A DNA stretch of 64,000 nt from Fimbriimonadaceae bacterium (lineage in GTDB: Bacteria; Armatimonadota; Fimbriimonadia; Fimbriimonadales; Fimbriimonadaceae): positions 2,459,564 through 2,523,563 of the forward strand of contig CP075366.1 of NCBI GenBank assembly GCA_019454145.1, given 5' to 3'. Positions 1 to 64,000 of this stretch are shown here, piece after piece. The position numbers and the translations under genes are program-made. How positions within the stretch are numbered: position 1 is the stretch's first letter; the number at the start of each line of letters is the position of its first letter. The notes beneath the pieces are model-generated. The model saw only the letters and a program-made list of their open reading frames with translations, was not told the origin of the DNA and did no database searches.

Positions 1-378
1 GCAAAGCGAGTTCTGCCTCTTTCGGTCAGCGGCGCATTCCATAGTCCATTGATGGATGAGCCAGCAGAAAGCATGCGTACAGCCCTCGATCAAGCGCATT
101 GGCAGAAAGGTGAACTTCCTGTTTACAGCAATGTAACGACAAAGCCTGGATCAGATTGGCCTGACCTACTTGAGAAGCAACTCAAGTCGCCGGTTTTGTG
201 GACTGATTCCGTACAGCAAATGATTAGCGACGGAATCACAACTTTTATTGAATGCGGTAGCGGAGAAGTCCTGACAGGATTGCTCCGTCGTATAAACAAG
301 GAATCGGTGGGCTTGCGAGTGCTCGATGTAGCAACGTTAGAAGAAACGCAGAAAAGCGTATGCGGTGATCAATCATGA
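1..378 (+). CDS. fabD: Malonyl-CoA:ACP transacylase FabD, C-terminal part
   Basis: Transfers malonyl from CoA to acyl carrier protein, the step that supplies the elongation unit for fatty acid synthesis in the cytosol. The gene enters from outside the left edge; 125 residues are visible in frame 1. The motif SGAFHSPLM near the visible start carries the catalytic His of the family, and the tail FIECGSGEVLTGLL matches the conserved glycine-rich C-terminal segment of FabD. Its stop overlaps the fabG start by 4 nt (ATGA), and acpP and fabF follow, which is the standard fab cluster. The N-terminal half with the nucleophilic GHSLGE serine is not in the window. Confidence 0.93.
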   Translation, partial: AKRVLPLSVSGAFHSPLMDEPAESMRTALDQAHWQKGELPVYSNVTTKPGSDWPDLLEKQLKSPVLWTDSVQQMISDGITTFIECGSGEVLTGLLRRINKESVGLRVLDVATLEETQKSVCGDQS

Positions 379-1118
379 TGAATTTTAAAGATGAAGTCGT
401 AGCAGTAACTGGCGCGAGTCGGGGCATTGGTCAAGCCATTGCAATGAAGTTTGCCGAGCTTGGCGCCAGCGTTGCCTGCATGGCAACCAGCGAAGCCAAC
501 GCGGCAAAAACCCGTGATCTGATTGTTGAAACTGGTGGCGTTGCAGCGGCATTTGCAATAGATGTTTCGAGCGAAGAAAGTGTGGCGAGCGCATTCAAAG
601 CAGCTTCTTCTGACTTGGGCGAAATCTCCGTATTAGTCAACAACGCCGGGGTCACTCGCGACGGTTTGATGATGCGCATGAAAAGCGAGGATTGGGACAC
701 AGTTCTCAACACCAACCTCAAAGGCTCCTACAACTGCATCCAGGCGGTGATGAAGGGAATGATGAAAGCTCGGTACGGGCGGATCATTAATATTTCCAGT
801 GTGGTTGGGCTCCACGGAGCACCTGGCCAAGCCAACTATGCCGCTAGCAAAGCCGGATTGATCGGTTTGACCATGGCGACGGCAAAGGAACTTGGGAGCC
901 GTGGAATCACTTGCAATGCAGTTGCTCCTGGCTTCATTGAAACCGACATGACCAGCGATTTACCCGAAGATTTTCGCGAATACGTGCAGAAAACAGCACC
1001 GGCTGGTCGCTTAGGAACTCCGGGTGATATCGCGGCGGCAGTTGTGTTTCTAGCTTCGAGTGAAGCGGCTTATATCACGGGTCAAACTCTCACCGTAGAC
1101 GGGGGCCTGTTCATTTAA
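375..1118 (+). CDS. fabG: 3-oxoacyl-[ACP] reductase FabG
   Basis: NADPH-dependent reduction of 3-oxoacyl-ACP in fatty acid elongation. A 247-residue classical short-chain dehydrogenase: cofactor motif TGASRGIG at residues 12-19, NNAG at 89-92, catalytic Ser142, and YAASK with Tyr155 and Lys159. The C-terminal GQTLTVDGGLFI is the usual FabG ending. It starts in the 4-nt overlap with fabD, so the two are probably translationally coupled; acpP follows after 94 nt. An alternative start is the second Met, one codon in. Position in the fab cluster favours FabG over other SDR enzymes. Confidence 0.96.
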   Translation: MMNFKDEVVAVTGASRGIGQAIAMKFAELGASVACMATSEANAAKTRDLIVETGGVAAAFAIDVSSEESVASAFKAASSDLGEISVLVNNAGVTRDGLMMRMKSEDWDTVLNTNLKGSYNCIQAVMKGMMKARYGRIINISSVVGLHGAPGQANYAASKAGLIGLTMATAKELGSRGITCNAVAPGFIETDMTSDLPEDFREYVQKTAPAGRLGTPGDIAAAVVFLASSEAAYITGQTLTVDGGLFI

Positions 1119-1212
1119 GTGCAAAAGACCCGACTAGCCCTGGCAACTTAGCTAGGCGATTGGGAGTAATATAGGGCGGGCAAACGCCCCCGACAAAGGA
1201 AAATTCAGCATT

Positions 1213-1449
1213 ATGTCAGCAACAGTTTTTGATCGCGTTAAAAAGGTCATTTGTGAGCAGCTCAGCGTTACCGAAAGTGAAGTAACTATGGAAAAGAGAT
1301 TCCAAGAAGACCTCAACGCCGATTCGCTGGACGTGGTGGAACTCATCATGGCCCTTGAAGAAGAGTTTTCAATCGAAATTCCCGATGACGACGTTACCAA
1401 CATGAAAGCGGTCAGCGATGTTGTTAACTACATCGAAGAAAAGGTTTGA
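1213..1449 (+). CDS. acpP: Acyl carrier protein
   Basis: Carries growing acyl chains on a 4'-phosphopantetheine arm. The protein has 78 residues, strongly acidic, with the attachment motif DSLDVVE; Ser38 is the modified residue. Length and the four-helix pattern match bacterial ACP exactly. An AAAGGA ribosome-binding sequence lies about 12 nt before the ATG. It sits between fabG and fabF. Confidence 0.97.
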
Positions 1450-1481
1450 TTTCTAGCAATCTCTGCTAGTCAACTTTAAAC

Positions 1482-2744
1482 ATGGGATTCCCTCCAGAAC
1501 CATCTGGTCGAGTAGTCATTACCGGAATGGGGGCAATTACGCCCCTTGGCAACAGCGTGGCGGAATTTTGGCCTCGCATGTTGGCGGGTGAAAGCGGCAT
1601 CGGCGAAATCACGCTGATGGACACGACCGACTATCCAACAAAAATCGCCGGTGAAGTCAAAGACTTCGATCCTGAGCTTTACTTAGATAAAAAAGAAGCT
1701 CGCAGGGTTGACCGTTTCATCTCGTTTGCCGTTGGAGCTTCGGCAATGGCTCTGGAGGATGCAAAATTCCCGATGGACAATGACGAGCTCAAGCTCGAAA
1801 CGGGTTGTCTGATTGGTTCTGGGATTGGCGGACTCATTATGATGAGCGAGCAAACCAAGAAACTCCATGGTGAAGGCCCGAGCCGGGTTTCTCCATTCTT
1901 GGTTCCATACATGATTCCCGACATGGCGAGCGGATATGTTTCGATTGTCAACGGATTCAAGGGGCCGAACACCTGTGTTGTCACCGCTTGTGCAACGGGT
2001 GTGAACTCTATCGGTGATGCTTATCACATCATCAAGCGGGGCGATGCGGTCGCGATGCTCGCGGGTGGAACCGAAGCACCGATTTCTCCGATTGGCCTTG
2101 CGGGATTCTGTGCGGCGAGAGCCATGACCACTAACAACGAAGCCGGGCCAAAAGCTTCTCGACCGTTCGATGCGGGCCGCGATGGGTTTGTGATGGGCGA
2201 AGGTGCGGCGGTAATGGTTCTAGAAGACTTAGCGTTCGCTAAATCCCGAGGCGCAAACATTCTCGCAGAGATCGTTGGTTACGGAATGAGCGGCGACGCT
2301 CACCACATCACGATGCCTGATCCCGATGGAGACGGCGCACGGCGATCAATGGTGAAGGCTCTGAAGTCAGCTGGCCTCAAACCAGAAGATATTGATTACG
2401 TTAACGCTCACGGAACCTCAACGCCTTACAACGATAAGTTTGAGACCATCGCGATTAAGCGAGCGTTTGGAGAGCAAGCATACAAGGTGCCGGTCAGTAG
2501 TACTAAATCTTCGATTGGTCACTTGCTCGGTGCGGCAGGAGCGGTTGAATCTGCGATTTGTATTCTTGCAATGCGAGACGGCAAACTTCCGCCGACAATC
2601 AACTACGAAACTCCTGATCCAGACTGCGATTTGGATGTTGTGCCGAACGTATCGCGAGATAAAGAACTTCGCTATACCATGACGAATTCATTTGGATTCG
2701 GCGGACACAACGGCACTTTGATTTTTGCTCGCTACGAGGAGTAA
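1482..2744 (+). CDS. fabF: 3-oxoacyl-[ACP] synthase II FabF
   Basis: Condenses malonyl-ACP with acyl-ACP (KAS II). In 420 residues the thiolase-fold active site is complete: nucleophile Cys170 in VVTACATG, His310 in NAHGTST, and His347 in SSIGHLLGAAG; the tail NSFGFGGHN is also conserved. The start ATG gives MGFPPEPSGRVVITGMG; typical proteins begin closer to the RVVITG strand, so a few extra N-terminal residues are present. It lies 32 nt after acpP and 3 nt before the recombinase gene. Confidence 0.96.
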   Translation: MGFPPEPSGRVVITGMGAITPLGNSVAEFWPRMLAGESGIGEITLMDTTDYPTKIAGEVKDFDPELYLDKKEARRVDRFISFAVGASAMALEDAKFPMDNDELKLETGCLIGSGIGGLIMMSEQTKKLHGEGPSRVSPFLVPYMIPDMASGYVSIVNGFKGPNTCVVTACATGVNSIGDAYHIIKRGDAVAMLAGGTEAPISPIGLAGFCAARAMTTNNEAGPKASRPFDAGRDGFVMGEGAAVMVLEDLAFAKSRGANILAEIVGYGMSGDAHHITMPDPDGDGARRSMVKALKSAGLKPEDIDYVNAHGTSTPYNDKFETIAIKRAFGEQAYKVPVSSTKSSIGHLLGAAGAVESAICILAMRDGKLPPTINYETPDPDCDLDVVPNVSRDKELRYTMTNSFGFGGHNGTLIFARYEE

Positions 2745-2747
2745 AAA

Positions 2748-3617
2748 GTGTCGCGAACGCTGGATGAAGCAATTCAAGCGTTTATTGATCAGATTTCTGC
2801 GCGAGGATCAGCCCTTACCGCAAAAAGCTACGGTGCCGACCTTGCTCAGCTAGCCCTCACCACTGATGGCAATTTCGATTTGTCGGAAGGAGTTCTCCGC
2901 AAGTACTTGCGGGAATACGGCATCACTCCGGTAACTCGGGCGAGAAAGCTCTCATGTATTCGGTCATTTATCAAATTTTGCCGATCTGCTGGGTGGATGG
3001 ATTCTGACCCTAGTGAAGGTCTGGATGCTCCGTATCGCCGGCGCGATTTGCCCAAGTCAATGAGTCAGGCGCAAGCCGAGGGATTTTTAGAGCAAGAACC
3101 GCCGAGCAAAACTCCCTTGCGTGACCGCGCGATGTTAGAACTGGCTTATGCAACGGGAATGCGTGCGAGCGAAATCGTCGGGGCGAACACGAGTGACTTC
3201 GATTGGCGGAATAAGCGGTTAGTCGTCCGTGGCAAAGGCAATAAGGAACGCATGGTGATGTTTGGTGATCCATGCCATCAGGCACTTCAGGAATATCTCA
3301 AATCAGAGCGTGTTCCTGATATTAAGTCCGACGCATTGTTCACCAACGGCAAAGGAGACCGCCTGTCCGTTCGCACCTTGCATAACGTTGTCCGCCGCTG
3401 GGCAGTTGCCTTCGGTTTGCCCGAGGATGTGTCACCTCATACTTTGCGGCATAGCTTTGCTACCCACTTGCTGGATGGTGGGGCTGACTTGAAATCTGTC
3501 CAGCAGTTGCTAGGTCATGAAAACTTGGCGACGACACAAATCTATACACACATCAGCATTGATCGCTTACGGGATTCGGTGGCAAAGTCGCACCCTCGCG
3601 GAAGATCAGAGAAATAG
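2748..3617 (+). CDS. xerD: Tyrosine recombinase of the XerC/XerD type
   Basis: Site-specific recombinase expected to resolve chromosome dimers at dif. It has 289 residues with an N-terminal SAM-like core-binding domain (about 1-85) and a C-terminal catalytic domain. All catalytic residues are present: Arg139 (ATGMRASE), Lys163, His231 and Arg234 (HTLRH), His257 (LLGHENL), and nucleophile Tyr266. It begins with GTG 3 nt after fabF, so it is probably cotranscribed with the fab genes, a place often held by rnc in other bacteria. XerC versus XerD cannot be separated from one copy; the symbol is provisional. Confidence 0.88.
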   Translation: MSRTLDEAIQAFIDQISARGSALTAKSYGADLAQLALTTDGNFDLSEGVLRKYLREYGITPVTRARKLSCIRSFIKFCRSAGWMDSDPSEGLDAPYRRRDLPKSMSQAQAEGFLEQEPPSKTPLRDRAMLELAYATGMRASEIVGANTSDFDWRNKRLVVRGKGNKERMVMFGDPCHQALQEYLKSERVPDIKSDALFTNGKGDRLSVRTLHNVVRRWAVAFGLPEDVSPHTLRHSFATHLLDGGADLKSVQQLLGHENLATTQIYTHISIDRLRDSVAKSHPRGRSEK

Positions 3618-3655
3618 ATATTAATTCAGCATTTAGTCATCAACCCCTCCCTTAA

Positions 3656-3680
3656 TCCCTCCCCGATCTTCAGGGAGGGA
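3656..3680. terminator. Hairpin between convergent genes
   Basis: Perfect 8-bp inverted repeat TCCCTCCC / GGGAGGGA with a 9-nt loop, between the recombinase (plus) and the 121-aa gene (minus). A second CCCTCCC copy at 3645-3651 can pair alternatively. No strong T run follows, so termination efficiency is uncertain. The pyrimidine-rich style resembles the repeat near 54.75 kb. Confidence 0.5.
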
Positions 3681-3725
3681 GTCTATTTGATCAAATTAAA
3701 CACAGCATATTTTCAACGAGCGTGT

Positions 3726-4091
3726 TCAAACCCAGGTGGAAGCCCGGCGGAAGATTTTATACGTGACTGGTCGGCGCAGGTGGGCGAACACGAAGTTCGG
3801 ATAACCAGCCATGAAATCGAGTTCGTAATCGTCGGGCGGGGCGATCAGCACAAGCGGGGTCGCTGAAGCAACCGTATGGCTCATTTTTGCTTCCGCGAAC
3901 TGCTCGTATCCGGCGATTTTATGTGGTTTGATCAAGGTCGCGATGAGATCAACGAAAAGTAAATCGGCATCTTCGCACGATTCGAGCGCGGCTTGCCAGG
4001 TATCGAAAATCAGTAATTCATCCTCGGGCTGAAATGCGCCCTGAGTGCCAGCGATTATTTCGGCATCCTTCGTCACGAGGATAAATTTCAT
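3726..4091 (-). CDS. Hypothetical protein, degenerate receiver-like fold
   Basis: A 121-residue protein I cannot name. Its alternating pattern looks like a CheY-type receiver: strand 1 MKFILVTKD, strand 3 ADLLFVDL with an Asp where the phosphoacceptor would be, strand 4 PLVLIAPPDDY, and near the C-terminus LRRPVTY in place of the usual K-P-F. The acidic pair expected after strand 1 is weak (KDAE) and the conserved Lys is replaced by Arg, so phosphorylation is doubtful. It is monocistronic and faces the recombinase tail to tail. The fold call is inference from spacing only. Confidence 0.6.
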   Translation of the reverse strand: MKFILVTKDAEIIAGTQGAFQPEDELLIFDTWQAALESCEDADLLFVDLIATLIKPHKIAGYEQFAEAKMSHTVASATPLVLIAPPDDYELDFMAGYPNFVFAHLRRPVTYKIFRRASTWV

Positions 4092-4101
4092 TTCTTATGA
4101 C

Positions 4102-4129
4102 TATATAGGACGAGTCAAGCTGAATGCAA
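4102..4129 (-). promoter_or_regulatory. Candidate promoter of the receiver-like gene
   Basis: On the minus strand TTGCAT (4124-4129), a 16-nt spacer and TATATA (4102-4107). The -10 ends only 10 nt before the ATG at 4091, which implies a transcript with almost no 5' leader. Confidence 0.4.
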
Positions 4130-4245
4130 CGGAGCAAAAAATTGTGGGACTAGGCTTTATGTTCAATTAAGAGTCTGCAATCAATCCCATTAGCCTCGCA
4201 AAAATACTAAAGTTCTCACTTCCACCCTCCGATAACTGAAGTACG

Positions 4246-4419
4246 ATGCGTATCAATTCGACATCCACCCCTCAGGTTACGGCGCCAATTACCGATCCGG
4301 CAAAACTGAACTATCAGGTGAAAGTTTTGAAAAAAGCCCTAGAGGGACAGAAGGATTCAGCCTCTGAACTCCTCAAAATGCTAGACCCAAAGGGCAAGAT
4401 TGTCGATATCCGGGCGTAG
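4246..4419 (+). CDS. YjfB-like small protein
   Basis: A 57-residue ORF from ATG 4246 to TAG 4417-4419. The core NYQVKVLKKALEGQKDSA followed by SELLKML fits the pattern of the YjfB putative motility family (Q-V-x-V-LKKALDxQK...A..LL..L), small helical proteins found near or inside flagellar regulons in some phyla. It carries about 20 extra polar residues at the N-terminus compared with the usual members. No flagellar gene is visible in the window, so the role is open. The next gene begins 21 nt downstream on the same strand. Confidence 0.65.
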   Translation: MRINSTSTPQVTAPITDPAKLNYQVKVLKKALEGQKDSASELLKMLDPKGKIVDIRA

Positions 4420-4440
4420 CGAGGGTATCTTGCTTTTTCT

Positions 4441-4743
4441 GTGAGCAAAAAACCTGTAAAGCCTCCTGTTTGGTGGAAAAATACGTTTTTCATATTTGGT
4501 TTTGCTCTTTTGCTATTAGCCGTTTGGGGCTTAGTCAAGGGAGAAGCGGTTATCCGTGATCCTGGTCAGAAGTTTGAAACCGGCCTTGTTGTGTTTTATC
4601 TGATTGGCGGAGTTGTGATGCTCGGCAACGGGTGGATGACCCACCAACAATCTATGCAGCAGTTTTGTGAATTATCCGATGACGAAGTCCCGGCATCGAT
4701 TCAAGAACCGACAAGCGGAGTAGAAGAAGAAGCGAATGATTAA
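4441..4743 (+). CDS. Small two-helix membrane protein
   Basis: 100 residues from a GTG start. Two hydrophobic stretches, about residues 14-31 (FFIFGFALLLLAVWGLV) and 47-62 (LVVFYLIGGVVMLGNGW), are followed by a soluble acidic tail (EEEAND). No family recognised. The gene overlaps the following zinc-ribbon gene by 8 nt, so the two are probably coupled. Confidence 0.7.
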   Translation: MSKKPVKPPVWWKNTFFIFGFALLLLAVWGLVKGEAVIRDPGQKFETGLVVFYLIGGVVMLGNGWMTHQQSMQQFCELSDDEVPASIQEPTSGVEEEAND

Positions 4744-4945
4744 ATGCAGTTGCGGTAAAGAGTTAGAGCACGTACCAAATTGGCTAGGCAGTGTCAACGT
4801 AAAAGTAGTTTGCAATAACTGCCCAGATAGAGACCTGAAGAGCATTACAGAAATTAAGCTGGAATCACCTGAACCAGTAGATAACTCCAAGCAAGAAGTT
4901 TCTAAAGACGAAATCGGCGAAGAAGACGACGAGGACGAGGATTAA
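4736..4945 (+). CDS. Small zinc-ribbon-like protein
   Basis: 69 residues. The N-terminus MIKCSCGKELEHV and the later VVCNNCPDR give CxC and CxxC pairs that could bind one zinc ion. The C-terminal third is a run of Asp/Glu (GEEDDEDED). The ATG lies inside the end of the upstream membrane-protein gene (8-nt overlap). Function unknown; a partner of the membrane protein is only suggested by the overlap. Confidence 0.65.
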   Translation: MIKCSCGKELEHVPNWLGSVNVKVVCNNCPDRDLKSITEIKLESPEPVDNSKQEVSKDEIGEEDDEDED

Positions 4946-4950
4946 TTTAG

Positions 4951-4973
4951 AGTCTATGCGCTTCGCATAGACT
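4951..4973. terminator. Bidirectional hairpin overlapping a stop codon
   Basis: Perfect 10-bp stem AGTCTATGCG / CGCATAGACT with a 3-nt loop, between convergent genes. It encodes the last codons and stop of the minus-strand 86-aa gene, so that protein's C-terminal residues are dictated by the hairpin. Confidence 0.6.
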
Positions 4974-5214
4974 TCTCACCTTGAATCCGCTCCATTAGAA
5001 TGAGAGCAGGGGTGAGTTTTGCGCCGATCTTGCGTTTGCAGGCTGATCGTAAATCGAAGTCACTGACTTTCGACCATTCATAAATTTGTACTTGGGCGAG
5101 AATTTTTTCGCCGCTTATCCAGACTTGCACGTCAGCAACACCCGGTTGCTGGGAAAGAAAGTCTTGGGTTTTTGCAACATTAAGCTCTTCGTGCTCGACA
5201 ACTGTCAGGTTCAC
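4954..5214 (-). CDS. 86-aa protein resembling a free-standing ANL C-terminal domain
   Basis: No certain family. The order LSQQPGVADVQVWISGEKIL, then QVQIYEW, then DLRSACKRKIGAKLTP and LILMERIQ follows the C-terminal lid domain of acyl/aryl-CoA synthetases and NRPS adenylation domains (HPGVADAAV..GE.LVAFV...DLR..C...L..YKVP..I.FV). The adenylation catalytic domain is absent from this gene and its neighbours. The last residues GEKSMRSA recall the catalytic S-G-K-x-x-R but are encoded by a terminator hairpin, so this may be chance. It is the last gene of the gatC-to-here minus run, 30 nt after the nucleotidyltransferase. Confidence 0.55.
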   Translation of the reverse strand: MNLTVVEHEELNVAKTQDFLSQQPGVADVQVWISGEKILAQVQIYEWSKVSDFDLRSACKRKIGAKLTPALILMERIQGEKSMRSA

Positions 5215-5244
5215 AACCTAGTTATCGGTGAGAAGCGGGTTTTC

Positions 5245-5970
5245 TTAACCCCTAGTTATTGCTTGATATTGTTCGTATGAATCAATATCCGTTCCGATAT
5301 CGGCAGCGTAGGTGATGACGCCTTTTACTGGCACCTTAAGAAACTTGCCGACCGATTTTTCTAAGCCGCGGATCGTGACGGCTTTTGGAATGGTTTTCGC
5401 CCCGACCATTCTAATAAGCGTACTGAATCCAGCGATCTTGCCAAGTTGGATTGGACTCTTTCGGGCAGCGTAGGCGCGTTCTACTATCGGTAGAGCAGAT
5501 TGACACGCAGTTCTTTCGATGAGGCAGATGTTTCCGCCGGTAAAGTGGCCTTCGCGTAACTTGAGGCTGGTTCGTGGAAGTTGTGGGTACTCCTTCATGC
5601 AAAGCTCAACCGGAATGACAGGGTAGTTGAAGCCAGCTTCCGGGTCGCAGTTACTCAGAAAGGCGTGGATTGATTCTGCTTTGAGGAAGGGAAGATCCGC
5701 GAAGATAACAAGATACTGTGCCGACTGAGCGAGGCTGTTGGCAATAGAAAGGCTTTCGACAAACGAATCTCCGCCAGGGGCTTGCCGCCACGATTCTCTG
5801 TTTGGCCCTCCTATGACGAGCGGTTCACCAAAGGTTTTTGCGACGTCGTAAACACGATCAACCATTGGTGTGCCATCAATCGGCAATTCAGAACGGAATG
5901 TGCAACCACTCGCTTCTTGATCTCGCTCTTTTAGTTTTCCGCCGGCTAGGATGATAATGTCGTGGCTAAT
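5245..5970 (-). CDS. MobA-like nucleotidyltransferase, apparent ATT start
   Basis: NTP-transferase of the MobA/IspD fold; the substrate is unknown. The first conventional start codon (TTG at 5884-5886) gives 213 residues but omits the defining N-terminus. Reading upstream in the same frame gives SHDIIILAGGKLKERD, the nucleotide-binding LAGG motif, with no ATG, GTG or TTG. The best start is ATT at 5968-5970, four codons before IIILAGG, with GGGAGG four nt before it; this gives 241 residues. A metal-binding Asp lies in LVIFADLPF. The gene overlaps the ispE 3' end by 25 nt. A start at ATC 5971-5973 is possible. Confidence 0.75.
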   Translation of the reverse strand: MSHDIIILAGGKLKERDQEASGCTFRSELPIDGTPMVDRVYDVAKTFGEPLVIGGPNRESWRQAPGGDSFVESLSIANSLAQSAQYLVIFADLPFLKAESIHAFLSNCDPEAGFNYPVIPVELCMKEYPQLPRTSLKLREGHFTGGNICLIERTACQSALPIVERAYAARKSPIQLGKIAGFSTLIRMVGAKTIPKAVTIRGLEKSVGKFLKVPVKGVITYAADIGTDIDSYEQYQAITRG

Positions 5971-6779
5971 GATTCCTCCCGTGTGAGTGTTCGGGCTAAG
6001 TAAGTTTCCCCCAACTCTTCAGATTTTATGTGTTTCTCTGCCTGTTGGGCAAGAGCCTCGGTTTCAAAAACTCCAAAAACCGCCGATCCGGAGCCGGAAA
6101 GCAAGGCTCCTTTTGCTCCGTGGACTTGCAATCGTTCGGCGATCTCGCCGCAAATACAAGGGGCGACCCGCTCGAAGTCGTTATACAGCTCTTTGAGATC
6201 AGTCGGAAATTCTCTATGTGGTCGTTCCGTTGAATCCAGTTTCTTGTATGCTTGCGGCGTCGAGATCCCTGCTTCTGGTTTCACCAGCAGTAGGTGCCAA
6301 ATTTCTGGATCTGGAAGGGGCTCAATAAATTGACCATAGCCTTCCGCTTTTGCCGCCCCGCCAGTTAAGAAAAAAGTGACGTCTGCCCCGACCGCAAAAG
6401 CAACTTCTCGCTGGTACTGCTCGGTCACAAAGTGGGGAGCAACCGTTCCAAGTGCCCGTAATAGGCCAGCCGCGTCGGATGAACCTCCGCCCAGTCCTGC
6501 CTCGTTGGGAATGTTCTTGGTTAGCTCGATTCTTAGGGGCGCAATGGGAAGCAGTTCTCGCAAGAATCGCAACGTCTTTGTCAGAGTGTTATTTGCCGGG
6601 AGGTCGCCCCAGTTGCAGATAATCTCATCCTTGCCAGAAGGCGAATCTTGGATAGATAACTCATCAGCGAGCGAAATCGCTCTGAAAATAGACCGGATCG
6701 GATGGTAGCCGCTATGATCGGGCGGATCAACCGCAAGGAATGAATTTATCTTTGCTGGGCAGATTGTTCGGCAGATCAA
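5946..6779 (-). CDS. ispE: 4-diphosphocytidyl-2-C-methyl-D-erythritol kinase IspE
   Basis: ATP-dependent kinase of the MEP isoprenoid pathway. 277 residues with the GHMP signature PNEAGLGGGSSDAAGLL, the early PAKINSFLAV segment with its substrate Lys, and the C-terminal ALLSGSGSAVFGVF motif. The start is TTG at 6777-6779, overlapping the stop of the upstream membrane-protein gene by 4 nt; it gives MICRTICPAKIN, which places the PAKIN motif at the expected distance from the N-terminus. The 3' end overlaps the nucleotidyltransferase. Confidence 0.93.
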   Translation of the reverse strand: MICRTICPAKINSFLAVDPPDHSGYHPIRSIFRAISLADELSIQDSPSGKDEIICNWGDLPANNTLTKTLRFLRELLPIAPLRIELTKNIPNEAGLGGGSSDAAGLLRALGTVAPHFVTEQYQREVAFAVGADVTFFLTGGAAKAEGYGQFIEPLPDPEIWHLLLVKPEAGISTPQAYKKLDSTERPHREFPTDLKELYNDFERVAPCICGEIAERLQVHGAKGALLSGSGSAVFGVFETEALAQQAEKHIKSEELGETYLARTLTREESLATTLSS

Positions 6780-7627
6780 TCTGATTTCTCCGACTGATTT
6801 TGAGGCAATTCGCCTGTGAAGGGTGGCGGTGTTTCTCTGAGTTGTTCGCGGAGCAGCTTGTCATCGCCTTTGAGTATTGTCATAGTTTCAGGGAAGGGCA
6901 TTTGTTCAATTTCTTCCAAGGCTCGGTCTATGGCCGAGAATTGCATTTTTGCTTCTGCGACGATATTCAGGAATTCCAGGGTCTCTTCTTCTGGGGGTTT
7001 GCCTGCGAGCATGTAGTTGAGCAAACGAATCCGCAGAGTATCAAGCGTGGTTGAGAATACGATTCCCTGTGCTTCGGCTCGTTCAACTCCCGCAATGGCT
7101 TGTTTGTAGAACTGAGAATATTCCGCCACGTTGCGGTCTGCCACTTTATACAGTTCTTGCGCTTGGAGGTCGCTGACTGTACGTTGCTGAACAAGCGGCT
7201 GAGGGCCGACCAGCGACTCGCTGGTTTGAATTTCGTGAAGCACCAAATCTGCCCTTCGCAATGCGCGGTAGATATCAGGAAGGACTTGGCGGATGTTTGC
7301 CTCCAAGTCGCTGAGGTCTGTTTGGTTTTTTCTCTTGAGTCGTTTGAGGGATTCCGTAAGACGTTCTTGCCGATTGACTGCTTCTTTCCAAATGTAGCTG
7401 AATCGCTGAAATCGAAAACGCTTTTGAATTGATCGCTTGAAACAGGCAAAAACAGAGATTCCTAAAAAAACTCCGCCAACGGGAATCGCCCAGAACTTTA
7501 AATCGGGCGAGGGCGCGCTGGTGAATAACCACGTAAGTAGCACGATAACCGTGGCGCCAAACGCAGTACGCAGGCTGAAGAGTTCGCTTAAGAAAACTTC
7601 CCAGTCGCGTTTGCGGATTTCATCCAT
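6776..7627 (-). CDS. Membrane-anchored coiled-coil protein
   Basis: 283 residues, family not recognised. Two transmembrane segments (about residues 23-40 and 45-63) are followed by a cytoplasmic helical region rich in Glu, Arg, Leu and Gln (about 80-255) that should form coiled coil, and a Pro-rich tail. It sits between gatA (9 nt away) and ispE (4-nt overlap), so it is expressed with housekeeping genes. The layout (short loop hairpin in the membrane, long cytoplasmic helix) resembles envelope scaffold proteins, but this is only an architectural comparison. Confidence 0.7.
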   Translation of the reverse strand: MDEIRKRDWEVFLSELFSLRTAFGATVIVLLTWLFTSAPSPDLKFWAIPVGGVFLGISVFACFKRSIQKRFRFQRFSYIWKEAVNRQERLTESLKRLKRKNQTDLSDLEANIRQVLPDIYRALRRADLVLHEIQTSESLVGPQPLVQQRTVSDLQAQELYKVADRNVAEYSQFYKQAIAGVERAEAQGIVFSTTLDTLRIRLLNYMLAGKPPEEETLEFLNIVAEAKMQFSAIDRALEEIEQMPFPETMTILKGDDKLLREQLRETPPPFTGELPQNQSEKSD

Positions 7628-7636
7628 AAATTGCCT

Positions 7637-9085
7637 CTAGAGGATTGGCGGTCTTCGATATTCCCGACCGAATGCTTGCTCAATTGCGTAGGATGCCTGC
7701 AAAAGCCGTTCGTCGCTCATGATCGGCCCAGTGAGCTGGAATCCAACCGGAAGGTCGTACGCAAGCCCACAAGGGATGCTGATGCTTGGGAATCCTCCCA
7801 TGTTTGCGGGAATCGTGCAAAGATCCAAAGCCTTCAACGCCATTTGGTCGGTAATCCCTCCCAGTGGCGGAGCAACGATTGGGCTGGTGGGGGAAATGAT
7901 AAAGTCGAGGTCTTTGTAAGCGTTCTCAAATTCCTCGGTCATCATGCCTCGCACTTGCTGTGCTCGGTGATAGTAAGCGTCGTAGTAGCCAGCACTCAAG
8001 GCATACGTTCCTACCATGATTCTAAGTTTCACTTCGTCGCCGAAGAGTTGCCCTCTGGTTGCACAGAACGACTCAACGTGTCCGGTTGACTCAATGCGTG
8101 GGCCAAACCGAACCCCATCGAACCGAGCAAGGTTGGAACTGGCTTCAGAAGGTGCGATCAGGTAGTAAGTGGTAACTCCGTAACGTATGCTCGGAAGAGA
8201 AAGATGCTTGACGATTGCTCCTTCTTTAACCAATTGGTCAACGCTAAGTTCAAAAACTTCTTTGACCTGAGGATCAATCTCATCCCCGAATAACTCTTCT
8301 GGAATACCAATTTTTAGGCCCTTGAGTGAGCCAGACTTAAGATCGTTGATTTGGATTTGCGAATCTTTGAGCGAAGTGCTATCGAGGTTGTCGTAGCCAG
8401 AAATTACATGGGCCAGCAAGGCCGCATCTTCAACTGACTTACCAAATGGTCCAATTTGATCCAAGCTGGACGCAAATGCAACTAATCCATAACGCGACAC
8501 CCGGCCGTAAGTTGGTTTGAAACCGACAATACCGCAGAGTGAAGCGGGAAAGCGAATTGAACCGCCTGTATCAGAACCAAGGCTCAATGCCGATAGCTCT
8601 GCTGAAACGGCTACGGCTGATCCACCAGAGCTTCCGCCTGGTGCCCGTTCTGTATCCCAAGGGTTATGAACTGCTCCGTAAGCGCTGTTTTCGTTGGTTG
8701 TGCCCATGGCGAACTCATCGAGGTTGGTTTTCCCGACGATGGTTGCGCCAGCTTCCTTCAGCTTTGTTACAACCGTGGCATCAAAAGGAGGCACGTAGTT
8801 ATCGAGAATCTTGCTCGCACACGTAGTCCGTACTCCGGTGGTAGACATGTTGTCTTTAAGAGCAACCGGAATCCCGGTCAGTGCACCAGCAGTTCCAGAA
8901 TCAAGTTGAGATTGAGCGACGTCTGCCTGAGCCAAGGCGTATTCCGCATCAACGGTTAAGAATGCGTTGTAGTGTTGATCTTCAGTGGCAATCCGATCTA
9001 AAAATGCCTGGGTGACTTCGCGTGCAGAGACTTCTTTGGCGTGCAGTTTCTCGGAAAGTTCAGATGCTGTCAGTTGGTGGAGCAT
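7637..9085 (-). CDS. gatA: Aspartyl/glutamyl-tRNA amidotransferase subunit A
   Basis: Amidase subunit of GatCAB, which converts Glu-tRNA(Gln) and/or Asp-tRNA(Asn) to the amidated forms. 482 residues with the amidase Ser-cisSer-Lys triad: Lys in GIPVALKDNM, the glycine-serine loop GGSSGGSAVAV, and the nucleophile loop DTGGSIRFPASLCG. Six nt separate it from gatC. gatB is not in the window. Full family length. Confidence 0.96.
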   Translation of the reverse strand: MLHQLTASELSEKLHAKEVSAREVTQAFLDRIATEDQHYNAFLTVDAEYALAQADVAQSQLDSGTAGALTGIPVALKDNMSTTGVRTTCASKILDNYVPPFDATVVTKLKEAGATIVGKTNLDEFAMGTTNENSAYGAVHNPWDTERAPGGSSGGSAVAVSAELSALSLGSDTGGSIRFPASLCGIVGFKPTYGRVSRYGLVAFASSLDQIGPFGKSVEDAALLAHVISGYDNLDSTSLKDSQIQINDLKSGSLKGLKIGIPEELFGDEIDPQVKEVFELSVDQLVKEGAIVKHLSLPSIRYGVTTYYLIAPSEASSNLARFDGVRFGPRIESTGHVESFCATRGQLFGDEVKLRIMVGTYALSAGYYDAYYHRAQQVRGMMTEEFENAYKDLDFIISPTSPIVAPPLGGITDQMALKALDLCTIPANMGGFPSISIPCGLAYDLPVGFQLTGPIMSDERLLQASYAIEQAFGREYRRPPIL

Positions 9086-9091
9086 CTACGC

Positions 9092-9382
9092 TTATTCCTC
9101 GATGATTGTGGGAACAATAAACAAGCCCGCTTTTGTATCCGCAGAATTCGCGAGAGCGGCATCTCGGCTCAGCGGCTGGATAGGAATATCTTGACCAAAA
9201 ACGTTTTGCATAGCCACTGCGTGTGGTTTTGGTAGCCGTCCCGTAACGTCAACCGCTTGGATATCTTCAAAGTGCCCCAACAGCGCGTTGAGCTTGCCCT
9301 GAAACGACATGAGTTCTGATTCAGAGAGTTCTAAGCGGGCTAATTTGGCGACGTGGCGCACTTCATCCAACGAAATCGACAT
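9092..9382 (-). CDS. gatC: Aspartyl/glutamyl-tRNA amidotransferase subunit C
   Basis: Small subunit that stabilises GatA in GatCAB. The start ATG at 9380-9382 gives MSISLDEVRHVAKLARLEL, the standard GatC beginning; an in-frame ATG eight codons upstream (9404-9406) would add MAKAIMNL, which no family member needs. 96 residues, ending FIVPTIIEE, close to the usual P.VIE. A TATAAT lies 7 nt before the chosen ATG, supporting this start and a leaderless message. Confidence 0.92.
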   Translation of the reverse strand: MSISLDEVRHVAKLARLELSESELMSFQGKLNALLGHFEDIQAVDVTGRLPKPHAVAMQNVFGQDIPIQPLSRDAALANSADTKAGLFIVPTIIEE

Positions 9383-9389
9383 TAGGTTC

Positions 9390-9395
9390 ATTATA
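9390..9395 (-). promoter_or_regulatory. -10 box of the gatCA operon
   Basis: Perfect TATAAT on the minus strand, 7 nt before the gatC ATG. No good -35 is seen at 16-18 nt. The position predicts transcription starting at or just before the start codon. Confidence 0.45.
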
Positions 9396-9417
9396 GCCTT
9401 AGCCATAATGAATTTAT

Positions 9418-11421
9418 ATGTCCGTGTGGGGTCGCCGTGGAAGCTATTCGGCTACTGCGTTTGTGGTGGTGTTCTTTGTTGTGCTTGCCGCCGTTGCTCA
9501 CCTGCTTCGCCCTTTTATTGATAAAGAAGCAAATGTCGATCTTGCCGAATCACCATCTGACTTTATGAGAATTGCTCGGTTCCAACCAGTTGAGTGGAAG
9601 GAATGGTCAGCCGAGACAATAGCTTTGGCACGGCGACGAGATCGGCCGATCCTTATTTATGCAGGAACGGTTTGGGGGGAAATGAGGCCAAAATTTGACG
9701 ATCTGGCAGACACACCAGAAGTCGCCGAGTTAATGAACCGCGAATTTGTGTGCGTGCGCGCTGATTCAATAATGCAGCCAAAATGGCGATCGGGCCCTTT
9801 ACAACTCCTACGAAATGAACGAGGAGACGCGGCAAATTTCGCGTTATTTGTGTTTGCCCCTGAAGGTCGTTTGATCGCGGCACCAAGCATAGAAGAACTT
9901 AGTGAAATGAGTGATTCCGGGTTTTTAGTATTCCTCCGGCGCACTTTAAACCAATATGCTGATCCGAATCCAACTCCTCTTCACGAAGAAGCAGCTAAGG
10001 AGGCGTTTCAACTGAGCGGCGGACTAGCATCAGAACCAGGTTCGCCAACTGCGTATGCAGATCGGCTTCTTTCTTATTTGGATCGAGATTTTGGTGGGTT
10101 CAAGAGCCGGACTGAATCCGAACTACTCCCAAGCGAATATGAAGTGCTGCTTGATCAGGGGCAAGTTGAGGCAGTGGCTGCTTCGATCACGAAGCTACTT
10201 AAACACCCAGTGAACGACGCTCTCTGGGGCGGTTTTTTTGAACGATGGCAAGGGAATTCTGAACATTCGATCGTCTTTGCAAAAACTGCGTATGGTAACG
10301 CAGGAATGTTGGCTGTTTTAACCAGGCTCGCCGTCACGACGGGTAGCCCACTCTTTGAAGAGGAGGCAAGGCGGCAGTTTGAATATGTGCTTGTTCGTTT
10401 TGCCGACCCAAAATCAAGCACCTATGATTTTGCGAAGTGGAAAGATGCAAAGAGATCCCCAAGGCATTCGTTTTCACCTAGAAGAATTCGCGGTTTGCTA
10501 AATCTGGAAGAACAAGGACTGGCGGTTAACGATTTAGGATTAGATGTAGCCAAAAATCCGCAAGCGATTCCCTTTTACACAAAACGCACTGAAGTAGCCA
10601 GCAAGTATGCGGCTTACCAAACCGTTCTTGAAAAATTAAGGGAGGCTGTTGCATTCCCAGACGAATACCAGGGAAATTTGGTGAGTTACGAGAGTCAGGC
10701 AACAGCCATAGCAAGTCTTTGCCGTAGTGCTCGATTGCTGAATGACGACACACTCAAAGCTCAGTGCGTGGAAGCGTTCGACCTCCTGAAACAGAGAGTA
10801 CGTAGCGGCATTAATGACGTTATCGCCTGGCCAGGCAACCAATCGACCGAGCCGGCTGGCTTTTCTTGTTATCTTCAATACGCATCCGCAGCGTGGGAAA
10901 TAATGTTGCTGACCGAAGATGAACAGTACGGTGAGGATGGCTTAGCAGTATTGAACCGAGGAATATATTTGTTTACCGATAACCAAGGTGGAATCACTTC
11001 AGGTCGACAAGAAGCATTACCTGCCGAATGGAATCGCGTTTTCGGTCCTGAAGTTCTGGATTTACTAGGAGCCTCAGCCGTCGGCGAACTGATTCGAATT
11101 GGAAGCTGCTATTCATCGTGGCTAGGAGCAACAGAGGAAACGAACCAAGTTAGATCAGCCGTAGATGTTGCGGTTAGCAGGAGCGGTTGGGTGATTGATC
11201 AAGTTCCCATTCGGGCTGGAGCTATGGCTCGGGCTATTCAATTTATTGAAAAAGGAACTCAGATCGGGGTTCCGCACGGAGCTGACTGGAAAGAATTAGA
11301 GGCTCGGTTCCCTGGCTACCAACAGGTTCCAAGGTACTCGTTGACTGAGGGCTACGCAATACGAAAGAGCGGAAACTGGTCAAAACCACTTAGTTTAGAA
11401 GAGCTACAACAAAGACTTTAA
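9418..11421 (+). CDS. Anchored DUF255/thioredoxin-like protein without CxxC
   Basis: 667 residues. An N-terminal membrane helix (about 10-30) is followed by a thioredoxin-like region and a long alpha-helical part, the order seen in the YyaL/SSP411 (DUF255) family. The segment WKEWSAETIALARRRDRPIL and later VAELMNREFVCVRAD align with that family, but where it has an STCHWCHVM-type redox motif this protein reads GTVWGEMRPK: both cysteines are gone. The C-terminal half (about 200-660) has the regularly spaced helices of an alpha/alpha barrel. Divergent from gatC, with 35 nt between starts. Probably not an oxidoreductase. Confidence 0.65.
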   Translation: MSVWGRRGSYSATAFVVVFFVVLAAVAHLLRPFIDKEANVDLAESPSDFMRIARFQPVEWKEWSAETIALARRRDRPILIYAGTVWGEMRPKFDDLADTPEVAELMNREFVCVRADSIMQPKWRSGPLQLLRNERGDAANFALFVFAPEGRLIAAPSIEELSEMSDSGFLVFLRRTLNQYADPNPTPLHEEAAKEAFQLSGGLASEPGSPTAYADRLLSYLDRDFGGFKSRTESELLPSEYEVLLDQGQVEAVAASITKLLKHPVNDALWGGFFERWQGNSEHSIVFAKTAYGNAGMLAVLTRLAVTTGSPLFEEEARRQFEYVLVRFADPKSSTYDFAKWKDAKRSPRHSFSPRRIRGLLNLEEQGLAVNDLGLDVAKNPQAIPFYTKRTEVASKYAAYQTVLEKLREAVAFPDEYQGNLVSYESQATAIASLCRSARLLNDDTLKAQCVEAFDLLKQRVRSGINDVIAWPGNQSTEPAGFSCYLQYASAAWEIMLLTEDEQYGEDGLAVLNRGIYLFTDNQGGITSGRQEALPAEWNRVFGPEVLDLLGASAVGELIRIGSCYSSWLGATEETNQVRSAVDVAVSRSGWVIDQVPIRAGAMARAIQFIEKGTQIGVPHGADWKELEARFPGYQQVPRYSLTEGYAIRKSGNWSKPLSLEELQQRL

Positions 11422-11477
11422 GAGGTCCGTGTTCTGGCGAACTATTTGGGATAGAATTGCCATTCCGTTAACCAAGC

Positions 11478-11566
11478 GGACAGGTCGCATAGTTGGTCTA
11501 GTGCGCCGCACTCGAAATGCGGTGAGGTGCAAGCCTCCGTGGGTTCGAATCCCACCCTGTCCGCCA
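11478..11566 (+). tRNA. tRNA-Ser (anticodon CGA)
   Basis: Acceptor stem GGACAGG / CCTGTCC, discriminator G, encoded CCA at 11564-11566. Anticodon loop CTCGAAA within stem CCGCA / TGCGG gives anticodon CGA. A long class II variable arm (GAGG...CCTC) and a standard GTTCGAATC T-loop confirm Ser. Confidence 0.96.
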
Positions 11567-11571
11567 TTTTA

Positions 11572-13020
11572 TTACTCAGGGGTTATTAGCTGTTTCCTTG
11601 ATCGCGAGCTTGTTATTAACCACATAAGTCCGATAATGGCTATAATCGAAACCGCCAATCCAGCATGAGTTTTCGTAAGAAAAGCCGCCGGCAAAAGGGC
11701 CACTAGCAGAGCAGTTGGCACGACCTGTTGTTTCAGCCGGAACCCTAACAACAATAGAGCTAAGAGAATGCCAATTGTAGTCGCCAAGAGCACCTCGACA
11801 TACGGAGCGAGGGCAGCAATCGTAAAATACTGTGCGCCAATCGTTGCAACTGCCAGGGCAATATCAAGTTCCTTAGCACGTTGAATGAACAAGCCGATTG
11901 CGACAAGAACTAATGCAATTGGAGCGAATCCAAGAATCTTGGCGAGCGTATAGCCAGAACCATCGGTGGCGAAGAATGAAATGCCCAAATTAGAAGCTGT
12001 AAGAACATTCTGCAGGTTCCAGCGGCGCTCGTTGCCTTTAGTTTGATAAGGAATAGAGGCCCCATCTGTAACTTTGAGCGGCATATTGGAAATGAACGAC
12101 AACTCAAAATCTTTTATCGTTCTTCGTTCGCTGGCGAAATCGTAATTGACATTTCGGGAGCCTTGGGTGGTGTAGTTCACATTTGCCGTCAGTTCTTGAT
12201 TTGGTTGTACTTCACCCTCCCAAACAAGCCAACCATTTTCATCAGGTTCAGTTACTGTTGTTCCATTGACCTTCAGCGCGAAGTTGGAAAGCGCACCTCG
12301 CTGATATGGCTGAGGAAAGACGAATCGCATGATTTTGGAGGTCGAAAATGTATTTTGAAAAGTATATGATCCGTCAAATTTGAACTCATAGGCTCTTGAG
12401 GCTGGCTGAGAGCCAGCTAGCTGATCAGCGGTAATTTTTACACGAGCTTTTTCCACCGGCACTAATACTTCATCTAAGCGAGTGACGGTACGGGTAACAA
12501 ATAATTCGTTTCCGCTTCTCGTGAAGACATCATTGAGTTCCTTCACATTCTCGGCCCCTGGATCACCCAAATAGGGCGCAAGCACCGAAGCTCCGTATTG
12601 ACCGATCTGATCAAAAATATCATTTGGAAGGCGCAATGTGCGAGTGTAAGATTTTTCTTCGCGGTAAGAAACCGATGGCCCGGATTGGAAAACTGGGCCA
12701 ATATCTTGAGCGGTTCTTGCATCACTGGTTTCTGAAAGTTTTGCGCGGATGCGAGCATTTGAGATCGCACTGACTGTGCCAAGAATTCGCGTAGTAGTGA
12801 CGACCAGCAAAATAATTCCGAGGAGCATTACCCCTTTGAAAGCGATTGGTTTCCATCGGTCTACAAGTTGCTGAGTTCGCTCGGGATTAGTTGCTGAGGC
12901 CCAAATCCAGCCAAGGCCAATCAAACCAGCAATAATCGAAAGCGGTATCGCAAACTGAACTAGCAATTTCAAAAAATCGATGGCCAAAGACTGAATAGCC
13001 CGTGATAGTTCTGTACTCAT
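11572..13020 (-). CDS. Polytopic membrane protein with extracytoplasmic domain
   Basis: About 482 residues from ATG 13018-13020 (a GTG ten codons upstream is possible). Two hydrophobic helices near the N-terminus, then a roughly 250-residue soluble part rich in beta pattern (MRFVFPQPYQRGALSNF, WEGEVQPNQELTANVNYTT), and five or so closely spaced helices at the C-terminus. The helix-domain-helix bundle order recalls CreD-type inner-membrane proteins, but I see no diagnostic motif. The gene's stop lies just past tRNA-Ser on the opposite strand. Confidence 0.65.
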   Translation of the reverse strand: MSTELSRAIQSLAIDFLKLLVQFAIPLSIIAGLIGLGWIWASATNPERTQQLVDRWKPIAFKGVMLLGIILLVVTTTRILGTVSAISNARIRAKLSETSDARTAQDIGPVFQSGPSVSYREEKSYTRTLRLPNDIFDQIGQYGASVLAPYLGDPGAENVKELNDVFTRSGNELFVTRTVTRLDEVLVPVEKARVKITADQLAGSQPASRAYEFKFDGSYTFQNTFSTSKIMRFVFPQPYQRGALSNFALKVNGTTVTEPDENGWLVWEGEVQPNQELTANVNYTTQGSRNVNYDFASERRTIKDFELSFISNMPLKVTDGASIPYQTKGNERRWNLQNVLTASNLGISFFATDGSGYTLAKILGFAPIALVLVAIGLFIQRAKELDIALAVATIGAQYFTIAALAPYVEVLLATTIGILLALLLLGFRLKQQVVPTALLVALLPAAFLTKTHAGLAVSIIAIIGLMWLITSSRSRKQLITPE

Positions 13021-13104
13021 AACTGCCCCCGTAAGTGCAAATACCTGCACTCTTGAGAATTCGGACGTACTGCGAGAAAATTCGTATCAAATATTTGGAG
13101 ATGT

Positions 13105-13146
13105 AATCACGAGACACCAACCTGAATAGGTTGGTGTCTCGTGATT
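13105..13146. terminator. Perfect 19-bp inverted repeat
   Basis: AATCACGAGACACCAACCT and its exact complement around a 4-nt loop GAAT. It lies after the S9 peptidase gene (minus strand) and before the membrane protein gene. No T run follows on either side, so it may act as a strong structured terminator, an mRNA 3' stabiliser or a protein site. Confidence 0.6.
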
Positions 13147-13162
13147 ATCTTGATCCCTGAAT

Positions 13163-16075
13163 CTACGGGATAGTGGGCGGAACTGCACCGCCGCCTTTCT
13201 TTGCTGGGATTTCGGTACCCATAGTTGTGCCTTTTTTAGATGCAGGTAAACCTTCACTCATCCAGACTGGCATAGGCGCACCTTTTAGGTAGTGGTCAAA
13301 GAATTGTCCGAGCCGAATACTGAGATCCTTTCGGTTTTTGCGTTGTACAAGGTTATGATCTTCGCCGTTGTAAACCAGCAACCAGCATGGCTTTTGTAGT
13401 CTCCAAAGTGCAGTAAAGAATTCAACGCCTTGCGTCCAAGGTACCGATCCGTCTGCATCGTTATTCATCATGAGTAAGGGAGTCTGAACCTTATCAGCAA
13501 AGAAGATCGGTGAGTTTTCGAGGTAGCGCAGTGGATATTCCCACATCGTTCCGCCGATCCGACTTTGACCTTGTTCGTATTGCAACTGACGCGCCGCTCC
13601 GCTTCCATAACGGATTCCGCCGTAAGCACTGAACATATTGCTGACTGCCGCACCTGCGCCCGCCGCCGCAAACATATTGGTCTCGGTTACCAAATAAGCA
13701 ACTTGGTAGCCGCCCCACGATTGTCCTTGGATTCCAAGTCGCTTAGGATCAACAAATCCCATATCAACAACTTTGTTCACGCCACTGACAATGGCTGACA
13801 CCGCGCTCTCACCCGGATAACCGACTTTGTATGTGATATCGGGCACAAACACGACATAGCCGTTGCTCACGAACCAAGCGATGTTGATGGTGCTCGCGCT
13901 TGGAGCAGGAGTTTGGTATTGGTGTAGAGAATCCGATTCCAACTCGTAGAAGTAGGTGATCATTGGATAGTCTTTGCCGTAATCAAAGTTGTCTGGTCGG
14001 TACAGTTTTCCTTGCAATTTGTCTCCATCTAAAGAAGTCCAACTGACAAGTTCAACCGTTGGCCAAACGTATTCGCTTGTTTGCGGATTGACATCTGAAA
14101 ACTGCTTGCCTGCTTCTAGCTTCGCATTCGTGATGTAGACGTCACTGTATTCGTTCACGTCTTGCTGGCGGTACATGAATACGTCAGCATCTTGCGCTTT
14201 AGACAAGGCAGAGATCAGTTTGTCTTTGAAGATCAACTTGGTTGGTGAGGACTTCTGGTTGAACGTGGTGATACCGTAACCAGAATCCTTGGATTTTGTA
14301 TCGAACAAGGCCACGTAAGATGGCTTGCTTCCATCAATGAACTCAGCTTCTGGGTCAACCGAAATATAGCGAACCGTAGTGTTCCAAGAACGTCCATAGT
14401 TGTTTGTTACGCAAATGGCTTTGCCCGGCTTGGTTACATCTAATGCCCAGATGTCGAATTCGTCATAAACGTAAACGACACTGTCATCTTTGTTCCAACC
14501 AGCCGTTCCGTAAGGGCCTCCACCAAAAGGATGATCATCTTTTGTATCGTAAATGGGATACGGGAAACGGTCATCCATATTAGTTCTCGCTCCCGTATTG
14601 GGATCAATCAAGAAAGACTCTTTTGTTTTCGAATCAAATCCTACGATCCAGCGACCAGTTGGACTGAAGAATAAATTCCCGTAAAAGTTTTTGTAAAGGA
14701 GTTTTGTTGCTCCAGTTCTGAGATCAACAAGATAGTTGTCATCGGGTGTTATGCCTGCGCCACTCGAAAGTGCCTTTGTCCAGATGCCCCAATTTCCGTT
14801 AAGGTCTCGTGGAACGCTAACGGAATCCACTTCAGGGGTTTCGATTTGGACAATCGAATTCGTCGAAAGCGTGTAGAGTGCATCGTAAGTCTTGCTACGA
14901 GCGGCGTTAGCTCTCAAAAGCTGTTCAGGCTGAAGTTCAACGTCTTGCCAACTCCAAATATCCAAGCTGACTTTTTCATCTTCGGGAACCTCTTCCTTCT
15001 TTTCGTCAGATGGTTTTTCAACTGTTGAGAACATCAGGCGGTCGCCTGCTTTGCTCCATCGCAAAGTACTGCTGGAAGGCACATACCATCCCTTAGGAAT
15101 GCCCTTATCTCCTTCATGAGCAATCCGCTTGGCGGCACCGCCGCTGGTTTCCGCGATATAAATCGAAAAGCTTGGTTTTTCGCTAGCGTAGTCATCCTTG
15201 TCGGTGAGAATAGCTATGCGTTTTTCGCCGTCGCTCAGGCTGATTCGGGTGTATTGAGCAAGTCCTTCGATAATGGCTCGCTTGTTTTTAGAGGCGAAAT
15301 CGTAGACGTAAACACCATGACCTTCAACGCCCTTTGGTGTGGAATTGTAAAAAAGTTTTGTGCCTTTTTCGTCGGTGTCCGAAGCACCGACGTTTTCCAT
15401 TTTGGTTTCTTCACCAGTGGATAGATTCCGGATGACGATTGCTGCGCCGTCTCCATGTCCCTTTTTCTTTTTCGGGTCTTCTTTTTTGGGTTCCTCCTGC
15501 TTAGCTTGGCTCGGCGCTGGAATGGTTGAATCAGTGGTTGCTCTATCTGTAATCGAGTCTGTTGGAGGTTTTGGCGGATCAGCTTTTGCTGGTTCCGGTT
15601 TAGGTGCTTCTGGTCGGTAGATGATCCAATTCGATCCCTTAGGAGCAAGCGAATAAGACGTCACCCGTTCCAAAACAGTTTGCTCCCCAGTCGCCAAATT
15701 GAGAATGACTAACGAGTTCTTTGGACGATCTTCTGGCTTTACTTTATCGCGAGTTGCTTTGAGTGTTTCAGCCCGTGTGGGAATGATGGTTGCAATGAGG
15801 AATTTGGAATCTTCTGTGATGCGAATGTTCGTAGCTCGATCAATTTTGTAAACCTTAGAGCCATCCGTTGATTTGATCTCAGTGACACTGTCTCCTTCTT
15901 GTGGATTGATGGAGTAAACGAGCCATTTGCCGTTATTGGAAAGTTGGGCTCCACCCAGGGATTTCCAAGAATCGTAGACGTCGTGGGTGAGAACTTTCTT
16001 TTGCGCGGTAACTACACATAGCGAAAGAATCGCCGCGAAGGTGAGACCGATGATTCGGGATGAAATGCGTTTCAT
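13163..16075 (-). CDS. Exported S9 prolyl oligopeptidase-family peptidase
   Basis: 970 residues. An N-terminal signal peptide (MKRISSRIIGLTFAAILSLC...) suggests a periplasmic enzyme. The first 650 residues have TolB/WD-like propeller repeats (NGKWLVYSINPQEGD, TGRWIVGFDSKTKES), with a low-complexity Pro/Lys/Asp insert around 150-210. The C-terminal alpha/beta hydrolase domain carries nucleophile Ser in GQSWGGYQ (about residue 785), Asp in NNDADGSVPW and His in GEDHNLVQ: a complete catalytic triad. Acylaminoacyl- or dipeptidyl-peptidase activity is likely; exact specificity unknown. Flanked by the long inverted repeat at 13105-13146. Confidence 0.9.
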   Translation of the reverse strand: MKRISSRIIGLTFAAILSLCVVTAQKKVLTHDVYDSWKSLGGAQLSNNGKWLVYSINPQEGDSVTEIKSTDGSKVYKIDRATNIRITEDSKFLIATIIPTRAETLKATRDKVKPEDRPKNSLVILNLATGEQTVLERVTSYSLAPKGSNWIIYRPEAPKPEPAKADPPKPPTDSITDRATTDSTIPAPSQAKQEEPKKEDPKKKKGHGDGAAIVIRNLSTGEETKMENVGASDTDEKGTKLFYNSTPKGVEGHGVYVYDFASKNKRAIIEGLAQYTRISLSDGEKRIAILTDKDDYASEKPSFSIYIAETSGGAAKRIAHEGDKGIPKGWYVPSSSTLRWSKAGDRLMFSTVEKPSDEKKEEVPEDEKVSLDIWSWQDVELQPEQLLRANAARSKTYDALYTLSTNSIVQIETPEVDSVSVPRDLNGNWGIWTKALSSGAGITPDDNYLVDLRTGATKLLYKNFYGNLFFSPTGRWIVGFDSKTKESFLIDPNTGARTNMDDRFPYPIYDTKDDHPFGGGPYGTAGWNKDDSVVYVYDEFDIWALDVTKPGKAICVTNNYGRSWNTTVRYISVDPEAEFIDGSKPSYVALFDTKSKDSGYGITTFNQKSSPTKLIFKDKLISALSKAQDADVFMYRQQDVNEYSDVYITNAKLEAGKQFSDVNPQTSEYVWPTVELVSWTSLDGDKLQGKLYRPDNFDYGKDYPMITYFYELESDSLHQYQTPAPSASTINIAWFVSNGYVVFVPDITYKVGYPGESAVSAIVSGVNKVVDMGFVDPKRLGIQGQSWGGYQVAYLVTETNMFAAAGAGAAVSNMFSAYGGIRYGSGAARQLQYEQGQSRIGGTMWEYPLRYLENSPIFFADKVQTPLLMMNNDADGSVPWTQGVEFFTALWRLQKPCWLLVYNGEDHNLVQRKNRKDLSIRLGQFFDHYLKGAPMPVWMSEGLPASKKGTTMGTEIPAKKGGGAVPPTIP

Positions 16076-16178
16076 AAGGATTCCACGTTCAATTTGTCGA
16101 AGGGAAATTCATGTTACCCATGCCTTAGGCTGGAATTAAAAAGACTAAGCGAATAAACGGTATAAGATAAAAGACAAA

Positions 16179-16208
16179 AGCGGCGAGGATTGAACTAACC
16201 TCGCCGCT
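16179..16208 (-). terminator. Terminator hairpin after the DUF4870 gene
   Basis: 10-bp perfect stem AGCGGCGAGG / CCTCGCCGCT with a 10-nt loop, followed on the minus strand by TTTTGTCTTTTATC. It lies 15 nt past the stop of the DUF4870 gene. Confidence 0.75.
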
Positions 16209-16223
16209 GAATATTTCGAGAAA

Positions 16224-16595
16224 TTACGGGCCGATTGACTTTTTGGCAAAGTCGCCAGCGATTGGCAACGCATACCATTGCCCTTCGTTGGCTTTAATCG
16301 CAGCATTAATTTGGAAAATAAGTGCCGCAATTGCACCAATTGCCAGTGGAATCAATGACAGGAAGCATGTGAATGGACTAATCGTAAGCAAAACAGCCGC
16401 ACTCACACCTAAAATGATTTGGAAGATTAGTGATTGCAAAGCGTGATAGCCAACGAATTTAGAACCATCCTTTTTCATTAAATAAATGACGAGAGGGACA
16501 ATCCACCCTCCGACCGCCGCTGTAATCAATCCTAAAACGAGCGGGCCAATATGAGCAATCATCGCTAACTGTTTTTCTTCTGACGTTGGTTCCAT
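16224..16595 (-). CDS. DUF4870 (Tic20-like) membrane protein
   Basis: 123 residues. The beginning EEKQLAMIAHIGPLVLGLIT and the segment KKDGSKFVGYHALQSLIFQI match the DUF4870 family, small proteins with three to four membrane helices distantly related to Tic20. Helices at about 12-40, 55-75 and 78-100. Role unknown in any organism. Monocistronic and divergent from ppk2. Confidence 0.85.
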   Translation of the reverse strand: MEPTSEEKQLAMIAHIGPLVLGLITAAVGGWIVPLVIYLMKKDGSKFVGYHALQSLIFQIILGVSAAVLLTISPFTCFLSLIPLAIGAIAALIFQINAAIKANEGQWYALPIAGDFAKKSIGP

Positions 16596-16673
16596 AATTC
16601 TGTGGTTCCTTACGGAGTGAAAGTGTAACAGGATTTGATGGCCTATGGTTACTTTTCGTGACAGAATTTAGAA

Positions 16674-17510
16674 ATGTCTAAAGGCGCAGTTTGGGTTACG
16701 GAGCCTAACCCCAAATTTCAGTTAAGCAAGGTCGATACTCTTCCCGATAAAAAATTCTCGAAAGATGAGATTTTGGAGAAGACAGAAAAGCTAGGCGAGC
16801 GCATGGAAGAGCTCTTCGACCTCATGTTTTTTTCGGGCAAAAATGCCTTGCTTGTCGTTTTTCAGGGAATGGATACGGCTGGCAAGGATGGTGCGATTCG
16901 TCATATTCTCAGGTTTAGCCATGCTCAAAGTTGCGGAGTTGCCAGTTTCAAGGTGCCGACTCCGGAAGAACTCGCCCACGATTTTTTGTGGCGATGCCAC
17001 AAGCAAACTCCGGGCACAGGCGAAATCAAGATTTTCAATCGTTCTCACTATGAAGATGTCGGAGTTGTGCGGGTTCACAACTTTGTGCCCGAAGAAGTTT
17101 GGCGACCACGTTATGCGCATATCAACAACTGGGAGCAGACTCTGGTTGATTCCGGCACAATTGTCCTAAAAGTATTTCTTCATATCTCAAAAGAAGAGCA
17201 AGAAGAACGGTTGGTCGAACGAGAAAACGACCCTAACGCGGCATGGAAACTCAGCGTTGGCGATTGGAAGGAGCGCCAGTTTTGGGAAGATTACCAAACC
17301 GCATACAGTGAGGCAATCGGACGATGCAACAGCAAAGATGCCCCGTGGATCGTTGTTCCCGCCGACAAAAAGTGGTTCCGCAATTATCTCGTGACCGAAG
17401 CGGTTGTAAAGGTTTTAGAGCCTTTTGAGCAATCTTGGCGAGAAAAGCTAGAGAAGATTGGCGAGGCCGCCAAAGCAGAACTAGCCGAATATCGCTTGAC
17501 CCCGCAATAA
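16674..17510 (+). CDS. ppk2: Polyphosphate kinase 2
   Basis: Phosphotransfer between polyphosphate and nucleotides. 278 residues with one PPK2 domain: Walker A GMDTAGKDG at 65-73, the lid/Walker B segment FNRSHYEDVGVVRVH, and IVPADKKWFRNYLV near the end. A single-domain enzyme of this length usually belongs to class I or III; the sequence alone does not tell whether it acts on nucleoside mono- or diphosphates. Flanked by its own terminator. Confidence 0.92.
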   Translation: MSKGAVWVTEPNPKFQLSKVDTLPDKKFSKDEILEKTEKLGERMEELFDLMFFSGKNALLVVFQGMDTAGKDGAIRHILRFSHAQSCGVASFKVPTPEELAHDFLWRCHKQTPGTGEIKIFNRSHYEDVGVVRVHNFVPEEVWRPRYAHINNWEQTLVDSGTIVLKVFLHISKEEQEERLVERENDPNAAWKLSVGDWKERQFWEDYQTAYSEAIGRCNSKDAPWIVVPADKKWFRNYLVTEAVVKVLEPFEQSWREKLEKIGEAAKAELAEYRLTPQ

Positions 17511-17514
17511 AAAG

Positions 17515-17535
17515 CCTCCCCGCTGAGCGGGGAGG
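17515..17535. terminator. Bidirectional terminator
   Basis: 9-bp GC-rich stem CCTCCCCGC / GCGGGGAGG with a 3-nt loop, between convergent ppk2 and the hydrolase-rhodanese gene. On the minus strand it is followed by CTTTTTATT. Confidence 0.8.
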
Positions 17536-17559
17536 AATGATCAATGGGTTATCAAAAGC

Positions 17560-18960
17560 CTATGCGTTGCATGTTGCGTTTATCTTTGGTAGGTTGAATC
17601 CTTGGATTCCGTCCGCAACATTGACAATTTCCTTAAAACCAAGGTGTTCAAGTACGGATACCGCAATTGGTGACCTTGTTCCACCCTGGCAATGAACAAA
17701 AAGGGTCTGACCTTGATTGATTCGATCTTTTTGTTTTTTCAAGAATCCCATCGGTATGTGAGTGCTATCCGGGTGATGCTGCATCACGTACTCTGAATGA
17801 CCACGCACATCAAGCAAAGTGCCCGATTGCAACGAACACTCATTTGCGCTCAACGATGAGGTCGAAACGATCTCGTAGCCAGATTTAGCGAATGATCCAA
17901 TAGACTTGGGCGCATACCAACCAATCACTTGATCTAGCCCGATTTGGCGCAGACTCTTTATTGCATCGGTTGCGTCCACTTCATTATTTGCAATCAACAC
18001 AATCGGCTGATCGTAGGGAACGATCCATCCCGCCCAGGTCGTGAATCCTTGAAGAAGCGGCGCGTGTAGGCTGCCATAAATATGCTGGTCAAGATAGTTC
18101 AGAGAAGGCCGAACGTCAAGAATCACCGCATTGTTTTTCCGCGCGATCTCGGGATTTTGCAATTGGCTTGGTTGAACCCGTTCAAAAACTGACTTTCGTA
18201 TTTCCTTGTTCAGTTTTTTCATCATCGCAAAATAAGCTGGAGGTTCAGGCTGCCCCGCGAGAACTTCGCGAACAAATAGTTCTTGATCAGAGTGCTTGAG
18301 CCCCCAGTTAGTGAGCTTTTCATAACCTAAACTCGAAACAGGTGATCCGCCAAGAGATTTTCCGCATGCCGAACCGGCTCCATGCGCTGGCCAGATCAGA
18401 ATCAAGTCTGGCAAAGTCTTGAACCGTTCAAGCGTATTGAAAAGCCTTCGTGCACCTGGTTCGGCGGTGCCAACTACACCTGCGGCTTCTTCAAGCAGAT
18501 CAGGTCGCCCGACATCGCCAATGAACACAAGGTCGCCAGTAAACGCCGCGAGTGGTTCAGCAGAGGCGGCTTCATCGGTCAGAATGAAAGTAATGTGCTC
18601 TGGCGTGTGGCCGGGCGTGTGCCAAACATCGAATCGAAGGGCACCAATTCGGAACGTGTCACCTTCTTTAAGCAGTGTTTTGGAAATTTCAGGTGCGTAT
18701 TTCCAGTCTCGATCCCCTTCATCCGAAACTAAGTATTCCGCACCCGTAATCTCGGCGAGCTCTTGCCCGCCACTCAAGAAATCTGCATGAATATGGGTTT
18801 CCGTTACCTTGGTGATGCGTAAACCTTCGTTTGCCGCAGAATCAAGATACTGTTTCAAATCACGATTTGGATCAATAATCACCGCTTCGCCCGCACCCGG
18901 ACAGCCAACAAGATAGCTTGCATGAGCGAGACGTTCATCGTAAAAACGCTTCAGGATCAT
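17560..18960 (-). CDS. Metallo-beta-lactamase/rhodanese fusion, persulfide dioxygenase-like
   Basis: 466 residues from ATG 18958-18960, two nt after the upstream stop; this start gives MILKRFYDERLAHASY, the usual beginning of the family. N-terminal MBL domain (1-250) with THIHADFLSGG and HTPGHTPEH metal ligands as in ETHE1-type persulfide dioxygenases. Two rhodanese domains follow: the first (VILDVRPSLNYLDQ) lacks a catalytic Cys (loop IANNEVDAT), the second has the active loop HCQGGTRS. Probably oxidises persulfide and transfers sulfur. Next to a rhodanese and a TauE/SafE permease, which supports sulfur handling. Confidence 0.85.
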   Translation of the reverse strand: MILKRFYDERLAHASYLVGCPGAGEAVIIDPNRDLKQYLDSAANEGLRITKVTETHIHADFLSGGQELAEITGAEYLVSDEGDRDWKYAPEISKTLLKEGDTFRIGALRFDVWHTPGHTPEHITFILTDEAASAEPLAAFTGDLVFIGDVGRPDLLEEAAGVVGTAEPGARRLFNTLERFKTLPDLILIWPAHGAGSACGKSLGGSPVSSLGYEKLTNWGLKHSDQELFVREVLAGQPEPPAYFAMMKKLNKEIRKSVFERVQPSQLQNPEIARKNNAVILDVRPSLNYLDQHIYGSLHAPLLQGFTTWAGWIVPYDQPIVLIANNEVDATDAIKSLRQIGLDQVIGWYAPKSIGSFAKSGYEIVSTSSLSANECSLQSGTLLDVRGHSEYVMQHHPDSTHIPMGFLKKQKDRINQGQTLFVHCQGGTRSPIAVSVLEHLGFKEIVNVADGIQGFNLPKINATCNA

Positions 18961-18961
18961 G

Positions 18962-19510
18962 TTAATTGGCACCTCGAATTGGTGTGTTTGAGGTGGGACA
19001 ACTTGCTGGTTTGTTCCACGGCAACTTCGCAAGAATAAATGCCATTCCGCATGTGTTAGTTAGACCCGCAAAAGTGAGCCCCGCACCAACGAATCCAGCC
19101 AATCCGTACCAATAGGGATGAACGAGCGTTCCAAGTCCAACGCCAAGCAAAATGAGAATTCCCGCTACTAATCGCACCTGACGGTCTAGGCTCCAACGAG
19201 TGCCAGTGCTAGAAACAAGTGGTAGTGTTTCGTTGGCCCAGGCGTTTGTTCCGCCAGTAAGAACTTTAAGATTCGGATGATGGGCTTGGATGAGTTCGCA
19301 GGTCATTCCTGCTCTGCGCCCCGATTGACACACGAGCACGACTTGATCCTCATCAAGATCGGCAAGGCGGGATTCGATTTCGTCCATTGGAATGTTGATT
19401 GCTCCGGGGATGTGCCCGGCGGCAAATTCAGCATTCGATCGCACGTCAATGAGCTGAGGTTTTGAACCGCCTCGCATCATTTCTTTCAGCTGCTGCAGTG
19501 AAATTTCCAT
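18962..19510 (-). CDS. Rhodanese with DUF2892 membrane tail
   Basis: 182 residues. Rhodanese domain (1-105) with LIDVRSNAEFAAGHIPGAINI and active-site loop VCQSGRRAGMT, Cys being the sulfur-accepting residue. The rest is a DUF2892-type two-helix membrane unit (RLVAGILILLGVGLG, GLAGFVGAGLTFAGL). A membrane-tethered sulfurtransferase is expected, with the catalytic domain in the cytoplasm. It is first of an operon with the MBL/rhodanese fusion. Confidence 0.88.
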   Translation of the reverse strand: MEISLQQLKEMMRGGSKPQLIDVRSNAEFAAGHIPGAINIPMDEIESRLADLDEDQVVLVCQSGRRAGMTCELIQAHHPNLKVLTGGTNAWANETLPLVSSTGTRWSLDRQVRLVAGILILLGVGLGTLVHPYWYGLAGFVGAGLTFAGLTNTCGMAFILAKLPWNKPASCPTSNTPIRGAN

Positions 19511-19561
19511 GTCGTTATAAAGGGAGAGTCGTCGTTTTGGAAAAGGATTCTGGAAATGGGA

Positions 19562-20348
19562 CTATCGTGGAAACAAGAATTCTTTGCTGATCATAAAGAG
19601 CGCAACGGCGATGACAAATCCTCCAAAAATGGGTTTGAGTTTTTCCGGCGTAATGCGTTCTTTAAGACTGCTTCCGAACAGCGTTCCGACTACGCTAAGT
19701 CCCGTCAAAGAGAATGCAAATATCCAGTCAGTGGTGGAGTGAGATAGCGTGCCTGCAAACCCAAGAAGCGATTGGGCCGCGATGATCGCAAGAGAAGTAG
19801 GAATCGCCACTTTGATCGATACCTTGAGAATCTGAGTGAGGGCTGGGACAATTAGAAATCCTCCGCCTGCACCAAGATATCCGGCTAATGAGCCGACCGT
19901 GAATCCGACAGGCGTGGTCGTGAACGGTTTGCTAGTTTTTTTTTTCCTCTGATTCGGTTGCGTTGGCAGAAGGAAGGATCATTTTTACACCAACGATCAG
20001 CATTAAAAGGGCGAAAGCAATCAGCAAAAACATATCCTTAGAAATTCCTAAAATTGGGTCTGGCGTTAGAGGAACTAAGAACTGCCGGGCGAGGAACGCC
20101 CCTATTGATGATGGAATGGCAAATGCGATCACCGAACTCCAATGAACTTGCTTGTACTCTTTCGAGAGGATTAATCCAATGGCGGACGAAAGGCCAACAA
20201 CAAAAAGGCTGAGTCCGGTGCTTTGCTGTGCAGTCTGACCAAACAAATAAACGAGCACCGGAACGATGAGGATTGATCCGCCTCCGCCAAGCAGACCGAG
20301 GACAAATCCGACCGCAAAAACTCCGGCCCAGCCAAAAACTTCAATCAT
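19562..20348 (-). pseudogene. TauE/SafE-type anion permease, frameshifted at a 10-A tract
   Basis: Two adjacent reading frames together make one permease of the TauE/SafE family (sulfite, sulfonate or similar export). The first part (start 20348) has GFVLGLLGGGGSILIVPVLV and four to five helices, and runs into TAG just after EEKK. The second part reads VGFTVGSLAGYLGAGGGFLI and on to KEFLFPR in another frame. The junction is a run of ten A on the coding strand (19936-19945); nine A would join the frames into 261 residues, the normal family length. It may be a real mutation, a sequencing error, or a site of polymerase slippage. It follows the theme of the rhodanese genes 50 nt away. Confidence 0.85.
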
Positions 20349-20365
20349 GTACTAAAACAAGAGTA

Positions 20366-20395
20366 AGGCCCCGAGATTTTGGATTCTCGGGGCCT
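20366..20395 (-). terminator. Terminator of the pseudopilin gene
   Basis: Perfect 11-bp stem AGGCCCCGAGA / TCTCGGGGCCT with an 8-nt loop, followed on the minus strand by TACTCTTGTTTTAG. It separates the pseudopilin gene from the permease. Confidence 0.75.
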
Positions 20396-20417
20396 AGTGA
20401 TTCAAAAAGAACTCAGA

Positions 20418-21332
20418 TTAGGTTCCTTCAATTCCAGGTTGCTGGCTGAAATCAAAGTCGGGGCGGAACATATATGCATGGCAGCCAAGTGGCTCTAACC
20501 AACGTCGAGTCGGCTGGGTTGTTCCATCGTATTGCGAAAACGGATCTTGTAGTGGGTTGGTTGCCCCGGTTGTTTTAACGCCGATTTTTTTCCATTTCGC
20601 AGAAGAATCTGCGTAAGTGAAGATAATCCCGCCTGAGTGCAGATCATAGCCGTTGTTGTAGGAATTCATACTCGGGCGGCTACCTTCACCATTTGCCGAA
20701 AAGTTGCAGGTTGCGGTTGGGGGCACGTAGCGGCAAGGCTGAGATGAAATTCCGCAGAACATATAGGGGCTGGCATACGCCCATCCTCGGAGCGAAGAGC
20801 GTCCTCGTCCGTTCCACAGAAGCGGCAGTTGGCTGACTGATTCAACGGCGGTTCCGCTGTAGCCATTGAGCAGAGCGTTGTACGTGTAGCTCACTTTTGT
20901 TTTTACACTTGCTGGAGCTTCAATTGAACCAAATGAAACTTGGGTGATGTTTCCAACTTCATTTGCGTTGCTATCGTGGAGCATCTCGTAGTTCTTAATG
21001 TAGGGTTGAGTGTTGTTGCTCCAAAAACTGTTCATGTTGTTTTCTTGATCGGGTGTTGGATTCACAAACCACTTGGGAGTAGGAACGAGCCGGTCGTGGT
21101 TGTAGCGAGTCGGTGTTCCGGCTAGTGGGGAATAGGTGATCGGAAACGTATCGTCGTAATCGCCACCGTAGATTTGGATAGAGGTTCCAATTTGCTTCAG
21201 GTTGCTGACACTCGAAATTTTCTTGGCGGCGGCTTTTGCTTGGGCAAAAACGGGGAAAAGGATAGCTGCGAGAATGGCGATGATCGCAATCACAACCAGG
21301 AGTTCGATGAGGGTAAATGCGCGGCGTGTCAT
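20418..21332 (-). CDS. Type II secretion-style pseudopilin (expanded prepilin family)
   Basis: 304 residues. Class III signal [23 protein letters not shown] with Glu at +5, processed by prepilin peptidase, then [13 protein letters not shown] and a soluble domain with [22 protein letters not shown] late [16 protein letters not shown] element corresponds to the H-x9-DG-like motif of DUF1559-type pseudopilins. Cysteines ([10 protein letters not shown]) suggest a disulfide outside the cell. Family function is unknown although members are very abundant in this phylum. Confidence 0.85.
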
Positions 21333-21411
21333 GTTTAGTTGTGCCTGAAATCAGACGTCCTGCGAGACCGATGATACTTATTTTTTCTTTTGAATTAGGC
21401 CAGAATTCAGC

Positions 21412-22503
21412 ATGCGAAGGATTTTGCTTCTGATTAGCTCGTTGGCTTTGTCCGTGGTGGTTCAGGCGGATGCCATTGACGACGCAATGAAGAAGATGAT
21501 GGAAAAGGATCATGTTCCAGGCAGTTGCGTTGCAATGATTGGCCCTGATAACAAGGTGGAGTACCGGAGTTATGGGTTTTCCAATTTAGAATTGAGTTCG
21601 CCATTCACGCCTAAATCAGTGTTTCGCATTGCTTCATTAAGCAAACAATTCTGCGCCTATACAGTGTTGAGCTTGGTGAAAGAGGGCAAGATTGGTTTGG
21701 ATGATTCGATCCGAAAGTATATGCCCGACGCAAATTCTTCTTGGGCGAATGTGAGGATTCGGCACATGCTTTCGCACACTAGCGGTATCGCCGACCCTGG
21801 ATCAGCATTTAGTTATTCAAAACTTTATACGCTCAAGGAATATCTTGACTTGCTGGGGAGCAAGCCACTTGCTGAGGAACCTGGAACTAAGTATCGCTAC
21901 AATAACTTTGCTTATGGACTGCTTGGTCAATTGGTCTCTGTTGTTGCAAAAAAAGAGTTTAGCGAGGTCGTGAAAGAGCGGGTTTTTGACAAAGTCGGTA
22001 TGCCCTCAACTGCTTATTACGATCCAACCATAATCACGCCCAATCGCGCCGATGCTTACCGCTGGCGTGATGGAAAACTTGTGCGACCAACCGAAGATCG
22101 TCCGAAGGTTTTTGAAGGAAGTGGCGGGATTCTTTCAACAATGGAAGACATGGTGAAATATGAGCTTGCCTTGAGAGCCGCAAGTAAATCGGCAGGTTCA
22201 AATTCGGCATTAGACCAATCAATCTTAAAACAGCAATGGACTTGCCAAATTCCCGGGCAGGTGGCAGGTTATGGGTTCGGTTGGCACGTAGCGAAAGATG
22301 AAGTTCGTCATACCGGAGAAACATTCGGATTCACGAGCGCATTCTTGCGCTCACTTGCCGATGGATGGACCATTTTGGTTTTCAAAAATTGCGATGGAGG
22401 AGAATCAATGGAATGGGCAAGAGAGATACTTAGGCTACGCAAAGCTCAGGCACAATTCACACAATCATCAAGTAATTCTCTCACTTTGGCCCTGGCTCGG
22501 TGA
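21412..22503 (+). CDS. Exported serine hydrolase, class C beta-lactamase family
   Basis: 363 residues with a signal peptide (MRRILLLISSLALSVVVQA). SLSKQ gives the Ser-x-x-Lys catalytic pair; YNN in YRYNNFAYGLL is the Tyr-x-Asn element; HTGETFG stands in the KTG position. These proteins include esterases, D-aminopeptidases and penicillin-binding proteins; antibiotic resistance should not be assumed. The last 58 nt overlap the sigma factor gene on the other strand. Confidence 0.88.
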   Translation: MRRILLLISSLALSVVVQADAIDDAMKKMMEKDHVPGSCVAMIGPDNKVEYRSYGFSNLELSSPFTPKSVFRIASLSKQFCAYTVLSLVKEGKIGLDDSIRKYMPDANSSWANVRIRHMLSHTSGIADPGSAFSYSKLYTLKEYLDLLGSKPLAEEPGTKYRYNNFAYGLLGQLVSVVAKKEFSEVVKERVFDKVGMPSTAYYDPTIITPNRADAYRWRDGKLVRPTEDRPKVFEGSGGILSTMEDMVKYELALRAASKSAGSNSALDQSILKQQWTCQIPGQVAGYGFGWHVAKDEVRHTGETFGFTSAFLRSLADGWTILVFKNCDGGESMEWAREILRLRKAQAQFTQSSSNSLTLALAR

Positions 22504-22952
22504 AGCCGGCTTTTTTGCGCGGCTAAAGAAATACTGAGTTCGTCGGCGGTTTCTTGACCGCTCAGTCCTTTGATGTCTCTCATCTCAAAAACCATTCGTT
22601 CTGGTTCCGGGATGAGTTCCAAAACTGAATGCACTTTCGAGACAAACTCATCACCGCTATCGAATGGTTCGGGGTTTGTATAGGGTTCCGAAATCGATTC
22701 ACCTAAAGCAATAACAGGCAGAAGTGATTCCTTTTTTCTGATTCGTCCACAGACGCGGCGACCAATCACAGATAGCCAAGCTTGAAATTTCTCCGGTGAT
22801 TCCAGGGCCTCGTAGTGTTTGTAAGCGTTGAGAATAGCTTCGACTAAAACATCTTCGGCATCATCGTGATTGCCGCAAACACGGATCATTTGGCGATAAA
22901 CCGCATCCTTGTGCTGGTTTAACTGTATTTCAAACTGCTCAGTCTGATTCAT
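22446..22952 (-). CDS. ECF-type RNA polymerase sigma factor
   Basis: About 168 residues from ATG 22950-22952 (a start eight codons upstream is possible). Region 2 includes RQMIRVCGNHDDAEDVLVEA and AWLSVIGRRV; region 4 includes LELIPEPERMVFEMRDIKGLSGQETADELSI and KSRLHRARAKVREL. No recognisable anti-sigma gene follows; the gene just upstream encodes an unknown 168-aa protein with which it overlaps by 14 nt. Its 3' end overlaps the hydrolase gene tail to tail, which may allow antisense interference. Confidence 0.9.
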   Translation of the reverse strand: MNQTEQFEIQLNQHKDAVYRQMIRVCGNHDDAEDVLVEAILNAYKHYEALESPEKFQAWLSVIGRRVCGRIRKKESLLPVIALGESISEPYTNPEPFDSGDEFVSKVHSVLELIPEPERMVFEMRDIKGLSGQETADELSISLAAQKSRLHRARAKVRELLDDCVNCA

Positions 22953-23445
22953 CGACGGAAAGGTGGTTTTTCCCAATAAACTGTTGAATCTCCGCAGGGG
23001 TCAGGATCACAACGTTGGGTACAGCAATGTTGGCAAAAAGGTCGTTATCAGTTGTCTCAAGCGTGCCATCGGCATTGAATTCTTCCAAGATTTTTGAGAT
23101 GACCTCCGACTGGGTCGGCAGGTAAGGAAAGCAATCAACCCACAGGCCCGGTTTCTTTTCGTCGCTTTTATAGGCAACCGCCGCAATATGGAGATCCTCC
23201 AGCATAGTGGCTCCCGATTGGGTTGTCCAAATGCCATTCCGGCAATCATGCCCCATTCCTTGTAGCTGGGCTGATAACGATTCTAGAGTGTCCGAAACCC
23301 GGGCAGAAAATATCGTCTTGTCCGATGGGTCTAGCGCGGTTAGCAAAGTAAATTGCCCGTCCCGAGCCAAATAGACCGTGGCACCATTGGGCCATCGATT
23401 CCGAAGCTCGGCAATAAAACCCTCCCAGTCAGTACGAAGTTGCAT
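22939..23445 (-). CDS. Hypothetical 168-aa protein upstream of the sigma factor
   Basis: Cytoplasmic, no membrane helix or signal peptide, no family recognised. The first half has beta pattern (ATVYLARDGQFTLLTALD) and a mid part GLWVDCFPYLPTQSEVISKIL. The last 60 residues include NVVILTPAEIQQFIG. It is translationally coupled to the sigma factor by overlap and so may control it, but this is inference from position only. Confidence 0.65.
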   Translation of the reverse strand: MQLRTDWEGFIAELRNRWPNGATVYLARDGQFTLLTALDPSDKTIFSARVSDTLESLSAQLQGMGHDCRNGIWTTQSGATMLEDLHIAAVAYKSDEKKPGLWVDCFPYLPTQSEVISKILEEFNADGTLETTDNDLFANIAVPNVVILTPAEIQQFIGKNHLSVDESD

Positions 23446-23455
23446 GAATCCCCTA

Positions 23456-24133
23456 TTATGCCTCTGAACTAGAAATCACCGCTTTACCGCCGGAAAGATG
23501 AGGTACCACTTTCCAAGGAGTGCCGTATTCGTCTACCGCGATTGACTTCTTCCCAAACAGCTCATTGACAATGGATGAATCAATTTTCTCTGCATTCGCA
23601 TCTATGTAAAAAATTGGCCCGGGCGGAATTCCATCCTCAATAATGAGCCGAATCCCGTTGGAATCAATTGTCCAACCGCTTGGGGTTTTTGTCGCGGATT
23701 CTTCAAACAAATCTGCATAAAACTGAGCCGCCTTTTCAATTTCGTGAATATGCAATCCGATTTTTGCGGGAATAGGGGGAAATCCTGTGTCAATAACAGG
23801 CCATGGCTTATCGGGGATTTCTTGGTAAACGTTCCACTGGATGCCAAACGGGTCGGCAACCATATTCAGTTTTCCCGGGCCGTACCAAACTTCTTCCTGA
23901 AATCCTAACGAACGCAAAATCGGTCGTGCTTCCTTCAAATCGTCAGTAAGGAATTCCAATAGCGGCTGTCGCCTTTGACCCGGGTCAATGTAAAAAGTTA
24001 ATCCTCCACCAACAAGCTGCAGCCCATCGCGTGTGTGGGTTGGGTTTATTCCCAGCCACGATTCATAAAACAAGGCGGCTTCATCTGGGTTGGGGACGGT
24101 CAACCCTATGCATTTGCTGAGTTGGAACGACAT
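23456..24133 (-). CDS. Two-module VOC (glyoxalase/dioxygenase-fold) protein
   Basis: 225 residues with two vicinal-oxygen-chelate units: CIGLTVPNPDEAALFYESWLG (1-120) and KIGLHIHEIEKAAQFYADLF (125-215). Metal ligands are hard to assign because the usual His at the first strand is missing (CIGLTV), while the second unit has GLHIHE. Substrate unknown. Ten nt from the 168-aa gene on the same strand, so the three genes may form a unit with the sigma factor last. Confidence 0.8.
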   Translation of the reverse strand: MSFQLSKCIGLTVPNPDEAALFYESWLGINPTHTRDGLQLVGGGLTFYIDPGQRRQPLLEFLTDDLKEARPILRSLGFQEEVWYGPGKLNMVADPFGIQWNVYQEIPDKPWPVIDTGFPPIPAKIGLHIHEIEKAAQFYADLFEESATKTPSGWTIDSNGIRLIIEDGIPPGPIFYIDANAEKIDSSIVNELFGKKSIAVDEYGTPWKVVPHLSGGKAVISSSEA

Positions 24134-24191
24134 TCCAGCTTGATCATATCCAATTCAAGCTCAGGGTAAAACAGTTTTGGAGTAAACACCC

Positions 24192-26192
24192 GTGTCAGAA
24201 ACCATTGATACCCTGCTGCAAGAAGATCGCATTTTCCCGCCAAGTGAAGCATTTAAGGCAAACGCAAACCTGAATGACCCGGCGATCTACGGTCAGGCAG
24301 ACGCCGATTGGCAAGGTTGGTGGGAAGGTTGGGCAGAAAAACTTGATTGGTTTGAAAAGTGGCACACGGTAGTCGAATGGAATCAACCGTACTCCAAATG
24401 GTTCCTCGGCGGAAAGATCAACGCTTGTTACAACTGCGTTGATCGCCATGTGAAAAACGGGTTAGGGAATCGAATAGCGTGGATAGGTGAAGGTGAGCCG
24501 GGCGACGTACGTGAGTTCACCTACTCTATGGTTCTGGAGCATGTTCAGCGGCTCGCGAACGCGATCAAATCGCTCGGAGTCGGCAAGGGTGACCGAGTCT
24601 GCATTTATATGGGCCAAGGGCCAGAACTATGCTTGGCCATGCTCGCTTGCGCCCGGATTGGCGCCGCTCACTCGGTAGTTTTTGGTGGTTTCAGTGCTCA
24701 ATCAATTCAAGAACGCGTGAATGATGCAGAGGCAAAGCTAGTCATCACAGCCGATGGTTCCTGGCGACGCGGAAACATCATTCCTCTCAAGCAGATTGTA
24801 GATTCAGCGATCGAAATGGGATGCCCGAGCGTGACAAATGTGTTGGTTTATGAGCGGGTAGGTGCTCCTTTTGCCGAAACGATGGGAATCCCGGCTCCAG
24901 ATTACAATCGCGGGACTTGGGTGGAAGGTCGTGACGTTTGGTGGCACGATGTTGTTCCTCAGCAATCGGATGACTGCCCATGTGAGCCAATGGATAGCGA
25001 AGATTTGCTCTACATCCTTTATACAAGCGGCTCAACTGGCAAACCGAAGGGAATCATGCACACCACTGGTGGTTACCTGGTCGGAACCAGCGCAACTAGC
25101 AAGTGTGTTTTCGACTACAAAGATTCCGATATCTATTGGTGCACGGCTGACTGCGGCTGGGTGACAGGTCATAGCTACGTTGTCTACGGGCCGATGGCGA
25201 ACTGCGTGACTCAAGTGCTTTACGAAGGATCGCCTGATACGCCGGAGAAAGACCGATTCTGGCGCACTGTTGAAAAACACAAAGTGACAATTCTTTACAC
25301 GGCGCCAACCGCAATCCGAACATTCATGAAATGGGGCGAAGAATATCCTGCCGCTTGTGATTTGAGTTCCTTGCGGCTACTTGGCTCGGTTGGCGAACCA
25401 ATCAATCCCGAAGCCTGGATGTGGTACCACCGCGTGATTGGCGGGGAACGGTGCCCTATCGTGGATACCTGGTGGCAAACCGAAACGGGAGCGATCATGA
25501 TCACTTCGTTACCGGGAATCGTGCCCGCCAAGCCAGGCTCGGCAACAAAAGTATTCCCGGGAGTTTGGGCAACGATTTACGATGAAGATGGAAACGACCT
25601 TGTGAAAACGCAAGGCGTTCCAGTTGGGGGATTCCTAGTTCTCAAGCGACCTTGGCCCAGCATGTTACGAGGAATTTGGGGCGATCAAGACCGTTATGTG
25701 AAAACTTACTGGAGCAAGTTCAGCGATGCTTACTTCGCGGGCGACGGGGCGAAGCTAGATGCTGATGGCTACTTCTGGTTACTTGGTCGGGTGGACGACA
25801 TTATGCTCGTCAGCGGCCACAACATCTCGACCATGGAAGTGGAAAGCGCGCTGGTTGACCACCCGAAAGTTGCAGAAGCGGCGGTCATCGGCAAAGCCCA
25901 CGACGTAAAAGGCCAAGCGGTGGCGGCATTTGTGATCCTCAAAGGTTCAGCCGAACCAAGCGATGAATTGGCACAGGAACTCAAAAAACACGTTGCGACC
26001 AAGATCGGAGCTTTAGCACGACCCGACGATCTGATTTTCTCAGCTGAACTTCCTAAAACCCGGAGTGGGAAGATTATGCGACGACTCCTGCGCGATGTTG
26101 CGGAAGGCCGGGTGCTGGGTGATGTTACGACTTTGGCCGATCCTGCGATTGTCCAGTCGCTCAAGTGCCAATACGAAGATAAAGAAGGGTAA
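24192..26192 (+). CDS. acs: Acetyl-CoA synthetase
   Basis: Activates acetate to acetyl-CoA through acetyl-AMP. 666 residues from GTG. ANL motifs: [11 protein letters not shown] (P-loop), [23 protein letters not shown] (A8 hinge), and [13 protein letters not shown] with the catalytic Lys that is also the acetylation site in family members. Length and the N-terminal [21 protein letters not shown] match Acs rather than longer-chain enzymes. It diverges from the VOC gene with 58 nt between starts. Confidence 0.95.
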
Positions 26193-26249
26193 CTCAATCC
26201 CAGCCTGATTACTGGGTGACTCGCTTGTGTTTCGGGGAACAACCGGAAT

Positions 26250-27083
26250 ATGCGAGGGACTCAGATATTAATTGGCTTGTCGATGGTTGTGATAGTCACG
26301 ACCACGGCGAGTTTTCCAAGGGTAGCAAATGGCGCACCACAATTGGTGACCACGATGGCAGGTGCCGGACTAGCTCCGCAGATAGGAACTGGTGGGATCG
26401 CCGGCGGTATGAGAGCCGCTGGGCAGGCCAAAGAAAACAAGAAATTAGGCGATGCGCGTGCCAAAGAAGCGAATTCGTTGATGAGTGGCGAAGGCGGAGC
26501 GTCTGTCGCCAGCAGCTTGGCAAGCAAAGTCTTCCAAGCGGGTGAAATCGTTCAAGCATTCAATGCAAATTCTGCTAAGGCCGCAAAAGAACTGGTTGGT
26601 GCACCTGTAAGCGCACAAGGTGTTGTCATTAAGGTCGTACCTTCTAACGAAAAGACCTTGGTTTATCTGGCGCCTCCAAATGCAAAGTCGGATGCTCCTT
26701 TGTTCGCATTCCGGTTTGAAGGAAATCACCCATTTGAACTGGGTAAGCCAGTTGAACTTCAAGGAAAGTTCATGGGCCGCATGAAAATGGATGGCCTTCC
26801 TAACGACATCTATTTGGTTGATGCGACAGTAGAAGGAGCTGGCGGCGGAGCCGCGAGCGCACCGAAAGAGCCAGAAAAACCGAAAGTTCCATTTGATGGT
26901 TGGAAGTTCGTCGGTTCTGTCGAGGCAGAAGGCGGAGCGACTGGTGTATTCACCAAAGAAGGTCAAACTCTCTACGCTCAAGCAGGCGATACACTCAGCG
27001 AAGGAATCAAAGTTGGCCGTCTCAAATCGGGCGAAGCAGTTTTAATCCAAGACGGAAAATCTTCCGTTGTCATGCCCTGGTAA
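26250..27083 (+). CDS. Exported hypothetical protein with OB-like middle domain
   Basis: 277 residues. Signal peptide (MRGTQILIGLSMVVIVTTTA). A Gly/Ala-rich first third is followed by about 110-200, NSAKAAKELVGAPVSAQGVV ... GKPVELQGKFMG, which has the pattern of tRNA_anti-like OB domains. The last 60 residues (GWKFVGSVEAEGGATGVFTK, GDTLSEGIKVGRLKSGEAVL) look like the HR/PilP-type domain of secretion and pilus alignment proteins. A role in the pilus/secretion machinery is an inference. Follows acs by 57 nt and has its own terminator. Confidence 0.65.
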   Translation: MRGTQILIGLSMVVIVTTTASFPRVANGAPQLVTTMAGAGLAPQIGTGGIAGGMRAAGQAKENKKLGDARAKEANSLMSGEGGASVASSLASKVFQAGEIVQAFNANSAKAAKELVGAPVSAQGVVIKVVPSNEKTLVYLAPPNAKSDAPLFAFRFEGNHPFELGKPVELQGKFMGRMKMDGLPNDIYLVDATVEGAGGGAASAPKEPEKPKVPFDGWKFVGSVEAEGGATGVFTKEGQTLYAQAGDTLSEGIKVGRLKSGEAVLIQDGKSSVVMPW

Positions 27084-27110
27084 TCAGTTTTTCCTGAGTT
27101 CATTGCGATA

Positions 27111-27140
27111 CCAGCCGGATCTTGTATCCGGTTGGTTTTA
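27111..27140 (+). terminator. Terminator after the OB-like exported protein
   Basis: 10-bp stem CCAGCCGGAT / ATCCGGTTGG (one G-T pair), 5-nt loop, then TTTTATT. Located 28 nt past the stop. Confidence 0.8.
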
Positions 27141-27245
27141 TTACTTGGTTTTCACCAAACTTAATAAGTCACTTTAGGTTTTGGCACGGTGTTTGAATAG
27201 ACAGAAAATGTCAGGCGGGCTGGAGGGTCTATCTGGGAAACAAAA

Positions 27246-27277
27246 ACGGCACCTACGAAAACTTCCCGAGGTGCCGT
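27246..27277 (-). terminator. Terminator of the cysteine-rich operon
   Basis: Perfect 9-bp stem ACGGCACCT / AGGTGCCGT with a 14-nt loop, followed on the minus strand by TTTTTG. It is 24 nt past the metallothionein-like stop. The 105 nt between this and the plus-strand terminator hold nothing I recognise. Confidence 0.75.
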
Positions 27278-27301
27278 CTGTCTTTTATCGTTTAGCGAGA
27301 A

Positions 27302-27445
27302 TTAGCTTTCACAGCATTTGCAACCGCAGTTTTGTTCCGGGGTGCATTTGCAATCTGCGCCGCAGTTGCAAGTTGTGCATGAGCAGTTGTCGCCGCAGGT
27401 GCAATTTTCGCACTTGCAATTAGGGTTTGAACAGTTGTTTGACAT
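27302..27445 (-). CDS. Metallothionein-like cysteine-rich protein
   Basis: A 47-residue ORF from ATG 27443-27445 to TAA at 27302-27304. It has 15 Cys (positions 5, 10, 12, 15, 17, 21, 23, 26, 28, 32, 34, 40, 42, 44, 45), mostly as C-x-C pairs (CKCENCTCGDNCSCTTCNC), with no aromatic, no His and only Lys/Asn/Thr/Ser/Asp/Gly between. This is the composition of metallothioneins that sequester Cu, Zn or Cd as thiolate clusters. It differs from the cyanobacterial SmtA type, which has His and a GATA-like zinc finger. AAGGAAAAAAG precedes the ATG. It follows a secreted Cys-rich gene by 63 nt and ends in a terminator. Confidence 0.85.
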   Translation of the reverse strand: MSNNCSNPNCKCENCTCGDNCSCTTCNCGADCKCTPEQNCGCKCCES

Positions 27446-27508
27446 TTTTTCTTTTTTCCTTTTGTTATGTGTTATCGTGGCCCGAATTGGGCAGAGTGTC
27501 GCGCGTGT

Positions 27509-27847
27509 TCAGGCGCAACATGGTGGACCGCGAGGGGAAAAAGTTTCTCGGAATGCCTCGGTGGGAATCCAGAAATTGGTGATGGGTTGAACAATAGAAA
27601 CAGTTGAGATTAAAAGTTGTGGTTCAGATGGTTGCTCAACAATAGCGGTAGTTTCAACAACTGATTGTTCTTCAACCACTGGTTGACAGCATTCGCACTC
27701 GCATTTGTTTGCATCGCAGGCACAGCAAACGGTTTCAGAAATAGGAGCTTGGCAAGCGCAGGATGGGTTCAGGGTGGCGCACATACACGGGCTAGCGACG
27801 GTACACGTCGCCACCAGTGCTATCAGAATGCGGGGCCACTTCTTCAC
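27509..27847 (-). CDS. Exported cysteine-rich protein, partner of the metallothionein
   Basis: 112 residues from GTG. Signal peptide (KKWPRILIALVATCTVASPC), then a dense Cys cluster SCACQAP, VCCACDANKCECECC (about residues 29-54), a Pro/Val/Glu linker, and a conserved-looking end TEAFRETFSPRGPPCCA. The N-terminal CMCATLNPSC could also be a lipoprotein-like or periplasmic metal site. First gene of a unit with the metallothionein-like gene. The ending resembles small envelope proteins next to heavy-metal efflux genes, but no efflux gene is in view. Confidence 0.7.
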   Translation of the reverse strand: MKKWPRILIALVATCTVASPCMCATLNPSCACQAPISETVCCACDANKCECECCQPVVEEQSVVETTAIVEQPSEPQLLISTVSIVQPITNFWIPTEAFRETFSPRGPPCCA

Positions 27848-27861
27848 TCTTAACTATCGTA

Positions 27862-27888
27862 ATTATAGAACGGTTTTCGCAGTTCCAA
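27862..27888 (-). promoter_or_regulatory. Promoter of the cysteine-rich operon
   Basis: On the minus strand TTGGAA (27883-27888), 15-nt spacer, perfect TATAAT (27862-27867). The -10 ends 14 nt before the GTG start, leaving a very short leader without a clear Shine-Dalgarno. No operator palindrome for an ArsR- or Csor-type repressor is evident. Confidence 0.5.
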
Positions 27889-27940
27889 TAGAGCCAGTTA
27901 GCCAGCATTAAGTACTGCCTGGCAGGTAAACACAAAAGCG

Positions 27941-28843
27941 ATGGAGATAGTGGAGTTTTCTGGGTGGAAGAGAAATGCCCGGCTGGTGTGCAACAACACC
28001 GAAATGTTAGTGACCTTAGATATTGGACCTCGGATTATCTCTTACGGGCCGGTAGGCGGGCCAAATCTATTCCTAGTTGATCCTGCGACTGCGGGCATGA
28101 CGGGTGGGGACGAAATGCAAACTTACGGTGGTCATAGGCTGTGGATCGCTCCTGAGCATCCAAAACGTACTTTCCAACCCGATAACGTTCCGGTGGAAGT
28201 GACCGAAGAAGACGGTTGGTATGTGTTTACTGCTCCCACCGATGTGAACCAAACACAAAAGGAGATGCGGATCAAACCAGAACCGGAGCTTGATAGGTTT
28301 ATTGTTGACCACCGCATCTACAACCATTCGCCGTACCACTTGGATTTAGCCGCTTGGGCACCGACGCAATGTTCGGGTGGCGAAATTGTGTGGCCGCAGG
28401 CGGAATACGTTCCGCACAGTGAACGAGTTCTGCCTGCTCGCCCGATTACACTGTGGAACTACACAAAAATGGGCGACCCTCGCTGGAGTTGGGGAGAGAA
28501 GGTTGTGCGGCTCAAACACGATGCCAACATGGGGCCGCAAAAGGCAGGGGCTTTGATTCAGCAAGGGTACGCGGTCTGTGTGAACGAAGGGTATGCGTTT
28601 CTTAAGCGGTTCGATTTTGATGAATACGCGGATTATCCCGATTACGGCGTGAATTTCGAAGCGTTCACCCGTGAGGATATGCTGGAGATCGAAACCCTGG
28701 GCGGCATGGAGATCGTGCCTCCCGACGACTTTACAGAACACCGCGAGGTCTGGTATTTGGTGCCGAATCAGGTTGTGCCGGTGGACGAAGAGGCGTGCGC
28801 CGACTGGTTGGCGAATTTGGCTTCAACTCGTCCGTTTGAATAA
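27941..28843 (+). CDS. DUF4380/galactose mutarotase-like protein
   Basis: 300 residues of the beta-sandwich mutarotase-like superfamily. VTLDIGPRIISYGPVGGPNL, QTYGGHRLWIAPEHPKRTFQPDN and LAAWAPTQCSGG are typical of DUF4380 proteins, which probably bind a sugar. His in GGHRLW and Glu in PEH are candidate catalytic residues. No signal peptide, so cytosolic. Stands alone between divergent metal genes and pnp. Confidence 0.75.
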   Translation: MEIVEFSGWKRNARLVCNNTEMLVTLDIGPRIISYGPVGGPNLFLVDPATAGMTGGDEMQTYGGHRLWIAPEHPKRTFQPDNVPVEVTEEDGWYVFTAPTDVNQTQKEMRIKPEPELDRFIVDHRIYNHSPYHLDLAAWAPTQCSGGEIVWPQAEYVPHSERVLPARPITLWNYTKMGDPRWSWGEKVVRLKHDANMGPQKAGALIQQGYAVCVNEGYAFLKRFDFDEYADYPDYGVNFEAFTREDMLEIETLGGMEIVPPDDFTEHREVWYLVPNQVVPVDEEACADWLANLASTRPFE

Positions 28844-28853
28844 ATTTAGATAA

Positions 28854-28887
28854 AAAAAGCCGCCAGGATGACTCCTAACGGCTTTTT
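28854..28887. terminator. Bidirectional terminator
   Basis: AAAAAGCCG / CGGCTTTTT stem with a 16-nt loop between the convergent DUF4380 gene and pnp. A-run and T-run on opposite flanks suit both directions. Confidence 0.85.
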
Positions 28888-28900
28888 CTTTGCGTGATCG

Positions 28901-31198
28901 TTAGTCGCGCTTGCGGAAGCGAGAACCGCCAGTGGATTCGTCGCCGCCGTCACGGGAACCACGATCTCGGTCGCGGAATCCACCGCGATCCCGACCACCT
29001 CGGTCGCGACCTCGTCCACCGTCACGTCCACCCCGATCTCGGTCTCGGTTGAACGCTGGGCGTTCAGAAACTGGTGGGTTCGGATCGTTGAGACGAGCAT
29101 TATCAGGGTTCAGATCAAGCGCGGTGAGGTTCACGCGGCCCATGCCGTCCACTTCGTGGATGCGAACATTGATCTTGTCTCCTTCGCTCACTACGTCATC
29201 GGGTCGGCCAATTTTCGCGTGGGTGAGTTGGTCAACAGGAACCATGCCGTCTTTGCCGTTGGGCATTGAAACCATGGCACCGCGGCCCATCAATCGGGTG
29301 ACGGTTCCGCTGAATTCCAAACCGACTTCAAGCTCGGCGGTGAGCGCTTTGATCATCGACTTAGCGATGTTGGCTTTTTCACCAGAATCGGTAGCAATGA
29401 GAACCTTTCCGTCTTGTTGGACATCGATTTCGCAACCGCTTTCTTCCACGATCTTGCGGATGTTCGCACCACCGGGGCCGATAAGGGCACCGATCTTTTC
29501 GGGATTGATCATCACGGTTTCGATTCGTGGAGCAGTTCCGGCCAGTTGAGCGCGTGGCTTAGGAATTTCTGCTTCCATGATGTCGAGGATCGCAAATCGA
29601 GCATCCTTTGCTTGCTTGAGTGCGTCGGTGAGAACCTTTTCAGGGATTCCATCGAGCTTGGTATCAAGTTGCAGAGCAGTGATTCCATCGCGAGTACCCG
29701 CAACCTTAAAGTCCATGTCGCCAGTGAAGTCTTCTAGACCTTGGATGTCGGTGAGGATGCTGAACTTCTTGCCGTCGCTCATCAATCCCATCGCGATTCC
29801 GGCGACCGGGGCTTTGATCGGCACACCTGCATCCATCAGAGCAAGGGTGGAGCCGCAAACGCTGGCCATTGAACTTGAACCGTTACTTTCCAGCACTTCG
29901 CTCATGAGGTGCAAGGTGTAAGGGAAATCTGGGTTATCGAGCGGGACAACTGCTTCTAAAGCTCGTTCGGCAAGGGCACCATGGCCAACTTCTCGCCGAC
30001 CAGGACCGCGCAGAGGTCGTGCTTCGCCCGTGGAGTAAGGAGGGAAGTTGTAGAAGTGCATATAGCGCTTGGCAACTTGCTCTTCATCCAGTTGGTCAAT
30101 GATGTCGGCGAACTGGGCATCCTTCGGCATTCCCAAAGTCAGAACTGTCATTACCTGAGTTTGACCTCGGGTGAAGAGACCAGAACCGTGAACGCGTGGT
30201 AATAATCCAGCGACTGCTTCGATTGGCCGGATATCTTTCAAGCCGCGACCGTCTGGTCGCTTGCCATCTTCAATGACGGTTTTGCGAAGAACTTCTTTGA
30301 TGGCCTTATCAATTGCCGCTGGAAGATGCTTCATGAATTCGGCATCGTCTTCTTTGCCTGCGGAATACTTTGCTTTGATTTCTGCCTTGAGGGTGCTTTC
30401 TGCGTTCTCGCGAGTTGCCTTATCTGAGTTGAAGAGAGCTCCGATGATCGCTTTTGCTTCCTTCTTCATCAAGTCTTCAAGGAACTTCTTATCCGGGCCG
30501 GATGCAGCGACTTCTCGTTTAGCTTTGCCAGCAACCTTTGCGAATGCCGCGAATTCTTTGCAGATTTTCTTGATGTTTTCGTGAGCGAAGATGAGGGCCT
30601 TGACCATGACTTCTTCAGTCACTTCTTTCGCTCCGGCTTCGACCATGCTGATTGCGCCTTCGTGTCCGGCGACGATCAGGTCGAGTTTGGAGACTTTCAT
30701 TTCTTCAAAGGTGGGGAAGACAATGAATTCGCCATCAATCAAACCAATGCGGACGCATCCGATTGGGCCGTTGAAAGGAATATCGCTAATTGCAAGTGCT
30801 GCACCCGCAGCGTTTACCGCAAGAACGTCGCTCGGGATGTTTTTGTCAATTGAAAACGGCATTGCGATGACTTGGATTTCGCTTCGGCAGCCTTTTGGGA
30901 AAAGCGGTCGAATAGGTCGATCCATCAGTCGCGAAATGAGGGTGGCTTTGGTGCTTGGTCGTCCGCCACGCTTGATGACGCCGCCAGGAATTTTGCCAAT
31001 CGCGTATTTGCGTTCTTCAAAATCGCAGACGAGGGGGAGGAAGTCTATGTCTCGCTCTTGGGTTGACATAGTTGCCGTCCCGAGGATGACTGAATCGTTG
31101 ATGCCGAGGAGAACTGCTCCTCCGGCTTGCTTGGCCAATCGGCCTGTTTCGAGAAAGAAGGTTTTTCCTCCGATCTCAAACTCATGAGTGTGAATCAT
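28901..31198 (-). CDS. pnp: Polynucleotide phosphorylase
   Basis: 3'-5' phosphorolytic exoribonuclease. 765 residues: two RNase PH domains (1-230 and 315-545) separated by the helical linker, then KH (about 550-610, NPEKIGALIGPGGANIRKIV) and S1 (615-690, TVTRLMGRGAMVSMPNGKDG). Beyond S1 there is a long tail of about 60 residues made of Arg, Gly and Asp (RDRGGRDGGRGRDRGG), which is not in E. coli PNPase and resembles an RNA-binding RGG box. It lies next to rpsO, the classical order rpsO-pnp on the minus strand. Confidence 0.95.
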   Translation of the reverse strand: MIHTHEFEIGGKTFFLETGRLAKQAGGAVLLGINDSVILGTATMSTQERDIDFLPLVCDFEERKYAIGKIPGGVIKRGGRPSTKATLISRLMDRPIRPLFPKGCRSEIQVIAMPFSIDKNIPSDVLAVNAAGAALAISDIPFNGPIGCVRIGLIDGEFIVFPTFEEMKVSKLDLIVAGHEGAISMVEAGAKEVTEEVMVKALIFAHENIKKICKEFAAFAKVAGKAKREVAASGPDKKFLEDLMKKEAKAIIGALFNSDKATRENAESTLKAEIKAKYSAGKEDDAEFMKHLPAAIDKAIKEVLRKTVIEDGKRPDGRGLKDIRPIEAVAGLLPRVHGSGLFTRGQTQVMTVLTLGMPKDAQFADIIDQLDEEQVAKRYMHFYNFPPYSTGEARPLRGPGRREVGHGALAERALEAVVPLDNPDFPYTLHLMSEVLESNGSSSMASVCGSTLALMDAGVPIKAPVAGIAMGLMSDGKKFSILTDIQGLEDFTGDMDFKVAGTRDGITALQLDTKLDGIPEKVLTDALKQAKDARFAILDIMEAEIPKPRAQLAGTAPRIETVMINPEKIGALIGPGGANIRKIVEESGCEIDVQQDGKVLIATDSGEKANIAKSMIKALTAELEVGLEFSGTVTRLMGRGAMVSMPNGKDGMVPVDQLTHAKIGRPDDVVSEGDKINVRIHEVDGMGRVNLTALDLNPDNARLNDPNPPVSERPAFNRDRDRGGRDGGRGRDRGGRDRGGFRDRDRGSRDGGDESTGGSRFRKRD

Positions 31199-31244
31199 TC
31201 TTTTATTCGCCTCTAACTAATTGTTGTGGTTTAACGCAGGAAAG

Positions 31245-31269
31245 TCTCAGGTTCAGTCTGAACCTGAGA
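31245..31269 (-). other. rpsO-pnp intergenic hairpin
   Basis: Inverted repeat TCTCAGGTTCAG / CTGAACCTGAGA with a one-nt centre (a 9-bp stem with 7-nt loop is realistic) between rpsO and pnp. In E. coli this spacer has a terminator and an RNase III site; either role could apply here. Confidence 0.55.
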
Positions 31270-31327
31270 ACTCCTAGAAAACCCATCCTGCTTCTGGCTG
31301 CCTCAGCAGCGAGAGTAAGTGAGGATG

Positions 31328-31609
31328 TCAGCGAGGTCGAACTTCGCGGATGCCGAGACTAGCAATAAGTTCTCGGTATTTGACGACATCTTTATTGCGC
31401 AAATAACCTTCCAATCGTCGTCGCTTTCCGACCATTTTCAAGAGGCCTTGGCGACTGTGAAAGTCTTTTTTATTGGAGCGCAAGTGCTCGGTAATCTGTT
31501 GGATACGAGCTTGCATAATGGCGATTTGTACTTCAGGAGAACCTGTGTCTCCTTCTTTGATCGCGTATTTCTTGATGACTTCAGATTTGAGTTCCGGATG
31601 CAGTGGCAT
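31328..31609 (-). CDS. rpsO: 30S ribosomal protein S15
   Basis: 93 residues: [40 protein letters not shown] and [16 protein letters not shown] are the diagnostic S15 segments. It binds the 16S rRNA central domain. First of the rpsO-pnp pair, with a 151-nt stretch upstream that may be an S15 leader. Confidence 0.97.
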
Positions 31610-31760
31610 TAGTTCTATTCAGCCTCGCTGTAGATTCCCAGTTGTGCCGTTGGAATTCGGTCACACCAGGAGGCGAAGACTGGGTGCGTGCCGCTCTATG
31701 CAACCTCTCGCAAGAGGCTCCAGACAACGGCGCTCAAACAGCAATCGCCGGAGCCATGAT
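31610..31760 (-). promoter_or_regulatory. Possible S15 autoregulatory leader
   Basis: The stretch before rpsO can form two crossing helices on the minus strand: CCCAGT (31679-31684) with ACTGGG (31637-31642), and GCCTC (31670-31674) with GAGGC (31622-31626), the latter 12 nt before the ATG. Crossing gives an H-type pseudoknot, as in the E. coli S15 leader. A separate CCTCT-TGCG-AGAGG stem-loop lies farther upstream. Stems are short; tentative. Confidence 0.3.
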
Positions 31761-31834
31761 ACCAGCTTGAACTTAGGTTTAGGCTAAGGCCCACTTGAAG
31801 CGGGGTATTTTGGCAGGTGGTATTGTCTAAGTCC

Positions 31835-32821
31835 ATGAGAATCCGCGTCATCGGTGCCGGGAGTTGGGGGACAGCGTTGAGCCTTGTGCTCGCGCGGAAC
31901 GTTCACTCCGTTGAACTTGTCGCGCACGATGAGCCGACAGCTTTGCAACTCAGCAAAGACCGCGAAAACAAGCAGTACATGGCGGGATTTGCATTTCCTG
32001 AATCCATAACCGTGAGTTCATTCGGGAAGCAATCGGGCGAAGTAGATTTCACTGTGATGGCAGTGCCTACCGCGGCGGTTCGCGAAGTAATGGCTCAACT
32101 TCCGGAGGACGGAATATTCTGTCTCGCCAGCAAAGGGCTTGACCCAACAAGCGGTGGAGTTCTGAGCGACGTTCTGGCCGAACTCAGACCAAAAGCGATT
32201 CCGGTCGCATTGAGCGGGCCGAACTTAGCAGTTGAACTCGCAAAAGGCGTTCCAACCGCGGCAGTCTGCGCTTCGCCAAGCGAATCAGCCGCGGAGTTAG
32301 TGCGACTCGCATTCAATAGCAAGAGCTACCGCGTTTATATCGGTGAAGATATCCGAGGGGTTGAGATTGCTGGAGCACTCAAAAACGTGATTGCCATCGG
32401 AGCCGGAATCTGCGATGGTCTCGGTTTTGGTGACAACACTAAAGGTGCATTTTTATGCCGGGGTTTGGCGGAAATCACCAAGCTCGGGGTTGCCATGGGC
32501 GCAAAACTCGAGACTTTTTTAGGGCTTGCCGGAGTCGGAGATTTGTTCGCGACCGCAAACAGTAAACTTTCGCGGAACTTCCGGGTTGGGCTTGCCATTG
32601 CCGACGGCAAAACGTTGGATCAGGCGGTGGAAAGCCTAGGGCAAGTTGCTGAAGGTGTTCCCACTCTCCATGTGGCCCTGCGAATGGCTAAAGAACTCAA
32701 TGTTGAAGTGCCGCTGATGACGGTTTTGGATGCCGTATTGAAGGGCGAAATTGGGTTCGAGGATGCGATTTCCCGGCTGATGGAAAGGCAGACTCGTTTT
32801 GAGCTTGGTGAACAAAAGTAA
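31835..32821 (+). CDS. gpsA: Glycerol-3-phosphate dehydrogenase [NAD(P)+]
   Basis: Makes sn-glycerol-3-phosphate for phospholipids. 328 residues from ATG 31835, giving MRIRVIGAGSWGTALS with the Rossmann GxGxxG at once; a GTG six codons upstream is less likely. VALSGPNLA, EIAGALKNVIAIGAG with the catalytic Lys, and FGDNTKGAF are conserved GpsA motifs. Divergent from rpsO. Confidence 0.95.
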   Translation: MRIRVIGAGSWGTALSLVLARNVHSVELVAHDEPTALQLSKDRENKQYMAGFAFPESITVSSFGKQSGEVDFTVMAVPTAAVREVMAQLPEDGIFCLASKGLDPTSGGVLSDVLAELRPKAIPVALSGPNLAVELAKGVPTAAVCASPSESAAELVRLAFNSKSYRVYIGEDIRGVEIAGALKNVIAIGAGICDGLGFGDNTKGAFLCRGLAEITKLGVAMGAKLETFLGLAGVGDLFATANSKLSRNFRVGLAIADGKTLDQAVESLGQVAEGVPTLHVALRMAKELNVEVPLMTVLDAVLKGEIGFEDAISRLMERQTRFELGEQK

Positions 32822-32866
32822 AAATCTAATCTCCAGGTAATTTTTCGGGTGCCGATAATTTGGAAC

Positions 32867-34030
32867 ATGCTGTTCCAGTCTCGTTTGTCCCTCCCATTTG
32901 TGGCTTTTGCTGCTGCCTGCATTATAGTAGGTTGCGGTGGTGGCGGAGGTGGTGGCACTATTCCAGGATCCAGTGGCACGAATGGAACGACGTCAACTTC
33001 AGGAACCACCAGCACCTCGGGAACAACCAGTACGAGTGGAACCACAAGTACAAGCGGAACAACTTCAACTACTGGCACGACAAGCACTAGCGGTACGACG
33101 AGTACTTCAGGCACTACAAGTACCTCTGGAACAAGTGGCACAACTGGAACCACTAGCACATCGGGAACGAGTGGTACGACTGGCACTACCAGTACATCTG
33201 GAACTTCCGGAACCACAGGCACAACCGGTTTTACGCAAGACCAAATTCTGTTCATGAGAGAAGGCGTCGGTGGAATTGACGTGCTTTGGCACATGAACCT
33301 GGATGGAACCAGTCAATCTGCGATCACTACTACTAACGCAAACCGGCGAAAGAGTTCAACTCAAACTGGGTTAGGAAAGATGGTTTACGAAAGCGATGAA
33401 ACGGGCAATTCGGAAATTTTCATCGCCAACTTTGATGGTTCAAACCCGGTGAACATCAGCAATAACGCGGCGGATGATTTCGATCCCGTGATGAGTGCAG
33501 ACGGCACCAAAGTTGCATTCCTTTCAAACCGAAACGGCTCGACGTCTCTGTTTATCATGAGCACGAATGGCTTGAACGTTGCTCAGCTTGTGACGCTCGC
33601 TGGAATGGAAAACCAGGGGATTGCCATTAACAGCAACGCAAGCAAAATTACGTTTTCTGCCGCTCCTAGCGGAGTGCCGCAAATCTATATCGTCAACAGC
33701 AATGGCACTGGGTTAACGAACTTAAGTTCCAACCTCAATTTCTTTGATAACTGCCCAACCTTTTCGCCAGATGGCAATACCATCTTGTTCGTGCGGGACG
33801 ACAATTTATGGACAATGGCGTTGAATGGGACAAACAAGTCATCCCTTTTCAGCTTGGGCGATCTCATCACATTTCCCAGCTATACAAGCGACGGCAATAA
33901 GATCGTATTCATGGGGTTAACCAACTTTGCTTGGGACATTTTTTCGATCAACTCAAATGGCACTGGTCTAACGAACCTCACCAATACTGGAACAGATGAA
34001 TTCAAAACATCTGGCTACGTTGGAAGATAG
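32867..34030 (+). CDS. Lipoprotein with Thr-Ser-Gly stalk and TolB-like propeller
   Basis: 387 residues from ATG 32867 (GTG at 32849 is possible). Signal peptide with lipobox IIVGC, then poly-Gly, then an about 85-residue stalk of repeated TSTSGT, and a C-terminal beta-propeller with PD40 repeats (SDETGNSEIFIANFDGSNPV, MSADGTKVAFLSNRNG, PDGNTILFVRDDNLWTMAL). A cell-surface lipoprotein that projects a sensor or binding domain. The stalk is short, soluble and likely glycosylated. It precedes the GspF genes by 72 nt. Confidence 0.82.
   Translation: MLFQSRLSLPFVAFAAACIIVGCGGGGGGGTIPGSSGTNGTTSTSGTTSTSGTTSTSGTTSTSGTTSTTGTTSTSGTTSTSGTTSTSGTSGTTGTTSTSGTSGTTGTTSTSGTSGTTGTTGFTQDQILFMREGVGGIDVLWHMNLDGTSQSAITTTNANRRKSSTQTGLGKMVYESDETGNSEIFIANFDGSNPVNISNNAADDFDPVMSADGTKVAFLSNRNGSTSLFIMSTNGLNVAQLVTLAGMENQGIAINSNASKITFSAAPSGVPQIYIVNSNGTGLTNLSSNLNFFDNCPTFSPDGNTILFVRDDNLWTMALNGTNKSSLFSLGDLITFPSYTSDGNKIVFMGLTNFAWDIFSINSNGTGLTNLTNTGTDEFKTSGYVGR
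32974..33231 (+). repeat. Degenerate TSTSGT/TSGTTG coding repeat
   Basis: About 85 codons of six-residue units, mostly GTTSTS, later GTSGTTGTTSTS. Codons differ between units (ACC, ACA, ACG, ACT for Thr), so selection on the protein rather than recent slippage keeps it. The antisense strand shows a long spurious ORF of Val/Pro here. Confidence 0.85.
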
Positions 34031-34102
34031 TGGACTCAATCAGGGTAATTGAGCGACGTGCTCTATCTAGATTGCGTCTGAACTTTCAGGAGTTGTCGGT
34101 GC

Positions 34103-35419
34103 ATGCCCCAATTTGAGTATCAGGCGGTTGATTCAGGTGGTCGAATGCACGGCGGCATTATGGATGCCATGAACGCAAATGATGCGGTTCAGCGGCTTTC
34201 ATCACAAGGATTAATAGTTCAGGGCTTGAACATCGCAGGCATGGGAGGACGTGCTCCGATTCAACAGATTTCGATGAGTGCGGCTTCTCCTCCGGTTGTG
34301 CAGACTGCGCCTCGCCCTCAGTACGCAAAGGTTTCCGCACACCAACGGCCTGCACGTTTACCGAAAACCCGATTCACGGGATTTTTCAAGGATTACGATT
34401 TATGGATGTTGCTCGCCCAGATGGCGACAATTTTGAAAGCAGGAATAAACGCGCATGAAATGCTGGTAGAGCTTTCTAAACGGCACAGTTTGAAGTCCAA
34501 AGCAAAACGGGCACTAGAAGAAATGTCGGTTTGGGTGGGAGCGGGAGATTCGTTATCTGATGCAATGTCGGTCTATCCCGAGATATTTCCCGAGGGAGTC
34601 GTCGGTGCTACCCGTGCTGGCGAAACTGGAGGTTATTTGTGGGAAGCCCTCGAAAATACTTCTCAGCAGATTCAAGCAAGTTGGAAGCTGCGCCGGGTTT
34701 ATGCGTGGACGGCGTTTGCTTTCTGGACTACAGTTCTCGCTTTGCCGATTATCCCTGTGATGAAATCTGGAAGTCTGGCATTAGCCAATTCGCTTGATGG
34801 CGGGCCACAACAAGATTTCGTCGGAATTCTACTGGGCGCGATGAAGAATGCCGCGCTCGGTTTGCCAGGAGTCGTGTTCCTGTTGATGACCATTGTGTGG
34901 CTGTTTGGCCCTTATGTCACTGGTCGCCATACGTTCTTAGGAATGCGCCACCGCCTTGCGGCAAGTACTCCGATTCTAGGCCGACGTAGCCGCATGGAAT
35001 CGGGTCGAGAATTGACTTTCCATTTAGAGCGGCTTTCTGCATCTGGCATCAGCCCAATGCAGAGTTGGCAGTTAGCCGCGAGTGCGATTCCCAACCAAGT
35101 ATTTCGCGAGCAAATGGTGCTTGCCGGAAAACACGCTCGCGAAGATACGCCTTATTCGCAGTTGCTTCCAAGAACGTGGATCGCGCCCGCTTATGTGGAC
35201 ATGGTTCGTACAGGTGAGATGACCGGAACAACACCACAAGCGTTTAACCAAATCCAGAGGTTGGCTGAAGGCGAGCAAAAATCGTTAGAAGCTATTCTCA
35301 AAATTAAGGCTTGGGTTTGGGTTGCGCTGTTTACGTTTGGAGTGTCCGCCATAATCATGGCGGTCATTTACCGCGATTTCAACCAATCAATGATTGATGT
35401 GATTCTAAAGGACATCTAA
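34103..35419 (+). CDS. Type II secretion/type IV pilus inner-membrane protein (GspF/PilC), copy 1
   Basis: 438 residues. N-terminal MPQFEYQAVDSGGRMHGGI is the GspF start; then a Pro-rich linker (70-95) and two T2SSF domains with helices about 195-215, 250-275 and 400-425 (FGVSAIIMAVIYRDFN). The characteristic GEtGGyLWEAL and RTGEMTGTTPQ segments of the two repeats are visible. It provides the membrane platform for the pseudopilins at 37.8-40.8 kb. The stop overlaps the next start (TAATG). Confidence 0.88.
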   Translation: MPQFEYQAVDSGGRMHGGIMDAMNANDAVQRLSSQGLIVQGLNIAGMGGRAPIQQISMSAASPPVVQTAPRPQYAKVSAHQRPARLPKTRFTGFFKDYDLWMLLAQMATILKAGINAHEMLVELSKRHSLKSKAKRALEEMSVWVGAGDSLSDAMSVYPEIFPEGVVGATRAGETGGYLWEALENTSQQIQASWKLRRVYAWTAFAFWTTVLALPIIPVMKSGSLALANSLDGGPQQDFVGILLGAMKNAALGLPGVVFLLMTIVWLFGPYVTGRHTFLGMRHRLAASTPILGRRSRMESGRELTFHLERLSASGISPMQSWQLAASAIPNQVFREQMVLAGKHAREDTPYSQLLPRTWIAPAYVDMVRTGEMTGTTPQAFNQIQRLAEGEQKSLEAILKIKAWVWVALFTFGVSAIIMAVIYRDFNQSMIDVILKDI

Positions 35420-36687
35420 TGCCAGTTTTTGAATACCGAGGAATGAACGCCGATGGGAAGGCAGTTACTGGTCACATGGTGGGTGATTCGCTGGATGTGG
35501 TTGCCCGGCGGCTTGCGGATCAGGGCATGAAAGTGGAACAGCTCGGGCTGGCACGCGATGAGTTTGATACAGTTCAAGAAACTCGAACCGAAGCCACACG
35601 CGGCATAGACGAAGTCAAACGGCAATTGGTCGGCGATGGCCCGCCGCTTGATCCTCGGCACCGTTTACAAACCGACTTTATCGGCCCCTTGGTAGGTGGA
35701 GTGCCGCTGAAAGATTTGTCGTTCTTTTTCCGTCAGTTGGGCACGATGCTCAACGCGGGGATTGAACCACGCCATGCACTGGAAACCCTCGCCAATCAAT
35801 CGCATGGGGCACTAAAGCATGTACTTTTTGAAACTAGAGACCACGTTGGCGCGGGCCGACCGATGAGTGCAGGATTCCAACGATATCCCGAGATATTCAG
35901 CCCAATGATGATGGGAATGATTCGCGCGGGCGAAGACGGCGGATTTTTGGCTGATCAGTGCATCCGATTAGCGGAATACATTCAGCGCGATGTTGAACTT
36001 CGAAATGTGGTTCGGCGTGAAACTTTTTATCCGAAGCTCGTGTTCTTCGCTTCTATTTTCATCATCTCGGCAGCGAACGTGATCATAAATATTGTTAAGC
36101 CAGGTGCGAAAGGGTTAGATGCTCCGACATTGATTTGGGCGGTTGTTTTGGGATTGGCCGTTGGGTTGATGTTTTTTGGACGCGTGCTTCTAAAAAATCC
36201 CGCCGTCAAACGACCATTCGATGAAATCGTGCTTGGGATTCCGTACATAGGCAACATGATGCATGGATTTTCAATGGCGATGTTTGGGCGCGCTTTCGGT
36301 GCCCTGTACTCGGCGGGAATGCCTCTGGGACGGGCAATGCAACTCGGGGCAGATTCTTGCGGAAACGAGGCAGTCAGGGCAAAAATCTATCCCGTTATCC
36401 ACCGTTTGGATGAAGGAGCCGGAGTATACGAAACCTTTGTTCAAGCCAGAATTTTCAGCCCTGTCGTATTAGATATGGTTAAAGCGGGCGAAATGACCGG
36501 GAACCTCAACGAAATGCTGGTCAAGGTTTCGGAATACTACGAAGATGAAGGCCAAACCAAAGCACGTCAGGCAGCTGGTGTTTTAGGTGTTATTGCTTTG
36601 CTCGTTGTTGCGATTTACGTTGGATATGTGGTGATTAACTTCTATGTGGGATTCGCAAACGACCGAGTGAGTGGCTTGGGCGAGTGA
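35419..36687 (+). CDS. Type II secretion/type IV pilus inner-membrane protein (GspF/PilC), copy 2
   Basis: 422 residues, paralogue of the upstream protein: MPVFEYRGMNADGKAVTGHM, FFFRQLGTMLNAGIEPRHAL, MIRAGEDGGFL and MVKAGEMTGNLNEML mark the two T2SSF domains. It keeps the canonical FxRQLGTML-AGI motif better than copy 1. Tandem copies with 1-nt overlap suggest duplication and division of labour or a heteromeric platform. Overlaps the J-domain gene by 4 nt. Confidence 0.9.
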   Translation: MPVFEYRGMNADGKAVTGHMVGDSLDVVARRLADQGMKVEQLGLARDEFDTVQETRTEATRGIDEVKRQLVGDGPPLDPRHRLQTDFIGPLVGGVPLKDLSFFFRQLGTMLNAGIEPRHALETLANQSHGALKHVLFETRDHVGAGRPMSAGFQRYPEIFSPMMMGMIRAGEDGGFLADQCIRLAEYIQRDVELRNVVRRETFYPKLVFFASIFIISAANVIINIVKPGAKGLDAPTLIWAVVLGLAVGLMFFGRVLLKNPAVKRPFDEIVLGIPYIGNMMHGFSMAMFGRAFGALYSAGMPLGRAMQLGADSCGNEAVRAKIYPVIHRLDEGAGVYETFVQARIFSPVVLDMVKAGEMTGNLNEMLVKVSEYYEDEGQTKARQAAGVLGVIALLVVAIYVGYVVINFYVGFANDRVSGLGE

Positions 36688-37790
36688 CCGATCACTATTC
36701 AGTTCTTGGAATCAAAGAAACAGCGACTAAGGATGAAATCCGTGCGGCATTTAGAAAATCTGCCAGGGAGTATCACCCAGACCGGAATCCCTTACCCGAG
36801 GCGGCAGAGAAGTTCTTAGCCGTTAAAGAAGCCTACGAAATTCTTAGTAACGAAGAAAGACGCAAAATTTACGATTCGTTTAGAAAGCCAAAAGCAAAAC
36901 CCGCTGAACCGAAAGCCGAGTCAACTCAACCAAAAGCCGATCCGCCACAGGCAAAAGCTCAGCAGGGCCGAGGCTCTACTGCAACGAAAGAAGAGTTTTT
37001 ACGGCATCGAAGAAATCTTGAACAATTAGAAAAGTTTGCCAGCGCAAGCCGCTGGGGAGATGCCACCGAGCTAGCCGAGGAAATTCTCCGATCAGGAAAA
37101 AACGAACCTCTTGCTTATGCCGTTTTGGGCGACGCTGCCCGTTTGAAAGGAGCCTATGAAGAAGCGGCGAAGCAGTTCGCGTTTGCGCTTCAGTTCGATC
37201 CATCAAACGAGATTTACCAAAAAATGCACGTCGCGATGCTGGATGCCAGTAAACGCCGTAAAACCGAGGTCGCGCGTGATCTCGGTGAAAAGAACCCCAT
37301 GGCGTTTTTTGCCGGAGTATTTGTAATCGTCGCGGCAGTTTGTTACACCGCACTTTCTAAGGAACCGCCGCTAATGGCTTGGTTCAGCCCAATATCCACC
37401 TGGGGAATCGCGACCTGGGGAATGTTGCTGGTATCGGGAATTGCGATAGGAGTCTCGCTCTCAACCTCAGACTTGATTGACCACTTTGATTTAGGTGGAG
37501 GGATTGCGGGATATCGCTTTCACCCAGGAGTTTTGGTGGCGGTGATTTCGCTCTTCAATTTTTGGCTCGCCGCAGGGATTTATTTTCTGGTTGGCGCAAG
37601 CCAAAAGTCGTTTAACACGAGCCTGACTCGGTTGATTGTTTATGTGATGTGCGCGACGGTTGCTTTCGGATTCGCCCGGTTCAGTGCAGGTTGGGATGCA
37701 GTGGCCCAAACCTTAATTTGGGGCGGCGGCATACTTTATCTTTTCGGATTGCTTGGCTGGTTTGTCGCAGACTCGATGCGGAAAATATAA
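36684..37790 (+). CDS. J-domain membrane protein with TPR-like segment
   Basis: 368 residues from GTG. J domain 4-65 with HPD at 31-33 (YHPDRNP), which would recruit DnaK. A Lys/Pro/Ala/Gln linker (68-95), a TPR-like helical pair (LEQLEKFASASRWGDATELA, AVLGDAARLKGAYEEAAKQF), then four to five membrane helices from about 205 to the end. Third gene of the GspF operon; it may bring DnaK to the secretion platform. It is not a general DnaJ (no zinc domain). Confidence 0.82.
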   Translation: MTDHYSVLGIKETATKDEIRAAFRKSAREYHPDRNPLPEAAEKFLAVKEAYEILSNEERRKIYDSFRKPKAKPAEPKAESTQPKADPPQAKAQQGRGSTATKEEFLRHRRNLEQLEKFASASRWGDATELAEEILRSGKNEPLAYAVLGDAARLKGAYEEAAKQFAFALQFDPSNEIYQKMHVAMLDASKRRKTEVARDLGEKNPMAFFAGVFVIVAAVCYTALSKEPPLMAWFSPISTWGIATWGMLLVSGIAIGVSLSTSDLIDHFDLGGGIAGYRFHPGVLVAVISLFNFWLAAGIYFLVGASQKSFNTSLTRLIVYVMCATVAFGFARFSAGWDAVAQTLIWGGGILYLFGLLGWFVADSMRKI

Positions 37791-37818
37791 ACGCCTCAAT
37801 CAGATGATCAAGGCGTTT
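37789..37818. terminator. Bidirectional terminator overlapping a stop codon
   Basis: AAACGCCT / AGGCGTTT stem with a 14-nt loop (itself containing ATCAGATGAT, partly self-complementary), between convergent genes. The left arm includes the last base of the J-domain gene stop. Confidence 0.65.
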
Positions 37819-37825
37819 AGTTTGG

Positions 37826-39430
37826 TTAGCGTAGTTGCCGCCAATCCGTGAGGTTGTTCGCTCGGAACGGAACGATCACTTGGCTGTTATCAACCAGTCT
37901 TCCTGGAATAGTGAATGACTTTACTTTGCGTTCGTACTGGATCGTGAAGCACTTACCATTTCTCGGAGCAATTGTGATCCCGCCAGCAAGACCAGGGCCA
38001 GAGCGCGTTTCGTAGGGTGGCTTCGCTGCACCAGACATGATGATGCCGGTCATCTTCATTTGCCCAGTCACCTTCACATATCCGGAGAGGGCGTATACCA
38101 AACCGTATTTGCCGTCAACATCTGAATTGAGGTTGATTTGTCCCTCGCTTGAAGAGCCATTCGGGTTAGGCTGACCATAGGCAAATAACCCTGCTTTCGA
38201 ATAGACTTCTTCCAGGTCTTTGAACGTAGTTTTTGAATCGGATAGTTTGTAGGAAGCACTTGCAGTATCGGTGTAATCCTGAGCAACTAGCGTTACTCCG
38301 TGGTTGACGATGTTGCCGCTATTAATCAGAGAACCAGAAACAAAAACCACATTTTCTTCTGGGTTTGTGCTCCGTGGAACTAAGTGGATCGTAGTTCCGG
38401 CGGTGACATTTAAGTTACCGCTGACTTTAGCGGGAGAAGTCAGGATTGATTCACCGTTGATTACAGGAATGTTCACGCTGGAAATGCTGTTGCCAAACAG
38501 GGTGGCATTCGGATTCGTATTGATCTGGGTTGACCAACTGTTGACCCAAGCATCAACTTGTGCTTGTGAAGCAAAAGGCAGAGACTGACCAAGTGGAGTA
38601 ACACCATTTTCGACTACTGTGTAAGGAGTCGGCTTATTGATCCATGGAGCGGCGGTCCGGTAGTTTTGGACTCCGTTTGGATTCGCCAAACCAGAAACTG
38701 AAGTGGTCATTCCCAAGTAGGTTGCAGTTGGTTGGTTGGGAACAAGGATAAATCCTTCAACATCAATAACTTTTGGGTCGGTAATGTCTTCTTTAACACC
38801 TGACGCGGTCATCCATTTAACGCCTTGGTTAGCAACAATGTGCGCCTCTTTATTTTGTGTGCTTGGATCTTTGGTGGCAAATCCAGAATTCGCAACAATG
38901 GAAACGGTTGAGTTCGATTGGATTGCAGCTGGGTAGGTAGACCAGTCCTTCACGAAACTGGAAAAGGCTCCTTTAGCTGCTACGACCTCGCCTTGGAACG
39001 ACGCCGTGATAACCGATTCCGTTCCATTTGCCGCCGTGCCAGTGCCTTCGACAATAAAGGTGTAGGTTCTTAAAACGCTACCGCTCGGTTGACCAGGGGC
39101 TGGTTCGACGTCGGTATAGGTGACATCCAATACTTTGGCTGAATAAGAACCGTTTTTACGAGCATCACCCCCAAGGGTCGAGTTGAGTGACATACCGTCA
39201 AAGTTGGATCCCAGGTTATTGCCAGAAACTAGTCGTTGGCAAATTCGGTCGTAGAGAACGTTTATTCCACTTTCAGCAAGTTCAGTCGCCTGCACTTTTT
39301 GAACGCCGCGATACACCATGCTGTCCGTAGTTGCACTGAGGCTCATACTGACGACGGTGACCATTCCCATGACCATGAAGAACATCAAGGTCATTGGCAT
39401 AGAAAGACCAGTTTGTTTTTTGAGTTTCAT
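37826..39430 (-). CDS. PilX-like minor pseudopilin
   Basis: 534 residues. MKLKKQTGLSMPMTLMFFMVMGMVTVVSM is a PilX-type N-terminal helix: G followed by LSMPM then hydrophobic. The Glu expected at +5 is Met here and a later AESG (VQATELAESGINV) is the usual PilX follow-on. The rest is a large beta-rich, low-Cys exoplasmic domain. Third gene of the 40844-37826 minus operon with two other minor pilins. Confidence 0.72.
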   Translation of the reverse strand: MKLKKQTGLSMPMTLMFFMVMGMVTVVSMSLSATTDSMVYRGVQKVQATELAESGINVLYDRICQRLVSGNNLGSNFDGMSLNSTLGGDARKNGSYSAKVLDVTYTDVEPAPGQPSGSVLRTYTFIVEGTGTAANGTESVITASFQGEVVAAKGAFSSFVKDWSTYPAAIQSNSTVSIVANSGFATKDPSTQNKEAHIVANQGVKWMTASGVKEDITDPKVIDVEGFILVPNQPTATYLGMTTSVSGLANPNGVQNYRTAAPWINKPTPYTVVENGVTPLGQSLPFASQAQVDAWVNSWSTQINTNPNATLFGNSISSVNIPVINGESILTSPAKVSGNLNVTAGTTIHLVPRSTNPEENVVFVSGSLINSGNIVNHGVTLVAQDYTDTASASYKLSDSKTTFKDLEEVYSKAGLFAYGQPNPNGSSSEGQINLNSDVDGKYGLVYALSGYVKVTGQMKMTGIIMSGAAKPPYETRSGPGLAGGITIAPRNGKCFTIQYERKVKSFTIPGRLVDNSQVIVPFRANNLTDWRQLR

Positions 39431-39432
39431 GT

Positions 39433-40299
39433 TTATTGGGCGTTCCTTAAGCTTGCGGTCGTGATAAGAGTTGACTTACCAGAAAGTTCACCGTTAGTCC
39501 CTTCAGTTTTTTTCAATTTAGCTGTGATCCTAACGAAGTTGGCGTCGAGGTCAACCGGAACTAACAAACTTGCCGTATCCGAACTGACAAAGAAAGCAGC
39601 GTCGGCGGTTGAACCAGCCACCGCACCACTGATTTGAACCTTATTATTAGAAATGTTCACGGCTGGCGATGACTTAATCAGATCTCGAGTATCGAGCAAC
39701 ATTCGACCCCAACTGCATTTCAGGCTCGTGAGGCTCACTTTCCCGTAACTTGGATCAGAGCCATCCGTATCCTTACCTGGCAAGAGAAAGCCGCTGGCCC
39801 CTGTATCGTAAGTAAGAGTTGTTGCCTTACCGTATTCAAACATTACGTTTTCAACGTACTCTACAACCACTTCAGGAGTCGACAATCCGGAAACAAGCAG
39901 ACCGTTGTAGTTGCAAGTTGAACGCTTAATGCACTTGCCGTTACTGTTACTCGAAAGGTAGTACGTTATCAGCTCATAGCTATTGGCGATTTTTCGACCA
40001 TAGGCATCGAATTTCGGTACTTTGAGAACAACTTGCTCTTTATCGCTAGAGATTCCGAGACCCAACAATGGTTTTCCACCGATTACAGCAATAGAGTTTT
40101 GAACATCGTTATTGAATCGTTCAATCAAGGAACGATTTTGCTCATTTGCGGCTGCATCGTTGGTGGCCTTCTTGCTGACCTTTACACCGGTCAGCATCAC
40201 GTCAAATCCCATGACAACCACGCCGAGCATGACTGTGCCACTGACGACGAGTTCCATGGTGGTCATACCGGATCGTTTTGATCTGCGCATATATTTCAT
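39433..40299 (-). CDS. Minor pseudopilin (PilW-like)
   Basis: 288 residues from ATG 40297-40299, which overlaps the upstream stop by 4 nt and gives MKYMRRSKRSG|MTTMELVVSGTVMLG: a class III prepilin cleavage site with Glu at +5. An ATG-like start 42 codons upstream would bury this signal. The soluble domain has few landmarks (KCIKRSTCNYNG may hold a disulfide). Two nt before the PilX-like gene. Confidence 0.78.
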   Translation of the reverse strand: MKYMRRSKRSGMTTMELVVSGTVMLGVVVMGFDVMLTGVKVSKKATNDAAANEQNRSLIERFNNDVQNSIAVIGGKPLLGLGISSDKEQVVLKVPKFDAYGRKIANSYELITYYLSSNSNGKCIKRSTCNYNGLLVSGLSTPEVVVEYVENVMFEYGKATTLTYDTGASGFLLPGKDTDGSDPSYGKVSLTSLKCSWGRMLLDTRDLIKSSPAVNISNNKVQISGAVAGSTADAAFFVSSDTASLLVPVDLDANFVRITAKLKKTEGTNGELSGKSTLITTASLRNAQ

Positions 40300-40844
40300 G
40301 ACTTGCCTCCTAAGAGTCCACCGAGAAGGCCACCACCCGAAGAGCCTGATGATCCCGATGTGGGTGCGCCAGCGGTTACCGAGCCTGGCTTGACAAGAAT
40401 TGTTCCGAGTCGAACTTCTGACCAAGGGGCAACTTTGCCCTCGGGGGTCGAGGCATTACGCCATCGAATTCTTACATTTGCTTGCTTCAGAGTGGAAGTG
40501 GAGTCCTGAATGTTATAAAGTCCTTGCACTTCGTATTTGGAGTTGGTGTTTCCTGGCAGAGAGGCAATGACATCGTCGGGAATTGAAAACGCGGTGTCAC
40601 TCACTGCGGCGAGCCGTTCAAAACTCGTAGATTTCAGCGTTTCCATTTGCTGTCGAGCAACTTGGTAGGCAGAAGAGCGCATTTTCGCTTGGAGTGCTAT
40701 CTTGTTTGAGAACACGGCCATGCCGCTAAAAACAAGAACTCCCATGAGCATGATGTACATACTCATCGTTGTCTCCAGGAGAGAGAATCCAGCCTGATGA
40801 GATTTTCGGGAGGGTATTCGAGCTAATTTGGAAACTTCACTCAC
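40296..40844 (-). CDS. Minor pseudopilin (PilV-like)
   Basis: 182 residues. RKSHQAG|FSLLETTMSMYIMLMG has the prepilin cleavage site and Glu at +5. The body is short and the tail is Gly/Ser-rich (GSSGSSGGGLLGGLLGGKS). First gene of the minor-pilin operon, divergent from metG. Minor pilins usually prime pilus or pseudopilus assembly. Confidence 0.8.
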   Translation of the reverse strand: MSEVSKLARIPSRKSHQAGFSLLETTMSMYIMLMGVLVFSGMAVFSNKIALQAKMRSSAYQVARQQMETLKSTSFERLAAVSDTAFSIPDDVIASLPGNTNSKYEVQGLYNIQDSTSTLKQANVRIRWRNASTPEGKVAPWSEVRLGTILVKPGSVTAGAPTSGSSGSSGGGLLGGLLGGKS

Positions 40845-40873
40845 ATGTACGTTTTCGGTCTGCTTCAGTTAGT

Positions 40874-40903
40874 TTCATAGCTTTTTCACACCTGATTTTT
40901 CAA
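40874..40903 (-). promoter_or_regulatory. Promoter of the minor-pilin operon
   Basis: On the minus strand TTGAAA (40898-40903), 18-nt spacer, TATGAA (40874-40879), about 30 nt before the first ATG. Confidence 0.45.
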
Positions 40904-40969
40904 AACCTAGGATGGTTACTAGGGTGGTCGGGGACAAAAATTGGCATGGTTGGTAGACTTTGAACTTCC

Positions 40970-42913
40970 ATGTCCAAGCGCTATTACGTCACGACCCCGA
41001 TTTACTATGTGAACTCAGTTCCGCACGTAGGTCATGCGCTGACAATGCTTGCTTGCGACATCTGCACGCGCTACCAGCGCATGCAGGGCCGGGAAACCTA
41101 CTTTCTAACCGGAACTGACGAAAACGGTTTAAAGGTTTACGAGGCGGCAATCGCCGCAGGCGAAGACCCAATCGCGTTCGTAGATCGCATCAGCCAAACC
41201 TTTAGGGACTGCGCCGACAGCTTGGATATTGAATACGATGTGTTCTTCCGCACGACCAGCGAAACCCACCGCAAAGCCGCTCAAAAGCTGTTTGAGGTCA
41301 TTCGCGACCGCGGCTATATCTATATGGACAAGTACCAAGGTTGGTACGACGTTTCTGCCGAAACGTTTGTAAAGGAATCGGAAGTCGTAGACGGCAAGAG
41401 TCCGGATGGCAACCCCGTGCGATGGGTGGAAGAAGACAACTGGTTCTTCAAACTATCCGCCTTTGAAAAGCCACTCCTAGAAAAAATAGAAAATGAACCG
41501 GATTGGTTGATTCCCGCCGGGCGAAAAAACGAAGTCGTCAGCTTTATTAAGCAAGGATTACGAGATGTGTGCATCACCCGAACCAATCCTGGCTGGGGGA
41601 TTCCGGTTCCTGGCGACGACAGCAAGGTGATTTACGTTTGGTTTGATGCCCTCATCAATTATTTAGCCGCGACTGGTTGGCCCGATGGAAATTGGCAAGA
41701 TTTGTGGCCCGCCGATGTTCATTGGATGGCGAAGGAGATTTTCACTCGCTTCCACGCAACAATGTGGCCCGCGATGCTCATGGCGGCAGATTTGCCTTTG
41801 CCGAAAGCGGTTGCCGCTCACGGATGGTTTGTGTTCGGCGACAGCAAAATGAGCAAGAGTCTGGGCAACGTTATTGCTCCAGATGAATTGGTTACGTTTT
41901 ATACCGAGCGCGCTGGATGTGCTGAACCTATTGCAAAAGATGTCGTTCGGTTTAGCCTCGCCCGAAGTTTGCCGTATGACGGGGACACTAACTACACGCG
42001 GGAGGAAGTCGCGCGGATTTACAATGCTGATCTTGCAAACGATCTTGGGAATGCTCTTAACCGAAGCCTGAGCATGGCGCACAAGTTCTGTGAAGGAATC
42101 ATGCCGAGTGCAGCCGTTGACCCAGCCGCCCATGAAGCGATTCTACGGCACAAGAAACTTGCAGAAGACGCAATGGTGCCGCTCAAACTTGACGACTTCG
42201 TTTCTGCTGGAATTGATCTTGTTCGCTGGCTGAATAAGTACGTTGATGACCGCGCTCCTTGGCAACTCGCAAAAGAAAACAGCCCAGAATTACCAGCGGT
42301 AATCGGGTCAATGCTTACGGTCGTTGCCAATGCGGCAGGAATGCTGAAGCCGATCATCCCAACCGTGAGCGCAGAAATTGCCCGACAACTCGGAGTTTCG
42401 GGCGTACAAAAATGGTCAGATATTGGCGAGGCAGATTTAATTCTTGCTGGCACCCACCTGGGTAACCCAGAACCGATTTTCCCACGACTCGATAAAACCA
42501 TCATGGAAGAACTGAAACCTCAAGCCGCACCTGCAGAACCGAAAGCCGAAAAGAAACCTGAAAAGAAGGCGGCTCCCGAACCACCATCGGTAATCGAATT
42601 CGGCGACTTCATGAAAGTCAACCTTAAGGTTGGAAGAGTCATTGAAGCCGAGCCAGTTGAAGGTAGCGAAAAACTGATGAAACTCCAAGTCAAGGTTGGA
42701 GATCAGATGCGCCAAATCCTTGCGGGAATCAAGAAAAAGTATTCAGTTGAAGATTTGATCGGTCGCCAAGTAATTGTCGTCGCAAACCTCAAGCCAGCAA
42801 AGCTCATGGGACACGAAAGCCAAGGAATGTTGCTCGCCGCTGATGATGAAGATGGTCAAGCAATTCTGCTTCAGCCCGAAGCAGAAGCTCCCGAAGGCGC
42901 GAACGTCCACTAA
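40970..42913 (+). CDS. metG: Methionyl-tRNA synthetase with C-terminal tRNA-binding domain
   Basis: 647 residues. HVGH at 19-22 and KMSKS at 293-297 are the class I signatures; TGTDENGLKVY and WFDALINYLAATGWP are MetRS-specific. A Lys/Pro/Ala linker (about 520-540) leads to an EMAP-type OB domain (FGDFMKVNLKVGRVIEAEPV) that improves tRNA binding and dimerises. TAGACT lies 10 nt before the ATG, so the message may be nearly leaderless. Confidence 0.96.
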   Translation: MSKRYYVTTPIYYVNSVPHVGHALTMLACDICTRYQRMQGRETYFLTGTDENGLKVYEAAIAAGEDPIAFVDRISQTFRDCADSLDIEYDVFFRTTSETHRKAAQKLFEVIRDRGYIYMDKYQGWYDVSAETFVKESEVVDGKSPDGNPVRWVEEDNWFFKLSAFEKPLLEKIENEPDWLIPAGRKNEVVSFIKQGLRDVCITRTNPGWGIPVPGDDSKVIYVWFDALINYLAATGWPDGNWQDLWPADVHWMAKEIFTRFHATMWPAMLMAADLPLPKAVAAHGWFVFGDSKMSKSLGNVIAPDELVTFYTERAGCAEPIAKDVVRFSLARSLPYDGDTNYTREEVARIYNADLANDLGNALNRSLSMAHKFCEGIMPSAAVDPAAHEAILRHKKLAEDAMVPLKLDDFVSAGIDLVRWLNKYVDDRAPWQLAKENSPELPAVIGSMLTVVANAAGMLKPIIPTVSAEIARQLGVSGVQKWSDIGEADLILAGTHLGNPEPIFPRLDKTIMEELKPQAAPAEPKAEKKPEKKAAPEPPSVIEFGDFMKVNLKVGRVIEAEPVEGSEKLMKLQVKVGDQMRQILAGIKKKYSVEDLIGRQVIVVANLKPAKLMGHESQGMLLAADDEDGQAILLQPEAEAPEGANVH

Positions 42914-43254
42914 ACAATCGCGTTTTTGTGATGCCTTAGTCCGGTTTGGTCGATTGCGATCAGATCATATCGGGCTGGCATCGGCGGCTGATCGGTTTTT
43001 GAAAAATACTCGGCAACGGCAGATTGAAATCTGGCTGATTTGAGTTGAGTCACGGATTCTTCCGGGCTAACCGTGTTGCTGGCCCTGTATTTAACTTCAA
43101 TGAACACAAGTGTTTCGCCGTCCAAAGCAATTAGGTCAATCTCGCCGTGCCGAGTTTTGAATCGCCGGGTGATGAGCGTGTATCCCAAACTGAGAAGATA
43201 TTGCGCCGCTTGATCTTCTGCTTGTGTGCCCTTGGATTTCGCAGTTTCGCTCAT
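42910..43254 (-). CDS. YraN/UPF0102 endonuclease-like protein
   Basis: 114 residues. GTQAEDQAAQYLLSLGYTLI, RHGEIDLIALDGETLVFIEVK and KYRAS are the conserved segments of the UPF0102 family, whose Asp/Glu-x-Lys core is a restriction-endonuclease fold. The 3' end overlaps metG by 4 nt tail to tail; the start lies 2 nt after rnhB. rnhB-yraN pairing is common. Confidence 0.9.
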   Translation of the reverse strand: MSETAKSKGTQAEDQAAQYLLSLGYTLITRRFKTRHGEIDLIALDGETLVFIEVKYRASNTVSPEESVTQLKSARFQSAVAEYFSKTDQPPMPARYDLIAIDQTGLRHHKNAIV

Positions 43255-43256
43255 AA

Positions 43257-43880
43257 CTAAAAGAGTAATGGCTGGTTGACCAGCGATTTGATGGGTTCAA
43301 ATGACCGCCGATGAATAGGGCAGGGGCCGAGTTTTTCGAGTGCCGCAACATGAAAGGGATTGTAGTAGCCGAAATTCCGATCAAATCCATAGCCGGGATA
43401 CTCTAAGTTAGCTTCAATCATCAGGCGATCCCGAGTGACTTTGGCAAGGATCGAAGCGGCGGCAACAGCCGCGAATTTTCCATCGCCTTTCACCACCGTT
43501 TCCACCGGGCAAGGAGGGTTGGGTGGCAACTGGTTTCCATCAATGAGGGCATGCTTTGCTTGTGGGTCGAGTTCTCGCAGAGCTTGACTCATCGCTTGCA
43601 AAGTTGCCCGCAGGATGTTGAGCCGGTCAACTTCCTCGTGCGAAACGATCTGGATTGAGTAATTTGCCTCAGCCACAATTCGGGAAAATTGTCGCTCTCG
43701 CTCTTCAAACGAGAGTTGCTTGGAGTCGTGAATTCCGCTCGCATCAAACCCTTCTGGGAGGATCGCGGCGGCGACCACAAGCGGCCCGGCAATGGGGCCT
43801 CGACCAGCTTCGTCAACTCCTGCTATGCACGGGTCAAAAGGTAGGGATTCGATGCGATGGAAGATACCCTGGATTCGAAT
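43257..43880 (-). CDS. rnhB: Ribonuclease HII, apparent ATT start
   Basis: Removes RNA from RNA-DNA hybrids and single ribonucleotides. The first conventional start (GTG 43776-43778) would begin after the essential motif. In the same frame just upstream lies CIAGVDEAGRGPIAGPL, the metal-binding GxDEAGRG motif, and no ATG/GTG/TTG exists from there to the upstream stop region. ATT at 43878-43880 with AGGA 8 nt before gives 207 residues and an N-terminus of normal length. Other active-site acids: HALIDGNQLP and KVTRDRLM. Alternative starts: CTG 43908-43910. Confidence 0.85.
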   Translation of the reverse strand: MRIQGIFHRIESLPFDPCIAGVDEAGRGPIAGPLVVAAAILPEGFDASGIHDSKQLSFEERERQFSRIVAEANYSIQIVSHEEVDRLNILRATLQAMSQALRELDPQAKHALIDGNQLPPNPPCPVETVVKGDGKFAAVAAASILAKVTRDRLMIEANLEYPGYGFDRNFGYYNPFHVAALEKLGPCPIHRRSFEPIKSLVNQPLLF

Positions 43881-43916
43881 TCGCTTGGTCCTGATAAGAA
43901 CTGCTTTCAGATCGCC

Positions 43917-43925
43917 TATACTATA
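43917..43925. promoter_or_regulatory. Overlapping divergent -10 boxes
   Basis: CTATACTATAG contains TATACT in plus direction (43917-43922, toward tRNA-His) and TATAGT in minus direction (43920-43925, toward rnhB). No clear -35 for either. Both would transcribe in opposite directions from the same 10 nt. Confidence 0.35.
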
Positions 43926-43934
43926 GGGCCAAGT

Positions 43935-44012
43935 GGCGAGTATAGCTCAGTTGGTTAGAGCGCCTGACTGTGACTCAGGAGGTCGCCGGTTCAAGCCCGG
44001 TTATTCGCCCCA
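43935..44012 (+). tRNA. tRNA-His (anticodon GTG)
   Basis: Acceptor GCGAGTA / TATTCGC with the His-specific extra G(-1) opposite C73, and encoded CCA at 44010-44012. Anticodon loop CTGTGAC in stem CCTGA / TCAGG. T-loop GGTTCAAGC. Its 3' end borders an AT-richer insert. Confidence 0.96.
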
Positions 44013-44522
44013 TATACCCTTTCAGGTTCAAATGCTTAACTACTGGTACCCAGATGTTCAACTTATGGGTACCACAATGAAGAAGATGATCGTCCCGGCT
44101 AAAAGTTATGGCCTGGTTGAAATACCTTAGGATTGGCTCTTTAAATCTCTGGAATCAGCGCATTGTTACAATCTGTCGCGAAAACGCGTTTAATGAGATG
44201 GTGCCGTGAGATCTGAAATACTAGCTGTTGTCTTTCATAGTGCCGGATTCACAGGATATCAGTACGCAGGGATGCAGAGGTGCGACGATGTTCCTGGCGA
44301 ACCGTGAAAGGTGGCAGCAGGCTGCGGACATAAGCTGTTTACTCGGTGATTAGCGACAATCTCTATAACCTGGCTGATACGGCTCACGTCTACACATTCA
44401 GCGTGACGAAAATCCGAGCCGATTATGGTCAGAGTGTGGATAATGGTGCTTTAACTCAGCAGTAGGGTGGTCAGTACGAGATTTGGGTGCGACTGATATC
44501 AAATTAATGCTGAGTAAATTTT
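44013..44522 (+). other. Decayed accessory DNA next to tRNA-His
   Basis: No intact gene in this 510-nt stretch. Features seen: a 9-bp inverted repeat TGGTACCCA / TGGGTACCA (44044-44052, 44066-44074); a short frame encoding VFHSAGFTGYQYAGMQRCDD ending at TGA; and a frame from 44346 that reads SDNLYNLADTAHVYTFSVTK, meets TAG at 44463-44465 and continues GGQYEIWVRLISN to TAA. The latter looks like the end of a former gene with an in-frame nonsense codon. No family recognised. Confidence 0.45.
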
Positions 44523-44552
44523 TTGCACAATTTTGGAGTCGGGTGTTATACT
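44523..44552 (+). promoter_or_regulatory. Promoter of the island gene at 44693
   Basis: TTGCAC (44523-44528), 18-nt spacer, TATACT (44547-44552). About 140 nt of leader would precede the ORF; it contains the hairpins at 44611-44683. Confidence 0.55.
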
Positions 44553-44610
44553 GTCAACATTGCTTGGCAGGGGGATCCTGTTGACGCAAAATCTTCATGG
44601 GAACTATATC

Positions 44611-44683
44611 CCAGGAACGAAACCTTAGTGGGTTCCTGGAAGTCAAACCCAGTGGAGACAAGCCCGCATATATGCGGGTTTGA
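44611..44683 (+). other. Nested hairpins in the leader of the island gene
   Basis: CCAGGAAC / GTTCCTGG (44611-44618, 44632-44639), then TCAAACCC / GGGTTTGA (44643-44650, 44676-44683) enclosing the palindrome CCCGCATATATGCGGG (44663-44678). GGG at 44676-44678 can pair either with the palindrome's left CCC or with CCC at 44648-44650, so two structures exclude each other. They end 9 nt before the ORF start. Confidence 0.5.
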
Positions 44684-44692
44684 AATGATAGA

Positions 44693-45178
44693 ATGGCTAG
44701 TCACGATCTACGTAACGGAAACTACTTTGATGGCAAGAAAAAGCATCAAAGGGAGAGCGGTCATCTACAAGGTGGTTACATCTATCCTGAGTCAATTTTT
44801 TCAGAAACAGATTCTTTTGATTTTGAGTCAGCCATTCATGATGCTCGGAGGAGCTATTCGGAGGAAACAAATGATGAAAATGTGGTGCGTCGCTTGATTA
44901 TGTCAAGCGTTCTGTCAGAGGTATTGACAAAAACACAAGTCGGATACCCATCTCCAAACCTAACCAGCGAAGGCGAATATACCGATGAACAAGGGGTGAA
45001 CGGAGTTTCGCCTCAATTTGCCGAGTCTTTACGCAAGCTTCAATCAGAGAATTATCTGACTGAAAGCGACGTTGCGTACTTGATGGAGCGACATAAGGGA
45101 ATTTCTTCTCCAGAATCAATCAAGATATTCGAGAGGTTTGTGAGAGAAAAATTGGCAGACGCAATAAAAAAACAATAA
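44693..45178 (+). CDS. Island orphan gene, hydrophilic 161-aa protein
   Basis: 161 residues with start ATG 44693. No membrane segment, no signal peptide; rich in Ser, Glu, Asp, Lys. Middle helices VVRRLIMSSVLSEVLTK, then SPQFAESLRKLQSENYLTES and IKIFERFVREKLADAIKK suggest an all-helical C-terminal half. Nothing recognised. An overlapping ORF in another frame (44523-44897) is basic and hydrophobic in an implausible way and was rejected. It is preceded by a good promoter and hairpins. Confidence 0.55.
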   Translation: MASHDLRNGNYFDGKKKHQRESGHLQGGYIYPESIFSETDSFDFESAIHDARRSYSEETNDENVVRRLIMSSVLSEVLTKTQVGYPSPNLTSEGEYTDEQGVNGVSPQFAESLRKLQSENYLTESDVAYLMERHKGISSPESIKIFERFVREKLADAIKKQ

Positions 45179-45210
45179 TTGTAACAGCCAGTAATTTTAC
45201 AGGCAGTTTG

Positions 45211-45247
45211 AAAAATCGGTCATGCTATAATTCGCTGACCGATTTTT
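45211..45247 (+). terminator. Hairpin with TATAAT in its loop
   Basis: Perfect 12-bp stem AAAAATCGGTCA / TGACCGATTTTT with a 13-nt loop TGCTATAATTCGC. It follows the 161-aa gene and ends in a T run, so it should terminate it. The loop holds an extended -10 TGCTATAAT (45223-45231) facing the next gene at 45258. Confidence 0.7.
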
Positions 45248-45257
45248 CATTATTAGA

Positions 45258-45680
45258 ATGCCAGATACGCCGCCGATACCTCCGGAGGATCAAAAAAAGT
45301 CCGGAGAAATTACTCCCTCCCAAAAAGCCGTCGAGTCGGCTAAATTTGTGGAAATGTTGGCGAACATCGATAATTCTCAAGTTGATGAAGTCGAGAAGAA
45401 TAAACGTAGAGATCGGGTTTATCGTGAATGGGATCACGAAAATGCTGTTGATCGGCAAACACATAGAGAGCACAAGCGAACTACATCAACATATTTCTAT
45501 CTCACTGTCGGGGGCTACTCTTTAGTTGGAGTACTTACGTTATTGAGTTGGCTCGCTTCTATGGGTGTATTTCCATTAATTGATAAGGCTGACGGACAGG
45601 CAGCGGTAAAGGTTTTAGTCGGGGTTTTAATAGGTGGTTTCCTTTCTGATATGAAAAATAAGAGCAAGCCGAAGGAATAA
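45258..45680 (+). CDS. Island orphan two-helix membrane protein
   Basis: 140 residues. An 80-residue charged cytoplasmic N-terminus (EKNKRRDRVYREWDHENAVD, likely helical) followed by two membrane helices (about 86-103, 113-130) and a short Lys-rich tail. No family recognised; the layout is like small phage-borne or superinfection-exclusion membrane proteins, without a specific match. Transcribed from the TATAAT in the upstream hairpin. Confidence 0.55.
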   Translation: MPDTPPIPPEDQKKSGEITPSQKAVESAKFVEMLANIDNSQVDEVEKNKRRDRVYREWDHENAVDRQTHREHKRTTSTYFYLTVGGYSLVGVLTLLSWLASMGVFPLIDKADGQAAVKVLVGVLIGGFLSDMKNKSKPKE

Positions 45681-45718
45681 AGGGTTAACCGCAGCTAGCT
45701 CAATACTCACTGCTCGGC

Positions 45719-45817
45719 ATGACTGGCGACCAAGCAGCAACCAGCGGTCTTCTGAATGCAATATACACGATCAAGGCACTTCTGACGGCGGCGATGGGAA
45801 TCATACAAGAAGGCTAG
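45719..45817 (+). other. Possible 32-aa hydrophobic peptide or gene remnant
   Basis: ATG to TAG frame encoding a 32-residue peptide with the hydrophobic centre GLLNAIYTIKALLTAAMGII. No Shine-Dalgarno is seen. It could be the end of a lost gene or a small toxin-like peptide; the sequence does not decide. The remaining DNA to 45864 shows nothing. Confidence 0.2.
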
Positions 45818-45864
45818 TTTGGTCTTCGCTGATTATCAAAGTTGACAAGCTTTCAATGAGCGAA

Positions 45865-46692
45865 TTATGGGCGGAGGCTAGAAGGCACTCCGTTCGGGAA
45901 TTTTGAGCGGATCGTTTCTTCAATTCGTTCAATTCTGTTTTCGGGACTCGGGTGAGTGGACATGAATTCTGGTTGTGAACGTCCGCCGCTTGCTCGTTCT
46001 AACACCTTCATTACTCCGATGAGTGCGCGAGGATCGTAGCCAGTTTCGGCGAGAAGAGTGACTCCCCATTTATCGCTTTCTAGCTCATCGCTTCGACCAT
46101 ATTTCATGTTAAGCATAGAACCAACTGCTTGGGCCATAGCGGCGGAATTTGGATTATCACTGGCAGTGGCGATAGCGGCGGTCAAACCTTGAGTGAGTTG
46201 TTGTTTAGCCATGTGTTCTGCCCCGTGGCGTTCGATAACGTGACCGATTTCGTGTCCGAGAACTCCCGCGAGTTGACCTTCTGATTCAAGTTGGCGGAGC
46301 AATGCCCGAGTGATAAATACCTGTCCGCCGGGAAGAGCAAATGCGTTCACAACCTGAGTATCGGCAAGTAGATGAAAATCGAACTCATAAGGCGAATTCT
46401 TGGCGACGGAGTTATGGACAAGAAATGTTCCAACGCGGCGCACTGACTCTGCTTCTGGCCCCGATTCTACGACCCCGCCGTGTTGTTGTGCCATTTCGGG
46501 AGCCGCATGCAACCCAAGTGCGATTTCTTGCTCTGGAGATAGATTAACTTTCTGGTGTTCGCCGGTGACCGGATTAGTTTGCGAACTGGAAATGTAGGCA
46601 AAAAACGCGATTCCCGCAACAACAAGCCCCATCAAGAGCGATCCTTGTTTGCGTGGTGGTTGAGGGCCTCTTCGGTAGCCAGGTCTAGACAT
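45865..46692 (-). CDS. M48-family zinc metalloprotease
   Basis: 275 residues. Basic N-terminus and one membrane helix (18-35) or signal anchor. HEIGH (147-151) with two His zinc ligands, and Glu in DELESDKWGVTLL (about 205) as the third ligand; AFALPGGQVFITRALLRQL is typical of the BepA/YfgC/LoiP group. Expected to degrade misfolded envelope proteins. Its gene starts 24 nt after the GNAT gene stop. Confidence 0.9.
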   Translation of the reverse strand: MSRPGYRRGPQPPRKQGSLLMGLVVAGIAFFAYISSSQTNPVTGEHQKVNLSPEQEIALGLHAAPEMAQQHGGVVESGPEAESVRRVGTFLVHNSVAKNSPYEFDFHLLADTQVVNAFALPGGQVFITRALLRQLESEGQLAGVLGHEIGHVIERHGAEHMAKQQLTQGLTAAIATASDNPNSAAMAQAVGSMLNMKYGRSDELESDKWGVTLLAETGYDPRALIGVMKVLERASGGRSQPEFMSTHPSPENRIERIEETIRSKFPNGVPSSLRP

Positions 46693-46716
46693 AGGTAAAT
46701 ATTAGCAAGAAACTAA

Positions 46717-47670
46717 TTAATTTTCTCGGGAACGATAGGATTTGTAGCGGCGGTTCACACGGAAGCCATATTTGCCGTAGAAATCGACCAAGCTGGTCCA
46801 ATCAATAATGCACCTCTGTACGCCTGATTCCTTGAGTGATTGCAAGGCCCCGGCAAGCACAGCACCGCCGAGTTTCATTCCTCGAACTCGCTTGCTGACA
46901 CCGATCGGGCCAAGGCCGCCCCAGTTTTCGCCCAGATCAGGAGTCCACACACAACCGGCAACTGGGATTTTTGTCGTTTGAGACGACTGAGTGTAGGCAA
47001 ATCCTTCAATGGTTCCATCCACCCAAAGGGCAAAAACATCGTTGGGCTCTATTTGCTGAAGGATTTTGTAAGTTACAGTATCGTAGTGCCAGCGACCAGG
47101 GAATTCCCTAGCAAAGAATTCATCAAGTTGCGGAACGTCGTCTGGGGTGCATCTGCGAAATTCGATATTTGCCGCACTCAAAGGTTCAAGCGAACCAGAG
47201 GGCGGGTTGAACTCGCGGAGATCATGTTCTAAGTCGCTTGCCCATTGCTCATCAGCAATGTATCCGCGCTCCTGAAAGATCGAATGAAGCTCAGACCACT
47301 CTTCCGGAACACCGGGAAAGAAATGACCGTTATCTTGACCGAACACAATCAGGTTGGAGCCGAGGGATTCGAGTAACTGCAACATAAGATGAGCGACTTG
47401 TGCGTTACGAAATGCTATCGAGTTGATGAGTACACGGTTCAGCTTAGGAGCCAAATAGAGAGTTCCGACCGGATCGGCTTTGGCGGCAAGAAATCCTACT
47501 AGCGAGTCCCCATCCCAAACAGTCAGCGAACGATCTGATAAAAAATTGGGGTGTCCAAAAGTTTTTGCCTCAAGAGTAGCGAGTTCAACGTGATGCTTTG
47601 CCGAAATCGTTTCATTCCACAGCTTATGGCAAGCAGGAATGTCATCTCTAGTTAGCGGCTGGACTTTCAC
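46717..47670 (-). CDS. GNAT acetyltransferase, probably two tandem domains
   Basis: 317 residues. The C-terminal domain has the acetyl-CoA loop GVSKRVRGMKLGGAVLAGAL and a final CIIDWTSLVDFYGKYGFRVN, typical of GNAT. The N-terminal part (1-150) follows the same strand order (VQPLTRDDIPACHKLWNETI) without a good acetyl-CoA loop. Substrate unknown. Last of a run with the 128-aa and DUF1844 genes, each overlapping by 4 nt. Confidence 0.82.
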   Translation of the reverse strand: MKVQPLTRDDIPACHKLWNETISAKHHVELATLEAKTFGHPNFLSDRSLTVWDGDSLVGFLAAKADPVGTLYLAPKLNRVLINSIAFRNAQVAHLMLQLLESLGSNLIVFGQDNGHFFPGVPEEWSELHSIFQERGYIADEQWASDLEHDLREFNPPSGSLEPLSAANIEFRRCTPDDVPQLDEFFAREFPGRWHYDTVTYKILQQIEPNDVFALWVDGTIEGFAYTQSSQTTKIPVAGCVWTPDLGENWGGLGPIGVSKRVRGMKLGGAVLAGALQSLKESGVQRCIIDWTSLVDFYGKYGFRVNRRYKSYRSREN

Positions 47671-48053
47671 TGAGCCACTGCTAGCTGAACTTGAAAACAG
47701 TTGGCGACCGCAGATTGTGTTTCATTCAACAACTTAACCAGCGTGGAATCATCTTGGTGAAGTAACTGCGCCAAATTGGGGCTGGTGAAAAGCCGCTCGA
47801 ACGCATCTAGCGGGGTATCCCAAGTCATAGAAGCATTCACTTTTTTCTTCGAATTCGTGTTTAAGTAGCTCTGCAACTGTCGTTTGAAATGGCGATAATT
47901 TGCCTGCATCCAAGTGCGTTGGAGCAAGTATTTTGCTTCTAAACCAGGCGATTGACCGTAGCGGTTTGCGTCGTTGATTGTTTCGGCGAGGGATGTGTAA
48001 TGCTCAACAAACTGAGTCGAAATCGGGTCAAGTTGTTGAATAGAGGCGTTCAA
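47667..48053 (-). CDS. Hypothetical helical 128-aa protein
   Basis: No family recognised. All-helical pattern with a FVEHYTSLAETINDANRYG start and MQANYRHFKRQLQSYLNTN middle. No signal peptide. Placed between DUF1844 and GNAT genes with 4-nt overlaps at both ends, so it is translated as part of this operon. Confidence 0.65.
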   Translation of the reverse strand: MNASIQQLDPISTQFVEHYTSLAETINDANRYGQSPGLEAKYLLQRTWMQANYRHFKRQLQSYLNTNSKKKVNASMTWDTPLDAFERLFTSPNLAQLLHQDDSTLVKLLNETQSAVANCFQVQLAVAQ

Positions 48054-48337
48054 GAATTCTCCTCCGCTGACTTTTGAACATAGTTGATTTTTAAGTTACT
48101 AACCAAGTTGTTGAGCTCGCGCTTATCGGTTTCATCCAGTTGCGGAGTGATGAATTGGGAAAGGCTGGCGACGACATCTACAGCGATTTTGGCTTGGGCT
48201 AAGTCTTTGTGGATTTTGCCCGTCATCGCATCGGGCTGCAAGCCCATTTTTTGCCAGGCGATACCGGACATTTGGTCGAGCATGACCATGATGACGGTAT
48301 GAACATCGAGAGGTTGAACTTCGGTTTCTTGACCCAT
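48050..48337 (-). CDS. DUF1844 protein
   Basis: 95 residues: VHTVIMVMLDQMSGIAWQKM and DLAQAKIAVDVVASLSQFI fit the DUF1844 family, in which a helical core with an AxxxIDxL segment is conserved. Role unknown. First gene of the three-gene operon ending with the GNAT protein. Confidence 0.82.
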   Translation of the reverse strand: MGQETEVQPLDVHTVIMVMLDQMSGIAWQKMGLQPDAMTGKIHKDLAQAKIAVDVVASLSQFITPQLDETDKRELNNLVSNLKINYVQKSAEENS

Positions 48338-48393
48338 CCTTGATACTTCTGACGAGTATTTGTCTCAGAAGGGGTCAATTCTCGAAAGAAAAT

Positions 48394-49149
48394 TTACTGA
48401 TTTGTTTCCTCAAGCGGAGTTCGCCAGAACCAGTTAGCATCAATGTTCTTTTCTTTGTAAGTGCGAACGCTGCCGTCGGCAAAAATGAAAACGCCGTTAC
48501 CCGTGCTCGTCACTTTCTTATTGACGGTATCAATCTTTACTGTGCCTTGGTGGCGGAAATCCACGTTAGGAACGCCTTCCCAGAATTCTGGTGGATCAAA
48601 AAAGTTGAACTGATGCTTCATTCCGGTTCCACCCGGTTTCCAAGCGACATTGTAAAAGGCAGACGTTGCAAATACGATGGTCTGCGATGGGTTTGTCAAA
48701 CTGCTTGAAGTGGCCGCGCCTTTGCAATTTGGAAACTGCGAGTAATCGCCGACTTCATGCATATCGCTGCCGATGACGCCCCAGTTGTATCCAATTCCCG
48801 TTTTATTTCCCATCCAAGGTTCGGCGATGAAGGCAGGATCGTAGCTGAGTTTGCCTTTCATATATCCGCTCAAAATGCCCTGAGTTGGATCGTATTCGTA
48901 AATCGTAGTTTGGCGTCCAAACCAAGTCATCATTTTTTCGCCATCAAAATACATAGCAAGAGGATATGTATCATCGTTGTCAGCTTGGTAGATATTAGTG
49001 GCGGTGTAAATCTGCTTGCCAGTTCGGCCAACTCCCATTTGGTGAACCGCAGCTTTTGCGGTAAGGAAGACGGGGAAAATAAAGGCCGCCAAAATTGCGA
49101 TAATCGCAATAACGACCAAGAGTTCTATGATGGTGAATGCTCTACGCAC
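48394..49149 (-). CDS. Type II secretion-style pseudopilin (expanded prepilin family)
   Basis: 251 residues. [22 protein letters not shown] with Glu at +5, then FIFPVFLTAKAAVHQMG. The body has TATNIYQADNDDTYPLAMYF and a C-terminal GNGVFIFADGSVRTYKEKN, the H-x9-DG-like ending. Same family as the gene at 20418-21332 but only the N-terminal helix is closely alike. Single gene, upstream of mfd on the minus strand. Confidence 0.85.
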   Translation of the reverse strand: MRRAFTIIELLVVIAIIAILAAFIFPVFLTAKAAVHQMGVGRTGKQIYTATNIYQADNDDTYPLAMYFDGEKMMTWFGRQTTIYEYDPTQGILSGYMKGKLSYDPAFIAEPWMGNKTGIGYNWGVIGSDMHEVGDYSQFPNCKGAATSSSLTNPSQTIVFATSAFYNVAWKPGGTGMKHQFNFFDPPEFWEGVPNVDFRHQGTVKIDTVNKKVTSTGNGVFIFADGSVRTYKEKNIDANWFWRTPLEETNQ

Positions 49150-49218
49150 TTAAGTTTTGCCCTCGTAATTATTGTAGGTTGTTTTTGCCTACTTTATATG
49201 GACGAAATGAGGAAGTTA

Positions 49219-52200
49219 TTAGGTTTTCGTCAAACCTAAAGAAGCCCTTTGTTCTTCAATTTCCTGGTTTGCCGCGACGAGGGCCGAGATCGCAGAATGA
49301 ACCGCTTCAATAGGGGAGCCAGTAAAAGGCCAAACCAAATTGTCTTGGCTCATGTAGATATCCCGCTTGTGGCTCGCCAAAATTCCCGGCACTCGTGGAT
49401 GGAGTTGATGATTTTCGCTGAAAACGATCAGCAATCTGCCTTGATTGCCATCAATTGAATGGATGCCAATGTCTCGCGCTTTCAAACGAGCTGACATGAT
49501 ATCTATTGCTGTTTTCACTTCGGATGGCATTTGACCGTAGCGATCTTCGAGTTCGGTAGCAACTTCGGCGAGTTGCTCCGTTCCCCTAGATGTCATGAGT
49601 TGCTTATAGTAGAAAAGTCGCTGGGCTTGATCTTCAACATAATGCTCGGGGATAAGCGCCTTCACCGGAAGGTCAACCGAAGGAAGTGGTTCGAGCCCGG
49701 CAAGCGGATCATCATAAGCTCTTGGGCGCGCTCCATCTGCATAAGTCTTGAGGAACTGGACTTCACTATCAATGAGTTGTGTGTAAAGGTCGTAGCCAAC
49801 CGCATTCATTTGCCCCGACTGCTTCGCGCCAAGCATATCGCCCGCGCCACGAATCTGCAGGTCGCGGAATGCCAGCGAATATCCCGCTCCTAGCTGATTG
49901 AACTCGGCGAGCGCTTGCAGACGATCAGTTCCACCTTCGGTGAGAGTTTTATCTCCGGCATAGAGCAGGTATGCGTAAGCCTGGCGGTCAGAACGCCCAA
50001 CCCGACCTCGTAGTTGGTAAAGCTGGCTGAGGCCAAAAAAGTCAGCGTTTTCGACGATCAAAGTGTTGGCGTTGGGAATATCCAGCCCCGATTCAACGAT
50101 AGTGGTGCTGACAAGAATATCTATATCGCCCTGAATGAACCCGACCATGACTGTTTCGAGTTCTTTCTCGTTCATTTGTCCATGACCGATAGCGATGCGT
50201 GCATGAGGTACGAGCTTCTTGAGTTTTTCGGCGACGTGGTAGATGCCTTGAACTCGGTTGTAAACGTAATAAACCTGCCCGCCCCGTGCGAGTTCTCGAA
50301 GAACCGCCTCTCGCACAACTTCGTCACTGGTCGGGCGAACATAAGTACGGATGGGCAAGCGTCCTGGCGGCGGATCGTTGATCAACGACATCTGCCGGAT
50401 GTTCATAAGCGCCATGCTCAGCGTTCGTGGAATAGGCGTTGCGCTCAGGCTCAAAACGTCTACGTTGACACGAATTTCCTTCAGTGATTCCTTGTGCTTG
50501 ACCCCGAATTTCTGTTCTTCGTCAATAATGAGCAAACCAAGATCGTTGAATTTGAGTTCTTTACTGAGCAACGCATGGGTGCCAACGATAATGTTCATTT
50601 TGCCGCTGGCGAGGTCTTCTAGAGTTTCGCGGCGTTCCTTGGCGGTGATGAATCGGTTGAGCAAGCCGATTTTAATGTCGAACGAAGCGAGCCGTTCTAA
50701 AAAGCTCCGGAAATGTTGTTCGCTTAGGATTGTCGTAGGGCAGAGGAGCGCAGCTTGTTTGCCAGCCTCTGCCACCTTGAATGCCGCTCGGATAGCGACC
50801 TCGGTTTTACCGAATCCAACGTCTCCGCAGACTAAACGATCCATCGGATAAGGCGAATTGAGGTCGGTTTTTACATCTTCAATCGCGTTGAGTTGGCTTG
50901 GGGTTTCGGCCCAGGGGAAGGTACCTTCCATTTCCGTAAGGGCGTCGGTATCGGGGCCGTAAGGTTCGCGATCAACCCGTTTGCGTTCTGCATAGAGCTT
51001 AATGAGGTCGCGGGCGAACTCCCGGGCTTCTTCGCGAGCCCTGGCGACTGTTTTCTTCCACTCCCCCCCCGTGAGCCTATTCACCTTCGGGTTTTCGTCG
51101 CCCGGGGCGACATATTTCTGTATCCGGTCGAGCTGGTCGGCCGGGACAAAGAGTTGGTCGGGAGCCTTGTATTTGATGTGGAGATACTCTTTTTCAATCC
51201 CCTCTTGAGTGCGCTTGACTAATCCTTGGAAGACGCCGATTCCAAAATTGATATGAACTACGTAATCTCCGGGTTTGAGATCAAGAGCCGTGGAAATCGG
51301 AATACCTTCAGAGAATTTGCGCTGAGGAAGTTTGAGTCGCGCAACGCCGTAAAGTTCGTGATCAGTGACAAGGGCTACTTTTGCTCCGGGGAGAATAAAA
51401 CCCGCCGCTGGATTGCCGTCCACTATGTAAAGCCCTTCGGGAAGTTCTTCCGATTGATCCCAAGGATGCCCTTCATCGGTAGGAGTAGGGAAGATTTCAA
51501 CTTGCGAAAGCACCGTGCGAGTTCGATTTGGTTGATCTGTGGCGAAAGAAATTGAGAGCTTTTGTTCCTGCCAATTCTTAATCGCCTGAGTCAGCATTTG
51601 CGGCTGACCTCGATAGTTTTCGATACTGACGGCTCCAATCGAATATTCAACCGGGTCATCAATCCAATCAGGAACCGCATTCATTGCGGTCAGACTGAGA
51701 AGATTTTCGTGGTCACTAAAATGGTGCGGAGAATGAACGAAGTCATGGGCGGTCGCCGCAAGGATTTCTCCTCGCTGATGGCGATGCTTCAGTGCTTCTC
51801 CAAGTTCTTCTTCCAGTCGGTCGCAGGTTGCCGCAATGTCGAGCGGCTCTTCTAAAATAAGGCGACCTTCTTCGTTTAAGTAATCAACTGCACAGGGGCC
51901 GTCGGGCTGAATGAGTGGTCGGTAGAGGTCAAGGCGGTCGAAGTACGCCTGGTGTTCTAGCGCCATTCGATCTTCGGAAATGAGTTGCTCAAGCCTTTGC
52001 GCCGATTCTGGATCGAGTTGAGCGCCCTCAATTTGCGCGGCCCTTTCGAGCATTTCATCGAGTTCTAGTTCTGGGGAAGGAACTAAAGTTTCACGGCTGA
52101 GCCCAAGCGTGAATTCACCGCTGGCTCGTGATGACCGTTGAGTCATCGCATCAAATTCGCGCATGGAATCAACTTCGTCGCCAAAAAACTCAATTCGGAT

Positions 52201-52773
52201 GGGCGATTCATGCCCGACCGGGAAAATATCAAGGATTCCACCCCGCCTCGAAAACTGCCCTGGCACGCGCACTGGTTCGGCTGGTTCGTAACCGAGAGCG
52301 GCAAGTTTCTTTACTGCTTCGGGCGGCGGTAACTGCAAACCAACGGAAAAGTTGAGTGTGTATTCCCGAATGTCATCCGGGTGGAGGGTTCTTTCCAGAG
52401 CGGCTTGAGGGGTGGCGATGACAATTCCTGGTTCGCCAGATGCAAGAAAAGCAAGTGACCCAAGCCGGTCTGAGAGAGTGACAGTTTCCGGAGCGGCGTC
52501 TTCAAATAGTGCGCTGAGTCCACTGGGGAGAAGCCGAATATCGTCGTGCGGGACTCCGAATATGATGAGTTTCGCTTGCCAGTTCAAGGCTTGCTCGTAT
52601 GACTTGACAACGAGAATTGTTTGAACTGGGTTGGCGAGGTAGGTTCCGGCAACGAGGCAGGGGCGAGCGCCAGATGCGAGCGATGACCAAGTAATCGCGC
52701 ATCCGGTTGTGGATGTTGCTTCGCGCAGATGGGGGTGGCTAATCAGCCTGCGCGCCAGTTGGTGTAGGCGCAT
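49219..52773 (-). CDS. mfd: Transcription-repair coupling factor Mfd
   Basis: Releases stalled RNA polymerase and recruits UvrA. 1184 residues, full length. N-terminal UvrB-like module (1-350), the CarD-like RNA polymerase-interacting domain (LKPGDYVVHINFGIGVFQGL), then a superfamily 2 motor with Walker A CGDVGFGKTEVAIRAAF and DEEQ box (LLIIDEEQKFGV), TRG segment (LRGRVGRSDRQAYAYLL) and C-terminal TRCF domain (LAEVATELEDRYGQMP). All motifs intact. Confidence 0.97.
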   Translation of the reverse strand: MRLHQLARRLISHPHLREATSTTGCAITWSSLASGARPCLVAGTYLANPVQTILVVKSYEQALNWQAKLIIFGVPHDDIRLLPSGLSALFEDAAPETVTLSDRLGSLAFLASGEPGIVIATPQAALERTLHPDDIREYTLNFSVGLQLPPPEAVKKLAALGYEPAEPVRVPGQFSRRGGILDIFPVGHESPIRIEFFGDEVDSMREFDAMTQRSSRASGEFTLGLSRETLVPSPELELDEMLERAAQIEGAQLDPESAQRLEQLISEDRMALEHQAYFDRLDLYRPLIQPDGPCAVDYLNEEGRLILEEPLDIAATCDRLEEELGEALKHRHQRGEILAATAHDFVHSPHHFSDHENLLSLTAMNAVPDWIDDPVEYSIGAVSIENYRGQPQMLTQAIKNWQEQKLSISFATDQPNRTRTVLSQVEIFPTPTDEGHPWDQSEELPEGLYIVDGNPAAGFILPGAKVALVTDHELYGVARLKLPQRKFSEGIPISTALDLKPGDYVVHINFGIGVFQGLVKRTQEGIEKEYLHIKYKAPDQLFVPADQLDRIQKYVAPGDENPKVNRLTGGEWKKTVARAREEAREFARDLIKLYAERKRVDREPYGPDTDALTEMEGTFPWAETPSQLNAIEDVKTDLNSPYPMDRLVCGDVGFGKTEVAIRAAFKVAEAGKQAALLCPTTILSEQHFRSFLERLASFDIKIGLLNRFITAKERRETLEDLASGKMNIIVGTHALLSKELKFNDLGLLIIDEEQKFGVKHKESLKEIRVNVDVLSLSATPIPRTLSMALMNIRQMSLINDPPPGRLPIRTYVRPTSDEVVREAVLRELARGGQVYYVYNRVQGIYHVAEKLKKLVPHARIAIGHGQMNEKELETVMVGFIQGDIDILVSTTIVESGLDIPNANTLIVENADFFGLSQLYQLRGRVGRSDRQAYAYLLYAGDKTLTEGGTDRLQALAEFNQLGAGYSLAFRDLQIRGAGDMLGAKQSGQMNAVGYDLYTQLIDSEVQFLKTYADGARPRAYDDPLAGLEPLPSVDLPVKALIPEHYVEDQAQRLFYYKQLMTSRGTEQLAEVATELEDRYGQMPSEVKTAIDIMSARLKARDIGIHSIDGNQGRLLIVFSENHQLHPRVPGILASHKRDIYMSQDNLVWPFTGSPIEAVHSAISALVAANQEIEEQRASLGLTKT

Positions 52774-52827
52774 ACCGTCCGAAATTTTACCGTTGACTTA
52801 TGTCTGGGTGGGGAGTTTGGAGGCGAG

Positions 52828-53601
52828 CTATAAACAAAGTTCTCTGGGTTTTGCTGTATAGCCGGGCGGTTTGAACATATGCAAGCGCGCCGGAGACTGA
52901 TATCCCAAATGCGGATAAAGCTGAGAACCAGCGTTGCTTGCCAGCAGAACACTCATTGGTGAACCCAGGCGAGCGTCGTCGGCCAAGATGGCCGACATAA
53001 TCGCTTTTCCCAGTCCTTGCCGTCGGGCGTCTGGAACAACAAATACATCCGAAACCCAGTGCCCGAGTTCGCCGACCTTGAATGAACTGCCCCACGCAAG
53101 CACTCGACCAGCCTCGAAAACCGTATAAAGGCGGACAGGTGAGTCGTCTGGTTCTAGTTCTTCCAGGCGTATAGCTTGCCGTCCTCTGCGAGCAATCCGG
53201 CAAGCCTCAGCAAGTTCGGCATCTTGAACTCTTTGAACTCGACTGTGGTCGCTAAGATTTGCTTGCCTTGGATCAATCAAAAAAAGTGGTTCTATTCTGA
53301 TTCTTTTGAATCCTTCTTCTTTGAATCGCGGGAGAGCTTCTGGTTCTTGCTCTGGCGTTGCAATAAAACATGAAAACCACCGCGGGCATTCCATTTGCCT
53401 GCCCACCTCAATGTGCCGAGCAGGATTAGGGTTTTGCGTGACTAACTCAGAGGCCCGCGCCTTGAGTCGATAAGGATCGTCGTGAATGACATAAACGTCG
53501 TTGACCCGTGTTGCGCTGCTGGGATAGGTTCGTGATCGAATACGGGCGAATGCACATGCAAAGACCTCAATTGCGGTTGGGATGCGGTCTTCTGCTCGCA
53601 T
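52828..53601 (-). CDS. GNAT acetyltransferase with N-terminal extension
   Basis: 257 residues. The C-terminal half carries DVFVVPDARRQGLGKAIMSA, the RRQGLGKA acetyl-CoA loop, and LASNAGSQLYPHLGYQSPA. The first 130 residues, with FSCFIATPEQEPEALPRFKE, are a second, degenerate GNAT-like or novel domain. Substrate unknown. Alone on the minus strand, 54 nt upstream of mfd's start. Confidence 0.8.
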   Translation of the reverse strand: MRAEDRIPTAIEVFACAFARIRSRTYPSSATRVNDVYVIHDDPYRLKARASELVTQNPNPARHIEVGRQMECPRWFSCFIATPEQEPEALPRFKEEGFKRIRIEPLFLIDPRQANLSDHSRVQRVQDAELAEACRIARRGRQAIRLEELEPDDSPVRLYTVFEAGRVLAWGSSFKVGELGHWVSDVFVVPDARRQGLGKAIMSAILADDARLGSPMSVLLASNAGSQLYPHLGYQSPARLHMFKPPGYTAKPRELCL

Positions 53602-53696
53602 TGCTTATTGTAACCATCTCAGTCAATTTCAAGGTCAATTACTAAGACTGGGAACTAGGCGCAGGTAACTGAGTAGAATAAAGCAGAGCCAGCGCG

Positions 53697-54287
53697 ATGC
53701 CAAAGAAAGTCGAGACCCTTGTTCTGCACGATAGTTCCACGCCCGTATTTGGAGACATCCAAAAGGGCGGAAGCGTGGTGATGGCGAATTCGCAGACCTT
53801 GCTGGATATTGCGACCAACCAAGCACGGGCTCACGCTCTCTGGCCCCTGACCTTCGGATTGGCTTGCTGTGCAATCGAAATGATGTCCACAGTTGCTGCG
53901 CGGTTTGACCTTGCTCGATTCGGTTCGGAAGCGTTTCGAGCGACCCCACGCCAAGCCGACGTGATGATCATCGCCGGACGCTTGAGCAAAAAAATGGCCC
54001 CGGTTCTGCGGCAGATTTACGACCAAATGCCGGAACCGAAGTGGGTGATTTCGATGGGAGCCTGCGCGAGCAGTGGCGGGGTTTACAACAACTACGCAAT
54101 TGTTCAAGGAGCCGATCAGGTTGTTCCGGTGGATGTGTATGTTCCTGGTTGTCCGCCCAGCCCAGATGCTTTGATGTACGGAATCATCAAACTGCAGAAC
54201 AAAATCAAGCAGCAATCCATGAAAGGCACTCGGCAAATGAAGTTGATTGAGCTTAAGGCGAGCACACAAGAAAAGGTGAAAGTATGA
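53697..54287 (+). CDS. nuoB: NADH-quinone oxidoreductase subunit B
   Basis: Holds the N2 4Fe-4S cluster of complex I, next to the quinone site. 196 residues. Cluster ligands Cys57 and Cys58 ([11 protein letters not shown]), Cys123 (MGACASSGG) and Cys152 ([10 protein letters not shown]) are all present. Overlaps nuoI by 4 nt. Other nuo genes (A, C, D, H and so on) are not adjacent, which is unusual. Confidence 0.95.
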
Positions 54288-54733
54288 GCTTTGAAGTGAT
54301 GAAGGATGTTGCCAAACCGATCTTGACCGGGTTTGGAATCACGCTCAACCGGCTCAAAAAAGACAAGGTCACGGTTCAATATCCCGAAGAACGCCGGGAA
54401 CAGTTTGTCCGCACTCGCTGGCGCCATGTTTTGACTCGCTACGATTCTGGGTTGGAGCGCTGCATCGGCTGTTCGCTTTGTGCCGGTGCTTGTCCGGCTC
54501 GCTGTATCTATGTTCAAGCGGCAGAAAACACCGACGCTGAACGGTATTCACCAGGCGAACGGTACGCCGAGCGATATGAAATCAATATGCTGCGGTGCAT
54601 CTTCTGCGGTTACTGCCAGGATGCTTGCCCGACCGGCGCGATTGTTCTACGGAAAGATTTTGAACTTGCTAACTACGAGCGCGATGATTTTGTGTATACA
54701 AAAGAAATGCTGCTTGAGCCGATTCGGCGGTAG
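54284..54733 (+). CDS. nuoI: NADH-quinone oxidoreductase subunit I
   Basis: 149 residues. Two 4Fe-4S motifs: Cys60, 63, 66 with Cys70 ([12 protein letters not shown]), and Cys105, 108, 111 with Cys115 ([12 protein letters not shown]), carrying clusters N6a and N6b. Coupled to nuoB by a 4-nt overlap and followed by a terminator, so the two form a complete transcription unit of just B and I. Confidence 0.94.
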
Positions 54734-54753
54734 AGTTATTTACCTCACCCCCT

Positions 54754-54783
54754 ACCCCCTCTCCATTAAAACAAAGAGGGGGT
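54754..54783 (+). terminator. Terminator after nuoBI
   Basis: 9-bp stem ACCCCCTCT / AGAGGGGGT with a 12-nt loop, followed by TTTAT. The pyrimidine run before it (CACCCCCTACCCCC) is a type of sequence found dispersed between genes in many genomes. Confidence 0.75.
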
Positions 54784-54822
54784 TTTATCTTGGGGTGGCA
54801 CGGGTTTTAACCCGTGATAAAC

Positions 54823-55302
54823 CTACTCGCCTTCGCGCTGATTCGATCCTTCATCTGGCGGAGTGTATTGCTCTTGATCATATTGAGTTTCTTTCTGTTG
54901 GTTAAACAACATTCCTCCACAGGTTTGCAATCCGCCGAAAAGGAGCATTCCCAGAATCACGATGTAGTACCAAGCCCAAGGGCCGCGTGAACCGACAGAT
55001 CGAAATGTCCTCTTCATGCCGAGTCCGATCGCACCGGGGCGGAAGGCAACTTCGGTCTTAGAGCAGTCTGGGCAGCGAGGGCCGGCCGGGCCGATGGTCG
55101 CACACTTGGTGCAAATGTATTTTCCGCATCGCCCGCAAGAAAGGTTGGTCGCTTCTTTCGGGTGACGGTAGCAGTACCGGACTTCCTCTTCTTCGGCGGC
55201 AGAAGTTTTGGCTTCCCGCTGCGCGTCTTCTAAGTTCCGACCGCATTTGGCGCAGAACCGGGCATCGTCTTCATTGACTTTGGCGCATCGCGGACAAACC
55301 AT
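54823..55302 (-). CDS. Zinc-ribbon and B-box-type membrane protein
   Basis: 159 residues from ATG 55300-55302, giving MVCPRCAKVNEDDARFCAKC; a TTG four codons upstream is less likely. An N-terminal zinc ribbon (CPRC...CAKC) and a B-box-like finger (CYRHPKEATNLSCGRCGKYI, then CTKC...CPDC) occupy residues 1-80. One membrane helix (about 110-130) and a Gln/Glu tail follow. This combination (zinc ribbon, B-box, membrane) is common near rhomboid-like proteins; no such gene is here. Confidence 0.8.
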   Translation of the reverse strand: MVCPRCAKVNEDDARFCAKCGRNLEDAQREAKTSAAEEEEVRYCYRHPKEATNLSCGRCGKYICTKCATIGPAGPRCPDCSKTEVAFRPGAIGLGMKRTFRSVGSRGPWAWYYIVILGMLLFGGLQTCGGMLFNQQKETQYDQEQYTPPDEGSNQREGE

Positions 55303-55376
55303 AACCAATCTCAATTATATCTTTTGCCAACTCGCTACGGGACCGGAGCGAGTGAAGCGGTAATCTCCAGCCTGCG

Positions 55377-56528
55377 ATGAAGCTTCACGAGTATCAATCT
55401 AAAGATCTGCTCGCCTCTTTTGGTGTGGCAGTGCCGGGTGGAAAAGTAGCCACCAACGCTACGGAGGCGAAGGCGATTGCAGATGAATTCGGAGGCAAGG
55501 TCGTGGTGAAAGCCCAAGTTTTGATGGGCGGACGGGGAAAAGCCGGCGGCGTCAAGTTGTTCGAAAATTCTGCTGATGCGGCGGCGTTTACTCAAGAGCT
55601 CATCGGCAAGCGACTCGTGAGCATCCAAAACCCTGATGGAATGGTCGTGGAAAAAGTTCTGGTTGCCGAGCTAGTTGACATCGCCGAAGAATATTATCTT
55701 TCCGTTCTGCTCGACCGCGCTGCTCAGCGGTTGGTCGTGATGATTTCTAAGGAGGGCGGCATGGAAATCGAAGAGGTGGCGCACAACAATCCTGATGCGA
55801 TTGTGCGACTTCACGTTGATCCAGCCTGGGGAGCCGCAGATTTCGAGGTTCGGGATGCAGTGAAGAAGGCTAACATTCCTGCCCCGGCGCAGCGACAAAT
55901 GGTCGCCATGATTCAAGGTTTGATCAAGGCTTACCAAGCCAGCGATGCAGACATGATTGAGATCAACCCTGTCGCTCTGACCCCAGAAGGCAAGCTTCTT
56001 GCGGCTGACGCGAAAGTGAGCATTGATGAAAACGCTCTGTTCCGACACAAGGAATATGACGAAACCAAGGATGATGGTGCTGAGCACGAAATTGATGCCG
56101 AAGCTAGCAAACTCGGTATTGCTTATGTGAACCTGGGTGGCGATATCGGAATCATGGGCAACGGGGCTGGGTTGGTGATGTGTTCGCTTGACGAAGTCAA
56201 CCGCGCGGGCGGAAAGCCAGCGAACTTCCTTGATGTTGGCGGCGGAGCTAACGCAGAGCGCGTCAAGACCTGCGTGAACTTGGTCATGATGGATAAAAAC
56301 GTCAAGGGCCTGCTCATCAACATTTTTGGTGGAATCACCCGATGTGACGAAGTCGCTCGTGGTCTGCTTGCCGCCTTTGCTGAGCTGAACGTGACAATTC
56401 CTGTGGTTGCGCGGATTGAAGGCACAGCCGCAGAAGAAGGGCTGAAGATTCTTGAAGGCTCGCAGATTATCGGCGCAAGCACTATGCAAGAAGCAGCGGA
56501 TAAAGTCGTCGAACTTGCGTACGCTTAA
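55377..56528 (+). CDS. sucC: Succinate-CoA ligase (ADP-forming) subunit beta
   Basis: Beta subunit of the TCA cycle succinyl-CoA synthetase. 383 residues: ATP-grasp N-terminal MKLHEYQSKDLLASFGVAVP, VVKAQVLMGGRGKAGGVK, and the CoA-ligase domain GAGLVMCSLDEVNRAGGKPA, NIFGGITRCDEVARG. The partner gene sucD does not follow: a strong hairpin and an opposite-strand lipoprotein gene do. sucD must lie elsewhere. Confidence 0.95.
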   Translation: MKLHEYQSKDLLASFGVAVPGGKVATNATEAKAIADEFGGKVVVKAQVLMGGRGKAGGVKLFENSADAAAFTQELIGKRLVSIQNPDGMVVEKVLVAELVDIAEEYYLSVLLDRAAQRLVVMISKEGGMEIEEVAHNNPDAIVRLHVDPAWGAADFEVRDAVKKANIPAPAQRQMVAMIQGLIKAYQASDADMIEINPVALTPEGKLLAADAKVSIDENALFRHKEYDETKDDGAEHEIDAEASKLGIAYVNLGGDIGIMGNGAGLVMCSLDEVNRAGGKPANFLDVGGGANAERVKTCVNLVMMDKNVKGLLINIFGGITRCDEVARGLLAAFAELNVTIPVVARIEGTAAEEGLKILEGSQIIGASTMQEAADKVVELAYA

Positions 56529-56530
56529 CC

Positions 56531-56579
56531 AAATAATAGAGATGAGGCTCAAACTTTATGAGCCTCATCTCTATTATTT
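56531..56579. terminator. Long bidirectional terminator
   Basis: Perfect 21-bp stem: AAATAATAGAGATGAGGCTC plus A, against its exact complement at 56559-56579, with a 7-nt loop. It lies between sucC and the convergent lipoprotein gene and touches the latter's stop. Confidence 0.88.
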
Positions 56580-56989
56580 CAGCTAATCTGTGCGCCTTCG
56601 CGGGTGGAAGTGGGCTGACAGACAACATCTTTATTCAAACGAAGAACACCACTAATGTAAATTTTCAGGTTCACCGTTCGTTCCACTGTGTCGTTATTTG
56701 TCACATAAACGATGAACGGAGTGCTACCGTGGTTCAGAGTGAAATCCATTTGCTGGACATTGGTAGTTGCTCCCATAGTGCACCAAGTCGGCGAGCCGGA
56801 TGGTCGGCATTGGTCAGAAGTTGCGCCGAGTGCTTCTCCGTTACGAGTGATCGCCATTTCGACTGGGAGTCCGTTCACGGTGAGGGTAACAACGGCGTCG
56901 GCATCGGCAAGTGTTCCGGAAGAACCGCCACAACCGGTCAAAGTGATTGCAGCGCAGGCAAGGACAGCGGTCAAAGTGGCAAGTTTCAT
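56579..56989 (-). CDS. Small lipoprotein
   Basis: 136 residues. Signal peptide with lipobox LTLTGC (Cys19). The mature part, after GGSSGTLADADAVVTLTVNG, has an Ig-like beta pattern with two later Cys pairs (QCRPSGSPTWC; VVCQP). No family recognised. Monocistronic. Confidence 0.7.
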   Translation of the reverse strand: MKLATLTAVLACAAITLTGCGGSSGTLADADAVVTLTVNGLPVEMAITRNGEALGATSDQCRPSGSPTWCTMGATTNVQQMDFTLNHGSTPFIVYVTNNDTVERTVNLKIYISGVLRLNKDVVCQPTSTREGAQIS

Positions 56990-57106
56990 CGTAATTCCAT
57001 TCTAGTGCAGGTTCGGTGCCAAGTCAAGAAGTACGAGAGATTTCTGTTAGATTTGAAGCTAAATAGGTAGGCTTTCGGAGCAGATGTACCGGTAAGATTC
57101 AGCCAG

Positions 57107-59443
57107 ATGCTCTTTCCAGCAATCGCGTTGACCATGGCACACCTTTCTGAAAATATGCGCCCAATCGTGCCAGTAGATTATCGGCGCGTGACAATAGAAG
57201 ACCAGTTTTGGTCACCTCGTCAAAAGGCTTTGCGTGAAACTACGATGCGGCATCAGTTTGAGATGTTGGAGAAGCATCACTATTTGGAGAATTTCAAAAG
57301 GGCCGCTACAAGAGAATCGGGCGGCTATGAAGGATACGTATTCAATGATTCGGATGTGTATAAGGTTTTGGAAGCGGGAGCATATGTTTTAGGCAAAAGC
57401 CATGATCGTTGGCTTGATTCAAAAATGGATGAATGGATCGATCTGATCGGTCGAGCCCAAGAATCGGATGGTTATTTGAATACGCACTTCCAACTGATGG
57501 CACCGCAAGACAAATGGAAGAACCTGAGAGACAAACACGAACTCTATTGCGCTGGTCACTTGTTTGAAGCGGCGGCGGCCCACTTTCAAGCGACCGGGAA
57601 GTCGAACTTCATCAAAATCGCCGTAAAGCTAGCTGACTGCATTGAAGCAAGGTTTGGTCCAAATGGGTTGCCTGGTTATCCTGGGCATCCAGAAACCGAG
57701 CTTGCTTTGTTCAAACTTGCCGATGTAACGGGCGACCAAAAATACGCAAGGCTCGCCGAGCATTTTCTGAACACGAGGGGAGAGAAGTTTTTTGCCGCCG
57801 AGCACAAAACCCCGCTCGATCAATATACAGGCGAATATTGGAGTGACAACCACCTGATTCGCGACCATGACGAAATTGTTGGGCACGCCGTACGGGCCGC
57901 GTATTTGTTTACTGGAGCGGCAGATTATGCGATTCGCGGGCGTGACCCAGAAATAGTCGCGATGCTCGACCGGGTTTGGAAGAACACAACCGAACGCCGG
58001 ATGTTCGTCACAGGTGGGCTTGGTCCGAGCGGATCGAACGAGGGGTTTACGGTTGACTACGATCTCCCCACATTTACCGCTTATCAAGAATCGTGCGCTT
58101 CTATCGCCAACAGCTTGTGGAATTTCCGGTTGCTCCAGCTTCACGCAGAAAGTAAGTATGCCGATGTAATGGAAACCGCGCTTTACAACGGCACATTGGC
58201 GGGAATCAACCTGACCGGAAATAAATATTTTTATGTGAATCCGCTGGCAAGCCACGGCACACACCATCGGCAAGATTGGTTTGGTTGCGCCTGCTGCCCG
58301 CCTAATCTCGCCCGATTGATTGGTCAGGTTGGAGGATTAGCGTACGGCGCGTCCAATTCTGCAATTTACGTGAATCTTTATATCAGTGGATCAGTTCAAG
58401 TGCGAGAATCAGGCATGAATGCCGACCTACAAGTCAAAACCAATTATCCATGGGACGGCAAGGTTGAAATTACGGTCAAAAGGTTTGTCAAGAATTTTGA
58501 TTTGAGGTTGCGGCAACCCGGTTGGTTAAGCGAATCCGCAAAGGTTGACGGGAAATCAGTCAAAGCTGGTTCAGACGGATATATCACTGTCAAACGCAAC
58601 TGGAAAGCAGGCGACAAAGTTACTTTGGAGTTACCAATGACGGTTCGGAAACTAGCGAGCCATCCGCGAGTTGCGGCGACGGCCGGTATGTTCGCCCTTG
58701 CGCGTGGGCCGCTGATCTATTGCGCAGAGGGCGTAGATAACCCGCAAGACCTCACACGACTGAGCGTTCCATTGGAAGGCCAAGTCACGACAGCTAATCT
58801 CACAGATAAAACGCTGGGAAAGGTTGTTGCTCTCAAAGCGGAAGCGTACGAAATTCCCGAGATCAATTGGGGAGTTAATTTGTTCCACGAGGTTCCCGCG
58901 TTGAAATCAACTACGGTCACTGCGATTCCTTACTGCATGTGGGATAACCGCAGTGCGGGAGAAATGGCGGTCTGGTTTTCACCCGCCCCCGTGGTGCCCC
59001 TTATGCGGGGCTACGAAAAAGGCGCAAAAGTGGCGCTTTCGTACACAAGCGATATCTGTGATCCCGTAGGAGTTGTGGATGGATACGCTCCGGCTACGAG
59101 CGGTGAGAATTCGCCCAGGCAGACTCACTTTTGGCCACATAAGGGCGGAACCGAGTGGATTGAGCTCACTCTCGCTCAAGAGCAGGTCGTAAGTTCGGCC
59201 AGGATCTTTTGGTTTGATGATACGGGCCATGGCGAATGCCGTATTCCGAAGTCGTATCGAATTGAAACTTGGACAGGCGGAACATGGCAGCCAGTTTCGT
59301 TACAAAGCGGGCAGAAGTACGGCGTCAAGCTGGATTCGTGGAACGAGATTAAGTTTGACCAAGTACGGGCGCAGAAACTTCGGCTTGTGATTGAGCAGCA
59401 GGATAAGTTTGCGTCGGGCGTGCACGAATGGCAGGTTTTCTAA
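57107..59443 (+). CDS. GH127-type glycosidase (DUF1680) with C-terminal carbohydrate domain
   Basis: 778 residues. PIVPVDYRRVTIEDQFWSPR and AHLFE-like helices of an (alpha/alpha)6 barrel; FGCACCPPNLARLIGQ (about 394-409) is the zinc/thiolate site of beta-L-arabinofuranosidases (Cys nucleophile in CCPPN). The last 140 residues (WIELTLAQEQVVSSARIFWF) form a discoidin/CBM32-like sandwich. No signal peptide is obvious. Acts on plant arabinose-containing oligosaccharides if the family rule holds. Confidence 0.85.
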   Translation: MLFPAIALTMAHLSENMRPIVPVDYRRVTIEDQFWSPRQKALRETTMRHQFEMLEKHHYLENFKRAATRESGGYEGYVFNDSDVYKVLEAGAYVLGKSHDRWLDSKMDEWIDLIGRAQESDGYLNTHFQLMAPQDKWKNLRDKHELYCAGHLFEAAAAHFQATGKSNFIKIAVKLADCIEARFGPNGLPGYPGHPETELALFKLADVTGDQKYARLAEHFLNTRGEKFFAAEHKTPLDQYTGEYWSDNHLIRDHDEIVGHAVRAAYLFTGAADYAIRGRDPEIVAMLDRVWKNTTERRMFVTGGLGPSGSNEGFTVDYDLPTFTAYQESCASIANSLWNFRLLQLHAESKYADVMETALYNGTLAGINLTGNKYFYVNPLASHGTHHRQDWFGCACCPPNLARLIGQVGGLAYGASNSAIYVNLYISGSVQVRESGMNADLQVKTNYPWDGKVEITVKRFVKNFDLRLRQPGWLSESAKVDGKSVKAGSDGYITVKRNWKAGDKVTLELPMTVRKLASHPRVAATAGMFALARGPLIYCAEGVDNPQDLTRLSVPLEGQVTTANLTDKTLGKVVALKAEAYEIPEINWGVNLFHEVPALKSTTVTAIPYCMWDNRSAGEMAVWFSPAPVVPLMRGYEKGAKVALSYTSDICDPVGVVDGYAPATSGENSPRQTHFWPHKGGTEWIELTLAQEQVVSSARIFWFDDTGHGECRIPKSYRIETWTGGTWQPVSLQSGQKYGVKLDSWNEIKFDQVRAQKLRLVIEQQDKFASGVHEWQVF

Positions 59444-59555
59444 CGGTCAACCCCACTTATGGTTTTGCCATGCAAACACAATTCAATTTTCCCGAAATCA
59501 ATCAAATAGCAAGGCGGTTAAGCGAAAATATATTTAGACTGAGCCTTGACTTAGA

Positions 59556-60443
59556 ATGACTATGATTTCCAATACGATAGAGGGCAAAGGACTGCCGATA
59601 TTAGGTTCACGGATCAGGAAGATCGCTAAAATTTTAAGTCAGGCGTCGATTTATGTCGGCTTTCTTGCAGGATGGATAGCACTCGAAGGCTCAGGCAGAC
59701 TGCTATTCATTGATACGATGAGCCCTGACGCACCGCTTCGGAAGCATCCAGAAGTTGTGGCGATCGCTTGGCTTCTACTCTGTGTATGTATTTATGGAAG
59801 TCGATGGAGCAAGAGAGTCCTCCATGAAATTGGACTTGAGATTAGTCTTATTCTGAGAGGAGTCAAAGTAGAAGATATTATTGTTCTCGCCGCTGACAAG
59901 TCTTCGAGCAAAGTAATGGCGGAGATCGTGTCCTTCCTTGAAGATGATCCGCTATTGGTTTCTATTGGATATGCCGCAATAAAGAACTGGGAGGATGGGC
60001 CAGAAAAGGTTTATCGCTCATTACTTTCCTCAAGTGAGGTCATTCATTTAATCGTGTCACAAAGTTCAAAGGGTAGTACTCAAGTAGCAACCCACTACAT
60101 TTTGCTCTCATTTTCACCAATTGTCATGGCATTAGGATTAGGCTGTGTTATGGTAGCTAGTCCAGTATTGATTCTAGACAAAATGCTGGGACAACTCATT
60201 TTCTATCTTTTTGTGGCTGGAATTTTGTTGCCTATGATCGTCTTAAGTATCCCTATGTTTCAGGCCGAGAAGAGCCAGAAAGAAATGAATTATATTAAGC
60301 GGCTTTCTACTCAGCAAATAGCATGGATGGGAGTGATTTGGGGAGATTACGCGGTCAGAGAGCTTATGTTACGAAAGAAGGATGGGGATACTACAGTTAA
60401 GCAATTGATAAAGACTTTAAATCAGCGTCGAGCCGAAAAATAA
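59556..60443 (+). CDS. Orphan four-helix membrane protein
   Basis: 295 residues; family not recognised. Membrane helices near 27-45, 64-82, 180-205 and 212-236. A central soluble loop of about 95 residues has DIIVLAADKSSSKVMAEIVS and WEDGPEKVYRSLLSSSEVIH; the C-terminal 60 residues are basic (LMLRKKDGDTTVKQLIKTLN). A TAGACT -10 candidate lies 15 nt upstream. More AT-rich than its neighbours, suggesting acquisition. Confidence 0.65.
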   Translation: MTMISNTIEGKGLPILGSRIRKIAKILSQASIYVGFLAGWIALEGSGRLLFIDTMSPDAPLRKHPEVVAIAWLLLCVCIYGSRWSKRVLHEIGLEISLILRGVKVEDIIVLAADKSSSKVMAEIVSFLEDDPLLVSIGYAAIKNWEDGPEKVYRSLLSSSEVIHLIVSQSSKGSTQVATHYILLSFSPIVMALGLGCVMVASPVLILDKMLGQLIFYLFVAGILLPMIVLSIPMFQAEKSQKEMNYIKRLSTQQIAWMGVIWGDYAVRELMLRKKDGDTTVKQLIKTLNQRRAEK

Positions 60444-60472
60444 ATCCCCACCAGTTTAAGTGGCGGGGATTT
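60442..60472. terminator. Bidirectional terminator
   Basis: AAATCCCC / GGGGATTT stem around a 15-nt loop, with further pairing of CCA/TGG. Lies between the convergent orphan gene and the citrate synthase gene. Confidence 0.75.
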
Positions 60473-60482
60473 TCTCAAGTGT

Positions 60483-61625
60483 TTAGCGGTCTTGGATCGG
60501 CACGTATTTAAGGTCAAGCTTTCCTTCGTAGATACAGCTTGGGCGGATCAATCGGTTGTTATCCAATTGCTCAATCGCGTGGGCTGACCATCCGCTGACG
60601 CGGGCCATTACGAAGATTGGAGTGTAAAGCTCGATGGGGATGCCAAGTAGGTAGTAAGCATATGCCGCAGGGAAGTCCACGTTTGGATAAATGTTCTTTT
60701 CCTCACGCATGATTTTTTCCATGATGTCGGCAATATCGCCCCACTTGGTGTTGCCTTTGCGGCGACCGATTTCTTTTGCAACTTCGGTGAGGTAAATCGC
60801 TCGACCGTCGCCTACTTTGTATTCGCGGTGACCGAAGCCCATGATCTTCTTTTTGGTTGCGAGAGCATCGCGGAGCCAAGGCTCAGCATTTTCGGGAGTT
60901 CCGATTTCCATGAGCATCGCCATGGCTTCTTCGTTTGCGCCACCGTGTAGCGGGCCTTTGAGGGTTCCGATTCCAGTAACAATGCCGCTGTAGATGTCGC
61001 TCAAGGTTGCGACACAGACTCGGCATGCAAAGGTTGAAGCGTTGTAGGTGTGCTCGGCGTAGAGCGTCAGGCTGGCATCCATGACCAACTCGGTGTAGTC
61101 ATCTTGCTCAGAGCCGTGGAGCATATAAAGGAAGTTAGATGCGGTTCGCAGACCAGCTTTCGGTGCGATTGGCTCTTTTCCTTGTGAAATTTGGTACGCC
61201 GCGGTTACGATGGTTGGCGCTTTTGCGAGGATACGAATCGCCTTGCGGATGTTTGCATCGTGATCGGTTGGATCAGCGTTATAATCTGGGTCGAAACCGG
61301 AAAGCACCGAATAAGCCGCTTTGAGCATATCCATTGGGTGGGTGCCTTTTGCGCATGATTTCAGAGCCGTGATGACTTCGGTAGGAATACTGCGCTCGGA
61401 ATCAAGGGTCTTATTGAATTCAGCGAGTTCGGCCGCGTTGGGCAATTCACCTTTGAGCAAAAGGTAAGCAGTTTCTTCAAATGATCCTTGCGAAGCAAGA
61501 TCGTGAACGTTGTAACCTCGGTATTCGAGTCTGGATTCCTCGACCGTGATTTTAGAAATGGAGGTTACGCCGCCAATGACACCTTGAAGTCCGGGGCTGT
61601 AGTTTGGATAAGTCGTTTCGCTCAT
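60483..61625 (-). CDS. gltA: Citrate synthase/2-methylcitrate synthase
   Basis: 380 residues. Catalytic His227 (GPLHGGANEEA), His266 (MGFGHREYKVGDGRA) and Asp317 (NVDFPAAYAYYLLG), with His192 in EHTYNAST. The N-terminus YSPGLQGVIGGVTSISKI resembles the short-type synthases used both for citrate and 2-methylcitrate. The neighbour on the same strand, 178 nt away, is prpB, so the methylcitrate cycle (prpC) is a live alternative. The symbol is provisional. Confidence 0.9.
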   Translation of the reverse strand: MSETTYPNYSPGLQGVIGGVTSISKITVEESRLEYRGYNVHDLASQGSFEETAYLLLKGELPNAAELAEFNKTLDSERSIPTEVITALKSCAKGTHPMDMLKAAYSVLSGFDPDYNADPTDHDANIRKAIRILAKAPTIVTAAYQISQGKEPIAPKAGLRTASNFLYMLHGSEQDDYTELVMDASLTLYAEHTYNASTFACRVCVATLSDIYSGIVTGIGTLKGPLHGGANEEAMAMLMEIGTPENAEPWLRDALATKKKIMGFGHREYKVGDGRAIYLTEVAKEIGRRKGNTKWGDIADIMEKIMREEKNIYPNVDFPAAYAYYLLGIPIELYTPIFVMARVSGWSAHAIEQLDNNRLIRPSCIYEGKLDLKYVPIQDR

Positions 61626-61802
61626 GTTTCCGAGTCTCGCTTTTTGTGAGGGAAGTCTGCCGCGCAGTCAACTTATTACTACTTGATGCGGAGCTTCATT
61701 GCCCGTCTGGGTTGGCAGATTTATACGTTCTGCTGTCCCCTGAGATGTTAGGGATTCTACCTACGGGTTTTATGTCGGCCTATGCTTCCCGGGACTGCAG
61801 GA

Positions 61803-62687
61803 TTAACTCTTAGAGTAGGTCTTATCTTTCGCTGTGAAATCCAGATAGTCAATGGTTGCGTAAAGCTCGTTGCGAGTCCGCATTTTCTCTATCCAGTCGG
61901 CCTGGGTTCCCGTTTGGAGCAAGTCAGCGTAGAATTCTTCAACTGCTTTCAGCATCACCCGGAGAGCGGTCACGGGGAAGATCACCATTTGGTAGCCGAG
62001 GTTATTGAATTGTTGGGCTGTGATGAGAGGGGTTTTCCCAAACTCGGTCATATTGGCGAGCAGAGGAACCCCCGGTAATGCTTCACGAACCGCCGCGAAT
62101 TCTGCTTCTGATTCTAAACCTTCAGGGAAGATTCCGTCGGCCCCTGCTTGAACATAAGCTTTTGCGCGGTTGATGGTCTCGTTGATTCCTGCGATTCCGC
62201 GAGCATCGGTTCGGGCGATGATGAGGAATGATGGGTCTGATTTGTGGTCTACCGCGGCGCGGAGCTTTGCTTCCATTTCAGCGGTACTAATGATCTCTTT
62301 GCCATCCAAGTGACCGCATCTCTTGGGCGACACTTGATCTTCGAGGTGGATTCCGGCAAGTCCAGCGCGTTCCATTTCGATCACCGTGCGGGCGACGTTC
62401 CAAACGTCTCCAAATCCTGTATCTGCATCGCTAATGATGGGGATAGGCGCGACTTGGCACGCTCGGGCGGCGGTTGATGAAAGTTCTTCGGGGGTGATGA
62501 CGGCGATGTCGGGCAGTCCGGTGAGATTGTTAGTGATCGCCCCACCACTGAGGTAGATTGCCTGCGCTCCTTGTTTGTAGGCGGCAAGAGCGGAAAGCGC
62601 ACTGAACGCGCCTGGCATCACAACGATCTGATCGCGCCACATATCGCGGAGAATCTGGCCCGGCTTTTTGAGTGGCGGATGAATCAT
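61803..62687 (-). CDS. prpB: Methylisocitrate lyase (PrpB type)
   Basis: Cleaves 2-methylisocitrate to pyruvate and succinate in propionate breakdown. 294 residues, TIM barrel. The signature SPKRCGH (residues 120-126) has catalytic Cys124 flanked by Lys and His; SDADTGFGD (86-94) binds magnesium. Isocitrate lyase proper is longer. Only prpB and a synthase are visible; prpD is absent from the window. Confidence 0.92.
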   Translation of the reverse strand: MIHPPLKKPGQILRDMWRDQIVVMPGAFSALSALAAYKQGAQAIYLSGGAITNNLTGLPDIAVITPEELSSTAARACQVAPIPIISDADTGFGDVWNVARTVIEMERAGLAGIHLEDQVSPKRCGHLDGKEIISTAEMEAKLRAAVDHKSDPSFLIIARTDARGIAGINETINRAKAYVQAGADGIFPEGLESEAEFAAVREALPGVPLLANMTEFGKTPLITAQQFNNLGYQMVIFPVTALRVMLKAVEEFYADLLQTGTQADWIEKMRTRNELYATIDYLDFTAKDKTYSKS

Positions 62688-62761
62688 ATAATTCAGATTA
62701 CCTGGGGAGATTTTGTGGATATTTCGATGTGATTCCTCTCTAGGTTTGGCATACTAGACGT

Positions 62762-64000
62762 GTGGATGCTATTTGGGCGTTAGTCGGTGCAGTAATAGGC
62801 GGGGTCGCCGTTTGGTTATTGATGCGAGGCAAGAGTTCGCCTGACCACTCGCGAACCCAGGAACTTCAGAAACGTGTGGAGGAGTTGCTGACCGAAAAAT
62901 CCAAAGCTGAGAGTGATGCTGCTTCTCGTGGAGAACGCCTTCAGCAGTTAGAAGACGAACTCGCGGAAACCGAGGCTGAGTTAGTGGGCATTCAATCCAG
63001 ATTCCATGAATTGGATGTCAAACACGCGGCGGTGGTGAGCGATATCGATGCTCGCGAGCAGGCCTTTGAAGACCGCATCCGCGAGATGAAGAACCTCGAA
63101 GAAAAGTTCAAGGAAACTTTCGCAAATTTAAGCCATGAGGCGGTGAAAAAAGGCGGCGAGGAACTTCTTAAGCGATACCAGGAAGCCAACGAAAACGACG
63201 CGAAGGATAAACGGAAAGAAATTGAAAATCTGCTTCAGCCAGTAGCGGCTGAGCTTAAGAGGCTCGAAGAATTTAGTAAAGAAATCGAACAAGAACGCCT
63301 CAAGGAGAGCACGACCCTCAAGGGCCAGTTAGATCAACTGACAAGTGGAACCAGCAAGTTGATCACCGCATTGCACGGTTCTGGCTCTGCCGGTAAGTGG
63401 GGGGAAGTCCACCTGCAACGCGTGGTTGAAATGGCGGGCATGAAAGAAAAAACCGACTACGTGATGCAAGAAGCGTTACTCGGAAGTGAAGGTTCGCTTA
63501 GGCCTGATATGCAGGTTTTTCTTCCCGGCGGACGGACAATGATTATTGATAGCAAAGTTCCTATTCAAGATTTAGATGAGCTTGAAGGGGCAGATGCTGA
63601 TTCCCGTAAGGTGCTTTCGCAGGGCATCGCAAATAAGATTTATGAGTATGCGAAAGGCTTAAATAAGCGGGATTATTCCAAGTTAGAAGCTGCTCCCGAT
63701 TTCGTAGTAATGTTCATTGCCAGCGAATCGGCGTTCCGCATGGCAGTGGAGGGTCGGCATGGATTGCTGGAGGACGTTATGAACATGAACGTCGTTCTGG
63801 TTTCGCCTTCAACTCTCTTGCCGATGCTCAAGGCAGTCAATTACGGTTGGCGGCAAGAACGGTTGGCCCGCGAAGCTCGCAACATTCAGCAGTGGGGCAA
63901 AGATTTGTACGATGCGCTTGTCACTATGAAAACGCATTACGACGAACTTGGCCGGCGTATAGACTCGGTGGGTAAGAGCTACAACAAATTTGGTGGATCA
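62762..64000 (+). CDS. rmuC: RmuC-family DNA recombination protein, N-terminal part
   Basis: 413 codons from GTG 62762 (VDAIWALVGAVIGGVAVWLL) with no stop before the window ends. A membrane anchor (1-22) and a long coiled coil (30-165) precede the conserved nuclease-like core GKWGEVHLQRVVEMAGM, GGRTMIIDSKVPI and VVMFIASESAFRMAV. RmuC limits inversion at short repeats. The gene continues past the right edge. Confidence 0.92.
   Translation, partial: MDAIWALVGAVIGGVAVWLLMRGKSSPDHSRTQELQKRVEELLTEKSKAESDAASRGERLQQLEDELAETEAELVGIQSRFHELDVKHAAVVSDIDAREQAFEDRIREMKNLEEKFKETFANLSHEAVKKGGEELLKRYQEANENDAKDKRKEIENLLQPVAAELKRLEEFSKEIEQERLKESTTLKGQLDQLTSGTSKLITALHGSGSAGKWGEVHLQRVVEMAGMKEKTDYVMQEALLGSEGSLRPDMQVFLPGGRTMIIDSKVPIQDLDELEGADADSRKVLSQGIANKIYEYAKGLNKRDYSKLEAAPDFVVMFIASESAFRMAVEGRHGLLEDVMNMNVVLVSPSTLLPMLKAVNYGWRQERLAREARNIQQWGKDLYDALVTMKTHYDELGRRIDSVGKSYNKFGGS

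Follow-up and report, generated by a model that had tools for sequence, protein, structure and literature searches.

Translation initiation at AUU is rare in bacteria: a published reconstruction that covered 61,358 ancestral AUG starts recorded a single change to AUU (PMC5622118), and the known AUU starts include those of infC, pcnB and cvfC1 (PMC1780047, PMC13009471). The AUU, AUC or AUA start of infC, the gene for IF3, serves autoregulation by IF3. In Escherichia coli pcnB, the AUU start keeps expression low (Binns and Masters 2002, as summarized in PMC1780047 and PMC13009471), and in Staphylococcus aureus an AUU start with a strong Shine–Dalgarno (SD) sequence is experimentally known for cvfC1 (PMC13009471). 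When the ATG of Listeria rsbW is replaced by ATT, a single change alters the products of both rsbV and rsbW, and the protein is still detectable (PMC13068326). Here we report a nucleotidyltransferase gene (NTase) of the Armatimonadota, overlapping the 3′ end of ispE, whose translation very probably begins at AUU; from the sequence comparisons described below, we place the probability of this reading at roughly 0.82.

The NTase start resembles that of infC, which in the same genome also has an AUU behind an SD sequence and no in-frame ATG, GTG or TTG. NTase differs in having no role as a translation factor and in starting within the gene that precedes it. To our knowledge, the pcnB AUU start is not lodged in an overlap of the NTase/ispE kind. 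Both pcnB and NTase have AUU starts outside infC, but pcnB belongs to a different family and its start has been shown experimentally. The AUU codon of cvfC1, like that of NTase, is conserved among relatives and has a very strong SD sequence, but it was mapped by Ribo-Ret and opens a 61-aa protein encoded by the first gene of an operon (PMC13009471). The nearest architectural parallel is provided by the Listeria rsbW ATT mutants, in which the start likewise falls within the 3′ end of the preceding gene, rsbV (PMC13068326). Those are selected laboratory mutants with an in-place change, whereas the NTase start has moved by one codon and is kept between species.

The source genome (G000), that of a Fimbriimonadaceae-type bacterium, is a single 2.76-Mb contig, and G001 to G007 are other genomes of the same genus. 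Within the stretch of 64,000 nucleotides analysed here (the window), the features of the locus are as follows.

5245..5970, minus strand: NTase open reading frame, ATT to TAA, 241 aa by translation.
5946..6779, minus strand: ispE (4-diphosphocytidyl-2-C-methylerythritol kinase; TIGR00154, 153.4 bits, cut-off 138.7).
6019..6021, minus strand: in-frame TGA closing the NTase frame upstream, read from the sequence.
5975..5980, minus strand: GGGAGG SD sequence within ispE; predicted duplex with the 16S tail GAUCACCUCCUUA, −10.3 kcal/mol.
5968..5970, minus strand: ATT, the proposed NTase start codon, the only in-frame near-cognate codon at a workable SD distance and identical in G004.
5965..5967, minus strand: AGC, at the column of the same-genus ATG (CTG in G002) in the codon alignment of the start region.
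5884..5886, minus strand: TTG, the first conventional NTase start, 28 codons downstream of the ATT, beyond LAGG and without an SD sequence.

NTase has a MobA-like NTP_transf_3 fold (Pfam PF12804, 29.6 bits, cut-off 27). In a profile comparison (profile A1), it matches TTHA0179, a hypothetical nucleotidyltransferase from Thermus and the nearest solved relative (PDB 2dpw), over the full length (E = 1.7e-47). By sequence comparison, NTase is thus a real, conserved member of a TTHA0179-like group of MobA-like NTP_transf_3 proteins. Its LAGG loop is variable within the genus, where LAHG and LAAG also occur. The closest named record is Fimbriimonadaceae bacterium ACE_ARM7 (G004), with 99% protein identity, and other near matches come from Armatimonadota metagenome-assembled genomes and from Uphvl-Ar1. 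Next to the Meiothermus relatives, the analysis detected no ispE.

After the TGA, the NTase frame reads AGA GTT GGG GGA AAC TTA CTT AGC CCG AAC ACT CAC ACG GGA GGA ATC ATT AGC CAC GAC ATT ATC ATC CTA GCC GGC GGA. Reading every codon between the TGA at 6021–6019 and LAGG in both G000 and G004, we found no ATG, GTG, TTG or CTG, which bears out the observation in an earlier note on this DNA that the LAGG motif is in frame upstream of the first conventional start. The sequence agrees with that note on two further points: the ATT at 5970–5968 sits four codons 5′ of IIILAGG with GGGAGG four nucleotides (AATC) before it, and NTase, read from this ATT, overlaps ispE by 25 nt, the ispE stop being the TAG at 5948–5946. 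The 16S 3′ end of G000 is intact, with CCTCC kept. SD-like starts are in modest use in this genome (44 of 167 sampled genes), with spacings mostly of 4–11 nt; the 4-nt spacing of GGAGG and ATT, found in 5 of the 44, is at the short end yet inside the range of this genome. The predicted RNA fold around the start is unremarkable (z-score 0.30).

The window contains 13 instances of GGAGG-N(4-9)-ATT, where 13.5 are expected, or about 1e-4 per position. The chance of an in-frame occurrence among the roughly 20 codons here is about 0.2%, a figure that is merely indicative because the SD sequence is inherited from relatives. The decisive evidence for the AUU start is comparative.

We compared the region around the start, codon by codon, in about 45 distinct loci related to this one. 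The nearest species, G004, has an NTase gene 89.5% identical to that of G000 at the DNA level, and both genomes read ...ATC ATT AGC CAC GAC ATT ATC ATC CTA..., with the same GGGAGG, spacing, ATT and missing conventional start. G003, G005, G006 and G007 instead read ...ATC (GCT/GTT/CCT) ATG CAC GAC ATT GTC ATC CTA..., in which the ATG aligns one codon downstream of the ATT, at the AGC column of G000. The start has therefore been displaced by one codon rather than swapped in place; the earlier note had proposed checking whether ATG or GTG replaces ATT at the same column in relatives, and it does not. G002 carries a CTG at the same-genus ATG column, and G001 is an exception, with its ATG two codons further upstream than that column. 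Nearly all of the remaining loci retain a conventional start close by: in most other genera it is an ATG, GTG or TTG, as a rule preceded by an SD sequence of the GGAG or GGAGG type.

In the ispE frame, loss of the ATG corresponds to a change from TGC (Cys) to GCC (Ala). The protein tree places G000 and G004 beside G005, G007 and G003, with G002 outside, although some inner forks are weakly supported. The steps can be read from the relatives: an ATG as in the sister species, a Cys-to-Ala change in ispE that removes it, and a move of the start by one codon in the upstream direction to an AUU with a strong SD sequence. The ATG-bearing sister species have weak SD sequences (−0.9 to −1.3 kcal/mol). 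We considered and rejected the idea that the strong SD sequence arose as compensation for AUU, as outgroup genera already carry GGAGG-type SD sequences. Two further observations concern the same gene in relatives. The G002 gene (L006), with GGGAGG 7 nt upstream of its CTG, has a second unconventional start for NTase, and the gene of G006 (Uphvl-Ar1; L007) is frameshifted near codon 94 with the remainder intact in another frame, reflecting either a sequencing error or a pseudogene.

The coding sequence itself is constrained. Between G000 and G004, NTase differs synonymously at 68 codons and nonsynonymously at 3 (dN 0.009, dS 0.61; dN/dS about 0.015), and the full-length gene is therefore under purifying selection; for ispE the values are dN 0.039 and dS 0.66. 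The AUU state has been kept over a dS of 0.61. The first 29 NTase codons contain no nonsynonymous and two synonymous differences, which by themselves are weak evidence because there are just two of them, and N-terminal constraint is backed by conservation of the first β-strand and LAGG region across the family. Conservation of the ATT could also stem from ispE, because these nucleotides encode part of its Ser-Leu. A 67-nt mismatch-free block around the ATT was rejected as proof of constraint, there being a 69-nt block nearby in ispE.

Other in-frame AUU or AUC codons lie close by, namely the ATC at 5973–5971 and the ATT and ATC codons of DIII (5958–5950), and initiation might occur at one of these instead. 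We consider it quite improbable, as only 1 nt separates the ATC at 5973 from GGAGG, too short a spacing, whereas the later ATT is 16 nt from the SD sequence and would leave almost nothing before the strand. A −1 frameshift on ispE, yielding an IspE–NTase fusion without any NTase start codon of its own, fits the relative frames, as NTase is read in the −1 frame of ispE and that frame has 19 open codons ahead of the D of DIIILAGG. Yet the ispE frame contains no X XXY YYZ heptamer within the overlap in G000 or G004, the closest ones lying 430 and 547 nt away from the end of ispE; moreover, the relatives own a start codon here, and a strong SD sequence lies exactly at the proposed NTase start. This route is accordingly very improbable. 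The chance is just as slim that translation begins at TTG 5886, the first conventional start and the choice of a gene caller limited to such codons. The resulting 213-aa protein would lack the LAGG loop and the first β-strand kept across the family, the TTG has no SD sequence 5′ of it, and G000 and G004 have no nonsynonymous difference in the 28 codons that precede it. Least probable of all is that the missing start reflects a mistake in sequencing or assembly, or that the gene is a decaying pseudogene: the source assembly does have one probable homopolymer frameshift elsewhere (a run of ten A in a TauE-like gene), but the start difference is a substitution and not an indel, a slip is very unlikely because two separately assembled genomes, at 89.5% gene identity and dS 0.61, lack the same start, and the dN/dS of about 0.015 argues against a pseudogene.

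Initiation at AUU is credible in this lineage because infC of the genus likewise has ATT or ATC behind an SD sequence and lacks ATG, GTG and TTG. This holds at the usual infC start in eight of eight genus genomes (L039 in G000; L037–L044 overall), where the SD sequence is of the AGG type; as exceptions, G001 has an ATG only where the conserved domain begins and G003 has one at the domain edge. Several infC genes in other Fimbriimonadales families show ATT, ATC or ATA in a partial survey, whose motif search missed many loci. The earlier note was right that ATT starts are rare, but its restriction of infC cases to enterobacteria does not stand, as infC of this genus also uses AUU or AUC.

For NTase, the proposal of genuine ATT initiation is thus supported by the lack of a conventional start, the ATT and SD sequence kept in G004, purifying selection, the absence of a slippery site and the AUU or AUC starts of infC. 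We propose that the strong GGGAGG inside ispE recruits 30S subunits, some of which are probably supplied by ribosomes that are translating ispE; translational coupling of the two genes is plausible from their overlap. Initiation with fMet-tRNA at AUU 5970 would then yield M-S-H-D-I-I-I-L-A-G-G, one residue longer than in the relatives. TTHA0179 has about four residues before the same hydrophobic strand, matching the M-S-H-D here. By analogy with infC and pcnB, the AUU start may keep NTase output low and sensitive to IF3; from known AUU cases we infer these two properties, as well as the coupling to ispE. On computational grounds, NTase is a well-supported new case of the known rare phenomenon represented by infC, pcnB and cvfC1, and, with few AUU starts documented outside infC, it adds one in Armatimonadota. 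Gene callers limited to ATG, GTG and TTG would remove the nucleotide-binding loop from the predicted protein or miss the gene altogether, and such starts are therefore under-counted.

We also screened 56 window genes and 187 genes in a 200-kb sample elsewhere for conservation upstream of the first ATG, GTG or TTG. In the window, the screen returned NTase, rnhB and a TauE-like gene with a homopolymer frameshift. No genome-wide excess of unusual starts was seen, with 0 convincing cases among the 187 genes of the 200-kb sample; two matches there were set aside, a small open reading frame near the sample edge (1640701–1640976) and a gene that begins at an ordinary ATG. rnhB (RNase HII; 43260–43853, minus strand) has no ATG, GTG or TTG upstream of DEAGRG, and its candidate start is the ATC at 43853–43851. 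In G004, an in-frame TGA directly precedes ATC GAA TCG, and the start column holds ATC in G003 and GTG in G002; an ATC start has been reported for Listeria rnhC (PMC13068326). That infC (AUU/AUC), rnhB (AUC) and the ispE-linked NTase (AUU) form a small gene set in this genus, jointly responsive to the IF3 level through their start codons, is an unlikely, speculative extension.

In the TauE/SafE-like gene (19565–20351, minus strand), the reading frame is broken in two where about ten A follow one another; the gene is continuous in G004. This probable homopolymer frameshift reflects either sequencing error or slippage. On the 3′ side of NTase, an 86-aa protein (4954–5214, minus strand), with no Pfam or NCBIfam match, is a conserved neighbour of NTase, present next to it at 12 or more of the 80 related loci.

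Follow-up and report, generated by a model that had tools for sequence, protein, structure and literature searches.

The 64,000-nucleotide stretch analysed here, referred to as the window, carries two cysteine-rich ORFs in succession on its minus strand, where the original prediction had placed them (Table 1). The upstream product, hereafter the leader, has a hydrophobic N-terminus that looks by eye like a signal peptide, and a Cys cluster, CCACDANKCECECC, both of which had been pointed out before; 12 of its Cys lie before residue 60. The downstream product is a 47-residue protein in which, as described, 15 residues are Cys, mostly as C-x-C, and His, Phe, Tyr and Trp are absent. A single promoter with a TATAAT had also been claimed; the box itself is real and is conserved in the closest relative, but a consensus scan found no convincing -35 element upstream of it. 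The GTG start of the leader is merely 14 nt downstream of the TATAAT, and a transcript from this box would be all but leaderless. Both genes do end in one terminator, with a 9-bp stem (ACGGCACCT/AGGTGCCGT), a loop of 14 and then TTTTG, which exceeded the loop limit of the consensus scan and was not called by it. There are no metal genes among the neighbours of the pair in the window. Between the leader and the small gene lie two more hairpins (27470-27530), GTTGCGC/GCGCAAC around the leader stop and GCCC/GGGC, which the closest relative has in common with the window.

Table 1. Features of the two-gene unit, in window coordinates.
Feature	Position	Strand	Basis
Leader ORF, 112 aa, exported, Cys-rich, ending ..SPRGPPCCA	27509..27847	-	GTG start; orthologues G003-G007 aligned
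Signal-peptide-like N-terminus, residues 1-24	27776..27847	-	Translation inspected
Cys cluster, residues 41-54, proposed metal-sensing site	27686..27727	-	5 Cys invariant in six orthologues
RGPP, candidate arrest motif, residues 106-109, 3 residues before stop	27521..27532	-	Invariant in six orthologues
TTTTTCC, possible arm of a helix masking the metallothionein RBS	27536..27542	-	Weak, not significant in window alone; matching double change in G004
GGAAAAA, possible partner of TTTTTCC, overlapping the metallothionein Shine-Dalgarno	27453..27459	-	Pairing analysis
Metallothionein-like protein, 47 aa, 15 Cys	27302..27445	-	Codon changes against G004; relatives
TATAAT -10 box	27862..27867	-	Sequence; conserved in closest relative G004
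Intrinsic terminator, 9-bp stem and T run	27241..27277	-	Sequence

Conservation of the pair in relatives, which the original prediction had named as a check, was found: within the genus, a member of the Fimbriimonadaceae (Armatimonadota), six of eight genomes carry the pair, namely that of the window and G003 to G007. The pair occupies one syntenic place, always beside the same conserved neighbours on the acs side and/or the pnp side, and in all six genomes the leader stop is followed on the same strand, after 60-63 nt, by the metallothionein start. The nearest relative of the window is G004, the MAG Fimbriimonadaceae bacterium ACE_ARM7 (L058) of the same genus, and BLAST-type searches with the 47-aa protein gave a convincing match to this genome only. 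The pair in G003, G005, G006 and G007 was found by Cys-spacing pattern and synteny; used on DNA, the pattern gave two matches beyond that in the nearest relative, among many simple-repeat false hits. The pair is absent from the syntenic place in G002, the contig of G001 ends there, and profile searches of these two genomes found neither leader nor metallothionein. Profile searches with both proteins across the rest of the class, outside the genus, gave nothing convincing, and weak leader matches (E 0.008-0.04) were set aside.

Both the leader and the small ORF are real genes. The 47-aa protein is 100% identical in the nearest relative, with 8 synonymous and no nonsynonymous codon changes where 17% of random changes would be expected to be synonymous, so the small ORF is more than a chance reading frame and is under purifying selection. 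Across the genus its counterparts have 38 to 47 residues, 13 to 16 of them Cys. Judged by its sequence, the protein can be classed as a metallothionein in the broad sense, being small, with about 30% Cys in CxC arrays and few or no aromatics. It is small and Cys-rich like SmtA/BmtA and MymT, but it has no His or aromatic residues and no Pfam or NCBIfam match, the SmtA/BmtA profile PF02069 included, which agrees with the original view that it is unlike the SmtA type. A PDB sequence search returned a single match at chance level, to a metallothionein chain (E 3.1). SmtA-type genes are controlled by SmtB/ArsR-type repressors (PMC8790569).

The module CSNPNCxCENCxCGDxCxC recurs, non-Cys residues included, in Tsukamurella, Mycobacterium, Mycolicibacterium, Gordonia, Flavobacterium, Mucilaginibacter and an alphaproteobacterial MAG, where the gene for the module protein adjoins a cation-efflux gene. 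The unnamed CSNPNCTCENCTCGDNCTC proteins of these bacteria have the same 19-20-residue module as the window metallothionein, with 18 of 20 residues identical in Flavobacterium, but mostly contain only one copy; upstream of it, no ORF ending in RxPP was found in Tsukamurella, Flavobacterium or the rest. The module spans four phyla, has no Pfam or NCBIfam entry and is useful on its own. Short CSNPNCTCENC proteins of Actinomycetota and Bacteroidota (L059-L065, L067-L076) are in some cases encoded beside AraC-type regulators, and on the Tsukamurella plasmid NZ_LR134461.1 the CSNPNCTCENC match lies under no annotated gene. An IMG/VR contig (L079:3001-3081) encodes a 27-30 aa protein, KNPNCKCENCKCENCKC, a possible virus-borne metallothionein.

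Apart from the nearest relative, the orthologues of the leader are only 19-27% identical to the window protein, and even between the window and that relative there are 19 synonymous and 14 nonsynonymous codon changes, mostly in the linker. What is invariant among the six divergent orthologues is essentially PRGPP, which ends every leader 1-3 residues before the stop, and five Cys; the remainder is nearly unconstrained. The last Cys precedes RGPP by 52, 52, 49, 49, 59 and 59 residues in the six leaders (52 in the window). R[AG]PP occurs in no other of the 58 window ORFs that reach 100 aa. The leader matches no Pfam or NCBIfam family, the window leader and three relatives finding no Pfam family at E<=1, and the DUF2946 profile does not match it, so by profile it is not a DUF2946/CruR protein. 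RGPP is the strongest arrest motif known and its arrest is refractory to EF-P; in many phyla no tetrapeptide is avoided more, yet it is enriched at the C-termini of small secreted proteins encoded upstream of genes that include those of metal homeostasis (PMC12992588). A small exported ORF that has RGPP beside its stop and lies directly before a metal gene bears the signature of an arrest leader (PMC12992588, PMC9426467, PMC9973294), and by motif and position the window protein would belong to the RAPP/RGPP arrest-leader class.

The closest worked case is CutF of the Rhodobacter capsulatus CutF-CutO-CutG unit, an exported leader with a Cys motif (CxxxC), a Pro-rich C-terminal stall motif and a short gap to the next gene, which responds to copper (PMC9973294). 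In CutF a stem-loop covers the next Shine-Dalgarno and the stall switches the next gene on, as proposed here, with a helix that is strong in relatives and weak in the window. CutF differs in that it is DUF2946-like and its target is a multicopper oxidase, whereas the window-type leaders precede a metallothionein, contain many Cys, carry RGPP and are without a DUF2946 match. CruR (DUF2946) of Bordetella pertussis is likewise the first gene of its operon and controls the next gene in response to copper through CXXC and a RAPP near the C-terminus, but there copper turns a TonB receptor off through Rho (PMC9426467). The conserved spacing of 45 residues between Cys motif and stall motif in CruR and CutF is not matched by the 52 residues of the window or the 49-59 of the genus. 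In ApdA, ApdP and the S. lividans set, too, a small secreted protein has RGPP/RAPP next to its C-terminus and the regulated gene lies downstream, but the classic members monitor protein localization (PMC12992588, PMC10951233). In the searched text of PMC12992588 no metallothionein is named as a target of RAPP/RGPP arrest peptides. The original statement that no such system has been described holds, within the literature searched, for an arrangement that includes a metallothionein, but not for the regulatory principle, which is that of CruR and CutF, leaders whose nascent chains detect metal and control the gene that follows.

In three relatives (G004, G005 and G006) the unit continues beyond the metallothionein with a third gene containing an in-frame TGA in CPL-TGA-[VI]AGGY, followed by about 175 codons; the window, G003 and G007 have leader and metallothionein only. 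Of 113 genomes in the class, 45 have relatives of the third gene; across the phylum, with distant barrels included, 56 of 291 do. The third gene very probably represents a selenoprotein family, because the TGA position exchanges Cys and Sec (CPLU, CPLC, CPIC, CPVC, UPLU and UPVU), a hairpin right after the TGA covaries (it shows 96% pairing, and 5 of its 6 pairs have compensatory changes, whereas pairing in slid controls is at most 54%), and tRNA-Sec and SelB are present in all eight genomes of the genus. Plain readthrough and pseudogenes were rejected on the same grounds. The window genome has just a distant barrel, which lacks the CPLU part, and no CPLU selenoprotein. At 17 of 40 selenoprotein loci there is an upstream ORF that is Cys-rich and exported and ends in R[AG]PP, a motif that often occurs twice; control searches on the other strand over these 50 kb and on the downstream side each gave none. 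Class-wide, the distance from Cys to motif is 49-69 residues, with one of 85. Several loci also encode, between leader and selenoprotein, a small Cys-rich protein that usually has its own signal peptide.

Sequence evidence for coupling between stall and next gene comes from base pairing. The last codons of the leader pair with the metallothionein Shine-Dalgarno in G005, G006 and G007 (TCCTAATC/GATTAGGA; TCCTGAA/TTCAGGA), and this Shine-Dalgarno, with an unpaired probability of just 0.01-0.03, reaches 0.54-0.71 once the stretch that would lie under a stalled ribosome is masked. Over 16 unrelated loci, true pairs of leader end and next Shine-Dalgarno gave -193.3, against -145.5 +/- 9.5 for permuted partners, a value reached in none of 20,000 permutations; none of 1,000 composition shuffles did as well as the true pairs, nor, with the loci outside the genus alone, did any of 20,000 permutations. 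Examples are CTCCAATAG/CTATTGG (L122), CCTCCTATCG/CGATAGGAG (L127) and CTCCAATTG/CAATTGG (L130). Outside the genus, therefore, the arrest codons covary with the Shine-Dalgarno sequence of the next gene. Because true partners pair far more strongly than permuted ones, the Pro codons at the arrest site appear to belong to the mask, and a stall there should open the next gene. Within the genus the test was not significant (1,624 of 20,000 permutations). The possible helix of the window, TTTTTCC/GGAAAAA, has the counterpart TTTTTCT/AGAAAAA in G004, but with a dG of -6.7 and an unpaired probability of 0.53 to 0.88 it is weak, does not fall below shuffles and lacks significance; no masking helix exists in G003. 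The window itself thus hints only faintly at Shine-Dalgarno masking, and for it we infer the coupling mechanism from relatives.

Taken together, we consider it likely that the unit is a metallothionein gene regulated in cis behind a CutF-type arrest leader that senses metal on the nascent chain. The leader would be translated and its signal peptide would engage the Sec translocon; when RGPP arrives at the peptidyl-transferase centre, some 50 residues would separate it from the Cys cluster, which would by then have left the tunnel and lie inside or close to the translocon. The ribosome would stall at RGPP, near the leader stop, and metal bound to the nascent Cys cluster would prolong the stall, with CutF-like polarity. 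Covering the 3' end of the leader, the stalled ribosome could then either free the metallothionein translation start or block premature termination, and the metallothionein made would buffer metal in the cytosol. We infer that arrest takes place, that metal is the signal and in which direction the response goes. For the class Fimbriimonadia as a whole, we lean slightly towards a common unit in which a metal-sensing Cys-rich leader stalls at RAPP/RGPP, the Pro codons and those that follow act as the anti-Shine-Dalgarno arm, and the stall opens a metallothionein or other Cys-rich protein and/or a CPLU barrel selenoprotein, the window being a reduced, metallothionein-only form.

The original prediction was that metal binding may occur on both sides of the membrane; on that reading the upstream protein is a mature periplasmic metal binder and the pair stores metal on both sides. 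The signal-peptide-like N-terminus of the protein and its early Cys would suit that purpose, as would the second Cys-rich, signal-peptide-bearing protein in the corresponding unit of other genera, but a sequence barely conserved outside five Cys and PRGPP does not, and a store leaves unexplained a C-terminal RGPP, a motif avoided in ordinary proteins (PMC12992588). CutF, moreover, is secreted and rapidly degraded, with no stable product kept (PMC9973294). Storage in the periplasm is therefore improbable, and since PRGPP and five Cys are invariant while the rest is free, and RGPP is a signature of arrest, the upstream protein is probably a regulatory arrest leader and more likely a nascent-chain sensor than a metal store. 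Such a leader could also answer to disulfide/redox state or to export capacity, with the metallothionein as a thiol or oxidative-stress buffer. Arrest leaders do precede sec and DsbA/thioredoxin genes (PMC12992588), and the unit of the relatives includes a CxxU selenoprotein; nevertheless, a downstream product that resembles a metallothionein, leader C-x-C clusters that resemble metal sites and the copper response of the Cys-motif leaders CutF and CruR make this unlikely, if less so than storage. The polarity might instead be that of CruR, with metal relieving the arrest, Rho terminating and the metallothionein off when metal is present. The gap between the two genes has more C than G in five of the six genomes, as in the CruR Rho site (PMC9426467), but a metal-repressed metallothionein makes little sense and the relatives have a Shine-Dalgarno mask instead, so this polarity is very doubtful.

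If the metal-sensing arrest leader is real, metallothionein synthesis is governed here by the ribosome via a metal-binding nascent chain, not by a DNA-binding metal sensor, and the reach of control by arrest leaders widens to proteins that buffer metal, and to a phylum where no study of it is known. An arrest motif that doubles as the mask of the next RBS is, furthermore, a simple and testable design.

The linked selenoprotein family is useful on its own. It has no Pfam or NCBIfam match; its AlphaFold2 model is a 12-stranded barrel (pLDDT 82.7), to which outer-membrane porins such as KdgM were matched at low significance. In the searched text of two reviews of prokaryotic selenoproteins, MtrB/PioB is the only barrel named. 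These outer-membrane-barrel-like selenoproteins, with a CPLU/UPLU/CPLC site and a SECIS-like hairpin, are found in Armatimonadota at L110:1501-2154 (-), L111, L112:1477-2145 (+) and L113-L139. The intervening Cys-rich proteins at L115, L116, L117, L120, L122 and L129 have 65-130 aa, mostly bear signal peptides and are unlike any Pfam family. Variants of the selenoprotein with two in-frame TGA codons and a UPxU site occur at L128 and L139.
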